Assembly: GCA_937927915.1 (NCBI GenBank)
Contig: CALGKB010000002.1
Location: 248,001-312,000, forward strand
DNA from: an uncultured Pseudanabaenaceae cyanobacterium
Lineage (GTDB): Bacteria; Cyanobacteriota; Cyanobacteriia; Pseudanabaenales; Pseudanabaenaceae
Length of the DNA stretch: 64,000 nucleotides
Reading direction: 5' to 3'
In this document: in pieces, positions 1 through 64,000 of the stretch
Position numbering within the stretch: the first letter of the stretch is position 1
How the letters are laid out: each line of letters opens with the position of its first letter
Notes under the pieces: model-generated
Databases searched by the model: none
Told to the model about the DNA's origin: nothing
What the model saw: the letters and a program-made list of their open reading frames with translations, nothing else
Position numbers and translations under genes: made by a program

Positions 1-404
1 GTCCCCCTCCTCTGGCTTACACAACCCGTACCAAACGGGCAGGGGCGCGCCTTAACTACTACAACTTTTTTCTGAGACTGCCCAACAGACAGGTAGCGGA
101 ATTACAGTTAGTGTATCCAGAAGGTTTGGGAGGGCTATTTCAAGACGACAGCATCGAAGTATTTGACCGCTTGACGGACAAAAAAATTCCTGTCCAGGAA
201 GTGAGAATCGATCGGGAAGGGCGAGGGGTACGCCTTATCTTTGCAGAGCCAATTCCTGGCACAAGGAAAGAACTGGAGATTCGCATCACAGGTGTCAACA
301 ATCCCCCCCAGCGGGGCATGTACCAGGTAGTAGTACAGGCGTTGGGCACGGAAGCTAATCCCCTGTTTCAAACCCTAGGGCGTTGGTTGGTGGACATAGA
401 CTAA
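1..404 (+). CDS. DUF2808-type protein, 5'-truncated
   Basis: The reading frame is open from base 3 to the TAA, so the gene begins before the window and only about 133 codons are visible. The visible part reads as the core and end of a cyanobacterial DUF2808 protein: a Tyr-Tyr-Asn-Phe-Phe stretch, a Leu-Pro, then VYPEGLGG and a long beta-rich tail ending LGRWLVDID. Members of this family usually carry an N-terminal signal peptide and are thought to be exported; that part is outside the window. A GTG at 111 could look like a start, but the upstream frame continues the family pattern, so it is internal. dapF follows after 6 bp, which suggests cotranscription. Function unknown. Confidence 0.7.
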   Translation, partial: PPPLAYTTRTKRAGARLNYYNFFLRLPNRQVAELQLVYPEGLGGLFQDDSIEVFDRLTDKKIPVQEVRIDREGRGVRLIFAEPIPGTRKELEIRITGVNNPPQRGMYQVVVQALGTEANPLFQTLGRWLVDID

Positions 405-410
405 AAAAGT

Positions 411-1265
411 ATGCAATTTAGCAAGTATCAAGGGCTGGGCAACGACTTTATTTTAGTTGATAATCGGCAGCAGGGGGAATTATTAGTGCCCATGGAGGTT
501 GTCCCCCGCCTATGCGATCGGCATTTTGGTATTGGGGCAGATGGCATCATCTTCCTACTGCAGGAGGGAGAGGGAAGATACAGAATGCGCATCATTAACA
601 GTGATGGCTCCGAACCAGAGATGTGTGGCAATGGCATCAGATGTCTAGCTCAATTCATGCAGGATTTGGGTATTCCCAGCTCTGGCAACCGCTACTTTAT
701 TCAAACCCTCGCAGGGGAGATGGTCGTGGACTGCCAAGAGGGCATGATCACGGTAGATATGGGTGTACCCCGTCTGGTAGCACAAGCAATTCCTACCACT
801 TTGGTTGAGCCTGATCGCCAGGTAATCAATGTGCCACTAGTCCTTCAGACTTCAGCAACGTCAGGGATCGCAAGTACCTGGCAAGTGACCTGTGTCAACA
901 TGGGCAATCCCCACTGTGTCAGCTTTGTCAACGATGTAGATAGTTTACCCCTGGCGGAAATTGGACCCCTGTTTGAGCACCACCCTGCCTTTCCCCAGCG
1001 TGTGAATGCGGAATTTGCCCAAATCCTCGATCGTCACCAGGTAAAGATGCGGGTATGGGAACGAGGGGCAGGAATCACCCTTGCCTGCGGGACAGGCGCC
1101 TGTGCCACAGTGGTAGCGGCAGTATTAAATGGCTTCACCGATCGTGCCTGTGCCGTCCATCTCCCAGGGGGGACATTGAAAATTCATTGGGAGGAGAGCA
1201 GCAACCACGTATTTATGAGTGGTACAGCTACCAAGGTCTTTACAGGGGAAGTGAGTCTAGGATAG
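411..1265 (+). CDS. dapF: Diaminopimelate epimerase
   Basis: Converts LL-diaminopimelate to the meso form, the last step before lysine and the precursor used for peptidoglycan. It is a cofactor-independent racemase in the cytoplasm. The 284-residue length fits the family. The substrate-binding GNDF motif lies near residues 10-13. The two catalytic cysteines are in MCGNGIRC (Cys72) and ACGTGAC (Cys226), so the enzyme looks intact. Related genes of the same route are elsewhere in the window: dapL makes its LL-DAP substrate, lysA uses its product and MurF acts on wall precursors. Its TAG stop directly abuts the stop of the convergent TPM gene, with no base between them. Confidence 0.95.
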   Translation: MQFSKYQGLGNDFILVDNRQQGELLVPMEVVPRLCDRHFGIGADGIIFLLQEGEGRYRMRIINSDGSEPEMCGNGIRCLAQFMQDLGIPSSGNRYFIQTLAGEMVVDCQEGMITVDMGVPRLVAQAIPTTLVEPDRQVINVPLVLQTSATSGIASTWQVTCVNMGNPHCVSFVNDVDSLPLAEIGPLFEHHPAFPQRVNAEFAQILDRHQVKMRVWERGAGITLACGTGACATVVAAVLNGFTDRACAVHLPGGTLKIHWEESSNHVFMSGTATKVFTGEVSLG

Positions 1266-2306
1266 CTACCAACTTCCCGATGCCCCACCCCCAGAGGAAC
1301 TGCCGCCATCGCTAGAACTGCTACCAGAATCATAGTCCGAGGAAGTGTACCTTTCCCTAGGAATGATGTGTGTTTCTACAGAGATGTAGTTACAAAACTT
1401 ACACTCTTTAGTCATTTCCCTCTCCCCTTCAGAGTAAGTAGTGGCTTCCCTGAGAGTGCGGTATGTCGTTTGTACGGTTTTGTTTTGACAACGGGGGCAA
1501 CGACTATAGGAAGAGAAAATCTGGTTATGGGCGACTACCGTGATGTGATGACAATCCTGACACTGAAACAGAGGATATTTCACAGACCCAAGGCTATCTT
1601 CTAGTCTCTGAGCAGGGGTGAGGTGTTCTTCCAAAAGGGCGGGGGTGGGGACTAGTGGCGTTACCCGCTGCGAATTACAGCGACTGCATTTAGGCTTGCG
1701 GTTGACCCAGGCTTGATACACTCCAAATACCGCTCCCCCCGTAGCTAATGTAGCTAACAATACCCAAAATCCCCCTAGAGAAGGCGCAGGGGAAACCTGT
1801 GTAGGCAACTCCAACTCCCGCAGGAGGGCGTCAATTCCCCTTTGCAAGCCACCCCTGTAATTGTTTTCCCGAAATTGGGGCACCATCTGACTGTAGATAA
1901 TATTGCTAGCCCTGCTGTCCCAACTCCGATCGTAGCCCTTACCCATCTCTATACGCACTTGCCGATCCCGTAGGGCTAATAAAACCATCACACCGTCGTT
2001 GCGATACCTGTCCCCAATGCCGTGATGATTGAAGAGATTAGTGCAGTAGGTCTCAAAAGTGCTGTGGCTGGTGTAGTCCCTGTAGGAAGGTAGGGTAACC
2101 AGCATCACTTGAATGCCTGTACGGGCGCGAAAGTTGCGTAAATCTGTGCGTAAAGTTGCCTGTTCGCTAGGGGCTAAAACCCTCGCCAAATCGTTAACAT
2201 GGTCGTCAGTAAGGCTGGGGTAACGTTCCAGGGCAGTAGCAGGAGATAAAATCAACAGAAAACCTAGGAGCGTGCCTATTGATTGCCGCCAGTCAGTGCT
2301 TGCCAT
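1266..2306 (-). CDS. TPM-domain membrane protein with zinc ribbons
   Basis: 346 residues. The N-terminus is a signal peptide (hydrophobic to about residue 25, ending ATALE). A TPM domain follows at about 28-170, with the typical ranges around LTDDHVNDLA, GIQVMLVTLP and NDGVMVLLAL. A single membrane helix lies near 178-200. The part after it has CxxC pairs (KCSRC, CQDC, CPRC, CKFC), which read as zinc ribbons. The tail is a Ser-Gly run ending GGGASGSW, as in YgcG-type proteins. In cyanobacteria one TPM protein, Psb32, helps photosystem II repair, but it lacks this ribbon section, so I do not transfer that name. The product is probably membrane-bound, with the TPM domain outside the cytoplasm or in the lumen. 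Function unknown. Confidence 0.8.
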   Translation of the reverse strand: MASTDWRQSIGTLLGFLLILSPATALERYPSLTDDHVNDLARVLAPSEQATLRTDLRNFRARTGIQVMLVTLPSYRDYTSHSTFETYCTNLFNHHGIGDRYRNDGVMVLLALRDRQVRIEMGKGYDRSWDSRASNIIYSQMVPQFRENNYRGGLQRGIDALLRELELPTQVSPAPSLGGFWVLLATLATGGAVFGVYQAWVNRKPKCSRCNSQRVTPLVPTPALLEEHLTPAQRLEDSLGSVKYPLFQCQDCHHITVVAHNQIFSSYSRCPRCQNKTVQTTYRTLREATTYSEGEREMTKECKFCNYISVETHIIPRERYTSSDYDSGSSSSDGGSSSGGGASGSW

Positions 2307-2384
2307 AGTCAGTGCGGGAACTCTAACACCACCCTAATCGATCGGGAATCCGCCAGAATTAAGAAATGGTTAACTTCTAATTAA

Positions 2385-2588
2385 CAGCAGTTTAATTACA
2401 GCTCCAGGGAAGCAACCACAACACCATCTGCAAACAAGAATTGCAAAACTAAGTATTTCTACTGTGGCAGTATCGAAGATTTAACTATTGACTACTGGCG
2501 GGAATTTGGTATCAAAAGACGTTTCCTAGACACCCCTTCCAAGCGAGTAGTAGCCTGTCACAAATGTAATATGCCCCCTGCCGATTGA
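2385..2588 (+). pseudogene. Small zinc-ribbon-like reading frame without a start codon
   Basis: In the otherwise empty 415-bp gap between the TPM gene and the ArsR-type regulator, one frame stays open for 67 codons and ends in TGA. Its second half looks protein-like: an NC...YFYCG stretch, a charged centre (DYWREFGIKRRF) and an ACHKC pair near the end. Four cysteines in two clusters suggest a small zinc-binding protein. The frame begins just after a TAA at 2382 and has no ATG, GTG or TTG, so it is probably the tail of a decayed gene, or a gene with a rare start. I do not recognise the family. The rest of the gap (2307-2384 and 2589-2696) holds no other coding sequence that I can see. Confidence 0.35.
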
Positions 2589-2696
2589 TTCCATCTACAC
2601 CTCGAATCCAGAAAGCGCAATTTCTATCAGAGAAAGTGAAAGCATGAACAGCCATAGTTCCAAGCAGGGGAGTGTAGAGCAATACTAGTTTCTAGA

Positions 2697-2714
2697 ACTA
2701 TTTAGTGATATAGT
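2697..2714. promoter_or_regulatory. Putative sulfide-regulon operator, arsR-type gene
   Basis: ACTATTTAGTGATATAGT: half-sites ACTAT and ATAGT separated by 8 bp. The centre lies about 17 bp before the regulator's first ATG, a position that suits autorepression. The same 18-bp layout occurs upstream of sqr and of the dioxygenase gene. TATAGT within it could serve as a -10 element. Confidence 0.65.
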
Positions 2715-2721
2715 AATGTAG

Positions 2722-3147
2722 ATGAGTAAATTGCCAGGTGTGATGAAGAGTAGCCTTAGCAGTATCACCAGTACCCTCAATTCTGCCGAAGACTGTAACA
2801 TATCCAAGCTGACTCCAGAAGCGCTGACTCTACTGGCAGACTTTTTCAAGGTTTTATCGGAAGTCAGTCGTCTGCAAATTATCTGCTCCCTCAAGCGCGG
2901 GGCAAAAAACGTCACGGAGATTATGCAGGAAACAGATTTGGGACAAGCGAATGTCTCTAAACACTTGAAAATCCTCACCCAAGCCGGCGTGGTTGCCAGG
3001 GAACAACGGGGAGTCTGCGTTTACTATCGCATTGCTAACCCCTTTCTCTTTGACCTCTGTGACCTCGTCTGTAAAGCCCTTAGTTTGCAAGTGGAACAGC
3101 AAAGTCAACAGGTGCAAGAGTTATCCCAATTGGGGCAAAAAAATTAA
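2722..3147 (+). CDS. ArsR-family regulator, likely persulfide sensor
   Basis: 141 residues with a winged-helix ArsR fold at about 33-120. The recognition helix is around QANVSKHLKIL and the wing around RGVCVYYRI. The classic ELCVCDL metal site is absent. Cys55 sits in IICSLK, matching the first sensing cysteine of the persulfide sensors SqrR and BigR as I recall them. Cys113 and Cys117 lie in the last helix, close to where the second sensing cysteine is expected. Cys25 and Cys99 are extra. The sulfide genes next to it, and the palindrome just before it that is repeated at those genes, point to a repressor relieved by sulfide or persulfide. A Synechocystis ArsR-type repressor (SuoR) beside sqr is a known precedent. 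Start uncertain: the Met at codon 8 is possible. Confidence 0.82.
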   Translation: MSKLPGVMKSSLSSITSTLNSAEDCNISKLTPEALTLLADFFKVLSEVSRLQIICSLKRGAKNVTEIMQETDLGQANVSKHLKILTQAGVVAREQRGVCVYYRIANPFLFDLCDLVCKALSLQVEQQSQQVQELSQLGQKN

Positions 3148-3167
3148 ACGGGGGCAGCAGCTCCCCC
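3137..3167 (-). terminator. Terminator of sqr
   Basis: Five G and five C face each other across an 8-base loop just after the sqr stop. On the minus strand a T-rich run follows. The T run overlaps the end of the convergent regulator gene. Confidence 0.5.
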
Positions 3168-3174
3168 TAGTAGT

Positions 3175-4485
3175 TTAGTAGCGGTGGACTAGTTGATTGA
3201 GGGGCTTAAAGATGTCTGCCTCAAAAGCTGCTCCCTTCAACATCCGATTCCAGTACAACCAGGGCAGAACGTGTACCTTAGCCAAGTACATAGAGTAGCG
3301 CTCCTTGGTGGGATCAAGGGGGAAGGAGGGAGCCAGTTTGCCGTCGTAGGCAAATTCCGCCATGATTGCCGAGTTGTAGCCCGTAATCAGAGGACAGCAG
3401 GTATAACCATCATACCGCGCTGGTAAGGGTTTGCCCCGCATTGCTGCTAGCAGGTTTTCCGCCAGGACAGGGGATTGTTTGCGGGCTGCCGCTGCCGTCT
3501 TGGAAGTAGGTAGAGAAGAAGCATCCCCCAGGGAAAAGACATTGGGATAACGAGTGTGCTGCAGAGTTGCTTTGTCCACATCTACCCAGCCGCCAGGACC
3601 AGCCAAGGGACTTTCCTTGATGAAATTAGGAGCACTCATGGGTGGGGTGACATGGATCATGTCGTAGTGAATGCTGACTTCCTCTACCCCGTTGTCCGTA
3701 GTCACATCAAAGATGGCTTCCTGGGTATCTGCCTTGATCTCCTTGAGGTTGTGCTTGAACTTGACGGTTATGCCCCGCCGTGCCACTATTTGGTCGAGGG
3801 AGGCAGAGTAAGCAGGAACAGCAAACATGCTCCCCCCTGCGGTGCAGAACATAACCTTGGTATTCACACCCACACCGCTCTTGCTCTTGAACCAATCATC
3901 CGCCATATACATAATCTTCTGGGGCGCACCACCGCACTTAATAGGAGTAGCAGGATAGGTGAAAATAGCATTGCCGCCCTTGAACTTGCGAATGGTCTCC
4001 CAGGTATAGGGGGCATAGTCCTTGGAGTAGTTGCTGGTAACACCACCTTTACCGATAGCTTCTTTTAAGCCCTTGATTAAATGCCAGTCAATCTGAATAC
4101 CAGGACAAACAATCAGGTAGTCATACTTGATCACCTGCCCTGCCTCTGTAACCACTTGGTTTTGATCCGGATCAAGTTTAGCCACCTTGGCTTGAATCCA
4201 TTTTGCCCCCCTGGGGATCACGTCCTTCTGGTCGCGCACAAAGTTACCGATCGGAGCAATGCCACCACCAACTAATGTCCATCCAGGTTGGTAGTAATGT
4301 TTGTCCGAGGGTTCAACGATGGCTATGTCTAGCTTACGATCGCGCTTGAGGAGTTGAGCGGCGGCACTAATACCTGCTGCTCCTCCCCCCACAATAACCA
4401 CCTGATGCTTCAGCGGGGGCAGAGGGGCTGTTTCTGCTGGCTTGGAACCTCCTTGGGCTTGATCAATAGTCGATGTTACCGTCAT
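3175..4485 (-). CDS. sqr: Sulfide:quinone oxidoreductase, type II-like
   Basis: Oxidises sulfide and passes electrons to membrane quinones, giving persulfide or zero-valent sulfur; a membrane-associated flavoprotein. It has 436 residues. The FAD-binding VGGGAAGIS is at 32-40 and the second FAD contact (SLGDASS) near 318-324. Cys184 in PIKCGGAPQK and Cys363 or Cys364 in GYTCCPL match the two redox cysteines of the mitochondrial-type (type II) enzymes. Cys127 and Cys214 are further cysteines. The C-terminus is hydrophobic and aromatic (VLPWLYWNRML), as needed to sit on the membrane. It is convergent with the regulator gene and divergent from the dioxygenase gene. A palindrome resembling the regulator's own operator lies 38 bp before its ATG. 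Confidence 0.93.
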   Translation of the reverse strand: MTVTSTIDQAQGGSKPAETAPLPPLKHQVVIVGGGAAGISAAAQLLKRDRKLDIAIVEPSDKHYYQPGWTLVGGGIAPIGNFVRDQKDVIPRGAKWIQAKVAKLDPDQNQVVTEAGQVIKYDYLIVCPGIQIDWHLIKGLKEAIGKGGVTSNYSKDYAPYTWETIRKFKGGNAIFTYPATPIKCGGAPQKIMYMADDWFKSKSGVGVNTKVMFCTAGGSMFAVPAYSASLDQIVARRGITVKFKHNLKEIKADTQEAIFDVTTDNGVEEVSIHYDMIHVTPPMSAPNFIKESPLAGPGGWVDVDKATLQHTRYPNVFSLGDASSLPTSKTAAAARKQSPVLAENLLAAMRGKPLPARYDGYTCCPLITGYNSAIMAEFAYDGKLAPSFPLDPTKERYSMYLAKVHVLPWLYWNRMLKGAAFEADIFKPLNQLVHRY

Positions 4486-4522
4486 TGCTAAACTCGTTAT
4501 TTAGAACACATAATCATTCTGT

Positions 4523-4540
4523 ACCATATTCCCACATAGT
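4523..4540. promoter_or_regulatory. Putative sulfide-regulon operator, sqr side
   Basis: ACCATATTCCCACATAGT. It has the same 5-8-5 layout as the two other sites, with one mismatch in the left half (ACCAT for ACTAT). It lies 38 bp before the sqr start codon, in the divergent region. Confidence 0.55.
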
Positions 4541-4587
4541 TATATTACCCTGCTTTCTAAAGAAATCCTTAAATTTTGGCGTGAGTC

Positions 4588-4616
4588 TTGACAATCGTAA
4601 AAGGTTTAACTATATT
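4588..4616 (+). promoter_or_regulatory. Sigma70-type promoter of the dioxygenase operon
   Basis: TTGACA (4588-4593), 17-bp spacer, TATATT (4611-4616): a near-consensus promoter about 85 bp before the dioxygenase ATG. Its -10 box lies inside the palindrome at 4609-4626, so a bound repressor would cover it. Confidence 0.75.
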
Positions 4617-4626
4617 ACCATATAGT
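4609..4626. promoter_or_regulatory. Putative sulfide-regulon operator, dioxygenase side
   Basis: ACTATATTACCATATAGT: perfect 7-bp arms (ACTATAT and ATATAGT) around 4 bp. It is the best of the three copies and overlaps the -10 box of the promoter. Confidence 0.7.
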
Positions 4627-4700
4627 AATTTAACGGAGTGATGGGAAAGGGTAGAAGGCATTTAGTCTTCTCCCTGTTTTTAAGAGTCTAGGAGGTAGAT

Positions 4701-5393
4701 ATGCTGTTCCGTCAATTGTTTGATTACGAGACTTATACTTACACCTACTTGATTGCTGACCCCCAGACCAAGGAGGCGATGCTGGTGGATAGCGTTCTAG
4801 AGCAGGTTGATCGGGATGTGCAGTTACTCAAGGAGTTGGGGTTGACGTTGCGCTATGCCGTTGAAACTCATGTCCATGCTGATCATATTACGGGGGCAGC
4901 CCGTCTGCGGGAGTTGACTGGTTGTCAAGGGGTTGTACCCAAAGGGGCAGATGTAGCCTGTGCTGATCTTTTCCTGGGTGACGGGGATGTGTTAGAGATG
5001 GGTGCAATTCGCCTAGAGACGATCGCTACGCCTGGGCACACGGATAGTCATGTGGCTTACTTGGTCAATGGAACACACCTGTTGACGGGGGATTCTTTGT
5101 TCATTCGCGGTTGTGGGCGCACGGACTTCCAAAGCGGTGATGCTGGCGCTCTCTACGATGTAGTGATGCAACGTCTGTTCACCCTGCCCGATGAAACTTT
5201 GGTCTACCCTGGGCATGACTATCGCGGGCATACAGTGAGCACGATCGGGGAAGAGAAGATGTTCAATCCTCGCTTCAAAGACCGCACCAGGGAGCAGTTT
5301 ATCGAGTTCATGGCTAATTTGAATCTGCCCGATCCCAAGAAGATTGCTGAAGCTGTACCCGCTAATTTGCAGTGCGGCAAAGTCGCAGCTTAA
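4701..5393 (+). CDS. Persulfide (sulfur) dioxygenase, ETHE1-type
   Basis: Non-heme iron enzyme of the metallo-beta-lactamase fold that oxidises glutathione persulfide to sulfite. 230 residues. The metal motif THVHADH (57-62) is followed by His113 in TPGHTDS and Asp131 in TGDSLF, the expected iron ligands. The GCGRTDFQ stretch (138-144) is typical of ETHE1 dioxygenases rather than glyoxalase II. An AGGAGG ribosome site precedes the ATG by 5 bp. It is the first gene of a plus-strand operon: the rhodanese follows after 12 bp, then the exporter. It would take the persulfide made by the divergently transcribed SQR. Repression by the ArsR-type protein through the operator over its promoter is inferred. 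Confidence 0.92.
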   Translation: MLFRQLFDYETYTYTYLIADPQTKEAMLVDSVLEQVDRDVQLLKELGLTLRYAVETHVHADHITGAARLRELTGCQGVVPKGADVACADLFLGDGDVLEMGAIRLETIATPGHTDSHVAYLVNGTHLLTGDSLFIRGCGRTDFQSGDAGALYDVVMQRLFTLPDETLVYPGHDYRGHTVSTIGEEKMFNPRFKDRTREQFIEFMANLNLPDPKKIAEAVPANLQCGKVAA

Positions 5394-5405
5394 GGGAGGT
5401 AAACT

Positions 5406-5957
5406 ATGACCACAATGGAGCAAAACTTGCGCTTAATCAGTGCAGTGGAACTGAAGCAGAAGCTAGACAATAACCAGGTCCTCCTAATTGATGTGCGGGA
5501 GCCGGGGGAGTTCAGTGCAGAGCGCATTGCGGGGGCAAGATTGATGCCGCTATCTAAGTTCGACCCCAAGCGCATTCCTGATACAGACAAGGAAGTGGTG
5601 CTCTACTGCCGCAGTGGCAAACGATCGGAGATGGCAGCGCAAAAACTTCTGGCAGAAGGTTGGCATTCTGTGACTAACTTGGAAGGGGGAATTACGAGCT
5701 GGAAAGCAGCAGGGTTACCCATCGACAAGGATGCCAATGCGCCTATTAGTTTGATGCGCCAGGTACAGATTGTAGCTGGTTCTCTGGTGTTGGCTGGCAC
5801 AGTTTTGGGTGCTACTCTCAATCCCCGTTTCCTGTTCCTGAGTGGGTTTGTTGGTGCTGGTCTTGTCTTTGCCGGTATCACAGATACCTGTGCATTAGGT
5901 ATGCTGCTATCCAAGTTGCCCTACAATCAAAGAGCGGGTCAGTCGTGGAATTCCTAG
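5406..5957 (+). CDS. Rhodanese with C-terminal DUF2892 membrane anchor
   Basis: Moves a sulfane sulfur atom between persulfides, sulfite and thiosulfate. The 183-residue protein has one rhodanese domain (about 8-108). The catalytic Cys68 is in the loop CRSGKRS, and IDVREPGEF is the usual early motif. Residues 115-170 form a DUF2892 module with two membrane helices (about 121-138 and 142-160), so the rhodanese domain should be tied to the cytoplasmic face of the membrane. That would place it near SQR. A GGAGG ribosome site lies 6 bp before the ATG. The gap to the dioxygenase gene is 12 bp. It probably converts SQR or dioxygenase products to thiosulfate, but direction and acceptor cannot be read from sequence. 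Confidence 0.9.
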   Translation: MTTMEQNLRLISAVELKQKLDNNQVLLIDVREPGEFSAERIAGARLMPLSKFDPKRIPDTDKEVVLYCRSGKRSEMAAQKLLAEGWHSVTNLEGGITSWKAAGLPIDKDANAPISLMRQVQIVAGSLVLAGTVLGATLNPRFLFLSGFVGAGLVFAGITDTCALGMLLSKLPYNQRAGQSWNS

Positions 5958-5990
5958 ATTGCTGGGCACAGATTTCGTCTGATTATGCCT

Positions 5991-6011
5991 AGGGGCTTAT
6001 TGCCCCTTTTT
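5991..6011 (+). terminator. Hairpin with T run between rhodanese and exporter genes
   Basis: AGGGGC, a 5-base loop, GCCCCT, then five T in all: a good rho-independent terminator, 32 bp before the exporter ATG. No clear new promoter is seen after it, so it may lower exporter expression by partial read-through. Confidence 0.65.
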
Positions 6012-6042
6012 CACGTTTTATTTCACAGGGAGAATAGAGTTT

Positions 6043-6861
6043 ATGCGGGAAATTTTGGGCTATATTTTCGCTTCTCTCATAGGTATTTCTTTGGGTCTAA
6101 TTGGGGGTGGGGGGTCCATATTGACTGTACCCGTATTGGTCTATGTCATGGGTGTCAATGCTACTCTAGCAACTGCTTACTCCCTGTTCATTGTCGGTGT
6201 CACTGCTCTGGTGGGTTGTATCACTTATTTCCAAAAGAAGCTGGTTAGCGTGCCGACAGCGATCGTTTTCTCTATTCCTGCTTTTACTTCTGTATTTTTA
6301 GTGCGTAAATTTCTCATCCCTGCTATTCCCAAGGAAATTATTGCCATTGGGGGATTTATGCTGACGCGGGATATTCTGCTGATGCTGGTGTTTGCAGGGT
6401 TGATGATTTTTGCTTCTGTATCCATGATCAAAGATGATAAGGACAAGGAAGGAGAGGCACCTGATGATGAGCAACCCCATGCATTTAATTTGCCCCTCAT
6501 TTTTGGGGAGGGGGTTGTTGTCGGTGCTTTGACAGGGTTAGTAGGTGCAGGGGGGGGATTTATGATCATTCCTGCCCTGGTGCTGTTTGCCAAGTTGCCG
6601 ATGAAAATGGCAGTCGGAACTTCTCTCCTCATTATTGCTGCTAAGTCTTTAATTGGTTTCATTGGCGATGTCACTAATCCCACAGAAGCGATCGATTGGA
6701 ACTTACTGCTCTCCTTTTCTTTTATTGCCTGTGTAGGGATTTTTGTGGGTGCTTATTTATCCACTTTCATCCCTGGTGCTAAACTCAAGAAAGGGTTTGG
6801 CTGGTTTGTGGCAGTCATGGGTGTTTATATCATTGCCAAGGAGCTTTTCTTCGGTAAGTAA
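6043..6861 (+). CDS. TauE/SafE-family sulfite or organosulfur exporter
   Basis: 272-residue integral membrane protein with about eight helices. The two related halves carry the family's glycine motifs: GGGGSILTVPVLVY near residue 20 and GAGGGFMIIPALVL near 170. A charged cytoplasmic loop lies near 130-145. TauE/SafE proteins export small sulfur compounds such as sulfite or sulfoacetate. Next to a dioxygenase that makes sulfite, export of sulfite or thiosulfate is the natural reading, but this is inference. A terminator-like hairpin separates it from the rhodanese gene. A decayed copy of the same gene follows directly, so the pair arose by tandem duplication. Confidence 0.85.
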   Translation: MREILGYIFASLIGISLGLIGGGGSILTVPVLVYVMGVNATLATAYSLFIVGVTALVGCITYFQKKLVSVPTAIVFSIPAFTSVFLVRKFLIPAIPKEIIAIGGFMLTRDILLMLVFAGLMIFASVSMIKDDKDKEGEAPDDEQPHAFNLPLIFGEGVVVGALTGLVGAGGGFMIIPALVLFAKLPMKMAVGTSLLIIAAKSLIGFIGDVTNPTEAIDWNLLLSFSFIACVGIFVGAYLSTFIPGAKLKKGFGWFVAVMGVYIIAKELFFGK

Positions 6862-7458
6862 TGGCACACATTATAGGTTATTTCCCTAGGATTGATGGGC
6901 GGTGGGGGTTTAATTCTCACTGTACCTGTGCTGGTATATGTCGTGGGGGACCACTGCCTATTCCCTCTGTATTGTGGGAATTACTGCTGTAGCTGGTTCT
7001 AGTAGCTATTTACAAAAACGCTTAATTAGTCTGAAAACAGCGATCGTTTTTTCCCTTACCTACCTTTGTCTCTGTCTTCTTGGTGCGGATTCCCAAGGAA
7101 ATTCTACAGTGATGGTAGTTTTTGCCTCTGTCTCTATGATCAGGGACAAGCAGAAGGGGAGCTATCCCTCATCACATAGTGGAAGCGGGCGGTGGTTTTA
7201 TGACCATCCCTGCCTTGGTCACTTTTGCCCAATTACCTATGAAAAAAGCAGTGAGTACTTCTCATTGGCTTTGTGATGATTGGAATTTACTTATTTCTTT
7301 TTTCTTTCTCTTTTATTGTCTGTATAGGTATTTTGGTCGCCTCCTATCTCTCCAATTTCATCTCTGGGGCAAAGTTGCAGAAGGGCTTTGGTTGGTTTGT
7401 GGTGGTCATGGCTGTCTGTAGTCTGTACAAAGAGATCACGGGTTGCAGGGACCCTTGA
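6862..7458 (+). pseudogene. Decayed tandem duplicate of the TauE/SafE exporter
   Basis: The segment matches the intact exporter just upstream in order, but is broken into several frames. First comes a GLMGGGGLILTVPVLVYV-like stretch near 6890-6945. The next frame has AYSLCIVGITAVAG and KTAIVFS, then VVFASVSMIRD. A third has GGGFMTIPALVTFAQLPMKKAV near 7185-7255. The last is the closing part (SGAKLQKGFGWFVVVMAV) near 7345-7415. Compared with the intact gene, about 20 codons between two helices, most of the central loop and the IGDVTNPTEAI region are deleted. Several frameshifts prevent a full product. Similarity remains high in the core, so the decay looks fairly recent. Confidence 0.85.
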
Positions 7459-7482
7459 CTAACTAAAACTAATTAGCAACAA

Positions 7483-7491
7483 TGCTATACT
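7483..7491 (+). promoter_or_regulatory. Extended -10 promoter element before the ABC ATPase gene
   Basis: TG, one base, TATACT, placed 31 bp before the GTG start. The TTGACT at 7455 is too far away (25-bp spacing) to pair with it, so this would act as an extended -10 promoter. Confidence 0.45.
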
Positions 7492-7522
7492 GGCGAATGG
7501 GAATTTTTGCTGGGAACGTGCA

Positions 7523-8524
7523 GTGCAGCCACTACTAGAGGTCAGAGGGGTATCCCTGCAGTATGCGGGGCGGAAGCAGAGAGCAGTAGATAATGTCAGT
7601 TTTAGTCTGGGTCAGGGAGAAATTTTGGCTTTGCTAGGTCCTTCAGGCTGTGGTAAAACTAGCTTGCTGCGCTTGATCGCAGGGTTTGAAACTCCCCAAG
7701 CAGGCACGATCGTGGTCAATGGGCAGGTATTGTCGAGTCCCGATCGGTGTGTTCCGCCTGAGGAGCGGCATATTGGGATTGTCTTCCAGGATTTTGCCCT
7801 TTTTCCCCATCTAACAGTCTATCAGAATGTTGCCTTTGGCTTGCAGCGTCCCCAACCGGCGGCGGTGATGCAGGTGCTAGAACAGGTAAGATTGCAGGGG
7901 TTCAAGGACCAGTACCCCCACCAACTCTCAGGGGGGCAACAACAGCGGGTGGCATTGGCAAGGGTGTTGATTACTAATCCTGTTTTGGTGCTCCTAGATG
8001 AACCCCTTAGTAATATTGATGTGCAGTTACGCAGTAGTTTACGGCGGGAGTTGAAGGAGATTTTGCAAAAGTCGGGTCAGACTGCTATTTGGGTGACCCA
8101 TGACCAGGAGGAGGCAATGGCAGTGGCGGATTGGATTGCAGTAATGCAGGGGGGAAAGTTAGAACAGTTGGATACGCCCCAGACTATTTATTGCCATCCC
8201 AAAACTCCCTTTGTTGCCCAATTTGTTTCCCAGGCAAATTTGTTGCCCCTCCCCATGCCAGACACTAAAACAATTGTGGGGCTGGAAGCATTACCGCCAA
8301 CGGCAAATGGCAGGCAATTGATGATTCTACAGGAGGATGTCTGTCTGCGAGAAGACGAAAATTCAGACTGTATAATTACCGATCGGGTTTTTCTTGGCAG
8401 GGAGTGGATTTACTATGTGAAATTGCCCTCTAGTCAGGAGTTAATTGCTCGCATTACTAACCGCTGTGACCCCTTGCCTGTGGGGACAAAAGTAGCGATC
8501 GGAGGTAAATGGCAGGTGATTTAA
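7523..8524 (+). CDS. ABC transporter ATP-binding protein, iron/polyamine-type importer family
   Basis: 333 residues. An ATPase domain (1-235) is followed by a TOBE-like C-terminal domain. Walker A GPSGCGKTS is near 40-48, Q-loop FQDFALFPHL near 87-96, signature LSGGQQQR near 135, Walker B VLVLLDEP near 157, and switch His in WVTHDQ near 192. The overall pattern fits the FbpC/FutC-PotA group that drives import of ferric iron, spermidine or similar solutes. No permease or binding protein gene is adjacent; in other cyanobacteria the FutC ATPase gene is likewise separate from its partners. The substrate cannot be assigned. The start is GTG, as no better ATG precedes the conserved LLEVRGVSL. Its end overlaps that of convergent murF by 4 bp. 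Confidence 0.88.
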   Translation: MQPLLEVRGVSLQYAGRKQRAVDNVSFSLGQGEILALLGPSGCGKTSLLRLIAGFETPQAGTIVVNGQVLSSPDRCVPPEERHIGIVFQDFALFPHLTVYQNVAFGLQRPQPAAVMQVLEQVRLQGFKDQYPHQLSGGQQQRVALARVLITNPVLVLLDEPLSNIDVQLRSSLRRELKEILQKSGQTAIWVTHDQEEAMAVADWIAVMQGGKLEQLDTPQTIYCHPKTPFVAQFVSQANLLPLPMPDTKTIVGLEALPPTANGRQLMILQEDVCLREDENSDCIITDRVFLGREWIYYVKLPSSQELIARITNRCDPLPVGTKVAIGGKWQVI

Positions 8525-9855
8525 CCCATTGTTTGTTGCAGTTGCCTGACTAGTTGATCCAACCCGATCGATCGGGATGCCTTGCAGAGAATTATATCCC
8601 CTGGCTGGGTTTCTTGCTGGAGGAGATGGAGAATTTCCGTTTGGGTGGAGCAGGTAAATTTGCGCACAGGAGTAGTAGCAGCAGTGAGAATTTCTAGAGT
8701 GTCTGCATCCGCTAGGACAATCAACCCATAGATGTCTAATTGATTGATTTTTTCCCCTACCCAGCGGTGGAGTTGTTTACTGTATTCCCCTAACTCTTTC
8801 ATAGCACCGAGGACTACCCAGTGCCTACCAGGTATAGATTGCAGGAGATGTAAAGAGGCAACTACAGCTTCAGGGGAGGCGTTATAGGTTTCGTCCAGAA
8901 TTTTAACCCCGTTTTTAAGAGAAATGAGGTTAGCTCTGCCCTGGGGGAGGGTCATTTCTAGGGGAACTTGGGCACTAATTTGGGGGTCCAAGTGCAGAGC
9001 ATAGAGGACAGCAATAGCGGCTAAGAAATTCATAGCATTATGTCTGCCAGGCAGGGGTAATTCCCAAGTTACATTACCTACTGTAATTTGCTGGTCTCTA
9101 ACTATTCCCCGCAGGTCACCCCCATCGATCCCATAGGTAATTGTTTGCCCCCTCCAAGTCAATTTAGCCGTATGGAGGAGTAATTCATCTTCGGCATTGA
9201 GAACCGCTGTCCCCCGCAAATGCAGTAGAATTTCACACTTTGCCCTCGCAATTTCTGCCCGTGAACCCAAACGCCCAATGTGGGCTGTGCCAATGTTAGT
9301 AATTACCGCTACATCTGGTAGGGCAATAGAGGATAGACGATCGATTTCTCCCCGCCCCCGCATTGCCATTTCTAGGACAACAAATTGATGCTGTTCAGGA
9401 TTAATTTCTAGGAGAGTTTTAGCGACACCGATGTCGTTGTTAAAGTTGGCATAGCTATAGTGAACTGTCTTGCCAGGGGAGCAATAACAACCAAGGAGTT
9501 TGCTGATCATTTCTTTGGTGGTCGTCTTGCCTGCTGAACCCGTTACGCCAATGACAGGAATATTACTTTGCTGTCGCCACCACTTGGCAATTTGCTGATA
9601 GGCAAAGAGGGTATTTTCTACCACCAAACAGGGACAATTTGGTATTTCCTTTTCCACCAAGGCAGCAATTGCCCCCCGATCGATCGCCTGTTGCACAAAG
9701 TCATGTCCATCAAATTTTTCGCCCCGCAAAGCGACAAACAATTCCCCTGGCTGTATATGGCGGCTGTCTGTGTTGACACTAGCAATTGGTATGGTTGGTA
9801 TTTCCCCCTGCTGCCAAGTAGCTTGGGTAACCCTGATGATGTCGTCTATGAACAT
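8521..9855 (-). CDS. murF: UDP-N-acetylmuramoyl-tripeptide--D-alanyl-D-alanine ligase
   Basis: Cytoplasmic ATP-dependent ligase that adds D-Ala-D-Ala to UDP-MurNAc-tripeptide, finishing the soluble peptidoglycan precursor. At 444 residues it has the family length. The N-terminal substrate domain contains NTDSRHIQPGELFVAL (28-43). The ATP loop GVTGSAGKTTTKE lies at 103-115. The central domain has EMAMRGRGEI and VITNIGTAHIGRLGS. The C-terminal domain begins near LISLKNGVKILDETYNASPEA. All expected motifs are present. It overlaps the end of cobD by 10 bp and is probably cotranscribed with cysE and cobD on the minus strand. The convergent ABC ATPase gene ends in a 4-bp overlap. Confidence 0.95.
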   Translation of the reverse strand: MFIDDIIRVTQATWQQGEIPTIPIASVNTDSRHIQPGELFVALRGEKFDGHDFVQQAIDRGAIAALVEKEIPNCPCLVVENTLFAYQQIAKWWRQQSNIPVIGVTGSAGKTTTKEMISKLLGCYCSPGKTVHYSYANFNNDIGVAKTLLEINPEQHQFVVLEMAMRGRGEIDRLSSIALPDVAVITNIGTAHIGRLGSRAEIARAKCEILLHLRGTAVLNAEDELLLHTAKLTWRGQTITYGIDGGDLRGIVRDQQITVGNVTWELPLPGRHNAMNFLAAIAVLYALHLDPQISAQVPLEMTLPQGRANLISLKNGVKILDETYNASPEAVVASLHLLQSIPGRHWVVLGAMKELGEYSKQLHRWVGEKINQLDIYGLIVLADADTLEILTAATTPVRKFTCSTQTEILHLLQQETQPGDIILCKASRSIGLDQLVRQLQQTMG

Positions 9856-10919
9856 GAGCGGTCTAACAAATGTCTACTAGATTGTAAGGCATCCTGTAAA
9901 AGTTGGTGCTCCCTAGCTGTCAAAACCGCTAAGCGAATATAGTTTTGTCCTAACTCAGGAAAAGTAGAACAGTCCCGCACTAAAATTTTGTGTTCTTTTG
10001 CCAGATGCATTTGTAATTGGGGGGAGGGAATCTTAGTCCTAACCAGCAGGAAATTCGCCCTACTAGGCAAGGGGGAGAACTCAGGTAACTGCCCTATTCT
10101 GGTCTCTAAATCTAAGCGACTAGGTGCTAGCCATGCCCTAGTTTTTGCCGGAAATTCCCGATCCTGGACTACAGCAATTCCCGCTGCCGCCGCTAAACTA
10201 TTGACTGGCCAAGGGTCACGCCAATTCTGCCATTTTTTAATCCGATCGGGATGAGCAATGACACAACCCAAACGCAGACCCGCGAGGCTGAAAAACTTAG
10301 TCAGGGAGCGTAAAACCACTAAATTAGTGTAATTCTCCACCATGTCCAGACAACTGGAAGGGGGGTCCAAAAAGTCCATAAAAGCTTCATCAATGACCAC
10401 AAGGGCAAATCGTTGCAGGCATTCTATAATCCACCCCTTGTTTAATAACTGACCTGTGGGATTATGGGGATTATTTAGTAGCAAACCCTTGCGATCGGGC
10501 TGGTCAATTTCTAATACCTTGGTGGCAAATTCTGGCTCTAATATACTGATACTGACGAGGGAGGCATGAAAACTGTGCAGGGCGCGATCGTAATCAGCAA
10601 AGGCAGGACGCAGTAGGACAGTCGCTGACAATGCCGCTAAATCTCTGGCTAACCAAGTTAATAACTCCGCCGCCCCATTGCCCGGCAGTAAACACTGGGG
10701 GTCGACACCATAAAATTCCCCCAACGCCCGTCGCAATTCTATGTAGTGGGGATCAGGATAGTAGGCTATTTCTGGCAGTGCCCCTTGTAGGGCAGATAGA
10801 ACAGAAGGGGGAGGTCCAAGGGGATTGATACTGGCGGAAAAATCCACTAACTCCTGGGGAAAAACCCCCGCTACTTTTGCCCACTCAGCCCGATTGCCCC
10901 CATGCCTAAATGCCTGCAC
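9846..10919 (-). CDS. cobD: L-threonine-O-3-phosphate decarboxylase
   Basis: PLP enzyme of fold type I, related to histidinol-phosphate aminotransferase. CobD decarboxylates threonine phosphate to aminopropanol phosphate, the linker between the corrin ring and the lower ligand in cobalamin-type cofactors. In the 357-residue protein, HGGNRAEWA at the start and [15 protein letters not shown] near 27-39 are CobD hallmarks. PHNPTG is near 151, DEAFMDF near 177, and the PLP Lys208 lies in [15 protein letters not shown]. It overlaps cysE upstream by 14 bp and murF downstream by 10 bp. A second cobalamin gene (cobyrinate diamide synthase) ends the window, but far away. A HisC function is less likely because of the N-terminal motif. 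Confidence 0.85.
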
Positions 10920-11715
10920 CGCCCATGAACCCTTCGTATTCCTCGTATTCAGGATCGACTTCTATCTCCTTTACCAGGTGTTTGGGGCGCACATCTTCCA
11001 AAACTGACCCATCAATAAGAACAGTAGTAGCGGGTAGTTTTTGAATCAGGCTTTCCAAATGTTCAACGCGGGTGATCAAACTGCGCAGAGTTTCCCCCTC
11101 AGGGTCGGGCACACGGTTGTGTTCCAGGGGCTGAATTTTCTCGTCCCGCCGCTTGACAATCCTGCCAGGAATACCAACTACAGTGCAATTGGGGGGAACA
11201 TCCTTCACCACCACAGAACCTGCCCCTATGCGGACGTTATCCCCGATCGTGATATTCCCTAGAACCTTTGCTCCCGCTCCTACCACTACATTATCGCCGA
11301 GGGTAGGGTGACGCTTACCCGTTTCCTTGCCTGTCCCCCCCAGAGTTACCCCCTGATAGATCAGACAGTTTTTGCCAATAATAGTAGTCTCCCCTATGAC
11401 TACCCCCATGCCGTGATCGATGAATGCCCCACTGCCAATCTGTGCCCCAGGGTGAATTTCAATCCCTGTCAGGAAGCGGGAAATTTGGGAGATGAGGCGG
11501 GGAATGACAGGCACCCCCAGTTTGTAGAGCCAGTGGGCTAGACGATGCAACCAAATAGCGTGCAAGCCAGGATAGCAGAGTAGGACCTCCAGCCAGTTGC
11601 GGGCAGCGGGGTCACGGTCAAAAATCACTTGAAAGTCGTTAATCAGGGTTGATAACACTTGCTTCCGCCGTGAAGTTGTAAGATGATCGTAAGCCACTTT
11701 GCCTACTTTTGCCAT
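10906..11715 (-). CDS. cysE: Serine O-acetyltransferase
   Basis: Transfers acetyl from acetyl-CoA to serine, giving O-acetylserine for cysteine synthesis. The N-terminal helical part ([16 protein letters not shown]) is followed by a left-handed beta-helix of hexapeptide repeats from about residue 85 to 170. The catalytic His is in [15 protein letters not shown], and the sugar-like loop [12 protein letters not shown] is as expected. The C-terminal tail after IVKRR is long, and its end holds a coiled segment ([16 protein letters not shown]). The first ATG lies beyond the start region of the divergent small gene. An internal GTG at 11658 would give [21 protein letters not shown], close to the usual CysE start, and is the better choice. 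It is cotranscribed with cobD and murF by overlap. Confidence 0.92.
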
Positions 11716-11723
11716 ACCCCCCT

Positions 11724-11942
11724 ATGACGAAATCCTTTGAGGAAAGTTACCCCACCATCACCCGCTGGATAGAAGACTACGGCTGGATTGAAATCGGCAA
11801 GTCTGACTATAGTGAGTCCCTCATCCGCGCCTTTGATGACGGAGGGCTGGTGTGGGAAAACCTAGACAGCTATAGAACCCTCGACGATGCCCTGCAAGCC
11901 CTGGAAGACAGTTTAGCCAGCTGGCTAGAAGAAAATGAATGA
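11724..11942 (+). CDS. Small acidic conserved protein
   Basis: 72 residues from the ATG at 11724, which is preferred over the in-frame TTG at 11709. The protein is strongly acidic and probably cytoplasmic: SFEESYPTITRWIEDYGWIEIG, then DDGGLVWENLDSY, then a helix DDALQALEDSLASWLEENE. I recognise the general look of a small cyanobacterial hypothetical protein but no domain. Its end overlaps the start of the glcE-like gene by 8 bp, so the two are translationally coupled. The start is divergent from cysE with almost no gap, or a gap of about 65 bp if cysE starts at the internal GTG. Function unknown. Confidence 0.75.
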   Translation: MTKSFEESYPTITRWIEDYGWIEIGKSDYSESLIRAFDDGGLVWENLDSYRTLDDALQALEDSLASWLEENE

Positions 11943-13086
11943 CCTGTTAACCCCCATTGTGGGGGAGGCAAACATCCAAAGCAGGGAGGGCAAATTCTGG
12001 GTCACTCCCCCCACCCAAGCACAAATGGCGGCGGTAGTCAAACTCTGTCACGATCGGGCTTGGAAAATTGCCATTGTGGGGCAGGGTAGCAAGTTGCACT
12101 GGCGTAATCCTCTGGCAGGGGCAGACCTGGTGCTGAGTACAGCAAAGCTCGATCGCCTCGTTGACCACTCCCAGGGGGACTTAACCATCACCGTAGAAGC
12201 GGGCTACAGGTTTGCGGCGTTGCAATCCTTTTTAACACAGTACCAGCAGTGTCTGGGTATTGATCCCCCCTACAGGGAGCAGTGCAGTATTGGCGGTGTG
12301 GTAGCAACAGGGGAGAGTGGCTCCTGGCGGCACCGTTACAACAGCGTACGCGATCAGATTTTAGGGATAAAATTCATCCGATCGGACGGGGAAATTGTCA
12401 AGGCGGGGGGCAGAGTTGTCAAAAATGTTGCCGGCTATGACTTGATGAAACTCTTGACTGGCTCCTACGGCACCCTCGGCCTCATCACAGAGGTCACCTT
12501 CCGTCTCTATCCCCTGCCCACCCCCCGCGTCTTTTATCTCTGCCAAGGGTCAGCAGAGGCAATGCAGAAATTACGATCGCTCCTCCTGCGTTCCGCCATT
12601 ACTCCCCTCAGCTTAGATCTGTATTCCCCCTACCTCCTACAACAGTTGGGCTATCAACCCCAGTGGGGCATCGGGATCGAGTTAGCAGGAGTGGCCATAG
12701 AATTTGCCAGCAACTTACTGAGAGACATAGCCCAGAATTGCGGTGTTACCCCCCAGGTAGTAGAGGGAGATTTTAACCGATCGGTTGCTCACCTCTTGGA
12801 AACCCCAGGCAGGTGTAAAGTAGGGGTGCCCAGCGCCCAAGCCTTAGAGATTTTTGCTCCTATAGCCGATCGCTATCCCCTGCAAATTCACCTCGGCAGT
12901 GGTTTGGGAGTATTAAAGGGAGATGACACCTGGGATAGGCAGTATTGGCAACAGGAACTGGCAAAAGGGGGTGGCTTTCTGAGCACCTACAATAGCCCCA
13001 TGCTATCACCGCCTCTCCAAGACTTGATGACAAAAATCAAGCAACAATTTGACCCCCTGCATCTGTTCAACCCTGCTGGCTGCTAG
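11935..13086 (+). CDS. glcE: FAD-binding oxidase, glycolate oxidase subunit GlcE-like
   Basis: 383-residue flavoprotein of the PCMH/vanillyl-alcohol oxidase FAD fold. The FAD-binding stretch VGQGSKLHWRN is near 49-59. The central motif (GGVVATGESGSWRHRYNSVRDQILG) is near 121-145, and NVAGYDLMKLLTGSYGTLG near 164-182 is typical of GlcE and GlcD. Its length, without the long GlcD cap or GlcF iron-sulfur part, fits the GlcE subunit. Glycolate is made by photorespiration, so a glycolate dehydrogenase suits a cyanobacterium. GlcD and GlcF are not in the window. The upstream small acidic protein overlaps it by 8 bp. It could also be a stand-alone FAD-linked oxidase of unknown substrate. Confidence 0.8.
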   Translation: MNDLLTPIVGEANIQSREGKFWVTPPTQAQMAAVVKLCHDRAWKIAIVGQGSKLHWRNPLAGADLVLSTAKLDRLVDHSQGDLTITVEAGYRFAALQSFLTQYQQCLGIDPPYREQCSIGGVVATGESGSWRHRYNSVRDQILGIKFIRSDGEIVKAGGRVVKNVAGYDLMKLLTGSYGTLGLITEVTFRLYPLPTPRVFYLCQGSAEAMQKLRSLLLRSAITPLSLDLYSPYLLQQLGYQPQWGIGIELAGVAIEFASNLLRDIAQNCGVTPQVVEGDFNRSVAHLLETPGRCKVGVPSAQALEIFAPIADRYPLQIHLGSGLGVLKGDDTWDRQYWQQELAKGGGFLSTYNSPMLSPPLQDLMTKIKQQFDPLHLFNPAGC

Positions 13087-13133
13087 GGCAAAAGTCTCGG
13101 CTATCATGTAAAAGCTAGTGATCAAGTTAAGAT

Positions 13134-14306
13134 ATGCAGTTTGCCAAGCGCCTCGATAAAATTCCCCCTTACCTCTTTGCCGAACTCGATCGGAAACGCA
13201 ACGAACTGACTGCCAAGGGGGTGGACATCATCAACATGGGAGTAGGCGACCCCGACAAACCCACCCCCGACCATGTAGTACAAGCGATGATCAAGGCGGT
13301 ACAAGACCCCCGCAATCACAACTATCCTCCCTACCAAGGCACAAGAGCCTATCGGGAAGCAGCAGCAGCCTTCATGGCAAGGCGGTTTGGCGTGACAGGA
13401 CTCGACCCCGATACCCAAATTGTCTCTTCCATCGGCTCCAAGGAAGCAATCCACAATATCTTTTTAGCCTTCGTGGAACCAGGGGACTACGTGCTTATTC
13501 CCGACCCTGCCTACCCTGTCTATCGCACCTCTACCATCTTTGCGGGGGGAGAATACTACACCATGCCCCTGTTACCAGAAAATAACTTTTTGCCCGACCT
13601 CGATCGGATTCCCGTAGAAGTCGCCCAGCGGGCAAAGTTGCTGTGGGTGAACTATCCCAACAATCCGACGGGAGCGATCGCTAGTTTAGAGTTTTTCCAG
13701 GAGCTAGTGGACTTTTGCCGCCGCTATGAGATTTTACTCTGCCATGACCACGCCTACGCCGAAATGGCTTACGATGGCTATAAACCCCCCAGTGTCCTGC
13801 AGGTGCCAGGGGCAATAGATGTGGCAGTAGAATTCCACAGCTGCTCTAAGTCCTATAACATGACAGGCTGGCGGGTAGGCTTTGTTGCCGGCTGTACCAC
13901 AGGGATTAAGGGACTGGGGCAAGTAAAGACCAATGTAGATTCCGGGGTATTCAAAGCCATCCAGGAGGCAGCGATCGTTGCCTTTGAAACCAAGGAGGAG
14001 GATTTACAGAACTTGATGGCAGTCTATCAACGGCGGCGGGACCTCGTGGTAGAGGGGTTAAACAAATTGGGTTGGCAACTGACTCCCCCCAAAGCAACCT
14101 TGTATGTATGGGTGCCGGTGCCCCAGGGCTATACCTCGACGGAGTTTGCGACGCTGCTGTTGGAAAAGTGCGGTATCATTGTGCCGCCGGGGAACGGTTA
14201 CGGCAGTGCAGGGGAGGGGTTCTTCCGCATCGCTCTGACGGTAGAGGATGAAAGGATTCTGACCGCCTTCGATCGCATGGCACAAGCAGGTATTCGGTAC
14301 CAATGA
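13134..14306 (+). CDS. dapL: LL-diaminopimelate aminotransferase
   Basis: PLP aminotransferase that turns tetrahydrodipicolinate directly into LL-diaminopimelate with glutamate as donor, the shortcut used by cyanobacteria and plants. 390 residues. INMGVGDPDKPTPDHV (33-48) and HNYPPYQGTRAYREA (62-76) are typical of DapL. The PLP contacts NYPNNPTG (173-180) and the lysine in SCSKSYNMTGWR (Lys239) are intact. The product feeds dapF, also in the window. The next gene overlaps its stop by 4 bp (ATGA). An aspartate or alanine aminotransferase role is the main alternative, but the N-terminal motifs and the nearby wall genes favour DapL. Confidence 0.87.
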   Translation: MQFAKRLDKIPPYLFAELDRKRNELTAKGVDIINMGVGDPDKPTPDHVVQAMIKAVQDPRNHNYPPYQGTRAYREAAAAFMARRFGVTGLDPDTQIVSSIGSKEAIHNIFLAFVEPGDYVLIPDPAYPVYRTSTIFAGGEYYTMPLLPENNFLPDLDRIPVEVAQRAKLLWVNYPNNPTGAIASLEFFQELVDFCRRYEILLCHDHAYAEMAYDGYKPPSVLQVPGAIDVAVEFHSCSKSYNMTGWRVGFVAGCTTGIKGLGQVKTNVDSGVFKAIQEAAIVAFETKEEDLQNLMAVYQRRRDLVVEGLNKLGWQLTPPKATLYVWVPVPQGYTSTEFATLLLEKCGIIVPPGNGYGSAGEGFFRIALTVEDERILTAFDRMAQAGIRYQ

Positions 14307-14650
14307 GCCTAGATTTTATCCATAGCCTAAGGGGTATAGTCTTCTACGATGGCAGGGGACTACCCCAAAGGATTTTTAGCACTGAGGACCACAGCATCCG
14401 CTGGACGGAAAAGAGCTTCCAAGCCTTGCATCTGCAGGAGTGCCTGGGGGAGGTCCTCCAGTTGCCCCCTCTCCATTACGCCTACCTGGAATTGCAGGGG
14501 GAGAAAATTCTGCTAGTCAAACAGGAAGAGGGGTATATAGCTTGTCTGTGGGAGGGAGGGACTCCCCCTTTGGCGGCGGAAATGCTTACTAGCCTACAAA
14601 ACCTCACCCCCGCCGCTCTGCAGGATTGCCCCCAGCTGGTCAGTCTCTAG
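14303..14650 (+). CDS. Hypothetical protein coupled to dapL
   Basis: 115 residues, no signal peptide or membrane helix. It begins MSLDFIHSLRGIVFYDGRGLPQ. Alternating hydrophobic strands follow (HYAYLELQGEKILLVKQEEGYIACLWEG), then an amphipathic C-terminal helix. This strand-helix pattern resembles the small profilin/roadblock-like folds, but I cannot assign a family from sequence. The ATG overlaps the dapL stop as ATGA, so the two are made from one transcript. Its stop abuts that of the convergent DUF3288 gene. It is probably a cytoplasmic partner or regulator; function unknown. Confidence 0.7.
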   Translation: MSLDFIHSLRGIVFYDGRGLPQRIFSTEDHSIRWTEKSFQALHLQECLGEVLQLPPLHYAYLELQGEKILLVKQEEGYIACLWEGGTPPLAAEMLTSLQNLTPAALQDCPQLVSL

Positions 14651-14932
14651 TTATGCCCAGTCATCTCTGCCGTCTTGGTTGGTGTTGTAGACCCGTTCCC
14701 GCCAGTGTAGTGCCCTAGTGTAAGCAAACAGCGATTCTTCTGTGTGACCCCAGGACTGCAAGAGCTTTTGTAAATCCGCCTGAATATCCCTGGCACCAGG
14801 AAACCCCTCGTAGCGGATGATTAACCTAGCCAAGTCAGCCAAGTGGCGATCGGTGGGCTGGGACAGCAACAGAGTGTTGAGCAATTCCCGATCGGCGGCG
14901 TACTGAGGGTGTTGTTGCTCCGGGGGTGCCAT
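14651..14932 (-). CDS. DUF3288 family protein
   Basis: 93 residues, soluble. The sequence EQQHPQYAADRELLNTLL near the start, ADLARLIIRYEGFPGARDIQ (38-57) in the middle, and WGHTEESLFAYTRALHW with a closing DDWA match DUF3288, a short family found in cyanobacteria. No catalytic residues are evident and the function is unknown. It lies 9 bp after the end of the 319-residue membrane protein gene on the same strand, so the two are likely cotranscribed. The convergent dapL-linked gene ends directly beside it. Confidence 0.82.
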   Translation of the reverse strand: MAPPEQQHPQYAADRELLNTLLLSQPTDRHLADLARLIIRYEGFPGARDIQADLQKLLQSWGHTEESLFAYTRALHWRERVYNTNQDGRDDWA

Positions 14933-14941
14933 AGGGACAAA

Positions 14942-15901
14942 TTAGCGGGGTTGCCGATTGAGGACGACCATTTTAATCCCCACATCGGGGTTGCGGGCAA
15001 TGATTGTTTGATGGGTGTCTGCCAGGTAGAGCTTTTTGAAGCCCAGGGTGACCGCCTGTTCCAGCAGATTGTCCATCATCTGGTCCTGTTGAAAGGGGGT
15101 GAGCTGATACCAATCATCGGTGACCAGCACTACCAGTTTACCTAGTTTGTAATTTGCCTGCACGCTGTGAATCAGTCCCTCCCCAAACAGTTGGGAAATT
15201 TTGGCAACTTGGTTTTGAATATCGCTGACCAGGATACGATCGGGGGGAATCACGCCCTTGCCCCGCACTGGCGCATCCACTACTACAGGGGAAGCCTTGG
15301 GTTTTTTAGTGACCGCCACTGCCTTTTGTCCTGAGGGTTTAAATAGCAGGAACAGGAGGAGGAAGAGGACTAGGGTGTAGGTAGCCGATCGTTTTGCCAC
15401 GATGGGTTTGAGGGGTTCTGGGGCACCCGTTTGCACAAAGCGATCGAGGGGGCTGACCGCAGTGACCACACGGCTATAGAGGGGGCTAGCCTGCCAGGTG
15501 GTGAGGGGTTTTTGACTGCCCAGCCAGGCATAGAACTGTTGTAACTTAGGGTCAAGAGTATCTACTAGCCATTGCAAAAAGTTAAGGATGGGGGGAAAGA
15601 CCTTAGTACGGGTAAATTCCCACGCCACAGCCAATTCCTGGCGCACTTGGGGGGGAAGGAGGGGTTGATCGTCAGGCTCTGCCTGCCATTTTTGTGTCAG
15701 ATTTAGGACTTGTCCCAGGAAATTTCCCAGGAGCACCCGCCCTTGTTGTTGCCAACCCTTAGCCTCTGTTTCCCCTGCCGTCAATTGTTGCTGCCATTGC
15801 GCTAATGTGGGATTGATTTTACTTAAAAAGCGCCGGAGGAATAAAACAAATTGTTGCCCCCAATGCCCCAGTTTTTCCTGTAGTTTATTAGTCATAGTCA
15901 C
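14942..15901 (-). CDS. Conserved single-pass membrane protein of unknown function
   Basis: 319 residues. Residues 1-165 are helical, rich in Trp, Gln and Leu (LGHWGQQFVLFLRRF, then LAQWQQQL). One membrane helix follows (TYTLVLFLLLFLLF, about 173-187). The C-terminal domain (about 205-319) has the more conserved look: PPDRILVSDIQNQVAKIS, an ANYKLGKLVVLVTDDWYQL strand, and ADTHQTIIARNPDVGIKMVVL. There is no signal peptide. Similar proteins occur in cyanobacteria as hypotheticals, in my judgement. It is followed closely by the DUF3288 gene. TATAAT at 15904 lies in the region shared with the divergent glycosyltransferase gene. Confidence 0.7.
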   Translation of the reverse strand: MTMTNKLQEKLGHWGQQFVLFLRRFLSKINPTLAQWQQQLTAGETEAKGWQQQGRVLLGNFLGQVLNLTQKWQAEPDDQPLLPPQVRQELAVAWEFTRTKVFPPILNFLQWLVDTLDPKLQQFYAWLGSQKPLTTWQASPLYSRVVTAVSPLDRFVQTGAPEPLKPIVAKRSATYTLVLFLLLFLLFKPSGQKAVAVTKKPKASPVVVDAPVRGKGVIPPDRILVSDIQNQVAKISQLFGEGLIHSVQANYKLGKLVVLVTDDWYQLTPFQQDQMMDNLLEQAVTLGFKKLYLADTHQTIIARNPDVGIKMVVLNRQPR

Positions 15902-16025
15902 GCTATAATATAGAATTACTGTCAGATTTTAGCAAGGTATAGGGAATTCGCAGCAAGCGGTGGGATTTTATGCACAAGAGGGGGAAGAAAGAGCTTAAAC
16001 TAACATCAATTTCTAATTTGTTGTA

Positions 16026-17213
16026 ATGAGGATTTTGGTACTAGCTTGGGAGTTTCCCCCCCGCATTGTTGGCGGGATTGCTAGGCACGTGGCAGGATTG
16101 TTGCCAGAGGTGGTACGGTGGGGGCACACAGCCCATTTGTTGACGGTGACGGCGGCTAATGCTCCCAACTATGAGGTGGTAAAGGGCATTCATGTCCATC
16201 GCTTACCCATTCCCGAACAGCGGGATTTTTTCCAATGGGTCAAGGGGATGAATCGGGTGATGGTGGAGTGGGGGCACAAGCTCATCCAGGAACAAGGTTT
16301 TGACCTACTCCATGCCCACGATTGGTTGGTGGCAGAAGCGGCTGTACAATTGGCAGAGCAAACTAAATTGCCCCTCATAGCTACTATCCACGCCACGGAG
16401 TACGGTCGTCACAATGGTATTCACAATGACAGCCAACGCTACGTCAGTGACCAGGAACGCCTTCTCGCCAGTGCTGCTTGCCGCGTGATTGTCTGCTCCC
16501 AGTATATGCTCAAGGAGGTGGGTTGGGCATTGGGCTGTCCCCCCCCCAAAGTGGATGTCATCTACAACGGCATTAACCCCGAACAGTCCTACGTGCCGCA
16601 GTTCGATCGTGAACCCTGGCGTGCCCAGTTTGCTCCCCCCGACAGCAAAATTATCTACTACATCGGGCGCTTGTCCCATGAGAAGGGAATTTTTGTCCTC
16701 CTCAATGCCATGCCTAGGGTCTTGGAGGGTATGGGGGGCAAAGTCCACTGTGTGATTGTGGGGACGGGTCATCCAGGGCATGAGTTATTCCTAAAGCGAC
16801 AGGCGGAACAGCTGGGCATCAAAGACAAAGTCATCTTTACAGGCTTTATGGCAGACGAGGATTTACCCAAGTTGCGATCGGTGGCGGACTGCGCTGTGTT
16901 TCCCAGTTTGTATGAACCCTTTGGGATTGTTGCCCTGGAGAGTTTTGCCGCAGGGGTACCAGTGGTGGTCTCCAATACGGGGGGGTTGCCAGAGGTTGTA
17001 GAAGACGGCGTGACGGGGATCGTGACCAAGGTGAATAATCCCCAATCCCTGGCAGAGGGTATTTTACGGGTACTGCAGGATGCAGAACTAGCCCAAACCC
17101 TGGTTAACCATGCTAAAGCTGTCCTGCCCCACAAGTTCAACTGGCAAAAATTGGCACAACAGACGATCGAGACCTACCACAAATGTCTCACTGCCCGCAG
17201 GGGGGAAGTTTAG
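16026..17213 (+). CDS. Glycosyltransferase family 4, glycogen synthase-like
   Basis: 395-residue GT-B enzyme. The N-terminal domain begins MRILVLAWEFPPRIVGGIARHV, the glycine-rich acceptor-side loop seen in starch/glycogen synthase-like GT4 members, followed by HAHDWLV near 97. The C-terminal nucleotide-sugar domain has YIGRLSHEKGIFVLL near 212, an EGMGGKVHCVIVGTG strand, and the GT4 signature SLYEPFGIVALESFAAGVPVV (about 294-314) with its E-x7-E glutamates. This points to transfer of a hexose, retaining the anomeric configuration. The acceptor cannot be read. It stands alone; its end overlaps the convergent kinase gene by 26 bp. A glucan or cell-surface polysaccharide role is possible. Confidence 0.85.
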   Translation: MRILVLAWEFPPRIVGGIARHVAGLLPEVVRWGHTAHLLTVTAANAPNYEVVKGIHVHRLPIPEQRDFFQWVKGMNRVMVEWGHKLIQEQGFDLLHAHDWLVAEAAVQLAEQTKLPLIATIHATEYGRHNGIHNDSQRYVSDQERLLASAACRVIVCSQYMLKEVGWALGCPPPKVDVIYNGINPEQSYVPQFDREPWRAQFAPPDSKIIYYIGRLSHEKGIFVLLNAMPRVLEGMGGKVHCVIVGTGHPGHELFLKRQAEQLGIKDKVIFTGFMADEDLPKLRSVADCAVFPSLYEPFGIVALESFAAGVPVVVSNTGGLPEVVEDGVTGIVTKVNNPQSLAEGILRVLQDAELAQTLVNHAKAVLPHKFNWQKLAQQTIETYHKCLTARRGEV

Positions 17214-18804
17214 CCAGACCCAAATTCTGGAGAGCAGTTTTGACCAGGGGTTTGATTTCTTGCTGCCAGTGCTCAATAGCCGGAAAACAGGAGGCTAATT
17301 CAATCAGCCGTGACCAATTTTGCTGCCGGTAGGCGGTTTTGATCTGGGGCAGGAGTTCCAGGGCACGGTCGGTCTCCCGTTGCCATTTAGCAATAAGGAT
17401 TTGCGCCTCTTGGTAGTGGGCACTGACAGCAGGGATCACCTTAGCATCCACGATCGCCAATTCCCCCTTCCCCTCTTGAAAGGAGCGTTCCCCCTGGCGT
17501 AGGATTTCCGCCGCAAAGAGGTCAATCCTGCTCCTTGCTTCCCCCTGGAGGTCAGGTATTGTCACTCTGAGGAGTTTGTCAAAGGCTTCCTGAAATAGAC
17601 CACTGCCCCCTAGTTCCCCCGCCCATTCCAAAAGACAGCGATTTTGCCAGCGCCGCAGTGGGCTTGGTAGGGACTTGTAGGGCAAATTGGCACTGTAATT
17701 GACACATTCTTCGTAGCGAAATTCCCGCCAAAATTTTGCCAGCACCTGACTGTGTTTTCGGACATCCCACCAATACAAGCCCGTTACTGCCGCCAGAAAG
17801 GAGACAGCAGCCGTACCCGCAATTAGCCCCACCACCTTGAAGCGCTGCCTGGTAGTCCGTAAAGGTCGATCGGGGACAGCGAACAATGCTGCTTTCAGGT
17901 CAACCACCGAGGGAATACGTTTGTCAGGGTCTTTCTCAATACAGCGCATCACGATCGTTTCCAGTTCCTTGGGGATGTGATCAGTATGGGGTTGGCGTTT
18001 GAGGGGGATAGGGGGTTTGGTGGTATGGGCAATTGCCCAGGTCATAATCGTAGTATCCTCGCTATGGGAGAGACCAAAGGGGTCAGTGCCCGTGAGCATT
18101 TCGTAGAGCATCATGCCCAGACTGTAGATGTCTGCCCGCTCGTCGATGCTAGGATTTTCCTCTAGTTGTTCCGGGGCGGCATAGCGGCAAGTCCCCCAAA
18201 AACCGCCAGAGATGGGGGCACTATTATCCTTCTCCTCTTGAAAGCGCAACTTGGCAATGCCAAAATCCAAAATTTTCACCAGGTCACCAAACACCGTCGG
18301 GACCAGAAAGATATTGTCAGGTTTGAGGTCACAGTGGATGACTTGTACTAATTCTGTAGCCTGGGTTTGCTCACTCCAAACATTGACCCCCCTGTGTGCC
18401 TGCTCCAAGCCATCGCAAATTTGAATAGCTAATTTTTTTGTTTCTTCTACACTCAACTGCCCCTTTTGTTTTAACAATTGCCGCAGGGTATACCCCTTTA
18501 ACAATTCCATGACATAGAAAGGTTGTCCTGCCTCCGTAATACCAAAATCCGTCACCATCACCACGTGTTCACTTTTAATAGCAGTACAGAGGGACACTTC
18601 CCGCTCAAAGTAGCGGCGCATCTTGCTATCATGGCTGAGGTGAGTGCGTAATAATTTCAGAGCTACCCGCTTGCCTAGTTGTTTATCGAGGGCGACATAT
18701 ACTTCTCCTGTGCCCCCACTGCCGATCAATTCTTCGATTAGATAGCGCTGGGAGTTCCCACTGCCAATACTCTGCCCGATCAAGTCATTTGATCCGTGGC
18801 TCAT
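17188..18804 (-). CDS. Membrane Ser/Thr protein kinase (non-RD)
   Basis: 538 residues. The kinase domain spans about 15-295. Glycine loop IGSGGTGEVY is near 27-36, ATP lysine in RVALKLL near 51, and Asp of DFGIAK near 185. The catalytic loop reads HCDLKPDN, so the Arg before Asp is Cys (non-RD). The kinase otherwise keeps every key residue and should be active. A membrane helix (VVGLIAGTAAVSFLAAVTG, about 327-345) separates it from a 190-residue helical C-terminal part rich in Trp, Leu and Arg, likely on the other side of the membrane. I do not recognise that part. It is divergent from the lipoprotein gene with only 62 bp between starts. Confidence 0.88.
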   Translation of the reverse strand: MSHGSNDLIGQSIGSGNSQRYLIEELIGSGGTGEVYVALDKQLGKRVALKLLRTHLSHDSKMRRYFEREVSLCTAIKSEHVVMVTDFGITEAGQPFYVMELLKGYTLRQLLKQKGQLSVEETKKLAIQICDGLEQAHRGVNVWSEQTQATELVQVIHCDLKPDNIFLVPTVFGDLVKILDFGIAKLRFQEEKDNSAPISGGFWGTCRYAAPEQLEENPSIDERADIYSLGMMLYEMLTGTDPFGLSHSEDTTIMTWAIAHTTKPPIPLKRQPHTDHIPKELETIVMRCIEKDPDKRIPSVVDLKAALFAVPDRPLRTTRQRFKVVGLIAGTAAVSFLAAVTGLYWWDVRKHSQVLAKFWREFRYEECVNYSANLPYKSLPSPLRRWQNRCLLEWAGELGGSGLFQEAFDKLLRVTIPDLQGEARSRIDLFAAEILRQGERSFQEGKGELAIVDAKVIPAVSAHYQEAQILIAKWQRETDRALELLPQIKTAYRQQNWSRLIELASCFPAIEHWQQEIKPLVKTALQNLGLAKLPPCGQ

Positions 18805-18866
18805 GGAAATATGCCAAAAAACCTGTAATCAGTATATCCTAACCTTGGAGCGTTCCCGATTGAGCC

Positions 18867-19679
18867 ATGTCTAGGCGGTTTACGGTACTGATCGCTGCTC
18901 TGATTTTGTGGGGCTGCACGCACAAACCCACGCCCCTTTCCCCCGACCAAACTGTTTATGCAGGACGCTGGACAGCCGCCGATGGCACTTACATTCACAT
19001 CTATCTGGATGGGGTAGCTGACCTCAAAACTTCCCTTCAGGAAATCAAGGGGGGCAATCTACAACTGCAGGGGCAAAAAATCACGATCGTCAAGGGTTGG
19101 CAAAAGCAGACCTACCAAATCACCCAGCCCCCCCAACAGGCAGCCAAGGGCTGGACAATGATTCTCAACGGCATTCCCTACAGGCGGGCGAACGAGGAAT
19201 GGGCTATTGTGGCTACCCTACCCCCCCATCGCTTCCAAGACCCCAATACCTATGCGGGGAAAGTAGAACGGCTAGTAAAACAGGGCTTTGAAGAACAGAC
19301 AAAAATTGCTGTGCATGGTGTCACCTGCCCGATTGCTGTTGAACCTAAGCTGGGCAATGAGTTTAGCTGTCGTCTCACGGCTACGGATAACAGTGCCATC
19401 GATGTAGTAGTGACCTCTACCGATGGGGGGGAAAATATCGCCTGGCGGGCGAAGGAGGGGCTATTGTCCTTGAGTACCCTGGAGCGGGGCATTCAGGATA
19501 ACCTCCAACACCAGACAGGGCAGGCTAACCAGGTCAGTTGCGGCGGACAACTGTTTAAAATCGCTAGCCAAGGGGATAAATTCCTCTGTCAGTCCCTGTT
19601 TGCCGATGGACAAAAGAAACAAATTGAAGTCACCGTTGTGGACAACAAAGGCACGGTGCGGTGGGCAATCTATGAGTAA
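18867..19679 (+). CDS. Lipoprotein with two DUF4333-like domains
   Basis: 270 residues. The N-terminal hydrophobic segment ends in LILWGC, a good lipobox, so the mature protein would begin at Cys17 and be lipid-anchored. Residues 25-115 are beta-rich and unassigned (AGRWTAADGTYIHIYLDG). Two DUF4333-type units follow: one around VTCPIAVEPKLGNEFSCRLT (about 150-165) and one around VSCGGQLFKIASQGDKFLCQSL (about 225-245), each with its conserved Cys pair. DUF4333 is common in actinobacterial and cyanobacterial envelope proteins with no known activity. It is divergent from a membrane kinase, so a sensor or substrate link is possible but unproven. mnmA follows after 33 bp. Confidence 0.8.
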   Translation: MSRRFTVLIAALILWGCTHKPTPLSPDQTVYAGRWTAADGTYIHIYLDGVADLKTSLQEIKGGNLQLQGQKITIVKGWQKQTYQITQPPQQAAKGWTMILNGIPYRRANEEWAIVATLPPHRFQDPNTYAGKVERLVKQGFEEQTKIAVHGVTCPIAVEPKLGNEFSCRLTATDNSAIDVVVTSTDGGENIAWRAKEGLLSLSTLERGIQDNLQHQTGQANQVSCGGQLFKIASQGDKFLCQSLFADGQKKQIEVTVVDNKGTVRWAIYE

Positions 19680-19712
19680 GAACTATAATAGAAGGCAGTG
19701 TGTGTAAATTGT

Positions 19713-20768
19713 ATGACTACTTCCGTAGTTGTTGGTCTTTCGGGCGGTGTGGATAGCTCGGTAGCGGCAGCTTTGCTCCACAGGCAAGGCTATCAGGTCT
19801 TTGGTTTGACTTTTTGGCTGATGCGGGGCAAGGGACAGTGTTGCTCAGAGGGTCTGGTGGATGCCGCCAGAATTTGCGATCAGCTGGGTATTCCCCACGA
19901 TGTTGTCGATAGCAGGGAGACTTTCAAGGAAAATATTGTCGATTATCTCATCAGTGGCTATAGCCAAGGCATTACCCCTTTGCCCTGTTCCCGCTGCAAT
20001 AAGGCAGTAAAATTCGTCCCCATGCTGGAATATGCCCAAAAACGGGGGATCGACAAAATTGCCACAGGACACTACTGCCGCCTCAGCTATAACCCCCAGA
20101 CCGATCGTTATGAACTCCGCCGTGCTATCGATCGCAGTAAAGACCAATCCTACTTTCTCTACGAAGTGCCCCAAACTTCTCTCCGTCACTGCCTATTCCC
20201 CCTGGGAGAACTGACAAAGGCAGAAACCCGCCAAATTGCCCAATCCCTGGGACTCGCTACCGCTGCGAAACCCGACAGCCAAGACCTCTGTTTGATTGAA
20301 GCCCATGGCTCGATGGCAAACTTCCTCAACCAGTACATCTACGGCAGTAAGGGGCAGATTGTCGATCGCCAGGGCAGGGTACTAGGAGAACACAACGGCA
20401 TTCATCACTACACGATCGGTCAGCGCAAGGGTCTAGGAATTGCTCATCCCACGCCGCTGTATGTGCTAGGAATTGATGTGGGGCGTAATCAGGTTATCGT
20501 CGGGGAAAGATGGGAAGCGGAGCAACCCCGCTGCCAAGTTAAAGATGTCAACTGGGTCTCCCAAGTGCCTACTGCGCAACCCTTTCGGGCAGAGGTGCAA
20601 ATTCGCTATCGTTCTCATCCTGCCCCTGCTACCTTGACACCAGTGGGGGAAACAGAAATGATGATCGAGTTTGATGAGCCGCAGTTTGGGATTACCCCTG
20701 GTCAAGCCGCTGTCTGGTATGATGGTGATCTCCTTTTGGGAGGCGGTATAATCGCTAGTGCCTCATAA
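19713..20768 (+). CDS. mnmA: tRNA 2-thiouridine synthetase (thiouridylase)
   Basis: Thiolates uridine 34 of tRNAs for Lys, Glu and Gln, using sulfur passed on from a cysteine desulfurase. The PP-loop ATP site is [12 protein letters not shown] at 8-19. The first catalytic cysteine lies in [11 protein letters not shown] and the second in DSQDLCLI, both intact. The tRNA-binding regions HYCRLSY and [12 protein letters not shown] are present. The ATG at 19713 gives [12 protein letters not shown] and is chosen over a GTG 15 bp earlier. A TATAAT lies about 24 bp before it. It overlaps the end of the giant TPR gene by 6 bp. Confidence 0.95.
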
Positions 20769-23700
20769 CAGGTTGTGAGTTTCCAGCACAGTAATTAGAT
20801 GGCTGACCTGTTTTTGCCAAGTGAGATTTTGCATAAACATTGCTGCTTTCTGTCCTTTGTTTTGGGCAGTAGAACGATCGTTATACACTCTTTCTAAGAC
20901 CTCTACTATTTCCTCAATGTCTGATTCTCCCCAATCCTGGGTGCCAGGAAAGATAGGATGGGGCGGTACAGGTCTTTGTTTAGTCAGAGGATAACAATGA
21001 CTTTCATCCATCAAATCCAAATGACCAGTATTGGCAGATAAGATAGTCGGCACACCACAGGCAAGACATTCCATTGCTACCAAGTTAGTTCCCCCTTCAC
21101 AGCGATTGGGAAAGAGAGCTACATCCGCTTCCCGATAGACCAAAGGCATCAGATAATTCGGTACCAGACCGACATCATAGAAAGACCCAGGGGGCAGACC
21201 GTTTTCTATCAACCAACTGGAAATGTCTAATCTTTGTTTGTCTGCTGTCAACTGAGGTAATCCTTTCACGTTCCCCGTCTGATCCATACCCAACATAAAC
21301 TGGGACCAGAAGTTATGCCAAGCAAACACTAGCAGAGCGTCAGGATGCTTCTTGTAAAACCGTTTGAAGGCTGCCACCACAATATCTTGCCCTTTCCGAA
21401 ATTCGATCTTACCGCCAGAAAAGATGACAAACCGATCGTTAAACAACCCCGACTTAGGGGCAGGGTGAAAGAGAGTAGGGTCAATTCCCTGCAGGACAGT
21501 ATAAACCCGATCGATGCCGTTCTGCTGGAGAATCTTGGTATTCCAGCTCGACCCCGCCAGAATTATGTCGTATCGCTGCGCCCTTTGTTTGTCTTCTTCT
21601 GTCAGTAGGGTGTTTTCAAAAAAGATGAAGCCAATGTTCTTTGTGCCAATGAATTTATCACGACTGCCACAGGCAAGACCATTACCTAAAGCATGAATGA
21701 CAGGAACATCTAAATTAAAAACACCGTTGGGATTTTGCTTAATCAAGTTTTGAAATTGTCCCCACTCTTCCAGCAATGGCGTGAGCAACTTTTGGGTGAG
21801 AGGATTATAGTGCCCACCTTCTAAGCCCTGGGCTGAGAGCAATACAGGCTGATATTCAGGATGACAAACAAGTTGCAAAGCCAAATTAGTGCCAAAGACT
21901 CCCCACCCTGTATTCAGACCTAATGACCACCCGATCGCTATCTTCTTGCATTCTTGCCTAGGTAGAGATTTATGCTGACTGACATATTCATCTAACCTCC
22001 TAAGCACTTCTGATATGACATCTCCCCAACAGTTTCTTTTGCTTTGTCGCAATAAAACGAGGGAGGGATACCAGGGAGAGTCAGAACGATCGGTCAACCA
22101 GCGCCAGTCCGCTGCAAAAGGTAGCAATACCCAAGTTGGCTTGCCCAGGGCACCTGAGAGATGAGCAACTGCTGTATCAACAGTGATGACCAAATCCAAC
22201 CGATCGATTACTGCTGCTGTAACACCAAAATCGGTCAGATAGTCCTGGAGATTAATCAGATGAGGATAACGATCGAGAAACTTTCTATCTTCTGCAGGAA
22301 TATCTTTTTGTAGCAAATAAAACTGCACATCAGTATGTTCTAGCAAAGTTTGTAAGAGATAGAAAGGTATAGAACGATCGATAAAAGTCTCGTGGTGTCT
22401 CTTACAAGCCCAGACCAAGCCGACCTTTAACTTACATGACTGGCTAAAGAAACCTGAAAGATGAGCAGGCAGAGAAGGACAGAGCAGATATCTGTGGGCT
22501 GTAGGCAGATTTTCCAGCGTGATACCCAAGCAATAGGGCAAACTTAGCAGTGGAACCCAATAATCAAATTGCGGGATAGCTTGACCATTTCCTATTACTT
22601 CATCCACAGCAGGTAGCAAACGAGCTAAAGATACTAATTCATCAGCACAAGTATAGATAACTCTCTGCGCACCCTTTTGTTTCAAGAGAGCGAAAAAGCG
22701 CCAAAATTGAATTTGATCCCCTGCTCCCTGTTCTGTCCAGACTAAAATTGTTTTACCAGTTAAATCACTGCCATCCCAGCGGGGTTGGGCAAAAGTGGGT
22801 AAGGGGTTAGAATGCTGGAACTTTATCTGTTGCCAACGCCACTCATACTCTCGCAATCCATCCCCATAATTTCCCTGCTTGAGTAGATTCACGGCAATAC
22901 CAAATCTTGCCTCTGCATTATCTCTAACCGCGATACTCTGCTGATAGCTACTCACGCTAGCCTCTATCTGATTGAGATAGGAATAGGCACTCCCTAAATT
23001 ATTCCAAGTTTCAATAGAATTAGGGGCAGTTTGTAACGATCGGTGTAAATAAAACAGTGCCAAATCTAAATGTCTGAGATAGACTAAAGTACCCCCCAAG
23101 GCATGATGAATTCCACCTTCCAAGGGATAGTAGGTTAATGCTTTGTAGAGATAGGGAAGGGCAAGCTGTAGCAACTGTTGCTGTACCTTAATCACCCCCA
23201 TCAAATGATTGGCAGAGACAAAATCCTGCCCCCTTGCTAACAAAGCCTGACAAATATTCTCACACCCCTGTATATCCCCCGATCGGTAACAATTCAACGC
23301 TTGCTGAAATTCCTGAGAAGGATTTAGAGGGATAAAGATAGACTGCAAAGCAACCTTAATTTCTGCTATCACCTCCTGCCAACTCTCAGTAGAATGGGAT
23401 TTTTGCCGGAATAATCTCACTGAGGGATACCAAGGGGAATCAGAACGATCGGTTAACCAACGCCAATCAGGGGAAAAGTTTAGCATAATCCAAGTAGGTT
23501 TCCCCATAGCTGCTGCCAAATGGGCAACTGCCGTATCCACAGTAATCACTAAATCTAAGTTCTGAATTATCTTAGCTGTTTCATAGAAACTGTTCATTTG
23601 CTGACTATTATCGGCAATGCCATAGGTCTCCAAAATCTGCTTTTCCTCTGTCGTCAGTTCCTTTTGTAGAGATATAAACTTAATCCCAGGCACAGCAAAT

Positions 23701-26700
23701 AACTGCGCAAATTCCGTCAAAGAAGCCGACCGTCTCTTGGCACTCAAACTAGCCGATCGGGAAGCCCAACAAATACCCACCCATGCTTCACTACTATTTA
23801 TTCTTTCACTAAAATCAAAGGGCACACTCAGATAGGGAACAGGACAGGGGATATTCTCTATTGTTGTCCCACACAAATAGGGTAAACTCATCAGCGATAC
23901 CCAACAATCAAAGGGTGGAGCAGGCTCAGCAGGTGCTAGCAATTTATCAATCCAGGGGACAGGTTGTAACAACTCTAAAAGAGCCTCTGGACAGCCATAA
24001 AATACAGCTCTTGCTCCCCTCTCCTTCAAAACCTTGGCATAACGAATGAATTGAATCTGATCGCCAATTCCCTGCTCTGTTAATATCAGTATTCTCTTAC
24101 CAAAAATATCAGAGCCATCCCACTGGGGTACATTAAACTGCGGTGGCACAAAACCCTGCTCTAAAAACTGCTTACTCTTAAAGCGCCACTCATATTCCTT
24201 CCAACCCTCTGTAAAATGTCCAGCTAATAGTAAAGTTTGTGCCAAATTAAACCTGGCATTGGCATAGGTGGGGTCAATCTTGATCGAGGCAGAGTGATGT
24301 AGCAGTGCTCTTTCTATGTCCCCTGTATCTCGATAAATTGATGCTAAACCACTGTGTGCCTCTACCAATTTAGGATTGAGATTTAGAGCTTGCTGATATG
24401 CTTCTTTAGCCTCTGCATAGCGATTATTTTGGTGTAAAGTCGTAGCCAAATTGTTATAGATTTGGGCATGATTAGGATGGAGTTTAATTGCTTCTTTGTA
24501 ATGGAAAATAGATGACTCTAATTCCCCCAACTTCCCGTAGGCAATGCCTAAATTAGTGTGTGCCTTGGCAAAGTTAGGGTTGTACTGCAGAGCTTTGAGA
24601 TATAACTTAATCGCCTCCCTATGTTCCTGCTTTTCATTAACAGCATTACCCCAATTAAAGTAAGCCTTAGCTAGCGCTTCTTTTACACCAGGGTAGTCAG
24701 GGTTTGCCTGTATAATTTCTTGAAAGACTGCGATCGCTTCTTCTAATCTATTGGCTTGCCCCAGCATATTGCCTATAGCAAACTTTAGATCATACCGACT
24801 GGGACACAAATTAGTTGCCTGTTGTAACAGTCTAACCGCAGTATCAATATCTTTATTTTGGTAAGCATTAGATGCTCTTGTAATCAAAACTTCTACATCT
24901 ACATCCCCTGTGACAAATACATCAAGCATAGCATTTACCCGATCGATAACACTCTGCCAATCTCCTAACTGAGGTTGACTAAGTAGTTGCACAGAATCAT
25001 ACCACTTGTACTGCCAGCGCCAATCAAAGATATGGGGTAATAAAAGCCATGTTTTCTTGCCCATTGCTCCCGCCAAGTGCGCCACAGCACTGTCAATAGT
25101 AATAACCAAATTCAAGCAGCTGATGATTTCCGCTGTATCTTGAAAATCTGTAATTTGTGTACTTAAATCTGTAACTGAATCAGAGTGAATCTCCAGTATT
25201 TTCCGATCGTCAGTAGAGACCTGCGGCTGAATAACATAAAATTGACAGTCCTGGCGGTAGAATAGCTGATGGAAATAGGGCAGACCGATCGATCGTTCTT
25301 GAGCCGTGGGATGATTAGATGTAGTCTCCCAAACTACACCCACCTTCAGCTTGTCTACACCTAGAAAATACTGTTGCCATTTGTTGCCAGACTTGACAGA
25401 GAGATAACCACTTGTAGCTGGTATTGTATTAAATAAGCTAGGAATATCGCCCAAGGGAATGTAGTAATCAAAAGAGGGGTAATGATCACCATCTCTTACC
25501 AACCGATCGATACTTGCTATTTGCTGAAATAGACGTACCAAACTGCTGTGACAACCATAGTAGATAGCTTTAACTCTTGGCTTCAACAAAGGCAAGTAAC
25601 GGATAAATTGTATTTGATCACCAAAACCTTGCTCAGGGTGAATGTAGAGAATTTGATTAGATATATCATCTTTGCCGTTCCAGCGCGGCTGTTTGTAATT
25701 GGGTTTCTGATTGTGCCCGCAGAACCCCTCCACCTGCCAACGATATAGATAATAACTAAACCCCTCAGACAATTTGCCCTGATTTAATAAAGCCGTAGCC
25801 AAGTTGAGTTTTGCTTCATTCAAGTGAGGACATACTTCTACTGCCTTCCTTAAATGTTCTTCTGCTGATTGAAAATTCCCTAATACTATTTCCACTGTCC
25901 CCAAATTGTTATGGGCTTCACCGTAGTCTGGCTGCTTCGCAATTAACCGTTTATATTTTTCCTGTTCCAGTAGGCGGCTATGATAAAGTTTTTGTAAATA
26001 TAATTGCTGTTTTACTCTCCTGATAACAGGCTGCCAACTTTCTTGGGCGAAGCGACGGAATAATTTCACCGATCGATACCAAGGTGTATCTTGTCGCTTT
26101 AGTAACCACCGCCAATCGGGAGCAAAGGGCAAGATTATCCAGGTAGGAATGTTGAAAGTGCCTGCCAGGTGTCCTACCATTGTATCTACGGTAATTACTA
26201 AGTCCAACTGTTGTACTAATGCCGCTGTATCCGTCAAATCTCGTAGCAGAGGACAGAGATAAGTAACCCGATCGTTGTATCTTTCTAGCAGAGGTCTTTC
26301 ATGCTCAAATACATCCTTTTGCAGAATGTAAAAATCAACTCCCTCCACCTCTAGTATTGAAAGGAAATCAGCAAGGGGAATAGTCCGTTTTTTCCCAGTA
26401 GCGGGATTACCTAAATTGGCTGTCCAAACAATACCTACCTTTAATTTCTGACTAGATTTCTTTGGCAATTCTACTAAATTGGCAGGCACTTCTATATGGG
26501 GAATATTGTGGGGAATAGTATCAAAATCAATACCCAACAGATGGGGTAAGCTCATGAGAGGGTAGTGGAAATCAAAGGGGGGCAATTCTTCTCCAATGAC
26601 ATAAACTTCATCTGCTCCCTTAACCCTCTTCATAATGTTACGTAGTGGTTCTTGGTTGCATTCCACAATCACACGACCACCCATTGCTTTGACAAGGGGA

Positions 26701-29700
26701 ATATAGCGGGAGAATTGAATACAATCCCCTAAACCTTGCTCCGTATAGATTAACAAAGTTTTGTGAGGAAATGGTTTTCCGTCCCATAGAGGTTGGGATA
26801 GTCTGTGAATACGGGAATTATACTCTTGAATGTGGTGCCGCCATTCGTACTCTGCCCAACCTTCTCTTAATTTGCCCAAACTCATCAGTCCTATTCCTAT
26901 ATTCATATGGGCATCAGGATGATTGGGTTGGTATTGCAATATGGCACGAAAGGTTTCAACCGCTTCTATCAGTTTCTCCTGCATTGCTAGGGCTAAACCG
27001 TAGTTCAAATATGCCCCTATAGCATCAGGCTTAATCTCGATCGCCTTTTGGAAATACTGACAGGCAGTTGTATAGTCTTCCCTCTTGTTAGCTATTACAC
27101 CTAAATTGATGTAAGCCTCGGCGTAGTTGGGTTTAATTTCCAATGCTTCTTGCAGGAATTTCTCTGCTTCCTCCAGTTTTTCTACCTGGATCAAAGCAAC
27201 AGCTAAATTCACCCTTGTATCGGGACAGTTAGGTGTTAGTTCTAAAGCTCGGGTGAGAATTTGAACGGCAGTTTCTCCTTGCTTATGCTCTATGGCAATA
27301 CCAGCTAGGCTACGCAGTGCTTCTACACAATTAGGATTTAATTCTAAGGCACGGTTCAACTCTTTCTGGGCAGATTCATAGTCCTTCTTACGAGCATAGG
27401 CATTGCCTAAATGCAGGTGATACTGGCTATTGTTGGGGTCAATCTCGATCGCTTTTTGATAGTTAGAAATTGCCTCATCTGTTTTACCTTGGGCAGAATA
27501 TACTAAACCAATACCATCGTAGGCACGGGCATAGTCAGGTTTGATTTCGATCGCCTGTTGGAAATAGCTAAGAGCTTCATCTAACTGATTTGTAGCTTTG
27601 AGAGCATTACCTAAATTAAAATAATGTTTCGGGTCTTTCTTGCCATAACTAATTGCTAATTTATACTGCTCAATTGCTTTAGTATATTCCCCTAGTTTTT
27701 GATAGGCATTGCCTAAATTGTTATGCACTTCTGGTGTGGGCTTTAGTTCCAGTGCGCGATGGAAATATTTAATAGCTTCGGGTATGCGCCCCAATCGATC
27801 GAGAATTAAACCCAAGTTGGCGGGTATATCTTTGTGATTTGGTGCTACTTGTATTGCTCTTTCTAAGTATTCTGCCCCTTTCACTGCATCCCCTAGTTTA
27901 TAGACAGAAACGCCCATCATGTTCAAAACTTCTGCATAGTCGGGTTCAATTTCTAGTACTCTTGCCCCGTATTCCACTGCCTTTTGATAGTTAGCTTCCT
28001 CATAAGCCTTTATAGCTTTTTGCACTAGCTTGAGAGCCTCCTGCTGTGTCTGTAATTGTGAAACTATTTGCGTAATTTCTATATCCGATCGTTTCAATGT
28101 AGTGCTTAGAATATAGGGCGTAGGAGTAAATGACAAGAGATTCTGTTTTACTTCTGCCAGGACAGGTAGCCAGTCTTTCGGTTGTTGTTGGCGGAATAAC
28201 CTGGCTGTGGGATACCAAGGAGAATCAGACCGATCGAGCAGCCAACGCCAGTCAGGTATAAAAGGTAATAAAACCCATACTTCTTTCCCCATTGCTCCTG
28301 CTAAATGAGCAACTGCTGTATCTACAGAAATCACTAAGTCCAGATAACTGATAGCTGTAGCTGTATCAGCAAAATCTTGTAATTCGTCCCTCAAGTCAAT
28401 GACATTCAATGTCTTGAGCAGTTCTGCCTCTTCCTCTTTCATATCCTTCTGCAGACTAAAAATTTGTATGCCCTCCAGTGCAAATAACTCCTGCAGAAAA
28501 GGCAGGGGAATAGAACGGCGGGGAGAAGTTTTATGAGTCAGGCTGCTTGCCCACACAATACCAACTTTTATTTTGCCTATACCCTTCTCCTGAATTGTTT
28601 CAATAATAAAATTGTCGGGGTCATGGGGGGGAAATAGATAAGGTACTTGACCAGGAATTGTAGTAATGTCTGTACCGACAGCGGCAGGTACTGATTGTAG
28701 GGGTATCCAGTAATCAAATTTGGGGCGGGGATAACCTTCTGCTATTAAAATATCTATGTCTTTGTAGGTAGCAAATAGACGATGAAAAATTTTCGGGCAT
28801 TCGTACATAACTCTGCCACCCCTCGCCTTAATGAGACTGGCATAGCGAATAAATTGTATCCGATCGCCTAGTCCCTGTTCATTTACTAGTAAAACCGTCT
28901 CCCCTGCCAATTCTCTGCCATCCCATCGTGGTTCTTCATAGTTGGGTTTGCCATTCTTCTCAAGAAACTCTTTCATCTCCCAGCGGTGCTCATAGTATTG
29001 AAAGCCCTCTTTGACCCTTCCCTTCAATAAATAAGCCATGCCCAGATGAAATCTTGCTTCCGGATAGTTGGGGTCGTTTTCTACTGCCTTCTGATAACTT
29101 TCTATGGCGGCATCCACATCCCCTTTGCGTAGATAGGCATTCCCTAAGTTGTTGTAAGCAAGTGCATAATTGGGCTGTACTTCTAAAGCTCTCTTGTAGG
29201 ACTCGATCGCTTCTTCTAGGGCATCCTGTTTCTGGAGGGCATTGGCTAAATTACTTAAAGCTTTGGCATTGTTGGGGTCTTCCTTAAGTAATTTCTGATA
29301 GGTATCAATTGCTGTTTCTAATTCATTCTTATCCTGCAGGGCATTACCCAGAGTATTCAGAACATTGAGGTTATTAGGGTTGATTGCCAAAGCTCTATGA
29401 CATAATTCGATCGCTTCATCAACTTCTCCTTTCTCTTTTAGCAGAAGAGCAAGGTTACCGTAGGCATCTGCCAGATTCGGGTTAATTTCGATTGCTTTCC
29501 TGCAGTATTCTATGCCCTCCTCCAATTTACCTGTTTCTCGCAGGAGAACTCCTAAATTACTGTAGGCATGGGCAAGATTGGGCTGAATTGCTATCGCTTT
29601 TTCGTAATGCTCGATCGCTTGTTCGTATTTATTTATCTGAGATAATAAAGCCCCGTAGTTACATAAAATCTGGGGATTGTTGCCATCTAATTCTAGTGCT

Positions 29701-30188
29701 TTTTCAAAGTATTTGATTGCCTGTTCGTTATCTTTTCTTTCAGCATAAACTACTGCTAAGCTAGCGATCGTGTCAGCCCGATCGGGTTCTATCTCTAATG
29801 CTTTTTTTAAGCACTCGATCCCTTGCTCTGCATTCCCTAGCACATGATGGGTAACTCCTAAATCTGCCCAAGCCTGATAGGATTGTGGTTGCAAACGAGT
29901 GGCATTTTCTAATAGGGGGAGTGCCTCTTTATGTTTACCCACTTTCCATAGCAGTCTGCCCAATTCATGGTTAAGTTCAAAACAGTGGGGGGCTAATCCC
30001 AATGCCCGCTGATATGTAACTATAGCTTCATCATTTCTGCCTAGCTGTTCCAGAACATTTGCTTGCAATCTGATACCCTCGACATGATTTGGGTTGCTAC
30101 TAATGAGTTGCTCCAGTTCCGTGAGACATTGTAACCAGTTTTGCTGTTGATGATACTTAGTTGCTAATTCCCAATGTTGGTTGCTCAC
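20763..30188 (-). CDS. Giant TPR protein with five heptosyltransferase-like modules and a GT4 domain
   Basis: 3141 residues, no signal peptide, so cytoplasmic. TPR arrays (1-385, about 700-1110, about 1420-1480, about 1780-2000, about 2330-2450) alternate with five related GT-B-like modules at about 395-690, 1115-1400, 1480-1755, 2000-2280 and 2450-2730. Each module has an EQGxGDxIQFxR motif (GD invariant), a VGIVWA-like strand, IPLxxL-type spacing, an [20 protein letters not shown] motif and a closing DWRWxxxxxDSPWY. These resemble the ADP-heptose glycosyltransferase (GT9) C-terminal pattern. Residues about 2745-3141 form a GT4 domain ([32 protein letters not shown]). The start is GTG with AGGGGAGG 8 bp before it. 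By layout it recalls TPR-led O-GlcNAc transferases. It lies downstream of two methyltransferases and the giant surface protein; glycosylation of that protein is inferred. Confidence 0.9.
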
Positions 30189-30291
30189 TTTCTACGCCTC
30201 CCCTAATGTAATATCTTTGTATACTCCTTCCCCATCAATCCAATTCCCTTTCCCAAATCAGATATGCTTGTAACTGCACCATCTTCATCAC

Positions 30292-31803
30292 CTAGACTGC
30301 TAAATGGGGACTAATACCCATAAAAGGTAAAAGAACATTGAATTGACGGACACTGTTTTGAATTGCTAGTCTCATAGTCTCCTGCGGTGTTAACTCTTTC
30401 TCATCTTTTGTTTGTACTTTGAGAGCCAGGTTGCGCTTTTGCATGATCTCCAGTGCTTTTTGGGAAGCTTCTGCCCCATAATTGACAATGCTCCATAACA
30501 TGACTGCATCTACCCAACTAATACAGTGACCACTACCCATCACAGGGGAAGCCAGGGTAACTGAGGGCAAAAGATCAGGGGCTGTTGTCACAACTTGACT
30601 AAGGGCATCCCGATTGTAGGCGGAAATCGTTGTCACTGGTGTAGGGGGAGTGGCGATCGGTATCACTCTGCGGGCAGCAACAGCATAGGTCAGGGCTTTG
30701 CGAATTTCATGGCGAGGGTAGGCTGATAGTTCGGGATGTTGATAGAGTTTTTCTAAAGTGCTGGGTGTCTGTAAAAGGCGTAAGACCGTTGCCATAGGGT
30801 CGACATTCAAGCGCACTGCCATCCCTGAAAAGTTGATCACTTGATTTTGGTCTTGCCCTGGTAAAGCGACCACTAATACTGATTCCAAGGGTTTTTCATT
30901 GCCCGCCGATCGGTTTGTCTTGCAAAAAACATCAGTCCTGCCCCCAGTGACACAGATATAGTCCTTGATCGCCTCTACACTTGCCCTTTCCCGTACTCCC
31001 CTAAATAGCTCCCGTGATTCCATCGGCACTACTAACTGCAAATGATTGTAAAAAGGCTCCGCACTGCCTGCATACCTCAAACCCCTCTGCTCCAGCAGTT
31101 GATTCATATCGGCAAAATAATATGCCTTTCGCACATTGCTGAGGTAGTCGTGAAGAAAGAGAGAAGTAGTAGAGTTGATCATGTTCTGCAGAAAGTCTTT
31201 AGCAGTGGGGGAAACCTCAAAGTAGCGCTTTTGGGTATTCAAAAATCCCTTCAAAAACTCCTTTGTCAGTAAAACTTTCTCTTCTGGCTCTCCCTCCAGT
31301 TGATTATAGTAGTCGCTGGCTAGACGACACAAAGGCGGCTGAATAACATGACCAGGCATAACCATATAGTGGAGATATGCTAGTCCCCCCTCTACTAGAT
31401 TGCTGCCCATGAAATCTAACACTGCATCCCTGGGAGCATCAGCTAACCAAGATAAAGTGCCACTGATAGCAATAAAATGAAATTGAGGGAGGTTTCTCTC
31501 TTTTAACTCTGTGAAATTGCTGTGAATCAGTTTGACATTTTTTAAGCCTGTTGCCTCCGCCCGTGCCTGCGCCATGCGAATATGATTACTGTTAAAATCG
31601 ACACCCACAAACTCAGCCTGGGGAAATGCCGCCGCCAAGGTCAACAAAGTTAGCCCAGGACCACAACCCAAATCACAATAGCGAAAAGGTCGCGATAAAT
31701 CGATCGGGTCAAACCCCGCCAACGCCGCTGCATAGTTCATTACTGGGGGAGCCTGACGGGCATTGAAAGAGGCTATGTATTCTATGTCAGTACGGTATTG
31801 CAT
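30292..31803 (-). CDS. SAM methyltransferase with C-terminal methyltransferase-regulatory domain
   Basis: 503 residues. Residues about 30-170 form a class I SAM domain: motif I is YCDLGCGPGLTLLTLA, followed by EFVGVDFNSNHIRMA, and ISGTLSWLAD in place of motif IV. The middle and end (about 210-300 and 300-503) match the layout of proteins annotated as methyltransferases with a regulatory domain; helices around HYMVMPGHVIQPPL and DMNQLLEQRGLRYAGSAEPF fit. Such proteins occur near surface glycosylation and O-antigen genes. It lies 1 bp after the other methyltransferase gene and 103 bp before the giant TPR-glycosyltransferase. Methylation of glycans or of the surface protein is the likely job; the substrate is unproven. 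Confidence 0.8.
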   Translation of the reverse strand: MQYRTDIEYIASFNARQAPPVMNYAAALAGFDPIDLSRPFRYCDLGCGPGLTLLTLAAAFPQAEFVGVDFNSNHIRMAQARAEATGLKNVKLIHSNFTELKERNLPQFHFIAISGTLSWLADAPRDAVLDFMGSNLVEGGLAYLHYMVMPGHVIQPPLCRLASDYYNQLEGEPEEKVLLTKEFLKGFLNTQKRYFEVSPTAKDFLQNMINSTTSLFLHDYLSNVRKAYYFADMNQLLEQRGLRYAGSAEPFYNHLQLVVPMESRELFRGVRERASVEAIKDYICVTGGRTDVFCKTNRSAGNEKPLESVLVVALPGQDQNQVINFSGMAVRLNVDPMATVLRLLQTPSTLEKLYQHPELSAYPRHEIRKALTYAVAARRVIPIATPPTPVTTISAYNRDALSQVVTTAPDLLPSVTLASPVMGSGHCISWVDAVMLWSIVNYGAEASQKALEIMQKRNLALKVQTKDEKELTPQETMRLAIQNSVRQFNVLLPFMGISPHLAV

Positions 31804-31804
31804 A

Positions 31805-32431
31805 TCAAACTTTGGTTGCCGTAAACGCCCAATAGGTGTCTGGTCCTGCCATAGTGGGTAAGTTTATATCATATATGTTTTTGACAGCAAAACCCGATCG
31901 GGTCAGCAGGGATAACCACATGGACTTGTCTAAGACGCTGTAGTGGTTCGGGTTATTTTCATGGTGACAACTGGTGTTGGGGGCTGGCACTTCCACATAC
32001 AAAAAGCCCTGGGGTTTTAAGACTCTGTGAAATTCACTGAGGGTGAAAAAGGGGAATATACTGTGTTCCAAACAATGACGACACCATATTAAATCAAACT
32101 CGGCAGCGGCAAAATCTAAAAAGGATTGGTCCATTGCCCGTACATCAAATCCTCTCCTCTGACAAACCTGTACATCTTCAGGATTCAAAGTTATGCCTAT
32201 CGCTGCCAAACCCTCTGCCCGAAAAATCTCCAATGCTACTCCCTGTCCACACCCCACATCCAGGATTTTCCAGTTCGCCGCCACTTTAGCTTCATCTTTT
32301 ACCTTCTCCCACATCTGTCTAGTAATTTGGGAGTGCAATGGTGTGGGCGGTTCGGGATAGGTCTGTTGCGCTATCTTAGCTAAGAAATTCTCTAACTTTT
32401 GAATATCGATCGGTTTAAGCTGCATCCCCAT
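31805..32431 (-). CDS. Class I SAM-dependent methyltransferase
   Basis: 208 residues. The SAM fold starts with motif I ILDVGCGQGVALEIF (about 56-70), then an acidic residue after IGITLNPEDV, DLIWCRHCLEHSIFPF near motif IV, and HRVLKPQGFLYVEVP. The HCLEH and LKPQG pattern is that of UbiE/methyltransferase-11 type enzymes acting on small molecules or sugars. The hydrophilic C-terminus ends WAFTATKV. The ATG may be at the first Met or at Met3. It precedes the 503-residue methyltransferase with a single base between them and follows the adhesin gene after a terminator, so it begins a separate three-gene transcript with that protein and the giant TPR gene. Confidence 0.85.
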   Translation of the reverse strand: MGMQLKPIDIQKLENFLAKIAQQTYPEPPTPLHSQITRQMWEKVKDEAKVAANWKILDVGCGQGVALEIFRAEGLAAIGITLNPEDVQVCQRRGFDVRAMDQSFLDFAAAEFDLIWCRHCLEHSIFPFFTLSEFHRVLKPQGFLYVEVPAPNTSCHHENNPNHYSVLDKSMWLSLLTRSGFAVKNIYDINLPTMAGPDTYWAFTATKV

Positions 32432-32441
32432 TTTCCCCTAG

Positions 32442-32470
32442 AAAAAGAGCCAGAGGTTACCCCCTGACTC
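32442..32470 (-). terminator. Terminator of the giant surface-protein gene
   Basis: On the minus strand GAGTCAG and CTGGCTC pair (one G-T wobble) and five T follow, 13 bp after the surface-protein stop. It separates that gene from the methyltransferase genes. Confidence 0.7.
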
Positions 32471-32483
32471 TATTTTAGCCTAT

Positions 32484-35400
32484 CTAGCTGACTCCCCTAC
32501 CAAGGGTGGGAATGGTTACCCTTTCCTGGGAGCGACCGATCTTCACATAGTGGTCAAAGGCACTGCGGTATTCACCCCTAGCGATCGCTGTTGACACATC
32601 GGGATAGAGAGAGAGATAGAACTGGGTATCGAACATAGGTCCAGGGTCACGGTTCTCAAATTGACCGATCTTAGTGAAGTGCTCTAACCCGTTCCTAAAT
32701 TCCCCTCTGGCTACCGCTGCCCGCACATCGGGGTTAGTCTGCAGATAGTAGCCTTCATCAAAAGCGGGTAGAGGCGGATTTTCTGCCTTGGGTCGCCGCT
32801 GCTCGAACATACCCTTGCGGATGAAGTGCTCGAAGGGACTGCGGAAACCACCCTCACGGATTTCTTGCTCTACCCCAGGATTGATGCGCAGGTATTCGCT
32901 GGCAATGAAGTTGGGGGATGGTTGCAAGCCCGCCTGTAACCCCACCTTGATGAAGTGGTCAAATGCCGATCGGAATTGCCCTGAGGCTACTGCCTGTGCT
33001 GCACTGGGATTCTGTCTGAGATAGAACTCAGGGTCAAACAACTCACTGGGAGCACGATTCTCAAATTGCCCCACTTGCAGGAAGTGTTCAAAGGCACTCT
33101 TGAACTGACCCCGCTGGATGAGTTCCTTGACGATGGAGTTGCGATACAGGTAATAGCCCTCATCAAAGATCAGGAGGCGAGGATCGGCATTTTGGTACTG
33201 CCCTACCTTGATGAAGTGGTCAAACAGGGAGCTAAATTCACCCCTTTGTACCGCCGCTACTGCCTGGGGATTGTACTGGCGATAGACCTCCTCATCATAG
33301 AGCAGGCTGGGTTGTAAGCCCCTGAATTGCCCCACTTTTAAGAAGTGGTCCTCTGCATCCTTAAATTCCCCACGCCGAATTGCACTAGCCACATCAGGGT
33401 TGCGACTGAGGTAGAAGGCACTGTCTACGTAGTCAGATACTGTATTCAAGCCGTTCTGCGTCCGTTTTTGTAGGGACTGATCCAAAGGCAGGATGATCGG
33501 GGGCACAATGCGTTCGGGAGCAATAGCCGTCACGATCGGGACAGCGTTGTTGACCGTAATCAGAGTTGTAGTCAGGAGCTGACGATTCCCACCTGTAGTA
33601 AATGAAACTGTACCCAAGTTGGCACTGAAGGGACCACCTAAGCTAATATTCTGCTGGTTAGTCGGGAACGGTGTAGCAAATGCCCCCGTGATAATGTTGG
33701 GTGTATTGGGGCTGGTAAAGCTGACCTTCCCTGAGAAGATGGTGCGAGGATTGAGGCTGGCAATCACAGGGAACGTCACAATACCCGTGACTGGGTCATA
33801 GAAACCATTGTCGGATACCCTCACATCCGTCAGACCAGGGGGCACGATCGTTTGTACCTTTACATCCCTTGCCACTTCATTACCGTTGTTAACCGTTGTC
33901 ACTGTGTAGGTCACTTGGGTATTGGGGGGAATTACACGGAAGTCCACCTCATTTAGTACCGTCACAGGCTGATTGGGGTCTAGAGTGAGACGGTCTTCAA
34001 AGCGACCAACCCTGACAAAGTGATCAAAGGCACTGCGGTATTCCCCTCGCCTTACAGCCGCTGCCACATCCGGATAGCGCTCCAGATAGAACTTGGGATC
34101 GAAGAAGGGACTGGGTCTTCTGCCTTCAAACTGCCCAAAACGGGTGTAGTGCTCTAAGCCGTTGACAAATTTGCCCTGACTGACTGCTTCCCTCACATCG
34201 GGGTTATTCATCAGGTAATAGCCCTCATCGTAGAGCTGCAGACGGGGTGGTCTGAATTCAAACTGCCCCCGACGGAGATAGTGTTCAAAGGCACTGCGAA
34301 ACTTTCCTTCCCTGATCAAGTTGGATACATCAGGGTTAGAGGCGAGGTATTTGCCACTGTCAAACAGAGGTGTAGCATCTAAGCCCGCCAATAGACCTAC
34401 CTTGATGAAGTGCTCGAAGGCAGACTTGTACTTACCCGCCGCTAATTCTTCCTTCACCTGGGGATTGCGCAGGAGATAGTAGTCTTGGTCAAACAGCAGG
34501 CTGGGATTGCGTCCCTCAAATTGCCCTACTTCTATGTAGTGGTCAAAGGGTGTGCGGAACTCGCCCCGCTTGATTGCCTCTTCTACTACCGAGTTGCGGA
34601 AGGTATAGAAGCCAGGGTCAAATAGCAGTTGTCGGGGGTCACGCCAGTCGTACTGTCCCTTCTGAATAAAGAACTCAAACAGCGATCGGAATTCCCCTTT
34701 CCGCACTGCCTCCACCGCATCAGGGTTATAGAGGGCAAAGATTTCGGGGTCAAATAGGTTACTAGGTAGACGATTTTCAAATTGACCTACTTTGAGGAAA
34801 TGATCCAAAGGATCGGTAAAACGTCCATCGATCGATGCCTGCGGGAAGACAATCCCCAACTGCCTTGCCAGATCAGGGAACAAAGCCGCTACATCAGGAT
34901 TGTTCCTCAGATAGAACTCCACATCGAAGAAGTCCACGATCGTGTTCTGCCCGTTGATGGGTATACCATCCCGATCGAATTGGTTTTGGACAAAGATGTC
35001 TAGGTTTAGAGCCGTAACCAATCGAGGATCGAAGTAGTAATCCCTAAAGTTCCCACCGTCAGGTCTGGGATCAAGTTGGTCGGGGGTAGGCGGTGTGTCC
35101 AACGGAGGAATGAATGAGGGAGGAGTAGGGTTAGGTGTAGCGATCGGTGGTGTCGGTACCTGTGTGGGCGCAGGTGTAGGTACAGGAGTTGGTACTGGTG
35201 TGGGAACTGGTGTTGGCGCAGGTGCCGGTACAGGAGTGGGAGCCGGTGTTGGCGCAGGTGCCGGTACAGGAGTGGGATCTGGTGCCGGTGTGGGCGTAGG
35301 AGTTGGTGTTGCAATATCGTCGTTGACGATCACACCGATCGCTTGGGTTTGCGGGGTCAACGTAGCTTGCAAGCCAGGCACACTTACAGGTGTTCCCGTA

Positions 35401-38400
35401 ACCTGAACAAAGAAGTTTTCATCTGGTTCTACTGTCGTATCCCCGCTCACCGTCACGGTAATAGGATTACTTGCCAAACTACCCGCAGGAATCACCACCG
35501 TGCCACTGTTAGCCACAAAGTCCGAACCACTGCTAGCAGTACCATTTGCCACCGTGTAGCTGACTGTAACAGGTTGTGCCGCTGTCTGCGTCAGAGTGAC
35601 AGAGTAGATAAAGCTAGAAGTATTCGTACCGCTGTTGCCTTCCAAAGCACTAATGGAACCACTGATACCAACTCCGACAGGGTCGTCATCCTGAATCACT
35701 CCCGTTGCCACTGACTGCCCGATCGGGGCATTGGAACTGAGCAAGTTCACGCTAAAGGTCTCATTGCCTTCTGGAATAGTGTCATTGACAACCGTCACCG
35801 TCACCAGGGCAGTAGTTTGTCCAGGGGCGATCGTCACTACGGCACTGGGAATGTTAGTGAAGTCTCCAGGCGCCACTGCACTACCATTTTGAGTCTGATA
35901 AGTAACCGTCACAGGATTACTGTTGGTCTCTGTCAGACTAATGGTGTAGACAAACGCCGTCATGCTTTCAGACTGAGCAACTGTGTTCGGTACAATCACC
36001 AGACCGCCTAGGTCATCGTTGATGATTACTCCCGTTGCCTGAGTTTGGCTGGTAAACGTTGCCGATAGCCCTGCTACTGTTAGAGGCGTGCCCGTGATTT
36101 GGACAAAGAAGTTTTCATTCGGCTCGATCGTGGTATCCCCGCTCACCGTCACGGTAATAGGATTACTTGCCAAACTACCCGCAGGAATCACCACCGTGCC
36201 ACTGTTAGCCACAAAGTCCGAACCACTGCTAGCAGTACCATTTGCCACCGTGTAGCTCACAGTAATCGGTTGAGCTGCTGTCTGTGTCAGAGTGACAGAG
36301 TAGATAAAGCTAGAGGTATTCGTACCGCTGTTGCCTTCCAAAGCACTAATGGAACCACTGATACCAACTCCGACAGGGTCGTCATCCTGAATCACTCCCG
36401 TTGCCACTGACTGCCCGATCGGGGCATTGGAACCAAGCAAGTTAACTGTGAAGTTCTCATTGCCCTCTGGAATCGTGTCATTCGATACCGTCACCGTCAC
36501 CAGGGCTGTGGTTTGTCCAGGGGCGATCGTTACTACGGCACTGGGAATGTTAGTGAAGTCTCCAGGCGCCACTGCACTGCCATTTTGAGTCTGATAGGTT
36601 ACCGTCACAGGATTACTGTTGGTCTGGGTCAGACTAATGGTGTAGACAAACGCCGTCATGCTCTCAGACTGAGCAACTGTGTTCGGTACAATCACCACGT
36701 CACCTAGGTCATCGTTGATGATCACACCCGTTGCCTGGGTCTGAGTGGTAAAGGTTGCCGACAGCCCTGCCACACTTACAGGCGTGCCCGTGATTTGGAC
36801 AAAGAAGTTTTCATTCGGCTCGACTGTCGTATCCCCGCTCACCGTCACGGTAATAGGATTACTTGCCAAATTACCAGCAGGAATCACCACCGTGCCACTG
36901 TTAGCCACAAAGTCCGAACCACTGCTAGCAGTACCATTTGCCACCGTGTAGCTGACTGTAACAGGTTGTGCCGCTGTCTGTGTCAGAGTGACAGAGTAGA
37001 TGAAGCTGGAGGTATTCGTACCGCTGTTGCCTTCCAGGGCACTAATGGAACCACTGATACCAACTCCGACAGGGTCGTCATCCTGAATCACTCCCGTTGC
37101 CACCGACTGCCCGATCGGGGCATTGGAACCAAGCAAGTTAACTGTGAAGTTCTCATTGCCTTCTGGAATAGTGTCGTTCGATACCGTCACAGTTACCAGG
37201 GCAGTAGTTTGTCCAGATGCAATCGTTGCAGTGCCGAGAGGAATGTTATTGAAGTCCCCAGGAGCCAGGGCAGTTCCGTTCTGTGTTTGGTATGTAACTG
37301 TTGTGGGAGAAGGAGATGTACCCGTCAAGCTAATTGTGTAGACAAAAGCTGTATTGCTTTCTAGCTGACTGACGGTGTTGGGCAAGATATTAACTTGCGG
37401 GAAGTCATCATTAACGATCGTTCCTATTGCCTGACTAAGTGCATTGTTGATGGTTGCATTACTACCAGTAAGCTGTACGGAGAAGGTTTCATCAGGCTCG
37501 ATCGTGTTGTCTCCTGAGACAGTGACAGTGACAAAGACAGATGCACTGCCTGCAGGAATTATAGCTACAGTTGTTGTAGGCAGACCTGCAAAATCCATAG
37601 CATCCGTAGTCATGTCAGTGATGCTGTAAGTAACAGTCACATTAAAGGGTGCAGTCTGTCCTAGGAAGATAGTAAACACATAGTCAGTATTGGCAGAGGT
37701 ACCCTCATTCATTGCCCCAGGACCAATTAGCCCTACCCCAGGGAAATCATTATCAACTAGAACACCAGTGGCAGTAGGCTGACTGACCGTAATGTTGTTG
37801 TTGCCATTGTTATTGATGGTGACAGTGAATGTCTCATCACTTTCAGTCGCACCATCAGGAACAGAGGTCACCGTTACAACTGCCAATGTCTGCCCGACTG
37901 GAATTGTTACTAAGCCATCATTATCGACATAGTCCATACCCGCGTTAGCAGTGCCATCATTGGTGTTGTAACTGATAATGGTGGGTACAGGCAAGGTAGT
38001 GGATAGGGTGATCGTGAAGACATAATCAGTGGGCATAGAGGGACCGAGGTCTTCCAGGTTAGAAACCGTTCCTGGTGTAATACCCACACTCGCATCGTCA
38101 TTGATAATTACCCCCGTAGCAGTGCTAGCAGCAGTAACGATCGTTGCCCCTGCCCCCATGGCATTAGAGATCGTGACATTGAAAGTTTCGTCTGGCTCTT
38201 GCATTGAATCAGGAATAACAGTGACTGTGACAAGTTGAGTGGTACTGCCAGCGGCGATTGTCACTAAGCCATCGTTATCCGTATAATCCATGTTTGCGAC
38301 TGTCGCAGTATTGTCGTTAGTAGCATAGCTGACAGTAATATCAACCTCCGCTGTCTGGCTTAGGCTAATGGTGTAGACATAAGTAGTAGGTGTTGCTTGA

Positions 38401-41400
38401 TTTTCCAGTTGGGAGATACTGCCCAGAATGGAAACGCCAGGGAAGTCATCATTAACGATCGTGCCTGTCTGCTGAGTCGTACCCACCATGACATTGGTAG
38501 CCAACAACTGTACTGTGAAAGTTTCATCATTTTCTGGGATGGTATCACCACTAACTGGGACGATGATGGTAGCTAGACTTGCACCAGGGTTGAAGGTAAC
38601 TACACCGCTAGTTTGGGCATAGTCCATGGCATCCATGGCGGTACCATCCATGGTGCTAAAGGAAACGGTTACAGGTTGGGTGGTCGTCTCAGACAGACTG
38701 ATGGTAAATAAGAAGTTAGTTGTACCTGAGTTGCCTTCGTTTGCTGAGAAACCATTGATCAAACTAACAGTAATTTGATCAGTGTCATCGTTAATCAAAA
38801 CTGCCGTTGCCTGACTAGTAGTAGAAATACTTGCCAACATATCAGGGCTGTCTACCATCGTCAGTTGCACGAAGAAGTCTTCATCAGGCTCGTTCATGGT
38901 GTCCCCATTGGCAGTCACGGTAATCAGCGCAGTGGAAGTACCAGGAGTAAATACCACCGTCGATGCCAAACTGTTGTAATCACCAAGGGCAGACATAGCA
39001 ATGCCATCGACTGTGGCGTAGCTAACAGTAATTGGCTGCGCCGCTGTGTTGTTTGCTCCGCTACTCAAAGAGATGGTGTAAACAAAGGTCGGGGAGTTGG
39101 CAACATTGCCCTCTAACGCAGTCAGTGAACCTTGCAACGATACTGTCACAAAGTCATCATTAACGATCGTGCCAAATGCTGTAGTTTTGGCAATAGGAGC
39201 GTTAGAGGCATTGATAACTACCGCGAAAGTTTCATCAGCTTCAGGAATGCCATCTCCAGAGATAGTGACAGGCACTGTGACACTGGTCTGCCCAGCAGGA
39301 ATTACAGCTGTTGCCATGTTGATAGGCGCAAAGTCACTGGTATCTAATGCTGTGCCGCTCTGGGTGGAGTAGGTAACGGTAGTAGGTAAGGTACTTGACT
39401 GTGCCAGGGTGAAGGTAAAAATAAAGTTGTTGTTGCTGTTACCTTCTGTTTGCATTACGTCAAGGATGCCTAATCCAGGCAGGTCATCGTTAATCAAAAC
39501 TGCCGTTGCCTGGGTTGTAGTACCAAGACTTGCCAACATGTTAGGGCTACTAACACCAGTCAATCCTACAAAGAAGTTTTCATCTGGCTCGTTCATGGTG
39601 TCCCCATTGGCGGTAACCGTAATTGGTACTGTCAAACTACCCGCGGGAACAACGATCGTTGTTGTCAAACCGTTGTAGTCATTGTCTGCTGTGGTAGCCG
39701 AGTTGTCTATTGTGGCATAGCTCACTGTGATAGGAGTGGAAGAGGTCTGACTTAAAGAAATGGTGTAGGTAAATGTGGGTGAGCCAGAAACATCTCCTTC
39801 TAACTGGGAGATAGAACCTTGCAACGATACTGTCACAAAGTCATCATTAACGATCGTGCCCGTTGCCACAGTGGTACCAGGCATTCCGTTAGTGCCATCA
39901 ATTTGCACTAGAAATGTCTCGTTTGCTTCAGGAATACTATCTCCAGAAACCGTGACCGTAACGGGAAGAACTTGGGTTGTCGGCAAAATAGTGACAACCT
40001 GCCCTGAAATAGCTGTGTAGTCTGTACCAGCACTAGCAGACACGTCCATGGTACTAAAAGTTACAGTAATGGGCAGGCTATTGGTAGCGTCTAAGCTGAG
40101 GGTAAAGACAAAGTTAGTGTTTGAGCTTGTACCTTCAGCAAGACTTAACCCTAAGATACTCACTTGGGAAACGTCATCATTCACGATCGTGCCTGTCGCA
40201 ATACTAGGAGCGGCTAGCATTCCTTGGTTGTTGCCTGGACCAGTGATGTTTTGCAGGGCAACGGTGAAGGTTTCATCCGGCTCGGCACTTGTGTCATCGA
40301 TCGCTGTTACAAATACGGTTGCCAAAGACTGCCCAGGCGCAAAAGTGACTACACCATCGTTATCCATGTAATCGCTTCCAGCCGTAGCAGTTCCGTCATT
40401 AGTAAGATAACTGACCGTTACTGGAACATTGGCTGTTTTATCAAGACTAATAGTGAATGCAAAGGGAGTGGTGAAAGCGGCATTCTCTGTAGCTGATGTG
40501 CCGCCAATAATGCTGACGTTCAGGGCATCATCATTCCCGATCGTTGCCTGAATCGAAGTAGTACCCATGGTCTGTGCCGCCATGATCGACACATTGAAAG
40601 TTTCGTCAGCCTCTGGTACTGTGTCACCCAAAATGGTAACTGGTACAGTAAAGGTTAAGGTATTGGCAGGAATAGCGATCGTTTGCGTAAATGGCGTGTA
40701 GTCCGTGTTATTTGCCGTACCGTCTGCTAAAGCAAAAGTTACCGTGGTTGCAGTAGGACTTGTAGTAGAAAGACTCAGGGTGTAAATAACGTTATTAGTT
40801 GCGTTCATTTCTGCAAAGGAGTTAGGTCCTAGCAGAGTAACAGCGGGATCACTATCATCATTAACGATCGTGGCTGTGCCAGTGCCATTGACAATACTCG
40901 GTGTGACCCCAGGAGCCATGGCATTGGTGAGCATGACCGTAAAGGTCTCATCCGCTTCTAAAACTCCATCCCCAGTGACAGGAACTGTCACCACAACAGA
41001 CGTTTGCCCTGCAGGGAAGGTAACATTCATGTTTGTGGCACCATAGTCCATGTCACTTGTCATGGCAGTGCCATCTGTCGTACTAAAGCTGACAGTTACC
41101 GGGAAGGGAGCGGATTCGCTTAGGGTAATGGTAAAGAGGAAAGGTGTAGTTCCTGTGTTTCCTTCGTTAGCTGTGAAAGTCTGGTTCAAAAACCCGATCG
41201 TGGGGGCATCGTCATTGATAATAGTGCCAGTAGCCTTAGTAGTACCCTCTAACATGAAAGCACTGGTTCCACTGAGCATGACCTCAAAGGTTTCATTTTT
41301 TTCGGGGGTGGTATCACCTGAGACTGTAACGGTAATCAATGCAAAGGTTTGACCGGAGGGAATAACAACTGTGGTGCCAGCAGAGAAATCCATAGCAGGG

Positions 41401-42761
41401 TCTGCTGGATCAGTCCCTACACCATTCACACTATAGGTAACCGTTACACCCGTGCCAGCAGTGAGTCCCATCGCACCGTCAGCGTTGGTCAACCCGATCG
41501 TGTAGACGTAATTCATGGTTCCAGTGTTACCTTCAACCTGTGTGCCCGGAGAACCAACAATCATGACTACAGGAGGATCAAATTCAAACGGTCCTAACAA
41601 ACCCACAACGTGGTTAGTCGGAAAGTTAGGAGGCGTTGAGCGCACACTAATATCTGGACCATCATCAAAAAATAGGGTAAGTTCTGTGTATGTGCCGCTT
41701 GTAAAACTAAAGGTGGCGTTCTCGTTAGCACCCATGGCACCACTGACCCCGACAGAAAAATCGGCAGCTACGGAGTTGGGACCAGTTGTCATCAGTCCTT
41801 GGGGCACACTTGCAAACAGGATCACATCAGGATTGTTACTGTTGGCAGTCACCATTACTTCATCCTGGAAGTCTTGGTTAGTGCTGTTTGTGTTAGCAGC
41901 ATCAATATCAGTAACGACTACCCCTTGGTTAGCCACACTAATGGGAATCATGGTGCCAGTAACAAAGTACTCCACCATAAGTGTTGCCCCTAAGCCAAAG
42001 CTATCTGGTCCAATGGCAATCCTTACAGCTTCCATTTGCCCAGCTTCCAGTTCCACATCAGCAATTTGGGCAATCATCAAATTTGCCCCACTGTCTTGAG
42101 TGATACTGATGTATACGTCAACGCCACTACCATCCAGATTTACTAGAGTAGTCTCAGTCATACCATTAGGAAAGAAATTGCTCTCCCACAACACCATGAC
42201 CACAGCTAGGGTGTCTTCATACTCCAAAACCTCGATCGGTTGTGCCTCGATCGGTCCGCTTTGATATTCCAGTACCCAGTTGCCACCCAGCACCGAGTTA
42301 CCCGTGAGGTCATCGGAAGCCGCTACATCAGCGCCAGTTAAACGGGCAATACTATCAATCAATTCTTTGCCGCTGGACGAGGCAGCCAAATTACAGCCAT
42401 AGAACAAAATGTCCGCATCAGCATCCAGTGCCCTTGCCCAAGATTCTAGTAGGGGGGAGTAGGTTCTAATAGTATTGGTATTTAAGAACGTGTTACCCAA
42501 CTGCACGGAGCCATTATCTCCGTGGGAAAAAATGTGAACACCGCTGAGATTGTTAAATTTTGCTAAAGTTTCAGTGATCTGGGAGATACCGTTTTGATCA
42601 GGGTCTATGTACAGCACAGGTGCCCCCGACGGTAGTGTTTGAACGATCGTTTGGTAATTCGCCACACCCCGATCGATGATGTACAAAGTGTTGGTAGACT
42701 GAAAGTGATTTGTAATACCATCGATACCAAACGCCATAGACCCACTATCTCCACATAACAT
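32484..42761 (-). CDS. Giant Calx-beta surface protein (DUF4347, FxxxYYL repeats)
   Basis: 3425 residues. DUF4347 spans about 25-185 ([42 protein letters not shown]). A beta domain follows to about 390, then 18 Calx-beta-like repeats (about 390-2480, around 116 residues each, ending in TIVNDD-type motifs). A linker of TPTPxP and PAP units spans about 2482-2550. Two arrays of seven about 45-residue repeats (FDxxYYLxxNPDVxxAVxxG, [12 protein letters not shown]) flank a DUF11-like domain (about 2925-3090). It is rich in Thr, Ser, Asp, Asn and poor in Cys. No Sec signal and no RTX nonapeptides are seen, so the export route is open. The first ATG would be almost leaderless behind the -10 box; Met9 (42737) is an alternative. 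It is probably an extracellular adhesin or motility-related surface protein. Confidence 0.88.
32500..33428 (-). repeat. Second seven-repeat block of the surface protein
   Basis: Seven about 45-residue units. The motif order matches the first block one for one: unit 2 has YNPQAVAAV, unit 3 YRNSIVKE, unit 4 KVGLQAG, unit 6 [12 protein letters not shown], unit 7 YPDV and RVT. At DNA level the blocks have diverged. Confidence 0.85.
33990..34936 (-). repeat. First seven-repeat block of the surface protein
   Basis: Seven units with the same positional signatures as the second block: unit 2 YNPDAVEAV, unit 3 FRNSVVEE, unit 4 KVGLLAG, unit 6 [12 protein letters not shown], unit 7 YPDV. Unit 1 carries a 20-residue insertion ([19 protein letters not shown] region). 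Confidence 0.85.
35319..37405 (-). repeat. Three tandem 696-bp near-identical units
   Basis: Each unit encodes two Calx-beta repeats (232 residues). The phase is exact: the CAAAGAAG site occurs at 35408, 36104 and 36800, and the CATCGTTGATG-type boundary at 35319, 36015 and 36711. Long stretches are identical between copies. The third unit diverges after about 37200. Confidence 0.92.
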
Positions 42762-42771
42762 CGCTATGATA

Positions 42772-42800
42772 AAGATAGACTAAGATCGCAACTAAATCAA
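42772..42800 (-). promoter_or_regulatory. Putative promoter of the giant surface-protein gene
   Basis: On the minus strand TTGATT, 17-bp spacer, TATCTT, ending 11 bp before the first ATG. A transcript starting there would have almost no leader for that ATG, but about 28 bases for Met9 at 42737, which has GGAG upstream. Confidence 0.45.
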
Positions 42801-42987
42801 GAATTGCTTGCGTAAATTTTTCGAAAGTTTTTCTAGGTTGCATCTCTTCAGCTCAGAGGCGCTAACTGGTGGCAGGGCTGCCTGGAGGTAAGTTTCGGCG
42901 GCGGAATTGTATTAAGGATTAGTTAACGTAGGGGGCAAAACCCAACGGGAATAGCTAATATGACTTAGCAGTGACAAACTTGGAATT

Positions 42988-44547
42988 ATGCAGGATTTTC
43001 CTTGGCTGACGTTTTCCATTGCCTTCCCTGTGGTGATGGCGCTATTTGTACCCCTTGTGCCGGATAAGGGGGATGGAAGAACGGTACGGTGGTATGCCCT
43101 AGTGGTGGCTCTGCTAGATTTTATTGCCCTGGTGTATGGCTTCTGCCAGGAGTATGAGTTGGGCAATCCTGACCTGCAGATGATCGAGAAACTGGCATGG
43201 GTACCCCAGTTAGGTCTCAATTGGTCTGTGGGGGCGGATGGTCTCTCTATGCCCTTGATCTTGCTCACCGCCTTTATTACCACGTTGGCAATTATTGCCG
43301 CTTGGCCTGTCTCTCTCAAACCCAAACTGTTCTACTTTTTGATGTTGGCGATGTACGGGGGGCAGATCGGGGTGTTTGCGGTGCAGGATATGCTCCTCTT
43401 CTTTTTGATGTGGGAGTTGGAGTTAATCCCTGTCTACCTGCTCCTATCTATCTGGGGGGGCAAGAAACGCCAATATGCTGCCACTAAATTCATTCTCTAT
43501 ACGGCGGGGGGGTCGTTGTTTATCCTGCTGGCGGGCTTGGGTATGGCTTTCTACGGTGGTAATACTACCTTTGACTTCCGCGAGATTGCCGCTAAGGACT
43601 TTTCCCTCCCCTTCCAATTGGTTGCCTATGGTGCCCTCCTGATTGCCTATGGTGTCAAATTGCCGATTTTTCCCCTCCATACCTGGTTACCTGATGCCCA
43701 TGGGGAAGCTACTGCCCCTGTCCATATGCTCCTGGCGGGGATTCTCCTGAAGATGGGGGGCTATGCTCTCTTCCGTATGAATGCGGTTATGCTGCCGGAT
43801 GCCCACCGCGTCTTTGCTCCCCTGTTGGTGATTTTGGGGGTAGTCAATATTATCTATGCGGCACTGACTTCCTTTGCCCAACGGAACTTGAAACGCAAAA
43901 TTGCCTACTCCTCTATCTCCCACATGGGCTTTGTCCTCATTGGTCTTGCCTCCTACACGGACTTGGGTGCTAGTGGGGCAATGCTGCAGATGGTCTCCCA
44001 TGGTTTGATCGGGGCAAGTCTGTTCTTCCTGGTGGGGGCTACCTACGATCGGACTCACACTTTGCTCCTGGATGAAATGGGGGGTGTGGGACAGCGGATG
44101 CCCAAGATTTTCTCTATGTTTACTGCTTGCTCTTTGGCTTCCCTAGCTCTGCCTGGCATGAGTGGTTTTGCCGCTGAGGTGATGGTGTTTGTGGGCTTTG
44201 CTACCAGTGATGCCTATACAGGTACCTTCAAATTGGTGATTATCCTCCTGGCGGCGGTGGGTGTAATTTTAACTCCCATCTATCTGCTGTCCATGCTGCG
44301 GGAAATCTTCTACGGCGAGGAGAACAAGGAGTTGGTAGAGCACGAAGAACTGGTGGATGCTGAACCCAGGGAAGTGTTTATTATTGCCTGTCTGTTGGTG
44401 CCTATCATTGGCATTGGTCTCTATCCCAAACTCCTCACCCAGGTCTATGATGCTACAACTACCCAGGTAGTACGCACTATGCGCGCCGCCGTTCCCAATC
44501 TGGCTAAGGTAGGGACTTTGACACAAAACTTTACACTTAGCAAATAG
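42988..44547 (+). CDS. ndhD: NAD(P)H-quinone oxidoreductase chain 4, NdhD1-type
   Basis: 519 residues, about 14 membrane helices. It is the antiporter-like proton-pumping subunit of the thylakoid NDH-1 complex, which takes electrons from ferredoxin to plastoquinone for cyclic electron flow and respiration. Key features are [13 protein letters not shown] with its conserved Glu (about 137-149), [18 protein letters not shown] and [15 protein letters not shown] with the central Lys. [13 protein letters not shown] and [12 protein letters not shown] also fit. It matches the respiratory (NDH-1L) NdhD1 form better than the CO2-uptake forms, in my reading. The start fits a hydrophobic [12 protein letters not shown] opening. 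psaE follows after 56 bp, so the two may share a transcript. Confidence 0.93.
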
Positions 44548-44603
44548 ACACTATCACGGCAAAGTATTACTCTGGAATCATTCCGTTTACTATAGGGTGA
44601 CTT

Positions 44604-44798
44604 ATGGCTATTCAACGTGGTTCTAAGGTGCGTATCCTGCGCAAGGAGTCCTACTGGTATCGTGACATCGGTACGGTGGTTTCCGTCGATAAGAGTGGTA
44701 TTATCTATCCTGTCATTGTCCGTTTTGACAAGGTCAACTACTCCAACGTTGCTACCAATAACTTTGCCATTGACGAAGTAGAAGAGGTCTCTGGCTAG
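44604..44798 (+). CDS. psaE: Photosystem I subunit IV
   Basis: 64-residue stromal-side subunit of photosystem I that helps dock ferredoxin and supports cyclic electron flow. The SH3-like fold is recognisable from [19 protein letters not shown] and [19 protein letters not shown], with the usual [18 protein letters not shown] end. Full length for the family. The TAG stop is the first part of a terminator stem, so translation to the end would affect folding of the hairpin. It lies after ndhD with 56 bp between, and before mutM, with two terminators in that gap. The genomic neighbour mutM has no functional link to it. Confidence 0.97.
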
Positions 44799-44813
44799 GC
44801 TCTGCCTATTTTT
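44796..44813 (+). terminator. First psaE terminator
   Basis: TAGGC, TCT, GCCTA, then five T. The stem begins with the psaE stop codon. Confidence 0.75.
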
Positions 44814-44819
44814 GTGATG

Positions 44820-44849
44820 GGAATCGGGGACAGCCTCGGTTCCTTTTTT
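44820..44849 (+). terminator. Second psaE terminator
   Basis: GGAATCG and CGGTTCC (one T-G pair) around a 10-base loop, then six T. It lies 6 bp after the first terminator and ends 22 bp before the mutM start. Confidence 0.7.
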
Positions 44850-44871
44850 GTTCTGCAATTAGACTGCTACA

Positions 44872-45723
44872 ATGCCTGAATTGCCAGAAGTAGAGACAAT
44901 CCGATCGGGGCTTGCTCTTGCTACCACCCAGCACCAATTTGTTGACTGTGAAGTTTTGTTAGAAAGAACGATCGCTTTTCCTGACTCCCTTGCCTTTCAG
45001 AGGGCTATACGGGGGCAGACATTGCAAAGCTGGCAGCGGCGGGGTAAGTATCTCTATTGTCATTTATCGGCGGGGGTGTTGGTCATTCACCTGCGTATGA
45101 CGGGGCAGCTAAAGTGGAATTGTCAGGATGAACCTATCTCTAAACACACCAGGGTCAGGTTTTGGTGTCATGGGGGCAAGGAACTGCGTTTTGACGACCA
45201 GCGTACTTTTGGGCAGATGTGGTGGATTCCCCCCGATCGGGCTATTGCTTCTGTGATCAAAGCTTGGCAGACTTTGGGGGTAGAACCCCTCAGTGAGGAT
45301 TTTACTGTGCCCTATCTTTCTGCCCAATTGCAGGACAAAAGGCAAACTATTAAGAGTGCTCTCCTTGACCAAACGATCGTGGCGGGGATTGGCAATATCT
45401 ATGCTGATGAGTCTTTGTTTTTGGCGGGGGTGCATCCCCTACGCCCCTGTCACTCCCTCACAGCAACGGAAATCGCTAAATTGCACGCTGCTATTATCCA
45501 GGCTTTACAAACTGGTCTGCAGTACGGGGGAACGACTTTTAGCAGTTATGTGGACAGCAATGGTACAAGGGGTAACTATCTGGCAGTAGCTTGGGTGTTT
45601 CGGCGCAGGGGGGAACCATGTAGGGTGTGCGGCACAAAAATCGATCGGGTCAAAATTGCGGGGCGCTCATCCCACTTCTGCCCTTCTTGTCAGCCCATAG
45701 ACGAGGGAGAGTATCCCCAATAA
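44872..45723 (+). CDS. mutM: Formamidopyrimidine-DNA glycosylase
   Basis: Base-excision repair enzyme that removes 8-oxoguanine and ring-opened purines and cuts the abasic strand. 283 residues. The catalytic PELPEVE follows the initiator Met, with Pro2 as nucleophile. The beta-lyase-region lysine lies in RRGKYLY, and QTIVAGIGNIYADE belongs to the helix-two-turn-helix. The C-terminal zinc finger has CRVCG and CPSC. All parts are intact. Oxidative load from photosynthesis fits its presence beside psaE, but no shared regulation is implied, since two terminators intervene. The last 57 bp overlap the convergent permease gene. Confidence 0.95.
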   Translation: MPELPEVETIRSGLALATTQHQFVDCEVLLERTIAFPDSLAFQRAIRGQTLQSWQRRGKYLYCHLSAGVLVIHLRMTGQLKWNCQDEPISKHTRVRFWCHGGKELRFDDQRTFGQMWWIPPDRAIASVIKAWQTLGVEPLSEDFTVPYLSAQLQDKRQTIKSALLDQTIVAGIGNIYADESLFLAGVHPLRPCHSLTATEIAKLHAAIIQALQTGLQYGGTTFSSYVDSNGTRGNYLAVAWVFRRRGEPCRVCGTKIDRVKIAGRSSHFCPSCQPIDEGEYPQ

Positions 45724-46899
45724 ACCCAGCCCCACCAGCCACACTTGCCAATCTACCCAGAAAGCCAGCATTCCACAGGCAAATAGCCCCCCCACCGCCA
45801 GTCCCTTGGGAAACATCCGCTCCCCAGGGGGTAACCGCCAGGCACAGAGATTGGTGACCGTATAGTAGCAGAGCACATTAAAAGCGCTGAAAGACCAGGT
45901 GGTTTTTACGCTCCCCAGCAAAGTCAGTAGAGCAATCCCTACCCCTACGCTAATTACTGCCCCAGGGGGATTAGTACGATCGCTATTCAACTGCGCCAGA
46001 AATCCAGGCAGGTCGCCCCTGCGTGCCATCGCCAGCACAATCCTGGATAGCCCCAAAATCAAATTCAACAACACCCCCAGCAAAGCTGTAATCGCCCCGA
46101 TCGTGACCAACTTGCTAGGTAGAGGATAGCCCCACAACTGCAACAAATCTGCCAAGGGCGCATCACTGGGTAAAACTTGGGTAATACCCCCCCTCACCCC
46201 CACTGCCCCTACCCCCAGATAGAGCAGTAACGTTAGAAGAATGGTTAGCACCACCGCCCAGGGAATAGTACGTCTGGGATTGACCACCTCCTCCCCCAAG
46301 GTAGCGATACGGGCATAGCCAGCATAAGCCACAAACATCAACGCTGTCGCCTGCATTGTTGCCCTTGGTTCGATGCTAAAACTAGGGGACTGGGTCGTAG
46401 TAGGAAAACCTAAAGCAATAAAGCACAGCAGGGCTAGCAGGGTCACGGCAACAATTACTGTGTTGATCAAACCCGATCGTTTTACGCCCAAGAACACCAC
46501 AGCGGTCATCATTGCCACTGTTATCACCCCCACCCACCTAGCCTCTACCGCCAGTCCTAACCTAGCCAGATAGGCTGACACCCCCAGGGCTGCCGTTGCC
46601 GCCGATGCCGATTTTGCCAGGAGAAACAACCACCCCGCCATGAAACCAAACCAGGGATGTAAATAGCGGTAGCCATACTCATAGGTTCCCCCACTCACAG
46701 GATGACTAGCTGCCAGTTGGGCGGAATTTAAGCCGTTGCAAATAGCAATCAAACTAGCGAGCAAAATCCCCACCAATACCCCCGCCCCCGCTACCTGGGT
46801 AGCCACCGCAATACTGACGAAAACTCCTGTTCCCAAAATAGAACCCAAGCCCAACCATACCGCCCCCCACAGCCCGATTTGCCGCTTTAGTACTTGCAT
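45667..46899 (-). CDS. APC-superfamily amino acid permease
   Basis: About 410 residues with about 12 membrane helices. The first helix region GLGSILGTGVFVSIAVAT is the APC substrate motif, and SHPVSGGTYEYGYRY and FVAYAGYARIATLGEEV are typical of the family. It probably takes up amino acids, or exchanges them, in symport with protons. The substrate is not predictable. The preferred start (MQVLKRQIGL, at 46899) overlaps the stop of the small secreted protein gene as TAATG, suggesting translational coupling; an upstream Met at 46917 is less likely. The other end overlaps convergent mutM by 57 bp. Confidence 0.85.
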   Translation of the reverse strand: MQVLKRQIGLWGAVWLGLGSILGTGVFVSIAVATQVAGAGVLVGILLASLIAICNGLNSAQLAASHPVSGGTYEYGYRYLHPWFGFMAGWLFLLAKSASAATAALGVSAYLARLGLAVEARWVGVITVAMMTAVVFLGVKRSGLINTVIVAVTLLALLCFIALGFPTTTQSPSFSIEPRATMQATALMFVAYAGYARIATLGEEVVNPRRTIPWAVVLTILLTLLLYLGVGAVGVRGGITQVLPSDAPLADLLQLWGYPLPSKLVTIGAITALLGVLLNLILGLSRIVLAMARRGDLPGFLAQLNSDRTNPPGAVISVGVGIALLTLLGSVKTTWSFSAFNVLCYYTVTNLCAWRLPPGERMFPKGLAVGGLFACGMLAFWVDWQVWLVGLGLLGILSLVYGLTRRAEVG

Positions 46900-47291
46900 T
46901 AAAATATTCCCTGACAATATTTTTGTCTGATTTTGTCGGAAAAAGGGAAAGATACAGGGAGAGAAATAGAGTTACTCATTCGTTTGTTATTAATATCGTA
47001 GGCAACAGCATCAAATGTTTGCACAATTTCTGTAACACACCCAACACCCCCTTTCACAACATAGGATCGCGGTTCTCCTGGTTTAGAATTGGCGTTCTGA
47101 ATCCATATGTAAAAACTCCTATATGTTTTACCCTGAGGTATGTAATCATTACTCAAATAGTAGTTTGTTCCAGGTACAGAAAACCAAAAATCCCAGCTTC
47201 TACCGTTCAGTTCATGTGCTCGCCCATGGTTATTTTGACAAAAGCCTACTTCTAGCGCACCCAGTAAAGCTAACAACAAAAGGCTCCTCAT
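46899..47291 (-). CDS. Small secreted protein of unknown function
   Basis: 130 residues. A Sec-type signal peptide ([16 protein letters not shown]) ends near residue 18. A Cys occurs directly after it, but the lipobox is poor (VGFC), so a soluble secreted or periplasmic protein is preferred. The mature part is beta-rich with Trp and Tyr (SWDFWFSVPGTNYYLSNDY, then TYRSFYIWIQNANSK), and Cys near residues 86 and 127 may form a disulfide. I do not recognise the family. The stop overlaps the permease start (TAATG), so the permease may depend on its translation. An accessory or binding role for the permease is possible. Confidence 0.65.
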   Translation of the reverse strand: MRSLLLLALLGALEVGFCQNNHGRAHELNGRSWDFWFSVPGTNYYLSNDYIPQGKTYRSFYIWIQNANSKPGEPRSYVVKGGVGCVTEIVQTFDAVAYDINNKRMSNSISLPVSFPFSDKIRQKYCQGIF

Positions 47292-47346
47292 ACCTACCTA
47301 CACACTTAGACATTTCGTCTTCTACCTTACCATTTTTCAAGAAAGT

Positions 47347-47367
47347 AAAAAGCCCCCGATCGGGGGC
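47347..47367 (-). terminator. Terminator of the pilMNOQ operon
   Basis: GCCCCCGATCGGGGGC is a 16-bp perfect palindrome starting 24 bp after the pilQ stop. On the minus strand five T follow. It contains CGATCG in its loop. Confidence 0.8.
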
Positions 47368-47390
47368 ATCAGCAACCAAACTAGAGCAAC

Positions 47391-49559
47391 TTAACGGATA
47401 GGCACATTGTTCTTATCCAGCACCCGCTGTACTTCTGGACCAGGCTGGTAGCTGTAACCCCAGGTAGACCGATCGCTGTCATCAATAATCTGGGGTGTCA
47501 CAACAATAATTACTTCATTGCGCTGGTTAGTGGTGTTGGTAGTCCTAAATAGGGAACCCACGATCGGTAAATCCGCCAGGAACGGTACCTTAGTCACTGA
47601 CTCCCGATCGGAATCTTGAATAACCCCCGACAGGATTAAAGTTTGCCCATCCCGTAGACGAATTAAACCAGAGTTAAGAGTACGCGTATTCAACAGTGCC
47701 ACGGTGTTAGGACCGCCTGCCCCTTGATTCACCTGAATCGTCTGCCCAACCGCCGATACCGTGGGAGACAGGGACATATTGATAAACCCATTCTCATCCA
47801 CCCGATCGATGTTAATGTTCAGGGACAGTCCTGCCTGCCGAATATTGACCCTTGTAGTAGCTACAGAAGTATTGTTGACAACATTAATAGAAGTTTCAAT
47901 ACCAGCCGGCACATCATCAGTCAAGCTCACCGTTGCTGTCTGACCTTCCTGCACTACTAAGGTGGGGTCAGTCAAAATCTTGGCGTTACCCGTTTGCAGA
48001 GTCGTCTGTAATCTCGCCAAAAATTGACGCGGATATTGGAAGATGGCAGGCAAAGTCAACCGCGTAGGGTCAAAGGGCACTGCCTCGTTACCACGCGTAG
48101 CCACGATCGGTTGTCCGCTGACGGGATCGAGCAGGTAAGGTGTATTAGCAAAAGGACCGTTGCGCAAAGCAGGTGGCAAGCTGGGGATGTTAGCGTTAAT
48201 CTGTCCGCCGGGGTTGAGTAAGTAGGTATTGTTGCTACCCGGTGCTCCTGTGCCTGCCGGTACCGCCGGTGCCAAGGGATTGTCCCCAGGACTGAAGGGA
48301 GAAGGATTGTTGGGGATAAATGCCCCTGTGACAGGGTCCCGCGTAAAGTTCTGGTTAGCAGGATCAGTGAATAGCGGTGCTCCCCCTACAGGATTAGGCG
48401 TAATTGGACGGGAAAATTGACCCTGAGCAACATTCCCCCTGTTGTCAGCGGGATTCAGCTGCCCAAAGTTAACAACCGCCACCCCGTCATTAACCGTGAA
48501 AAAGCTGTCATTGATCCCAAAGGAGAAACTGCTGTTTTGATTTTGTGTACCCGTGAGGTTGACATCAATAATCTTGACATTAACTGCTACCTGACGACGG
48601 CGAGCATCGATCCGTGCCAATTGGGCAGCAGCATACTCCACCAAACTGGGCGTTCCCACTAGAGTTACAGAGTTAGTCCGCTCTTCCGCAATCACCTGTA
48701 ACCCTCGCAAGGGCAAGATAGAGTTAGGACTACCCTGCACACTTTCTAAAACTGGCACTGCCTCTGTGGGAATATTGACCACTGCTTGCGCCGCTGTCCC
48801 CAACTGTGCAGTCTGTACCCCAGGAATAGGACGCTGGCGGTTGACTACCCGTTCTGCCCCCAGCCCCGCTAAAAAGGCAGATGCCTCCCCCACACTGATT
48901 TGGTTGAGCCTGTAGGTACGGTGTACTATGTTCTTAAGATTGACAGGCAGACGAGCCGCTACAAAAATTGTCCTCCCTATGCGGTTAGCATCCAAATTCG
49001 TCAAGCGCAGAATATTGTTGAACACATCCTGTGCCGACTCGTTCTCCACGTCCAAGGAGATACGGGCATTGACCCCTGTGGTAGCAGCCCCTCCTTGCTG
49101 TTGCCCCTGTTGACCCCCCGCCGCATCGTCAGCAAAGGCAACATTCAAACCAGCAACCTTAGCCACTACTGCCAACACTTCCCGCACAGGCGCTTCCCGC
49201 AGAGAGAGACGCGGTACCCTTTCCTTTGTCCCCAAGTCCACAATGTCCGGTTTGAGGGTGGTGGTGCTCACAGAAATATCCCCGATCGGGGCAGGCACTG
49301 GTCTCCGCTGAAAAGGAGGTACAGTTCCCTGCACTCGCCCTGGCACTTGCTGTTGCACTGGCGTAGTCGGCGGCACCCCCTGGGGATTGGTAGGTGCTGG
49401 CTTTGGTGCGCCACTCTCCTGTGCTACATTTTTGTCCTGAATCGTAATCTTAGGTTGAAACAAGGGCTGCAGGGTAGCCTGCTTCTTGTCCTCCTCTGCC
49501 CGCACTATAGGTGCATAGAGCAATAACAACGTCAACCACCAAATATACTTCCTCTTCAT
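47391..49559 (-). CDS. pilQ: Type IV pilus secretin
   Basis: Outer-membrane ring through which type IV pili exit. About 722 residues from MKRKYIWW, preferred to the GTG- or ATG-like start 27 bp earlier. The signal peptide runs to RAEE. Residues about 115-145 form the STN/secretin N-domain (LSLREAPVREVLAVVAKVAG), followed by secretin short domains. A Pro/Asn-rich stretch (about 370-500: NPSPFSPGDNPLAPAVPAG) lies before the gate. The secretin domain closes with LRDGQTLILSGVIQDSDRE and VPFLADLPIVGSLFR. It is the last gene of pilMNOQ; no pilP is seen, as in other cyanobacteria. Pili give phototactic motility, DNA uptake and adhesion. Confidence 0.93.
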   Translation of the reverse strand: MKRKYIWWLTLLLLYAPIVRAEEDKKQATLQPLFQPKITIQDKNVAQESGAPKPAPTNPQGVPPTTPVQQQVPGRVQGTVPPFQRRPVPAPIGDISVSTTTLKPDIVDLGTKERVPRLSLREAPVREVLAVVAKVAGLNVAFADDAAGGQQGQQQGGAATTGVNARISLDVENESAQDVFNNILRLTNLDANRIGRTIFVAARLPVNLKNIVHRTYRLNQISVGEASAFLAGLGAERVVNRQRPIPGVQTAQLGTAAQAVVNIPTEAVPVLESVQGSPNSILPLRGLQVIAEERTNSVTLVGTPSLVEYAAAQLARIDARRRQVAVNVKIIDVNLTGTQNQNSSFSFGINDSFFTVNDGVAVVNFGQLNPADNRGNVAQGQFSRPITPNPVGGAPLFTDPANQNFTRDPVTGAFIPNNPSPFSPGDNPLAPAVPAGTGAPGSNNTYLLNPGGQINANIPSLPPALRNGPFANTPYLLDPVSGQPIVATRGNEAVPFDPTRLTLPAIFQYPRQFLARLQTTLQTGNAKILTDPTLVVQEGQTATVSLTDDVPAGIETSINVVNNTSVATTRVNIRQAGLSLNINIDRVDENGFINMSLSPTVSAVGQTIQVNQGAGGPNTVALLNTRTLNSGLIRLRDGQTLILSGVIQDSDRESVTKVPFLADLPIVGSLFRTTNTTNQRNEVIIVVTPQIIDDSDRSTWGYSYQPGPEVQRVLDKNNVPIR

Positions 49560-49596
49560 CACACACTCCTCATCCTGTCTAACCATTAACTATTAA

Positions 49597-50367
49597 CTAC
49601 TTAGGGGGGGCTGCCCCACCTTGGGGATTAGCTTGCTCTGTGAGTTTCGCTAACTCTTCAGGGGATAATGGTATATATGCTATCAGATTAAACTCCGTCG
49701 TAATCAAGGGGGGCAAAGTAGCGGCAATGTAACTCCTCTGCTCGGGTGTCAAATTTTCAGCCTCAATTTGTACTGTAGAGGGTCTGAGGCGGACATCCTT
49801 GACAATTAACAGGGGACGGAGCTGTTCTAATTTGCGCATGAACTCCAAAGTATCCTGATAGGTAGCAGAAATGGTAATTTTATAATCCCGCGTGCGGAAG
49901 GGACGCTCCGCTGTTGCCTCCCCTACTGACCCAGGAGAGAAGTCTTCGAGGCGGCTGCGCAGTGCACTACCAGATATGTTAGCTACAGGGGATACAATCA
50001 ACGGCTCCCCTAACTCCGCCAGGCGGGCATTGATGTCCAGAATTAGAGTATCCAAGTTTTCCGCCGAAGGCAGGAGGGATAATACTGCTTCCTTTCTCCG
50101 CTTTGCCTCCTCCACCTTCTGGTCAACACCCTTCTTTTGCTCTACTTCCTGCCGTTTACTTTTGATGGACTGTTCCTTCTGTCTAATCTGTAACCGCGCG
50201 GCATCAATCTCTGCTAAGAGAGGGCTAATAAACTGCAGGAAAATGAACCCTGCCCCCACTAAACCTATTACTCCCAAACCAACGCCAAGGATACGGCTGT
50301 CTAGGGTAACACCGAAGAGACTGAGTCCCCCCGCTGGCTGTAGTTCTTCATCCATTGTGGCTGTCAT
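49597..50367 (-). CDS. pilO: Type IV pilus assembly protein PilO
   Basis: 256 residues. A short cytoplasmic N-terminus, one membrane helix (about 30-50, LGVGLGVIGLVGAGFIFLQF), a coiled coil (about 52-95) and a ferredoxin-like periplasmic domain (about 95-235). PilO pairs with PilN to form the inner-membrane alignment complex that joins PilM and the secretin. ATYQDTLEFMRKLEQLRPLLIVKDVRL is the typical PilO core. The C-terminus is extended and Pro-rich. The start overlaps the pilN stop by 4 bp. The gap to pilQ is 10 bp to the outer reading-frame start, 37 bp to the preferred pilQ ATG. Confidence 0.9.
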   Translation of the reverse strand: MTATMDEELQPAGGLSLFGVTLDSRILGVGLGVIGLVGAGFIFLQFISPLLAEIDAARLQIRQKEQSIKSKRQEVEQKKGVDQKVEEAKRRKEAVLSLLPSAENLDTLILDINARLAELGEPLIVSPVANISGSALRSRLEDFSPGSVGEATAERPFRTRDYKITISATYQDTLEFMRKLEQLRPLLIVKDVRLRPSTVQIEAENLTPEQRSYIAATLPPLITTEFNLIAYIPLSPEELAKLTEQANPQGGAAPPK

Positions 50368-51089
50368 TGCTTTGCTTCTCCTTCTTGCTGTGAACTAGTA
50401 GCTACGCCTTTCTGCCGCAAAGTGGCGATACGCGCCAGAATACCATTGGACTGTACCCTCTGCAGGGCTGCCTCGAGGTCAAGGGCGTTAGCAGGGGTAA
50501 GGGTCAGTTCTATCCGGTACTGGGCTATATCTACTTCTACATCTTTCCTGGGGGGGTTGAGCTTGGCGGATTTCAGTTCTACCCCATTAGCAGCTATGAA
50601 GGGAGACTCCTGCAGTTTGAGCATGAAGTCGTTGATCTGGTCAAAGGCACTGTCTTTAGGGGAGCTGGCAGCCACTTCTCCCTCTAGGGTGATCTTTCTA
50701 TCCAGCTGCTGAAAACTCTTAATCTTAACGTTGCCAGGCGTCCGCTCCCGAAGGTCCTGCAAAATTGCTGAGGCTGGTATGTCCCCCACAAACAAGGCTA
50801 ATAATTGTTGTGTCTGTTTGTCAATATTCTCAATCTCTGCCTCCTTTGCCTTCAGGTCAGCTAGCTGTCTGTTCAGTGCTTCTTCTTCATTAGTCAGTTG
50901 CTGTACCCTCGCCTGTAATCCGTTGCGCTGCCCACTCAGCACAAAGTAATATAGACCTGTACTGGCAAGTAGTATGAACGCTACTAAGCCACCGCCAATT
51001 AACCAGTTGACATCTGCTATAGGCTGGGCTTCCCCTACCCCCTCGGCTGCCTGGCGGTCTTTGAGAAAGTTAATATCTATAGTGTACAT
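50364..51089 (-). CDS. pilN: Type IV pilus assembly protein PilN
   Basis: 241 residues. The N-terminal MYTIDINFLKDRQ matches the short motif by which PilN enters the groove of PilM. A membrane helix (about 31-50) is followed by a coiled coil (about 55-95) and a periplasmic ferredoxin-like domain (about 105-210). It overlaps pilO by 4 bp, and its start is directly after the pilM stop with no gap. The trio M-N-O is in the standard order, so a joint transcript is nearly certain. Confidence 0.9.
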   Translation of the reverse strand: MYTIDINFLKDRQAAEGVGEAQPIADVNWLIGGGLVAFILLASTGLYYFVLSGQRNGLQARVQQLTNEEEALNRQLADLKAKEAEIENIDKQTQQLLALFVGDIPASAILQDLRERTPGNVKIKSFQQLDRKITLEGEVAASSPKDSAFDQINDFMLKLQESPFIAANGVELKSAKLNPPRKDVEVDIAQYRIELTLTPANALDLEAALQRVQSNGILARIATLRQKGVATSSQQEGEAKQ

Positions 51090-52202
51090 CTATGCTACCT
51101 CCCGCAGTCCTAAGCCTAATACGATCGCCATACTCATCCGCACGCCCTTGGAGTACTCTTGGTCAGGGGTAACAGACAGGGCATTGAGGGGGTCAACTTG
51201 GCTGGCTGTAATACCGAGGCGCTGGCTAAAAAATTCATCGAGCTGCTCGATCGCTGCCCCCGGTCCCGACACCAACACCTGTACTACATCTGCCCCCACC
51301 GTCTGGCTGGTATAAAAATCAATGGAGCGCCGTAGTTCATCAGCTAGGTCACTGAGCACCCGCAGTACTGCCGCTTCCCCTGGGGTACCACTGCCTCCCC
51401 CCAAGCCCGCTGTATCCATAGTTTGTAGGGGCACAGTCATCTGCTCAATGCGGTCTAACTCCGTATTGCGAATGGGAGGCAGGTTCATCGATCGCAGTTG
51501 GGCGTTTTGGATTTGTGACGTACCGATCCCTACTGTGCGGGAGAATTGGGGCACCCCGTCTGCCACGATCGTAATTTCTGTGGAGTCATATTCAATATCC
51601 ACTACCGCCACTGCCTCGGCAACAGAGGAATATTTTTTCAATTCTTCCTTGAAAGTCCGCAGCAGGGCAAAACTACTGACTTCCAAAATTTCCAGATTGA
51701 GCTGGGCAACTTGGATTGCCTGCATATAGGTATCTGTGACTTCCTTGGGAGTGGCTACCATGAGAATTTCGCGGCGCTCGATGCCATCGTCGTCCAGGTG
51801 CACCCCCAATTCCACATAATCCACATCTGCATCTTCCCTGGGAAAGGGGAGGTATAAACTAGCCTCTTGGTTGAGGACCACGTCTCTGAGTTCATCCCCC
51901 TCTAGTTCCGACGGGACTTTAATCAGACGGCTCACCGTTTCTCTACCTGGAACCGATGTCGCTACTCTATTGTGTTTGAAGCGATTTTCCTGGTGTAAGC
52001 GCCGAATAATTTCCCCTAGCTGAATGGGATCACTGATGCGACCATCTTCCACTACACCCTCTGGTAGTTGCTCACTAGCATACTTAGCAATTCTGTAACC
52101 TTGCCCCTTTTTCTGTAGTTCTACCAGGCTGACCCGATCGGGATTTATGTCTACCCCAATCCCTTTTGTCCCCCCAGCAAATAGGCTTGTTAAAAAAGTC
52201 AT
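51090..52202 (-). CDS. pilM: Type IV pilus assembly protein PilM
   Basis: 370-residue actin-like ATPase on the cytoplasmic face that binds PilN and helps organise the pilus base. The fold is recognisable from GVDINPDRVSLVELQKKG (16-33), VATSVPGRETVSRLIKVPSE (80-99), the phosphate-loop region VAVVDIEYDSTEITIV and the GGSGTPGEAAVLRVLSDLADELRRSIDFY stretch. First gene of the operon. A near-consensus promoter lies about 30-57 bp before the ATG. The prepilin peptidase gene ends 132 bp upstream on the same strand. Confidence 0.93.
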   Translation of the reverse strand: MTFLTSLFAGGTKGIGVDINPDRVSLVELQKKGQGYRIAKYASEQLPEGVVEDGRISDPIQLGEIIRRLHQENRFKHNRVATSVPGRETVSRLIKVPSELEGDELRDVVLNQEASLYLPFPREDADVDYVELGVHLDDDGIERREILMVATPKEVTDTYMQAIQVAQLNLEILEVSSFALLRTFKEELKKYSSVAEAVAVVDIEYDSTEITIVADGVPQFSRTVGIGTSQIQNAQLRSMNLPPIRNTELDRIEQMTVPLQTMDTAGLGGGSGTPGEAAVLRVLSDLADELRRSIDFYTSQTVGADVVQVLVSGPGAAIEQLDEFFSQRLGITASQVDPLNALSVTPDQEYSKGVRMSMAIVLGLGLREVA

Positions 52203-52231
52203 ACAGCCCCATAACAGTACGTCTGAGGTGG

Positions 52232-52259
52232 ATTATAGAATGCTACAGGATATTGTCAA
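52232..52259 (-). promoter_or_regulatory. Consensus promoter of pilMNOQ
   Basis: Minus strand TTGACA, 16-bp spacer, TATAAT. Both boxes are perfect matches to the sigma70 consensus. The -10 ends 29 bp before the pilM ATG. It suggests a strong, constitutive start for the pilus assembly genes. Confidence 0.85.
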
Positions 52260-52334
52260 TACAAATTCCTCCCCTCTTCATACTGTAGGGATTGCCTATA
52301 ACTAAGTCAGAAATTGTCTGTTTCCGTCAGTAGT

Positions 52335-53144
52335 TCATAAAAAATAGAACCAGCGAAGGTATTGTTCCGTCAGGTATTGTCCCCAGAAAAGCGCCCCTAT
52401 CCCCCCGATCGCTAAACAGGGACCAAAGCGAATTCGCTGCATTGATTTGCCTAAAAGTTTGCCAATTCCCGCAACCAGCACCCCCACGAGGGAGGCAATC
52501 AGCACCGTGATCAGAACTGCCCGCCAGCCTAACCATGCCCCAATCATCCCTAGCAGTTTGGGGTCGCCCCCCCCCATCGCCTCCTTGCCTAAAACGATCG
52601 TGGCAAATACCCCCACTAAACTTAAAGACCAGATGCCCAGGACCATACCAAGGGTGCTAGCAATGAGATTTTGCGCCAGCGTCGGGGGGCTAGTGCTCAA
52701 GAAGGCGTGATAAAAAATACCCAGAATTAGCCCACTCTGGGTGAGGGGATTGGGTAAAGTTTCTGTGTCCAGGTCAATCAAAGCCAGTGCCAACAACCAG
52801 GCGACAAAGGCACCCAAAAGCAGTAAACTGGGCAGACTCAACTGAGAGCCAAAGCGTGCCCCTAGGGCTAAAAAGAGCAGGGCAGTAAGCAGTTCCACCC
52901 CTGGATAGCGCCAGGCAATGGGAGCACCACAGTAGCGACATTTTCCCCCCAAAAACAGCCAGCCGAAAATAGGGATATTGTCCTTGGGGGCAAGACGGGT
53001 TTGACAATGGGGACAGCGGGAGGGGGGATGGACAATGGATATACCCCGGGGCAGGCGATAGACCACCACGTTGATAAAACTGCCCACACAGGCGCCCAGG
53101 AGAAAACTAGAGGGCAACAGTATTAGTCCCAGTTCAGAAGGCAT
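52335..53144 (-). CDS. pilD: Prepilin peptidase / N-methyltransferase
   Basis: Inner-membrane aspartyl protease that cleaves the leader of type IV prepilins and methylates the new N-terminus. 269 residues, about eight helices. The zinc-binding cytoplasmic loop has CPHC and CRYC pairs (about 44-74). The two catalytic aspartates are in LIDLDTETLPN (about 122-132) and GGGDPKLLGMIGAWLG (about 192-207). The N-terminal ACVGSFINVVVYRLPRG is typical. Its start overlaps the kinase gene's end by 11 bp. It lies upstream of pilMNOQ on the same strand and probably serves the same pili. Confidence 0.93.
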   Translation of the reverse strand: MPSELGLILLPSSFLLGACVGSFINVVVYRLPRGISIVHPPSRCPHCQTRLAPKDNIPIFGWLFLGGKCRYCGAPIAWRYPGVELLTALLFLALGARFGSQLSLPSLLLLGAFVAWLLALALIDLDTETLPNPLTQSGLILGIFYHAFLSTSPPTLAQNLIASTLGMVLGIWSLSLVGVFATIVLGKEAMGGGDPKLLGMIGAWLGWRAVLITVLIASLVGVLVAGIGKLLGKSMQRIRFGPCLAIGGIGALFWGQYLTEQYLRWFYFL

Positions 53145-54951
53145 CGACGAACAGGCGAAAATCCGTAGGCTTACTTGTTCCCGTCACCACAATTTTGTAC
53201 ACCCCTGCCATAGTCGTTTGGAAGGATTTGGGATTGCCATCCCGATCGTCTGCCAACAGTACACCGTTGGGGTCATAGACCTCCACACTGACTTCCCCTT
53301 CGTACGCTATTGCTACTTTTTGTTCGGCAGTAAGTTGCAACTGGTAATTGAATACCTGCTGGGGCTGGATTGTCCCCCCTACCGCCGTACCGTTGCTACC
53401 AGGGAGAAACTCGATCGTTTCGTTGATTATTTCCGGCTCAGGCTTGGGCGGCTCTGGTTGTTGGGCAGGCGGCGGCGCTTCCGCAGAAGGAGGAGGAGTG
53501 GGGGGAGGCGGGGGAGGCGGCTCCGGATTGACCAGGGTCACCTCCAAGCGAAATTCCTGGGGCGTTGAGTTCTCCAGGAGAGTAATCTCCACAAAATAGG
53601 CACCACTGGCGGGTAACTGCCCCTGCCAATACCCCAGGGTGAGGTCACTCGATCGGTCATCAATGGGCTTTTGGTCTTCGTAAAGCAAGGTCATCTGCAG
53701 ATTTGCCCCTGTGAGGGAGGCGGTCATAACCTGTCCCTTCTTGGCAGTCAGACGATAGATAATTTTCTCCCCAGGGTTGATGCGATCGGTGACGGTTGCC
53801 TTGTTGGGGTCAGACCAGTTGAGGGGGTCACCAAACTTGAGGTCCTTGAGGATGGAAGTGGGTTTTGTAGGCGTGGAGGGAGGAGGGGGAGCTGTAGTGG
53901 CATTATGTTGAGGTCTGGAACTGAGGAGGGAAAACACAACCCAGGAAGCTAGCCCCGCTAGGAGAACTGCCAGAATCCCTAATAACCAATTAGTACCACC
54001 CCCCCTTTGGGTAAGTTGGGGTCGCGTGGGTTTACCCATGGGCGGAGTTTCCAGGACAAGGGTCCGCTCCGGTAAGTTGGTCAAGGGGGGAGTGCGCCCC
54101 ACCGCCAGCGTCGGCACCTGCAATTGGGACTGCCGTAAATACAGGAGAGCTTCGCGGGCATCGGCATAGCGATCGGCGGGTCTATGGCGGAGCATCCGTT
54201 CTAGCACCTGGGCAAAATTGGGACTCAAGCTGACGTAATCCTGCCACCGCCACACCAAATTCACCTCATCAAATAATTCCTGGGGGTCTCTTCCTGTGAG
54301 CAAGACCAGCGCTGTCACCGCTAGGGCATAGATGTCACTGCTGGGGAATACCTGCCCTGTGCGCAGTTGTTCCGGCGAGGCATAACCAGGTTTACCCGCG
54401 ATCGTAGCCCCCCAAATGTCGTGGATGTGGGTAGCCATCTCCTTGCCCACGCCAAAATCAATCAGCACCGTCTTCTGGTCAGCTGTGCGCAACATCAAAT
54501 TGTCCGGGGAAATGTCGCGGTGAATAATCTGCCGATCGTGGAGGTACGCCAAAATCTCCAGCACTTGACAGACAATGTCAATTACCTCCACCTCATGGAA
54601 GGCTTTACCCATCTGCAGACGTTCCCGCAGGAGGGCGCGGTAGGTCTTCCCCTCCACATAGTCTTGCACCAGAAATAACCTGCCGTCTATCTCAAAATTG
54701 GCGCGGAATTGGGGCACCTGGGGATGGTTAATTTGGTAGAGCAAGCTAGCTTCCCGCCGAAATAACTCCCGCGCTTTGGCAGTCGCTTCTTCTGAGGAGG
54801 GGTGGGGGATAAACTCTTTGATCACACACAGTTCGCGGAACCGCTCTAGGTCTTCGGCAAGGTAAGTACGTCCCATGCCCCCCTGTCCCAGTACCCGCTT
54901 GACCAGATACCGATCCTTGAGGGTATGCCCCAACTGAATAGCCGATTGCAT
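53134..54951 (-). CDS. Membrane Ser/Thr kinase with two PPC-like extracellular domains
   Basis: 605 residues. Kinase domain about 13-270: glycine loop VLGQGGMGRTYLAE, ATP lysine in CVIKEF, catalytic loop IIHRDISPDNL, DFGVGK and CASPEQL-like PEQLRTG. It is complete, so probably active. A Pro/Thr-rich stretch and a membrane helix (about 318-340, WLLGILAVLLAGLASWVVFSLL) follow. Two PPC-like beta domains (about 365-465 and 500-605) are separated by a proline-rich linker. The domains outside the membrane could read an extracellular signal. The gene overlaps pilD by 11 bp, so they may share expression. The next gene upstream, the protease, carries the same domain type. Confidence 0.88.
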   Translation of the reverse strand: MQSAIQLGHTLKDRYLVKRVLGQGGMGRTYLAEDLERFRELCVIKEFIPHPSSEEATAKARELFRREASLLYQINHPQVPQFRANFEIDGRLFLVQDYVEGKTYRALLRERLQMGKAFHEVEVIDIVCQVLEILAYLHDRQIIHRDISPDNLMLRTADQKTVLIDFGVGKEMATHIHDIWGATIAGKPGYASPEQLRTGQVFPSSDIYALAVTALVLLTGRDPQELFDEVNLVWRWQDYVSLSPNFAQVLERMLRHRPADRYADAREALLYLRQSQLQVPTLAVGRTPPLTNLPERTLVLETPPMGKPTRPQLTQRGGGTNWLLGILAVLLAGLASWVVFSLLSSRPQHNATTAPPPPSTPTKPTSILKDLKFGDPLNWSDPNKATVTDRINPGEKIIYRLTAKKGQVMTASLTGANLQMTLLYEDQKPIDDRSSDLTLGYWQGQLPASGAYFVEITLLENSTPQEFRLEVTLVNPEPPPPPPPTPPPSAEAPPPAQQPEPPKPEPEIINETIEFLPGSNGTAVGGTIQPQQVFNYQLQLTAEQKVAIAYEGEVSVEVYDPNGVLLADDRDGNPKSFQTTMAGVYKIVVTGTSKPTDFRLFVDAF

Positions 54952-54987
54952 AGTGATTTACGGCGATGGTCTTTTACATAATAGCGC

Positions 54988-56331
54988 CTAGCGATTGACC
55001 TGGCGCACGGTCAGGATGTATTCCCCCCGTCCCTTGGGGTCGTAGGCATTGGCAACAACGCGGTATTGTCCTGTCTGGGGCAAGCGAATGACGATCATGG
55101 CGGCTTTGCCCATTATGCCCTTGTTTTGCTCCAATACCTTCTGGTCGGGACCGAACAACACCAGATAGGGCTGAAATTCTTCCGTCTGTAGGGATAGTTC
55201 CACCAACTGTCCTGCCCGCCCTTCAAAGCTGTAGACATCAAAAAAACTTCCATCTTTAGCCAATACCCGACTGCGTTCCCCCAAGTTGCCCACGCGATAA
55301 AGAATGATGTTTTCCGGGTCTAGGACATGGCGGGGCGGACGATCGATAACCTGGGCACGCAGGGTAAATCTGCCCACTGCCCCCCCCTCATAGGAGCTAG
55401 CGTAGACGGTATAGACCCCATCCATTGGCAATGTGTAGGTGATGCGGGCATCGGAGCCTGTACCGCTGTCATCATCCTCTGCCAGTTGCTCTCCCCTGGG
55501 GTCCAGGAGGACAAGATAGGCATCTACTTCACGGCTAGACATTTCAATCACTACGGTTTTTCCCCCCTTACCTACAAACTCAAACAGCTTGTAATGACTG
55601 CCGTCGGGCAGCCTAGGGTCCATGGGGGTGAGAGTTTCTGTGACCACCTGTCCATCCAGGGTTAGACGCCTGGGCACTATAGTTGACCGGCGGTCTTCAC
55701 TACTACGCCCGCCACTTTCCACGCTGCGTAAAAACTCCCGCGCTACTTCCGCCTGGATAGCGAACCCAATGCCGGTAGGGACATTGTTGGGGCTAAAAAT
55801 CACAGTGTTGATGCCAATCAACTCCCCTTTGCTGTTGAGGAGGGGTCCGCCGGAATTGCCAGGATTGAGGGCGGCATCGGTCTGGATAAGTTGCCGATCG
55901 GGGTCTAGGCGACTGACAATACCTGTAGTGAGGGTGCCGGCGAAGCGCCCAAAAGGGTCACCAATGGCAAAGACGCGCTGTCCCACCTGGATTGGTTCCG
56001 TCGTGCCCAATTTGAGGGCAGGGAGGTTTTCCTTCACCCCTACCAGCTTCACTACTGCTAGGTCGGGATTGGCACTAGCTGCCACAACATTGCCGAGGAA
56101 GCGCTGTTTGTTAGCTAGGGTAACTATCACTTGGCTCTGCCCCCGCACCACATGGCCACTGGTGAGGACGATACCCTTGGGGTCAACGATCGTGCCGCTG
56201 CCGGTGCGATTGCCACTTTTGATGGAGACTACGGCGGGACTAGCTAGACGATAGACGCGAATATTGACCTGCTCATTGATGTCTTGGGCAAGGACAGGAG
56301 GTGTCAACAAAACCCAGGGCAAGAGGTACAT
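54988..56331 (-). CDS. HtrA-like serine protease with two C-terminal PPC-like domains
   Basis: 447 residues. A short signal peptide (LLPWVLLTPPVLA) precedes a trypsin-like domain (about 20-205). The catalytic triad is His60 in LTSGHVV, Asp90 in NPDLAVV and Ser160 in NPGNSGGPL. In place of the PDZ domain of typical HtrA/Deg proteins are two PPC-like beta domains (about 220-325 and 330-445) with DDDSGTGSDARITYTLP and PQTGQYRVVANAYDPKGRGEYIL. It probably degrades or processes envelope proteins; the PPC domains may bind targets. The kinase gene follows after 36 bp on the same strand and shares the PPC domains, so they may act on the same surface targets. Confidence 0.88.
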   Translation of the reverse strand: MYLLPWVLLTPPVLAQDINEQVNIRVYRLASPAVVSIKSGNRTGSGTIVDPKGIVLTSGHVVRGQSQVIVTLANKQRFLGNVVAASANPDLAVVKLVGVKENLPALKLGTTEPIQVGQRVFAIGDPFGRFAGTLTTGIVSRLDPDRQLIQTDAALNPGNSGGPLLNSKGELIGINTVIFSPNNVPTGIGFAIQAEVAREFLRSVESGGRSSEDRRSTIVPRRLTLDGQVVTETLTPMDPRLPDGSHYKLFEFVGKGGKTVVIEMSSREVDAYLVLLDPRGEQLAEDDDSGTGSDARITYTLPMDGVYTVYASSYEGGAVGRFTLRAQVIDRPPRHVLDPENIILYRVGNLGERSRVLAKDGSFFDVYSFEGRAGQLVELSLQTEEFQPYLVLFGPDQKVLEQNKGIMGKAAMIVIRLPQTGQYRVVANAYDPKGRGEYILTVRQVNR

Positions 56332-56368
56332 ACCAGCACAACCAGTCTGCCATTCCCAGTATAACGCC

Positions 56369-56749
56369 TCAGCTAAACAGCCACCGCCATAGGGGGTGCT
56401 TCTGCCCCGCTGCCTCGATCGTTTGTAGGTATTTCAGCATTTGGCGATATTCCCGCCGCGAGTAACCAAAGAGGATATGCTGACTTTGCCAGGTAAGGGT
56501 AGCCAGCGTGCTACTGACGCAGAACATTATCCCCAAACTAGGGAGAGGACGGAATCGAATCACTGCCCGCACTGCCGCCCAGGTAAAAAATTCCTGCATG
56601 AGGGCAATCTCTTGTCGTAACTGCCATAGGGAAACCCCCCCGATCGTCAACCACAGGGCGATATTAAATAGCCAGCGCCCCAGGGTCTGCAGGTTAATCA
56701 GGCGTTGCAGGGGAAGGCGGTAACGATCGAGTAATTCCTGCTCCTCCAT
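56369..56749 (-). CDS. Small membrane protein of unknown function
   Basis: 126 residues. The N-terminus is acidic and polar (EEQELLDRYRLPLQRL). Two hydrophobic segments (about 25-45 and 70-90) suggest two membrane helices. The basic, aromatic C-terminal part (GYSRREYRQMLKYLQTIEAAG) is likely cytoplasmic. I recognise no family. It lies 37 bp upstream of the protease gene and 29 bp downstream of the aminotransferase gene on the same strand, so it may be in one transcript with them. Confidence 0.6.
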   Translation of the reverse strand: MEEQELLDRYRLPLQRLINLQTLGRWLFNIALWLTIGGVSLWQLRQEIALMQEFFTWAAVRAVIRFRPLPSLGIMFCVSSTLATLTWQSQHILFGYSRREYRQMLKYLQTIEAAGQKHPLWRWLFS

Positions 56750-56778
56750 AATCTCAGTCTAACCTGCCCAGGGAGAAG

Positions 56779-57864
56779 TTAAACCATCGCAGCTAGGGCT
56801 ACTAGTAACCGATCAATTTCTGCAGGGGTAGTGCTGTAGCTCACAGATGCCCGTAGGGCGGGGGGATGGGGTATGGCGCGCAGACAGATGTGGTATTCCT
56901 CCTCCAGGCGGTGGGAGAGGGCAGTGGGGTCAGCATTGTGGACTTGGAAACTCACCAGCCCCGAGCGGGGGGGAGAGGCACAGACTAATGCCACAGCAGA
57001 CAGCTCCGCCAGCCTTGTCCACAGGTAATGGGCACGATCGACAATTTTCTGATACCTTTGTGCGATACTACCGTCTTCTTCTGCCAATTCCAGTGCCAGG
57101 CGCAGTCCCCCCAGGAGGGGATAGGCAGAACTAGCTACCTCAAATTTATACGGCTGTTGTAAGCCCCGCCAGCCCACGAAGGTCGGCAAAGCGGCTGACC
57201 ACACTCGCGGTGCCACGTATAGACCGCCCACCCCCAAGGGAGCATTGAGCCATTTGTGCCCCGTAAAGGCATAGAAATCAACTTCCAGTTCTGCCAACTG
57301 CAAGGGCAATACCCCCACACTCTGGGCGGCATCCACTGCCAACCAAATGCCCCGATCGTGACATAGCTGCGCCATAGCTTTGAGGGGTAAAATCTGCCCC
57401 GTGTTCCAACAGATGTGGCTGACCATGACCATCCTGGTCTGGGGACGCAAATGCTCCGCTAGGGACTGCAGTACTTTCTCTTCCCCACCGTCCCGCCCCT
57501 CAAACAGGGGGAAAAAACTAAACTCAATACCCAAGCGCTGTGCCAATACCCTAGCGATCGCCACAATACCTGGATGTTCACAGTCAGACAACAGCAGATG
57601 GTCCCCCTGCCGCCAGGGGTAGCTCCACAGGGCAATGTTGCAACCTTCCGTGGTGTTTTGCGTTAGGGTGATAGTAGTGGGAGTGGTGCCCAAAAATTGC
57701 GCTAAAACCGATCGGGTCTGCTCCTGTTCTGCCACAATCCAAGCATTAGCACGGTGGGAAAATGCCCCTAGAGCCTCGATGTGGGCGTAGTTTTCTCTAA
57801 TCTTGTCTAGGACTGCTGTTGCCAGTAAGCCTTGTCCACCGTAGTTGAAGTATAGCCACGCCAT
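56779..57864 (-). CDS. Class V aminotransferase family protein, cysteine desulfurase-like
   Basis: 361-residue PLP enzyme of fold type I. PLP contacts are TQNTTEGCN (68-76), DAAQS (178-182) and Lys204 in TGHKWLNAPLG. The overall layout resembles SufS/IscS-type desulfurases. The active-site loop near residue 330, where desulfurases have a catalytic Cys (usually in an HHC-like motif), reads LRAIPHPPALRAS and has no Cys. The nearest Cys (in EYHICLRA) lies 3 residues before the Arg. So it may be a C-S lyase or isopenicillin-epimerase-like enzyme instead, such as the EgtE type. It is divergent from lysA with a 92-bp gap. Confidence 0.78.
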   Translation of the reverse strand: MAWLYFNYGGQGLLATAVLDKIRENYAHIEALGAFSHRANAWIVAEQEQTRSVLAQFLGTTPTTITLTQNTTEGCNIALWSYPWRQGDHLLLSDCEHPGIVAIARVLAQRLGIEFSFFPLFEGRDGGEEKVLQSLAEHLRPQTRMVMVSHICWNTGQILPLKAMAQLCHDRGIWLAVDAAQSVGVLPLQLAELEVDFYAFTGHKWLNAPLGVGGLYVAPRVWSAALPTFVGWRGLQQPYKFEVASSAYPLLGGLRLALELAEEDGSIAQRYQKIVDRAHYLWTRLAELSAVALVCASPPRSGLVSFQVHNADPTALSHRLEEEYHICLRAIPHPPALRASVSYSTTPAEIDRLLVALAAMV

Positions 57865-57965
57865 TACATTATCGCCTTATTGCCAAGGTACTGCCACTCT
57901 AGCTTAAACGGACTGCCCGCCGCAATTTACTCCATAATGGTAAGGAGTGTCTTTGCTTGCAGTCT

Positions 57966-59294
57966 ATGTCCCTCTCACCTAACCAACAACTGCTGCCCCT
58001 CACTGCCAGAGTTAATGACCACCACCACCTGACAATCGGCGGCTGTGCCGTGCCTGAACTAGTGCAGACCTTTGGCTCTCCCCTCTACATCCTGGACGAA
58101 GTGACTGTCCGTACTGCCTGCCAGCAATATCGCGCTGCCTTGAGGGAATTTTACCCGGGTGAGCACCTGGTTTTGTATGCCTCCAAGGCCTGGAGTTGCT
58201 TAGCATTGTGTGCTCTGGTTGCCTCAGAGGGATTGGGCATTGATGTAGTTTCCGGAGGCGAGCTATATACAGCTCTACAAGCAGGTGTTCCTCCCCATAC
58301 TATCTATCTGCATGGCAATAATAAATCAGCCCAAGAGATTAGGGAAGCTATTACAGCGGGTTGCCCGCTCGTTTTAGACAACTGGCAGGACATCAAAATC
58401 AGCGAAACGATCGCGCGGGAACAGCAGGTACGCCCCAGGGTGATGGTGCGGGTGACTCCCGGCATTGACTGTCATACCCACGCCTATATCCGCACGGGGC
58501 AACGGGACAGCAAATTTGGCTTTGACCTGGAGGAACTGCCCCAAGTATTTGCCCATCTGCAAGCCAGCCCCCTCCAATGCGTCGGACTCCATGCCCATAA
58601 CGGCTCCCAGATTTTCTCCCTCGCCCATCCCCAGGACCTGCCGCAAATCCTGTTAAAGTATTACCAGCTTGCCCGCACCGAGTTTGGTTTAGATTTTACC
58701 GAATTGAATGTGGGTGGTGGTCTAGGCATTCGCTATACAGAACAGGATGACCCCCCCACCATTGCCGACTGGGTAAAAGCAGTGACAACGGGGGTAATAT
58801 CCGCCTGTGCCCAGTTAAACCTACCCCTCCCCAAACTCCTGTGTGAGCCAGGACGATCGATCGTGGGTCCCGCCTGTGTAACTGCCTATACAGTGGGCAG
58901 TCAGAAAGTGATCCCAGGGGTGAGGACCTATATCGCTGTGGATGGGGGAATGTCGGATAATCCCCGCCCTATTACCTACCAAGCCCAGTATCGCGCTGTG
59001 GTGGCTAACCGCATGAATGCCCCCTTGAGCCAGCGGGTGACCATTGCCGGCAAACACTGCGAATCCGGGGATGTGTTAATCCAGGATATCCATTTACCTG
59101 AGTTAGAAGCAGGGGACATCCTAGTAATTTTAGCAACGGGCGCTTATAACTACAGTATGGCATCCAACTACAACCGCCTACCCCGCCTGGCAGCAGTTTT
59201 AGTCAACAACGGCACGGCAGAACTCATTCTACAGCGGGAAACCTATGCCGACCTCCTGCGCCAGGATCGCTTACCCCCTCGGTTACGTATTTGA
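57966..59294 (+). CDS. lysA: Diaminopimelate decarboxylase
   Basis: PLP enzyme that turns meso-diaminopimelate into lysine, the final lysine step. 442 residues from the ATG at 57966 (a TTG 9 bp earlier is possible). The PLP lysine is in YASKAWSCLAL (about residue 74), followed by GLGIDVVSGGELYTAL. HAHNGSQIF and NVGGGLGIRY are the expected glycine loops, and CEPGRSIVG ends the active-site set, followed by CESGD. The end overlaps the start of cdaA by 4 bp, a linkage seen in other cyanobacteria. It shares the DAP branch point with the MurE/MurF route. Confidence 0.93.
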   Translation: MSLSPNQQLLPLTARVNDHHHLTIGGCAVPELVQTFGSPLYILDEVTVRTACQQYRAALREFYPGEHLVLYASKAWSCLALCALVASEGLGIDVVSGGELYTALQAGVPPHTIYLHGNNKSAQEIREAITAGCPLVLDNWQDIKISETIAREQQVRPRVMVRVTPGIDCHTHAYIRTGQRDSKFGFDLEELPQVFAHLQASPLQCVGLHAHNGSQIFSLAHPQDLPQILLKYYQLARTEFGLDFTELNVGGGLGIRYTEQDDPPTIADWVKAVTTGVISACAQLNLPLPKLLCEPGRSIVGPACVTAYTVGSQKVIPGVRTYIAVDGGMSDNPRPITYQAQYRAVVANRMNAPLSQRVTIAGKHCESGDVLIQDIHLPELEAGDILVILATGAYNYSMASNYNRLPRLAAVLVNNGTAELILQRETYADLLRQDRLPPRLRI

Positions 59295-60175
59295 GGGCAT
59301 GGATGCAAGAGTTGCTGATTTGGCTACCTCTGCTCATCGACCTCACAGCAGTATTTCTTATCAGTTGGGGGCTGCTGAATTTAAGCAACGATCGGCGTAC
59401 TTTGATGTTGGCGCGGGGGTATGTCCTGCTCTTGGGTATCAATCTGTTAGTCAGGCAAATTAGCACTAGGGGTAATGTGCAGCGCCTACCCATGCTCACC
59501 TTCGTCCTCAACAGTTTATTGACGGGCGTTTCTGTCGCTTTAGCCGTGATTTTCCAAGCCGAAATTCGCCGCTTTTTAGAAAACTTGGGGGCAGGGAATT
59601 GGCGCTATTTTTTTCCCCAGGCAGGACAAGCCCGTGCTAGTTCCCGATCGGTAGCCCTCATTGATGAAATTATCGAGGCAGTGCGGGAGTTATCCCAAAA
59701 TCGCACCGGGGCACTTTTAGTCATAGAAACGGGGGAAGCTATCTCTGAAAAGGACATCCATGAGCCAGGGGTAAAACTTGATGCCCAGTTATCCAAGGAG
59801 TTGCTACAGACCATCTTTCAAACGAGCACATTACTACACGATGGGGCAGTGATTATTCGGGAGGACAAAATTGTGGCAGCGGGGGTAATTTTACCCCTAT
59901 CGGAGCGCAAAGCCTCCAGGGAAATTGGCACCAGACATCGCGCTGCTATGGGCATCACAGAGCGAGTGGCAGAGTGTTTTTGCATTGTGGTCTCAGAGGA
60001 AACTGGCTCGATCGCTGTTGCAGAAGGGGGAAAGTTAGAACGTCCTATTTCTAGTAGCAACTTGCGGGAAATTTTAGAGAACAAACTGCAGATCAAAACT
60101 AATATCACTACGACAAGGCGGGTACCCAGACTACAGACTCTATGGCACAAAATTAAGCGACACTATCAGAAATAG
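59291..60175 (+). CDS. cdaA: Diadenylate cyclase (c-di-AMP synthase)
   Basis: 294 residues. Three membrane helices at about 6-30, 37-55 and 66-84, then the cytoplasmic DAC domain (about 100-275). The catalytic DGA motif is in LLHDGAVII and the RHRAAMG motif near 215; both are intact. It condenses two ATP into c-di-AMP, a second messenger for osmotic and potassium homeostasis, and in cyanobacteria for day-night physiology. TTG at 59291 overlaps the lysA stop (TTGA); the ATG at 59303 is an alternative start. The lysA-cdaA order is conserved, but the uppS gene that often follows in other species is absent here. Its end overlaps the convergent glycosyltransferase by 23 bp. Confidence 0.93.
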   Translation: MRAWMQELLIWLPLLIDLTAVFLISWGLLNLSNDRRTLMLARGYVLLLGINLLVRQISTRGNVQRLPMLTFVLNSLLTGVSVALAVIFQAEIRRFLENLGAGNWRYFFPQAGQARASSRSVALIDEIIEAVRELSQNRTGALLVIETGEAISEKDIHEPGVKLDAQLSKELLQTIFQTSTLLHDGAVIIREDKIVAAGVILPLSERKASREIGTRHRAAMGITERVAECFCIVVSEETGSIAVAEGGKLERPISSSNLREILENKLQIKTNITTTRRVPRLQTLWHKIKRHYQK

Positions 60176-61286
60176 CCCCCCAGGACTTTAAGACATCACA
60201 GTAGAGAAGGGCAGTACGCTGTAGCATTGTTTCCAGCCGAAAATTTTCGCGGTAGTAAGCCTGGGCTAACTGTCCCATAGTGCGACGCAGTTGGGGGTCA
60301 GCAATAAGTTTGGTCAGGGCAGTAATTAAACCAGAAATCGATCGGGGAGGAACTAAAATGCCCGCTTTCCCCGCCCCCATTTGCTCCGGTGTCCCCCCCA
60401 CAGCAGTTGCCACGATCGGTTTTGCCAGTGCCATTGCTTCTAAAATTGCCAAACTAAAAGCCTCCTGCAGAGAAGGCAGTACAAAAATGTCCACTAGCGC
60501 CAGGAAGTTGTGTGGTCGATCGATGTAGCCCAAAAAATTAACTTTGCTCCCTAAATTTAGTTGAGTGACCAGTTTTTCTAGCTCCCCCCTTTGTTTACCC
60601 TCCCCCGCAATCACTAGGCGCAAATAGTCATACTCTTGACTGAGCTGGTAAAAAGCCTGTAGGAGATAACTGATCCCTTTTTCGGGGGTTAAACGGGCAA
60701 GGGTGCCCAGCACAATTTCCCCCTCCTGTAGTTGGAGTTGACCGCGCAATTCTTGGCAAGCATCCACAGCAATAGGGGGGGTAGGGACACCGTTGTAAAT
60801 TACTGTCAATTTGTCCGGTTGCAGTCCACATTGGCGGAGTATATCCCCATCGCAGCGACAGACAGCAATCACCCGATCGGCAGCCCAGTTGGCCATTTGA
60901 CTACTCAACCAATAACTCCAATCTTTAGTTGCCCCGTGATAACCATGCACAGTAAAAACGATCGGTACCTGGGGTAAAAACAACTTGATTGCCAATACCA
61001 ATTCGTGGGCAGCGTGGACATGAATTAAATCAATTTTTACCTGCTGGTGGATAGCCCGTAAACTGCGGTATAGCTGGGCAACGCCCTGGGCAAAACGCAA
61101 ATCCCAACGGCTAAATTGATAGTGGGGAACACCCAAATCTGTAAATTGATGGGCAGTACTACCAGGGGGAGCAAGCAGAGAGACATGATAATACTGACGG
61201 AAATGGGCGATCAAAGAGAGGGTATGTTTTTCTGTGCCCCCCTGCTCTAAGTAAGGTAACACATACAGCAAATGTCTGCCCAACAA
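60153..61286 (-). CDS. Glycosyltransferase family 4
   Basis: 377 residues, GT-B fold. N-terminal YVLPYLEQGGTEKHTLSLIAHF with the glycine-rich loop, then HVHAAHELVLAIKLF and IVFTVHGYHGATKDWSY. The nucleotide-sugar domain has LGTLARLTPEKGISYLLQAF, VIAGEGKQRGELEKL and the signature SLQEAFSLAILEAMALAKPIV with the E-x7-E pair. Retaining sugar transfer; the sugar and acceptor are unknown. It lies 1 bp after the murB stop on the minus strand, so it may be cotranscribed with murB and murC. A role in cell-wall or extracellular polysaccharide is possible, but the position alone does not prove it. Confidence 0.85.
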   Translation of the reverse strand: MLGRHLLYVLPYLEQGGTEKHTLSLIAHFRQYYHVSLLAPPGSTAHQFTDLGVPHYQFSRWDLRFAQGVAQLYRSLRAIHQQVKIDLIHVHAAHELVLAIKLFLPQVPIVFTVHGYHGATKDWSYWLSSQMANWAADRVIAVCRCDGDILRQCGLQPDKLTVIYNGVPTPPIAVDACQELRGQLQLQEGEIVLGTLARLTPEKGISYLLQAFYQLSQEYDYLRLVIAGEGKQRGELEKLVTQLNLGSKVNFLGYIDRPHNFLALVDIFVLPSLQEAFSLAILEAMALAKPIVATAVGGTPEQMGAGKAGILVPPRSISGLITALTKLIADPQLRRTMGQLAQAYYRENFRLETMLQRTALLYCDVLKSWGAISDSVA

Positions 61287-61287
61287 A

Positions 61288-62154
61288 CTAATAGCTAAAA
61301 TCTCCGATTAGTTTTACCTCTGGTTGCAATAAAATTGCCCACTGCTCCCATACTTTTAGTTTAATTGTCTCCATCAGTTCGTAAATTTCCCGTGCCCGTG
61401 CCCCCCCTAAATTCAAAATAAAATTGGCGTGCAACTCTGATACCTGTGCCTGTCCCAACTGATAACCCTTGAAGCCACAGCGATCGATCAACCAACCAGC
61501 GGCATAGTCTGGGGGATTGCGAAACACACTGCCACAGCTAGGGAGATGATAGGGCTGCGTGCGATGGCGATGCTCATAATTTTGTCGCGTGCGTTCCACA
61601 AGGAAGGCAGGGTCTTGTCCTGGCTGTAACTGCAACACCACCTCCGTCACAATGGCATTCCTGCCCTGCAGCTGCGAATGGCGATAGCTATACTGCAAAT
61701 CTGCTTTGTCCAACCATTGCCGCTCCCCCGCCGCCGTGTACACCTCTACCCCCACCACACAGTCCGCTGCACAGCCCCCCTGGGCCCCCGCATTCATCAC
61801 CGCCATACCCCCCGCTGTCCCAGGGATACCCACCGCCCACTCTAAACCCCCCCAGCCCCGCTTTGCCAACTGCCATGCCAACTTCGGTAGGGGTTCCCCC
61901 GCCGCCACGTACACCCTATTTTCTTCAAATCGCACCCCCCGCAGATACTTGGTACAGATGACCAAACCAGGAATGCCCCGATCGCTGATTAACAGATTAC
62001 TGCCCGCCCCCAAAAACGTGAGTGGTAAGCCCTGGGACCGTTCCAGCACCGCCTGCAGTTCCGCCACCGATCGGGGGAGCGCCAAAAATTCTGCCTTGCC
62101 CCCCACCCGCCAAGAAGTAAAGTTACTGAGGGGAACACCCACTTGCCAGTTCAT
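61288..62154 (-). CDS. murB: UDP-N-acetylenolpyruvoylglucosamine reductase
   Basis: Flavoprotein that reduces UDP-GlcNAc-enolpyruvate to UDP-MurNAc with NADPH, an early step of peptidoglycan precursor synthesis. About 288 residues from MNWQVGVPL. FAD contacts: TSWRVGGKAEFL, LGAGSNLLISDRGIPG, and AVGIPGTAGGMAVMNAGAQGG. The catalytic Ser lies in SCGSVFRNP, and the late Glu in SELHANFILNLGGA. The start overlaps the murC stop as ATGA, preferred over the ATG 9 bp earlier. It is cotranscribed with murC upstream and probably the GT4 gene downstream. Confidence 0.95.
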   Translation of the reverse strand: MNWQVGVPLSNFTSWRVGGKAEFLALPRSVAELQAVLERSQGLPLTFLGAGSNLLISDRGIPGLVICTKYLRGVRFEENRVYVAAGEPLPKLAWQLAKRGWGGLEWAVGIPGTAGGMAVMNAGAQGGCAADCVVGVEVYTAAGERQWLDKADLQYSYRHSQLQGRNAIVTEVVLQLQPGQDPAFLVERTRQNYEHRHRTQPYHLPSCGSVFRNPPDYAAGWLIDRCGFKGYQLGQAQVSELHANFILNLGGARAREIYELMETIKLKVWEQWAILLQPEVKLIGDFSY

Positions 62155-63533
62155 CCCACCCATGCCCCTGCTTGCGCTATGGCTTCCAAGGTCGGCGTGA
62201 TAATTTGGTTGAGATTACCCGCCCCCAAAAACACCGCCAAATCCCCTGGGGAGAGGTATTTCACCAGAAAAGCCTGCACATCACTGAGACGGGGTTGGTA
62301 GGAAACGGCGGGGTGCACTTTCCCTACCGCTGCCGCCACATCTGCCCCTGAGATTTGGTAAGGGTTAGACTCCCCTGCCCCATAGATGTCCGTAATCACC
62401 ACCCGATCGGCATCGGCAAAGGCATGGGCAAATTCCTGCAGAAGGGCTTGGGTACGACTGTAGCGATGGGGTTGAAAGATTGCCACCACCTGGTGCTGTC
62501 TGTGCAGTCTGGCAGAGGCAAGGGTCGCCCGAATTTCGCTGGGATGATGGGCATAGTCATCGATGAAAGTGATGCCGTTGTAACTGCCCTTCCACTCAAA
62601 CCGCCGCTTCGCGCCCGAAAATAGAGGCAGAGCCGCCGTAATTACCTGCCAACTCACCCCCAAATGGCGTGCTACCCCGATCGCTGCCAAGGTATTCAAC
62701 AGATTGTGCTTACCTAGAATGCGCAATTGGATCACTGCCTGGGGTCTGCCCCGCTCCCACACCTCTGCCCTGGTGCCCTCTGCTGTGTAGAGAATGTGGT
62801 GTGCCGTGTAATCCGCCGGTTGTTCTAGTCCGTAGGTGATTGTCCCCTGCAGATTATGCCGCACGTTATGGCAGTCCACACAGGCAACGAGAGTTTCACA
62901 TTGCCGCCCAAAGTGCTGAAAAGTGCTGATTACCTGCTCCAAACTACTGTAGTGATCGGGATGGTCTAGCTCAATGTTCGTCACTACGCCAATCTTGGGC
63001 GCAAACCTGACCAGGGAACCGTCCGACTCATCCGCCTCCGCCACCAAATACTGACTCTGTCCCAACCTGGCATTGCCCTCCCAGGTGTCTACCTCCCCCC
63101 CCACTACGATCGTAGGGTCAAGACCCGCCTGCAACAACAAAAAACCAATCAGACTGCTCGTTGTCGTTTTGCCATGGGTACCCGCCACCGCAATACTGTA
63201 GAACTGTGCCATCAATGCCGCTAGCACATCCGATCGGTGTAGTATAGGCAGGTTATGGGTTAGCGCCGTTTGCAGTTCGACATTGTGGGGATGAATAGCG
63301 CTGGAACAAACCACCTGGGGTTGTGCCGCCACGTCGATATTATGCAACTCATGACCTTGAAAAATGCGCACGCCCAGTTGTTCCAGTTGCCGGGTGATGC
63401 GATTAGGGGCAATATCCGAACCAGTGACCGTTAGACCTTTTTTCGCCAGAATATGGGCAATTCCTGACATCCCGATCCCACCGATACCAATAAAGTGGAA
63501 GGGTCTTCCGCTGAAGTCAACTGGTTTCAGCAT
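62151..63533 (-). CDS. murC: UDP-N-acetylmuramate--L-alanine ligase
   Basis: ATP-dependent ligase that attaches L-alanine to UDP-MurNAc, the first peptide step of the wall precursor. 460 residues from MLKPVDFSGRPFHFIGIGGIGM. The open frame continues 69 codons upstream, but that part is low in family features, and AAAGGA lies 7 bp before the chosen ATG, so it is left out. The GIGGIGMSG NAD-like loop is at 14-22, ATP loop GTHGKTTTSSL near 116-126, TNIELDHPDHY near 174, and the end YAHHPSEIRATL fits. It is followed by murB with a 4-bp overlap. Confidence 0.95.
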   Translation of the reverse strand: MLKPVDFSGRPFHFIGIGGIGMSGIAHILAKKGLTVTGSDIAPNRITRQLEQLGVRIFQGHELHNIDVAAQPQVVCSSAIHPHNVELQTALTHNLPILHRSDVLAALMAQFYSIAVAGTHGKTTTSSLIGFLLLQAGLDPTIVVGGEVDTWEGNARLGQSQYLVAEADESDGSLVRFAPKIGVVTNIELDHPDHYSSLEQVISTFQHFGRQCETLVACVDCHNVRHNLQGTITYGLEQPADYTAHHILYTAEGTRAEVWERGRPQAVIQLRILGKHNLLNTLAAIGVARHLGVSWQVITAALPLFSGAKRRFEWKGSYNGITFIDDYAHHPSEIRATLASARLHRQHQVVAIFQPHRYSRTQALLQEFAHAFADADRVVITDIYGAGESNPYQISGADVAAAVGKVHPAVSYQPRLSDVQAFLVKYLSPGDLAVFLGAGNLNQIITPTLEAIAQAGAWVG

Positions 63534-63607
63534 TTCTAATCCTTTACACCACGCCAAGTTGAGTATAACCCCAGAGGGGGCGCTTGTACAGCCAAAAATG
63601 GCGAAAT

Positions 63608-64000
63608 CTATCTCAAATCCTTCTCCTGCTGCCGCAGTTGCTGATAGCGCTGACATAGCTGCCGCCACCGCTGTAGTAAAAACTCTTTGCCGCCAAAGTG
63701 GAGATGGACATAGGAAGCATGGACATTTAAGTAACTCCAACCGTCGGCATTTACTGATAGCTGGGAGTGGTAGCGCTGTAAATAAAAAATGGGCTGTGGA
63801 CTCGGTTCAGTTAACACCGATCGGTGAAATTCATGCCCCCAGAACTGTTCCCCTGGTTGACAGAGAAAACTGGCAGTTTGTACCGTCGCTAAGCGATAGC
63901 CAAGGGTGAGTTTAGGAGTCATTTTTGCCGTTGTGGGTAAGATGTTTAGGAGAGGATAAAACCGATCGTTACTATCAACAATTCCCCGACAGAGATACAT
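63608..64000 (-). CDS. cbiA: Cobyrinate a,c-diamide synthase, C-terminal part
   Basis: The frame is open to the last base, so the N-terminal part of the gene lies outside the window. The visible 130 residues read MYLCRGI (the end of the glutamine-amidotransferase Cys region), LPTTAKMTPKLTLGYR, GHEFHRSVL and NADGWSYLNVHASYVHLHFGG, as in CbiA/CobB glutaminase domains. The enzyme amidates two side chains of cobyrinic acid, an early cobalamin-pathway step. Together with cobD it shows that the organism likely makes its own corrinoids. murC follows 74 bp downstream on the same strand. Confidence 0.85.
   Translation of the reverse strand: MYLCRGIVDSNDRFYPLLNILPTTAKMTPKLTLGYRLATVQTASFLCQPGEQFWGHEFHRSVLTEPSPQPIFYLQRYHSQLSVNADGWSYLNVHASYVHLHFGGKEFLLQRWRQLCQRYQQLRQQEKDLR

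Follow-up and report, generated by a model that had tools for sequence, protein, structure and literature searches.

What controls the sulfide genes that surround an ArsR-type regulator gene in this DNA, and do they answer to one shared operator? The window, that is, the whole stretch of 64,000 nucleotides analyzed here from an uncultured Pseudanabaenaceae cyanobacterium, contains the following features. Judged by the relatives of its proteins, the genome is cyanobacterial.

2692 to 2711, plus strand: weak candidate operator of arsR1, CTAGAACTATTTAGTGATAT; third-best score in the window, 12.2 bits; position as in the arsR operator of relatives
2722 to 3147, plus strand: ArsR1, an ArsR/SmtB-family regulator, 141 aa as listed; Pfam HTH_5 and NCBIfam HTH_metalloreg above cut-off
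3175 to 4485, minus strand: sqr1, sulfide:quinone oxidoreductase (SQR), mitochondrial type; among solved structures, closest to mitochondrial SQR, E 2e-126
4526 to 4545, minus strand: predicted operator of sqr1, ATATAACTATGTGGGAATAT (minus strand); three mismatches to consensus, 19.9 bits, second in the window
4588 to 4616, plus strand: promoter of the dioxygenase operon, TTGACA, 17 bp, TATATT; read directly
4612 to 4631, plus strand: main predicted operator of the dioxygenase operon, ATATTACCATATAGTAATTT, over the -10 box; one mismatch to consensus, 29.3 bits, best in the window
4701 to 5393, plus strand: persulfide dioxygenase, ETHE1 type; ETHE1 4chl E 2e-72, 4ysb E 4e-79
5406 to 5957, plus strand: rhodanese with a YgaP-like membrane segment; Pfam Rhodanese, YgaP-like_TM
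6043 to 6861, plus strand: TauE/SafE-family exporter, with which the operon probably ends; Pfam TauE, gene order the same in relatives

A 20-bp dyad at the sulfide genes

When the regions upstream of the corresponding genes were compared among other cyanobacteria, a 20-bp dyad emerged, ATATTACYAT/ATRGTAATAT (the slash marks its center). In relatives it reads ATATTACYATATRGTAATNT at the dioxygenase gene and, in many genera, ATATYACTATATGGYAATAT or CTACTACCGTGTGGTAATATAATG at arsR; a copy on a Chroococcidiopsis plasmid is extended to a near-perfect 30-bp palindrome, CTACCATATTACCATTTGGTAATATGGTAG. Position-by-position conservation of the dyad is partly circular as a measure, since the sites were chosen by their match to the consensus. 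A scoring matrix was trained on 60 sites, taken only from other genera, and was applied to the window and to selected loci. It ranked the dioxygenase, sqr, and arsR sites first, second, and third in the 64 kb, and the first two exceeded the top score reached in a simulated 2.4-Mb genome (14.1). The dioxygenase-operon site at 4612-4631 is conserved in relatives, and both this site and the sqr site are kept in a relative of the same genus (L077). A short core, ATTACY-N4-RGTAAT with two mismatches allowed, was rejected as unspecific (342 matches).

The earlier note had proposed a small sulfide regulon, and comparative genomics gives good support to an operator common to arsR, sqr, and the dioxygenase operon. 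The self-repression that it included is less firm. The arsR1 site at 2692-2711 has five mismatches to the consensus, its frame is only partly settled, and about 11 sites scoring as high are expected in a random genome of the same size. In the same-genus relative the site is worse, with seven mismatches by hand count and no match within five by search. Autoregulation is therefore the least secure part of the proposal. We take the arsR site, which is an exact match in the 18-bp frame discussed below, to be the weakest true operator, convincing only locally, and autoregulation of arsR1 may be weak or absent. A candidate -10 box of arsR1 is TATAGT at 2709-2714, in which case a start at ATG 2722 would leave almost no leader. 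The start of arsR1 is uncertain: the ATG at 2743, in frame and preceded by AGGTG, has the better ribosome-binding site and is possibly the real start.

Right after tauE, at 6864-7456, lies a second tauE-like stretch broken into short frames, likely a recent pseudogene; its counterpart in the same-genus relative (L077 6746-7534) is one long match. Farther on in that relative, a sequence at 7567-7586 with a matrix score of 13.3 stands just upstream of an ABC transporter gene.

Distribution of the dyad across genomes

All of the following genome counts ignore kinship between genomes. With up to three mismatches, the dyad occurs at three sites in the window's own genome, namely at the dioxygenase gene, at sqr, and at a second sqr-arsR locus, all of them sulfide loci, compared to none for the control. 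Among 58 relatives, a search with up to two mismatches found 41 sites in 26 genomes, again compared to none for the control. Placement is nearly exclusive to sulfide genes: 34 of the 41 adjoin genes for arsR1, dioxygenase, SQR, type-I SQR (SQR2), or rhodanese, while four precede pcxA in one genus and three fall within coding sequence of a single genome. When 390 genomes of the class, the earlier relatives included, were searched with at most one mismatch, 36 genomes had sites and the control had none; of the 22 loci that were new, 21 adjoin the same sulfide genes. The extent given to the regulon by the earlier note was too small: a further site precedes the second, suo-type sqr-arsR locus. The idea of a regulon appears to be right and to reach far beyond this one genome. 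No dyad was found upstream of the sqr gene on pAQ7 of Picosynechococcus 7002.

Some loci point to possible further members. The one exception among the 22 new loci is L127 1501-1520, where the dyad precedes an open reading frame with heterodisulfide-reductase-like cysteine motifs, a possible further target. The pcxA gene, for a CemA-family proton extrusion protein, is preceded by the dyad in four genomes of one related genus (L114, L116, L118, and L120). In the L114-L118 genomes, arsR1 or type-I sqr lies in islands with psbA-like D1 genes.

A second sqr-arsR locus and the choice of regulator

The third strong site of the genome, at C2:171042-171061, is located about 35 bp upstream of SQR2, in a locus (about C2:169400-173200) orthologous to Synechocystis suoS-suoR. 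SQR2 shares 67% identity with the Synechocystis pSYSM enzyme, and among solved structures it is closest to type I-like bacterial SQRs; ArsR2, which follows it, shares 69% identity with the product of the SuoR gene in the pSYSM operon. The sqr and arsR genes are divergent from DUF302 and chromate-transporter (ChrA) genes in the pSYSM gene order, and the locus shares DUF302, ChrA, and DUF3365 with suoRSCT as well as the dyad itself: at the equivalent place, the Synechocystis suo promoter carries ATATAACTACATAGTTGTAT (20.2 bits). Because the same type of operator stands before the suo-type locus, the two sulfide systems of this genome are probably under shared control. According to one report, the sqr and arsR of the Synechocystis plasmid operon enable oxidation of sulfide and are expressed during that of arsenite (PMC5061849).

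No published operator resembling the dyad was found for cyanobacteria in the literature searched, the scope of which did not include the 2014 Synechocystis suo paper, which may describe its site. SuoR is reportedly a repressor that answers both sulfide and arsenite.

An alternative is that the SuoR-type ArsR2, rather than ArsR1, chiefly occupies the sites, possibly responding to arsenite besides sulfide. The two regulators share the recognition helix QANVSKHL, the suo promoter with its dyad adjoins the SuoR gene, and one genome without ArsR1 (G011) retains the dyad before its dioxygenase gene; the ArsR protein of that genome that comes closest to ArsR1 matches it weakly and is of a different type. 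On the other hand, presence of the dyad correlates with that of ArsR1, being found in 25 of the 44 genomes that have ArsR1 compared to 1 of the 14 that lack it (Fisher P 0.0014 over the 58 genomes, a statistic that ignores relatedness). In many genomes the dyads adjoin arsR1 itself, and the same-genus genome G002 has both the sites and ArsR1 and lacks a close SuoR-type match. We therefore consider a leading role of ArsR2 unlikely and retain ArsR1 as the probable regulator. ArsR1 belongs to a clade different from that of SuoR: it is about 40% identical to ArsR2, and it has a cysteine, C55, that is absent from ArsR2 and SuoR.

ArsR1 compared with known regulators

Assignment of ArsR1 to the ArsR/SmtB family is straightforward (Pfam HTH_5, 48.6 bits against a cut-off of 22), and its AlphaFold model supports the ArsR fold, matching the structures of SqrR, BigR, CzrA, and SmtB. 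Every one of the 46 ArsR1 orthologues keeps two cysteines, C55 and C113. The first aligns with C41 of SqrR and C42 of BigR, in the helix preceding the recognition helix. The second lies in the last helix and, by alignment, about 8 residues before the alpha-5 position occupied by SqrR C107 and BigR C108, so that the known dithiol geometry may not apply. C55 and C113 nevertheless are likely to form a persulfide-sensing dithiol.

Several known systems offer points of comparison. First, SqrR of Rhodobacter capsulatus and YgaV of E. coli are likewise ArsR-family repressors of sulfide genes. The SqrR operator is also a 16-bp dyad of equal spacing, ATTC-N8-GAAT (deduced) compared to ATTA-N8-TAAT here; the difference is one base, the fourth of each half, and here the motif sits inside the 20-bp dyad. 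The proteins are only about 30% identical, with the alpha-5 cysteine earlier in ArsR1. Second, BigR of Xylella and Agrobacterium recognizes the -10 region; under its control are a persulfide dioxygenase and a sulfur transferase (PMC5823870). The present system resembles the bigR operon (Blh sulfur transferase/dioxygenase) in the dioxygenase target, the -10 site, and the aligned first cysteine. In contrast, ArsR1 scores 41.7 bits against the BigR family cut-off of 155, the second cysteine is unaligned, and sqr is a predicted target here. Third, RexT of Nostoc is also a cyanobacterial redox-sensing ArsR-family protein, but its operator, ATTCG-N15-CGAAT, and its vicinal disulfide (PMC8960804) are unlike the dyad and ArsR1, in which no vicinal cysteine pair was found. 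The system is thus predicted to work like those of SqrR and BigR and yet to be a variant of them, because it departs from that group on two counts.

Proposed mechanism

The three sites most probably serve as operators in a sulfide regulon that is conserved among cyanobacteria and is under a repressor released by sulfide or persulfide. A dimer of the neighboring ArsR1 most likely binds the 20-bp dyad and, when bound, would block two promoters, that of sqr and that of the dioxygenase-rhodanese-TauE operon; it would repress its own gene weakly. Placement of the sites over or next to -10 regions favors repression, as for BigR (PMC5823870) and for YgaV, whose site in E. coli covers the RNA polymerase recognition region (PMC9774250). 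A persulfide or polysulfide derived from sulfide would then modify C55 and C113, ArsR1 would leave the DNA, and the genes would be turned on.

A wider reading, which we hold to be about equally likely to stand or to fall, is that of a class-wide cyanobacterial regulon with its own operator, ATATTACYAT/ATRGTAATAT, and an ArsR clade whose C55/C113 geometry is unlike that of SqrR and BigR. Such a regulon would bring the suo sulfide/arsenite locus under the same switch as sulfide detoxification and, in one genus, pcxA.

Many cyanobacterial sqr genes have an arsR-like regulator as neighbor, and further study of the genes and of how they are expressed has been called for (PMC5061849). The dyad provides a precise predicted operator, and a list of targets, applicable to any cyanobacterial genome; control of sulfide tolerance and of sulfide-driven photosynthesis thereby becomes directly testable, with the Synechocystis suo promoter as a convenient experimental case.

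The 18-bp palindrome as a shifted reading

The earlier note had named another sequence, the palindrome ACTAT-N8-ATAGT, as the operator. The note gave its positions, sequences, and mismatch counts correctly (2697-2714 and 4609-4626 exact, 4523-4540 with one mismatch), and the copy at 4609-4626 does overlap the -10 box of the dioxygenase promoter (TTGACA at 4588-4593, 17 bp, TATATT at 4611-4616). The palindrome is thus exact at two of three promoters, and the same-genus relative also has it at its dioxygenase promoter. However, its frequency is that of background. Exact copies number 3 in the 2.4-Mb genome, and the reversed control has 4; allowing one mismatch raises these counts to 58 and 50, respectively; with up to two mismatches the window has 36 where 22 are expected. 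In most of the 58 relatives the frequency is similar to or below that of the control. The third exact copy in the genome, at C1:154857, is intergenic between unrelated genes.

The frame also argues against it. Among 37 arsR sites, the best symmetry axis is 10.5, that of the 20-bp dyad (score 4.5), and the axis of the palindrome, 14.5, ranks second (2.8); the dyad is centered 4 bp away. In the palindrome's frame the matrix score at arsR is -37. Its left arm is lost at arsR of the same-genus relative, which has ACCAA instead of ACTAT, and its right, outer arm in relatives is largely the -10 box, positions 18 to 23 of the arsR site being TATAAT-like. That this palindrome is itself the operator is accordingly very improbable, and it is best read as a shifted view of the dyad.

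Equally improbable is a likeness due to shared AT-rich promoter elements with no specific repressor: each site contains a -10-like hexamer and the arsR site by itself is not significant genome-wide, but control matches are zero in 390 genomes and the dyads lie almost exclusively at sulfide genes.

A longer form of the palindrome, ACTATAT-N4-ATATAGT, was rejected as a search pattern for its slight excess over the control (11 compared to 5). The 18-mer was also matched at 39137 and 39824 (region 39137-39953), which suggests a repeat with copies about 687 bp apart.
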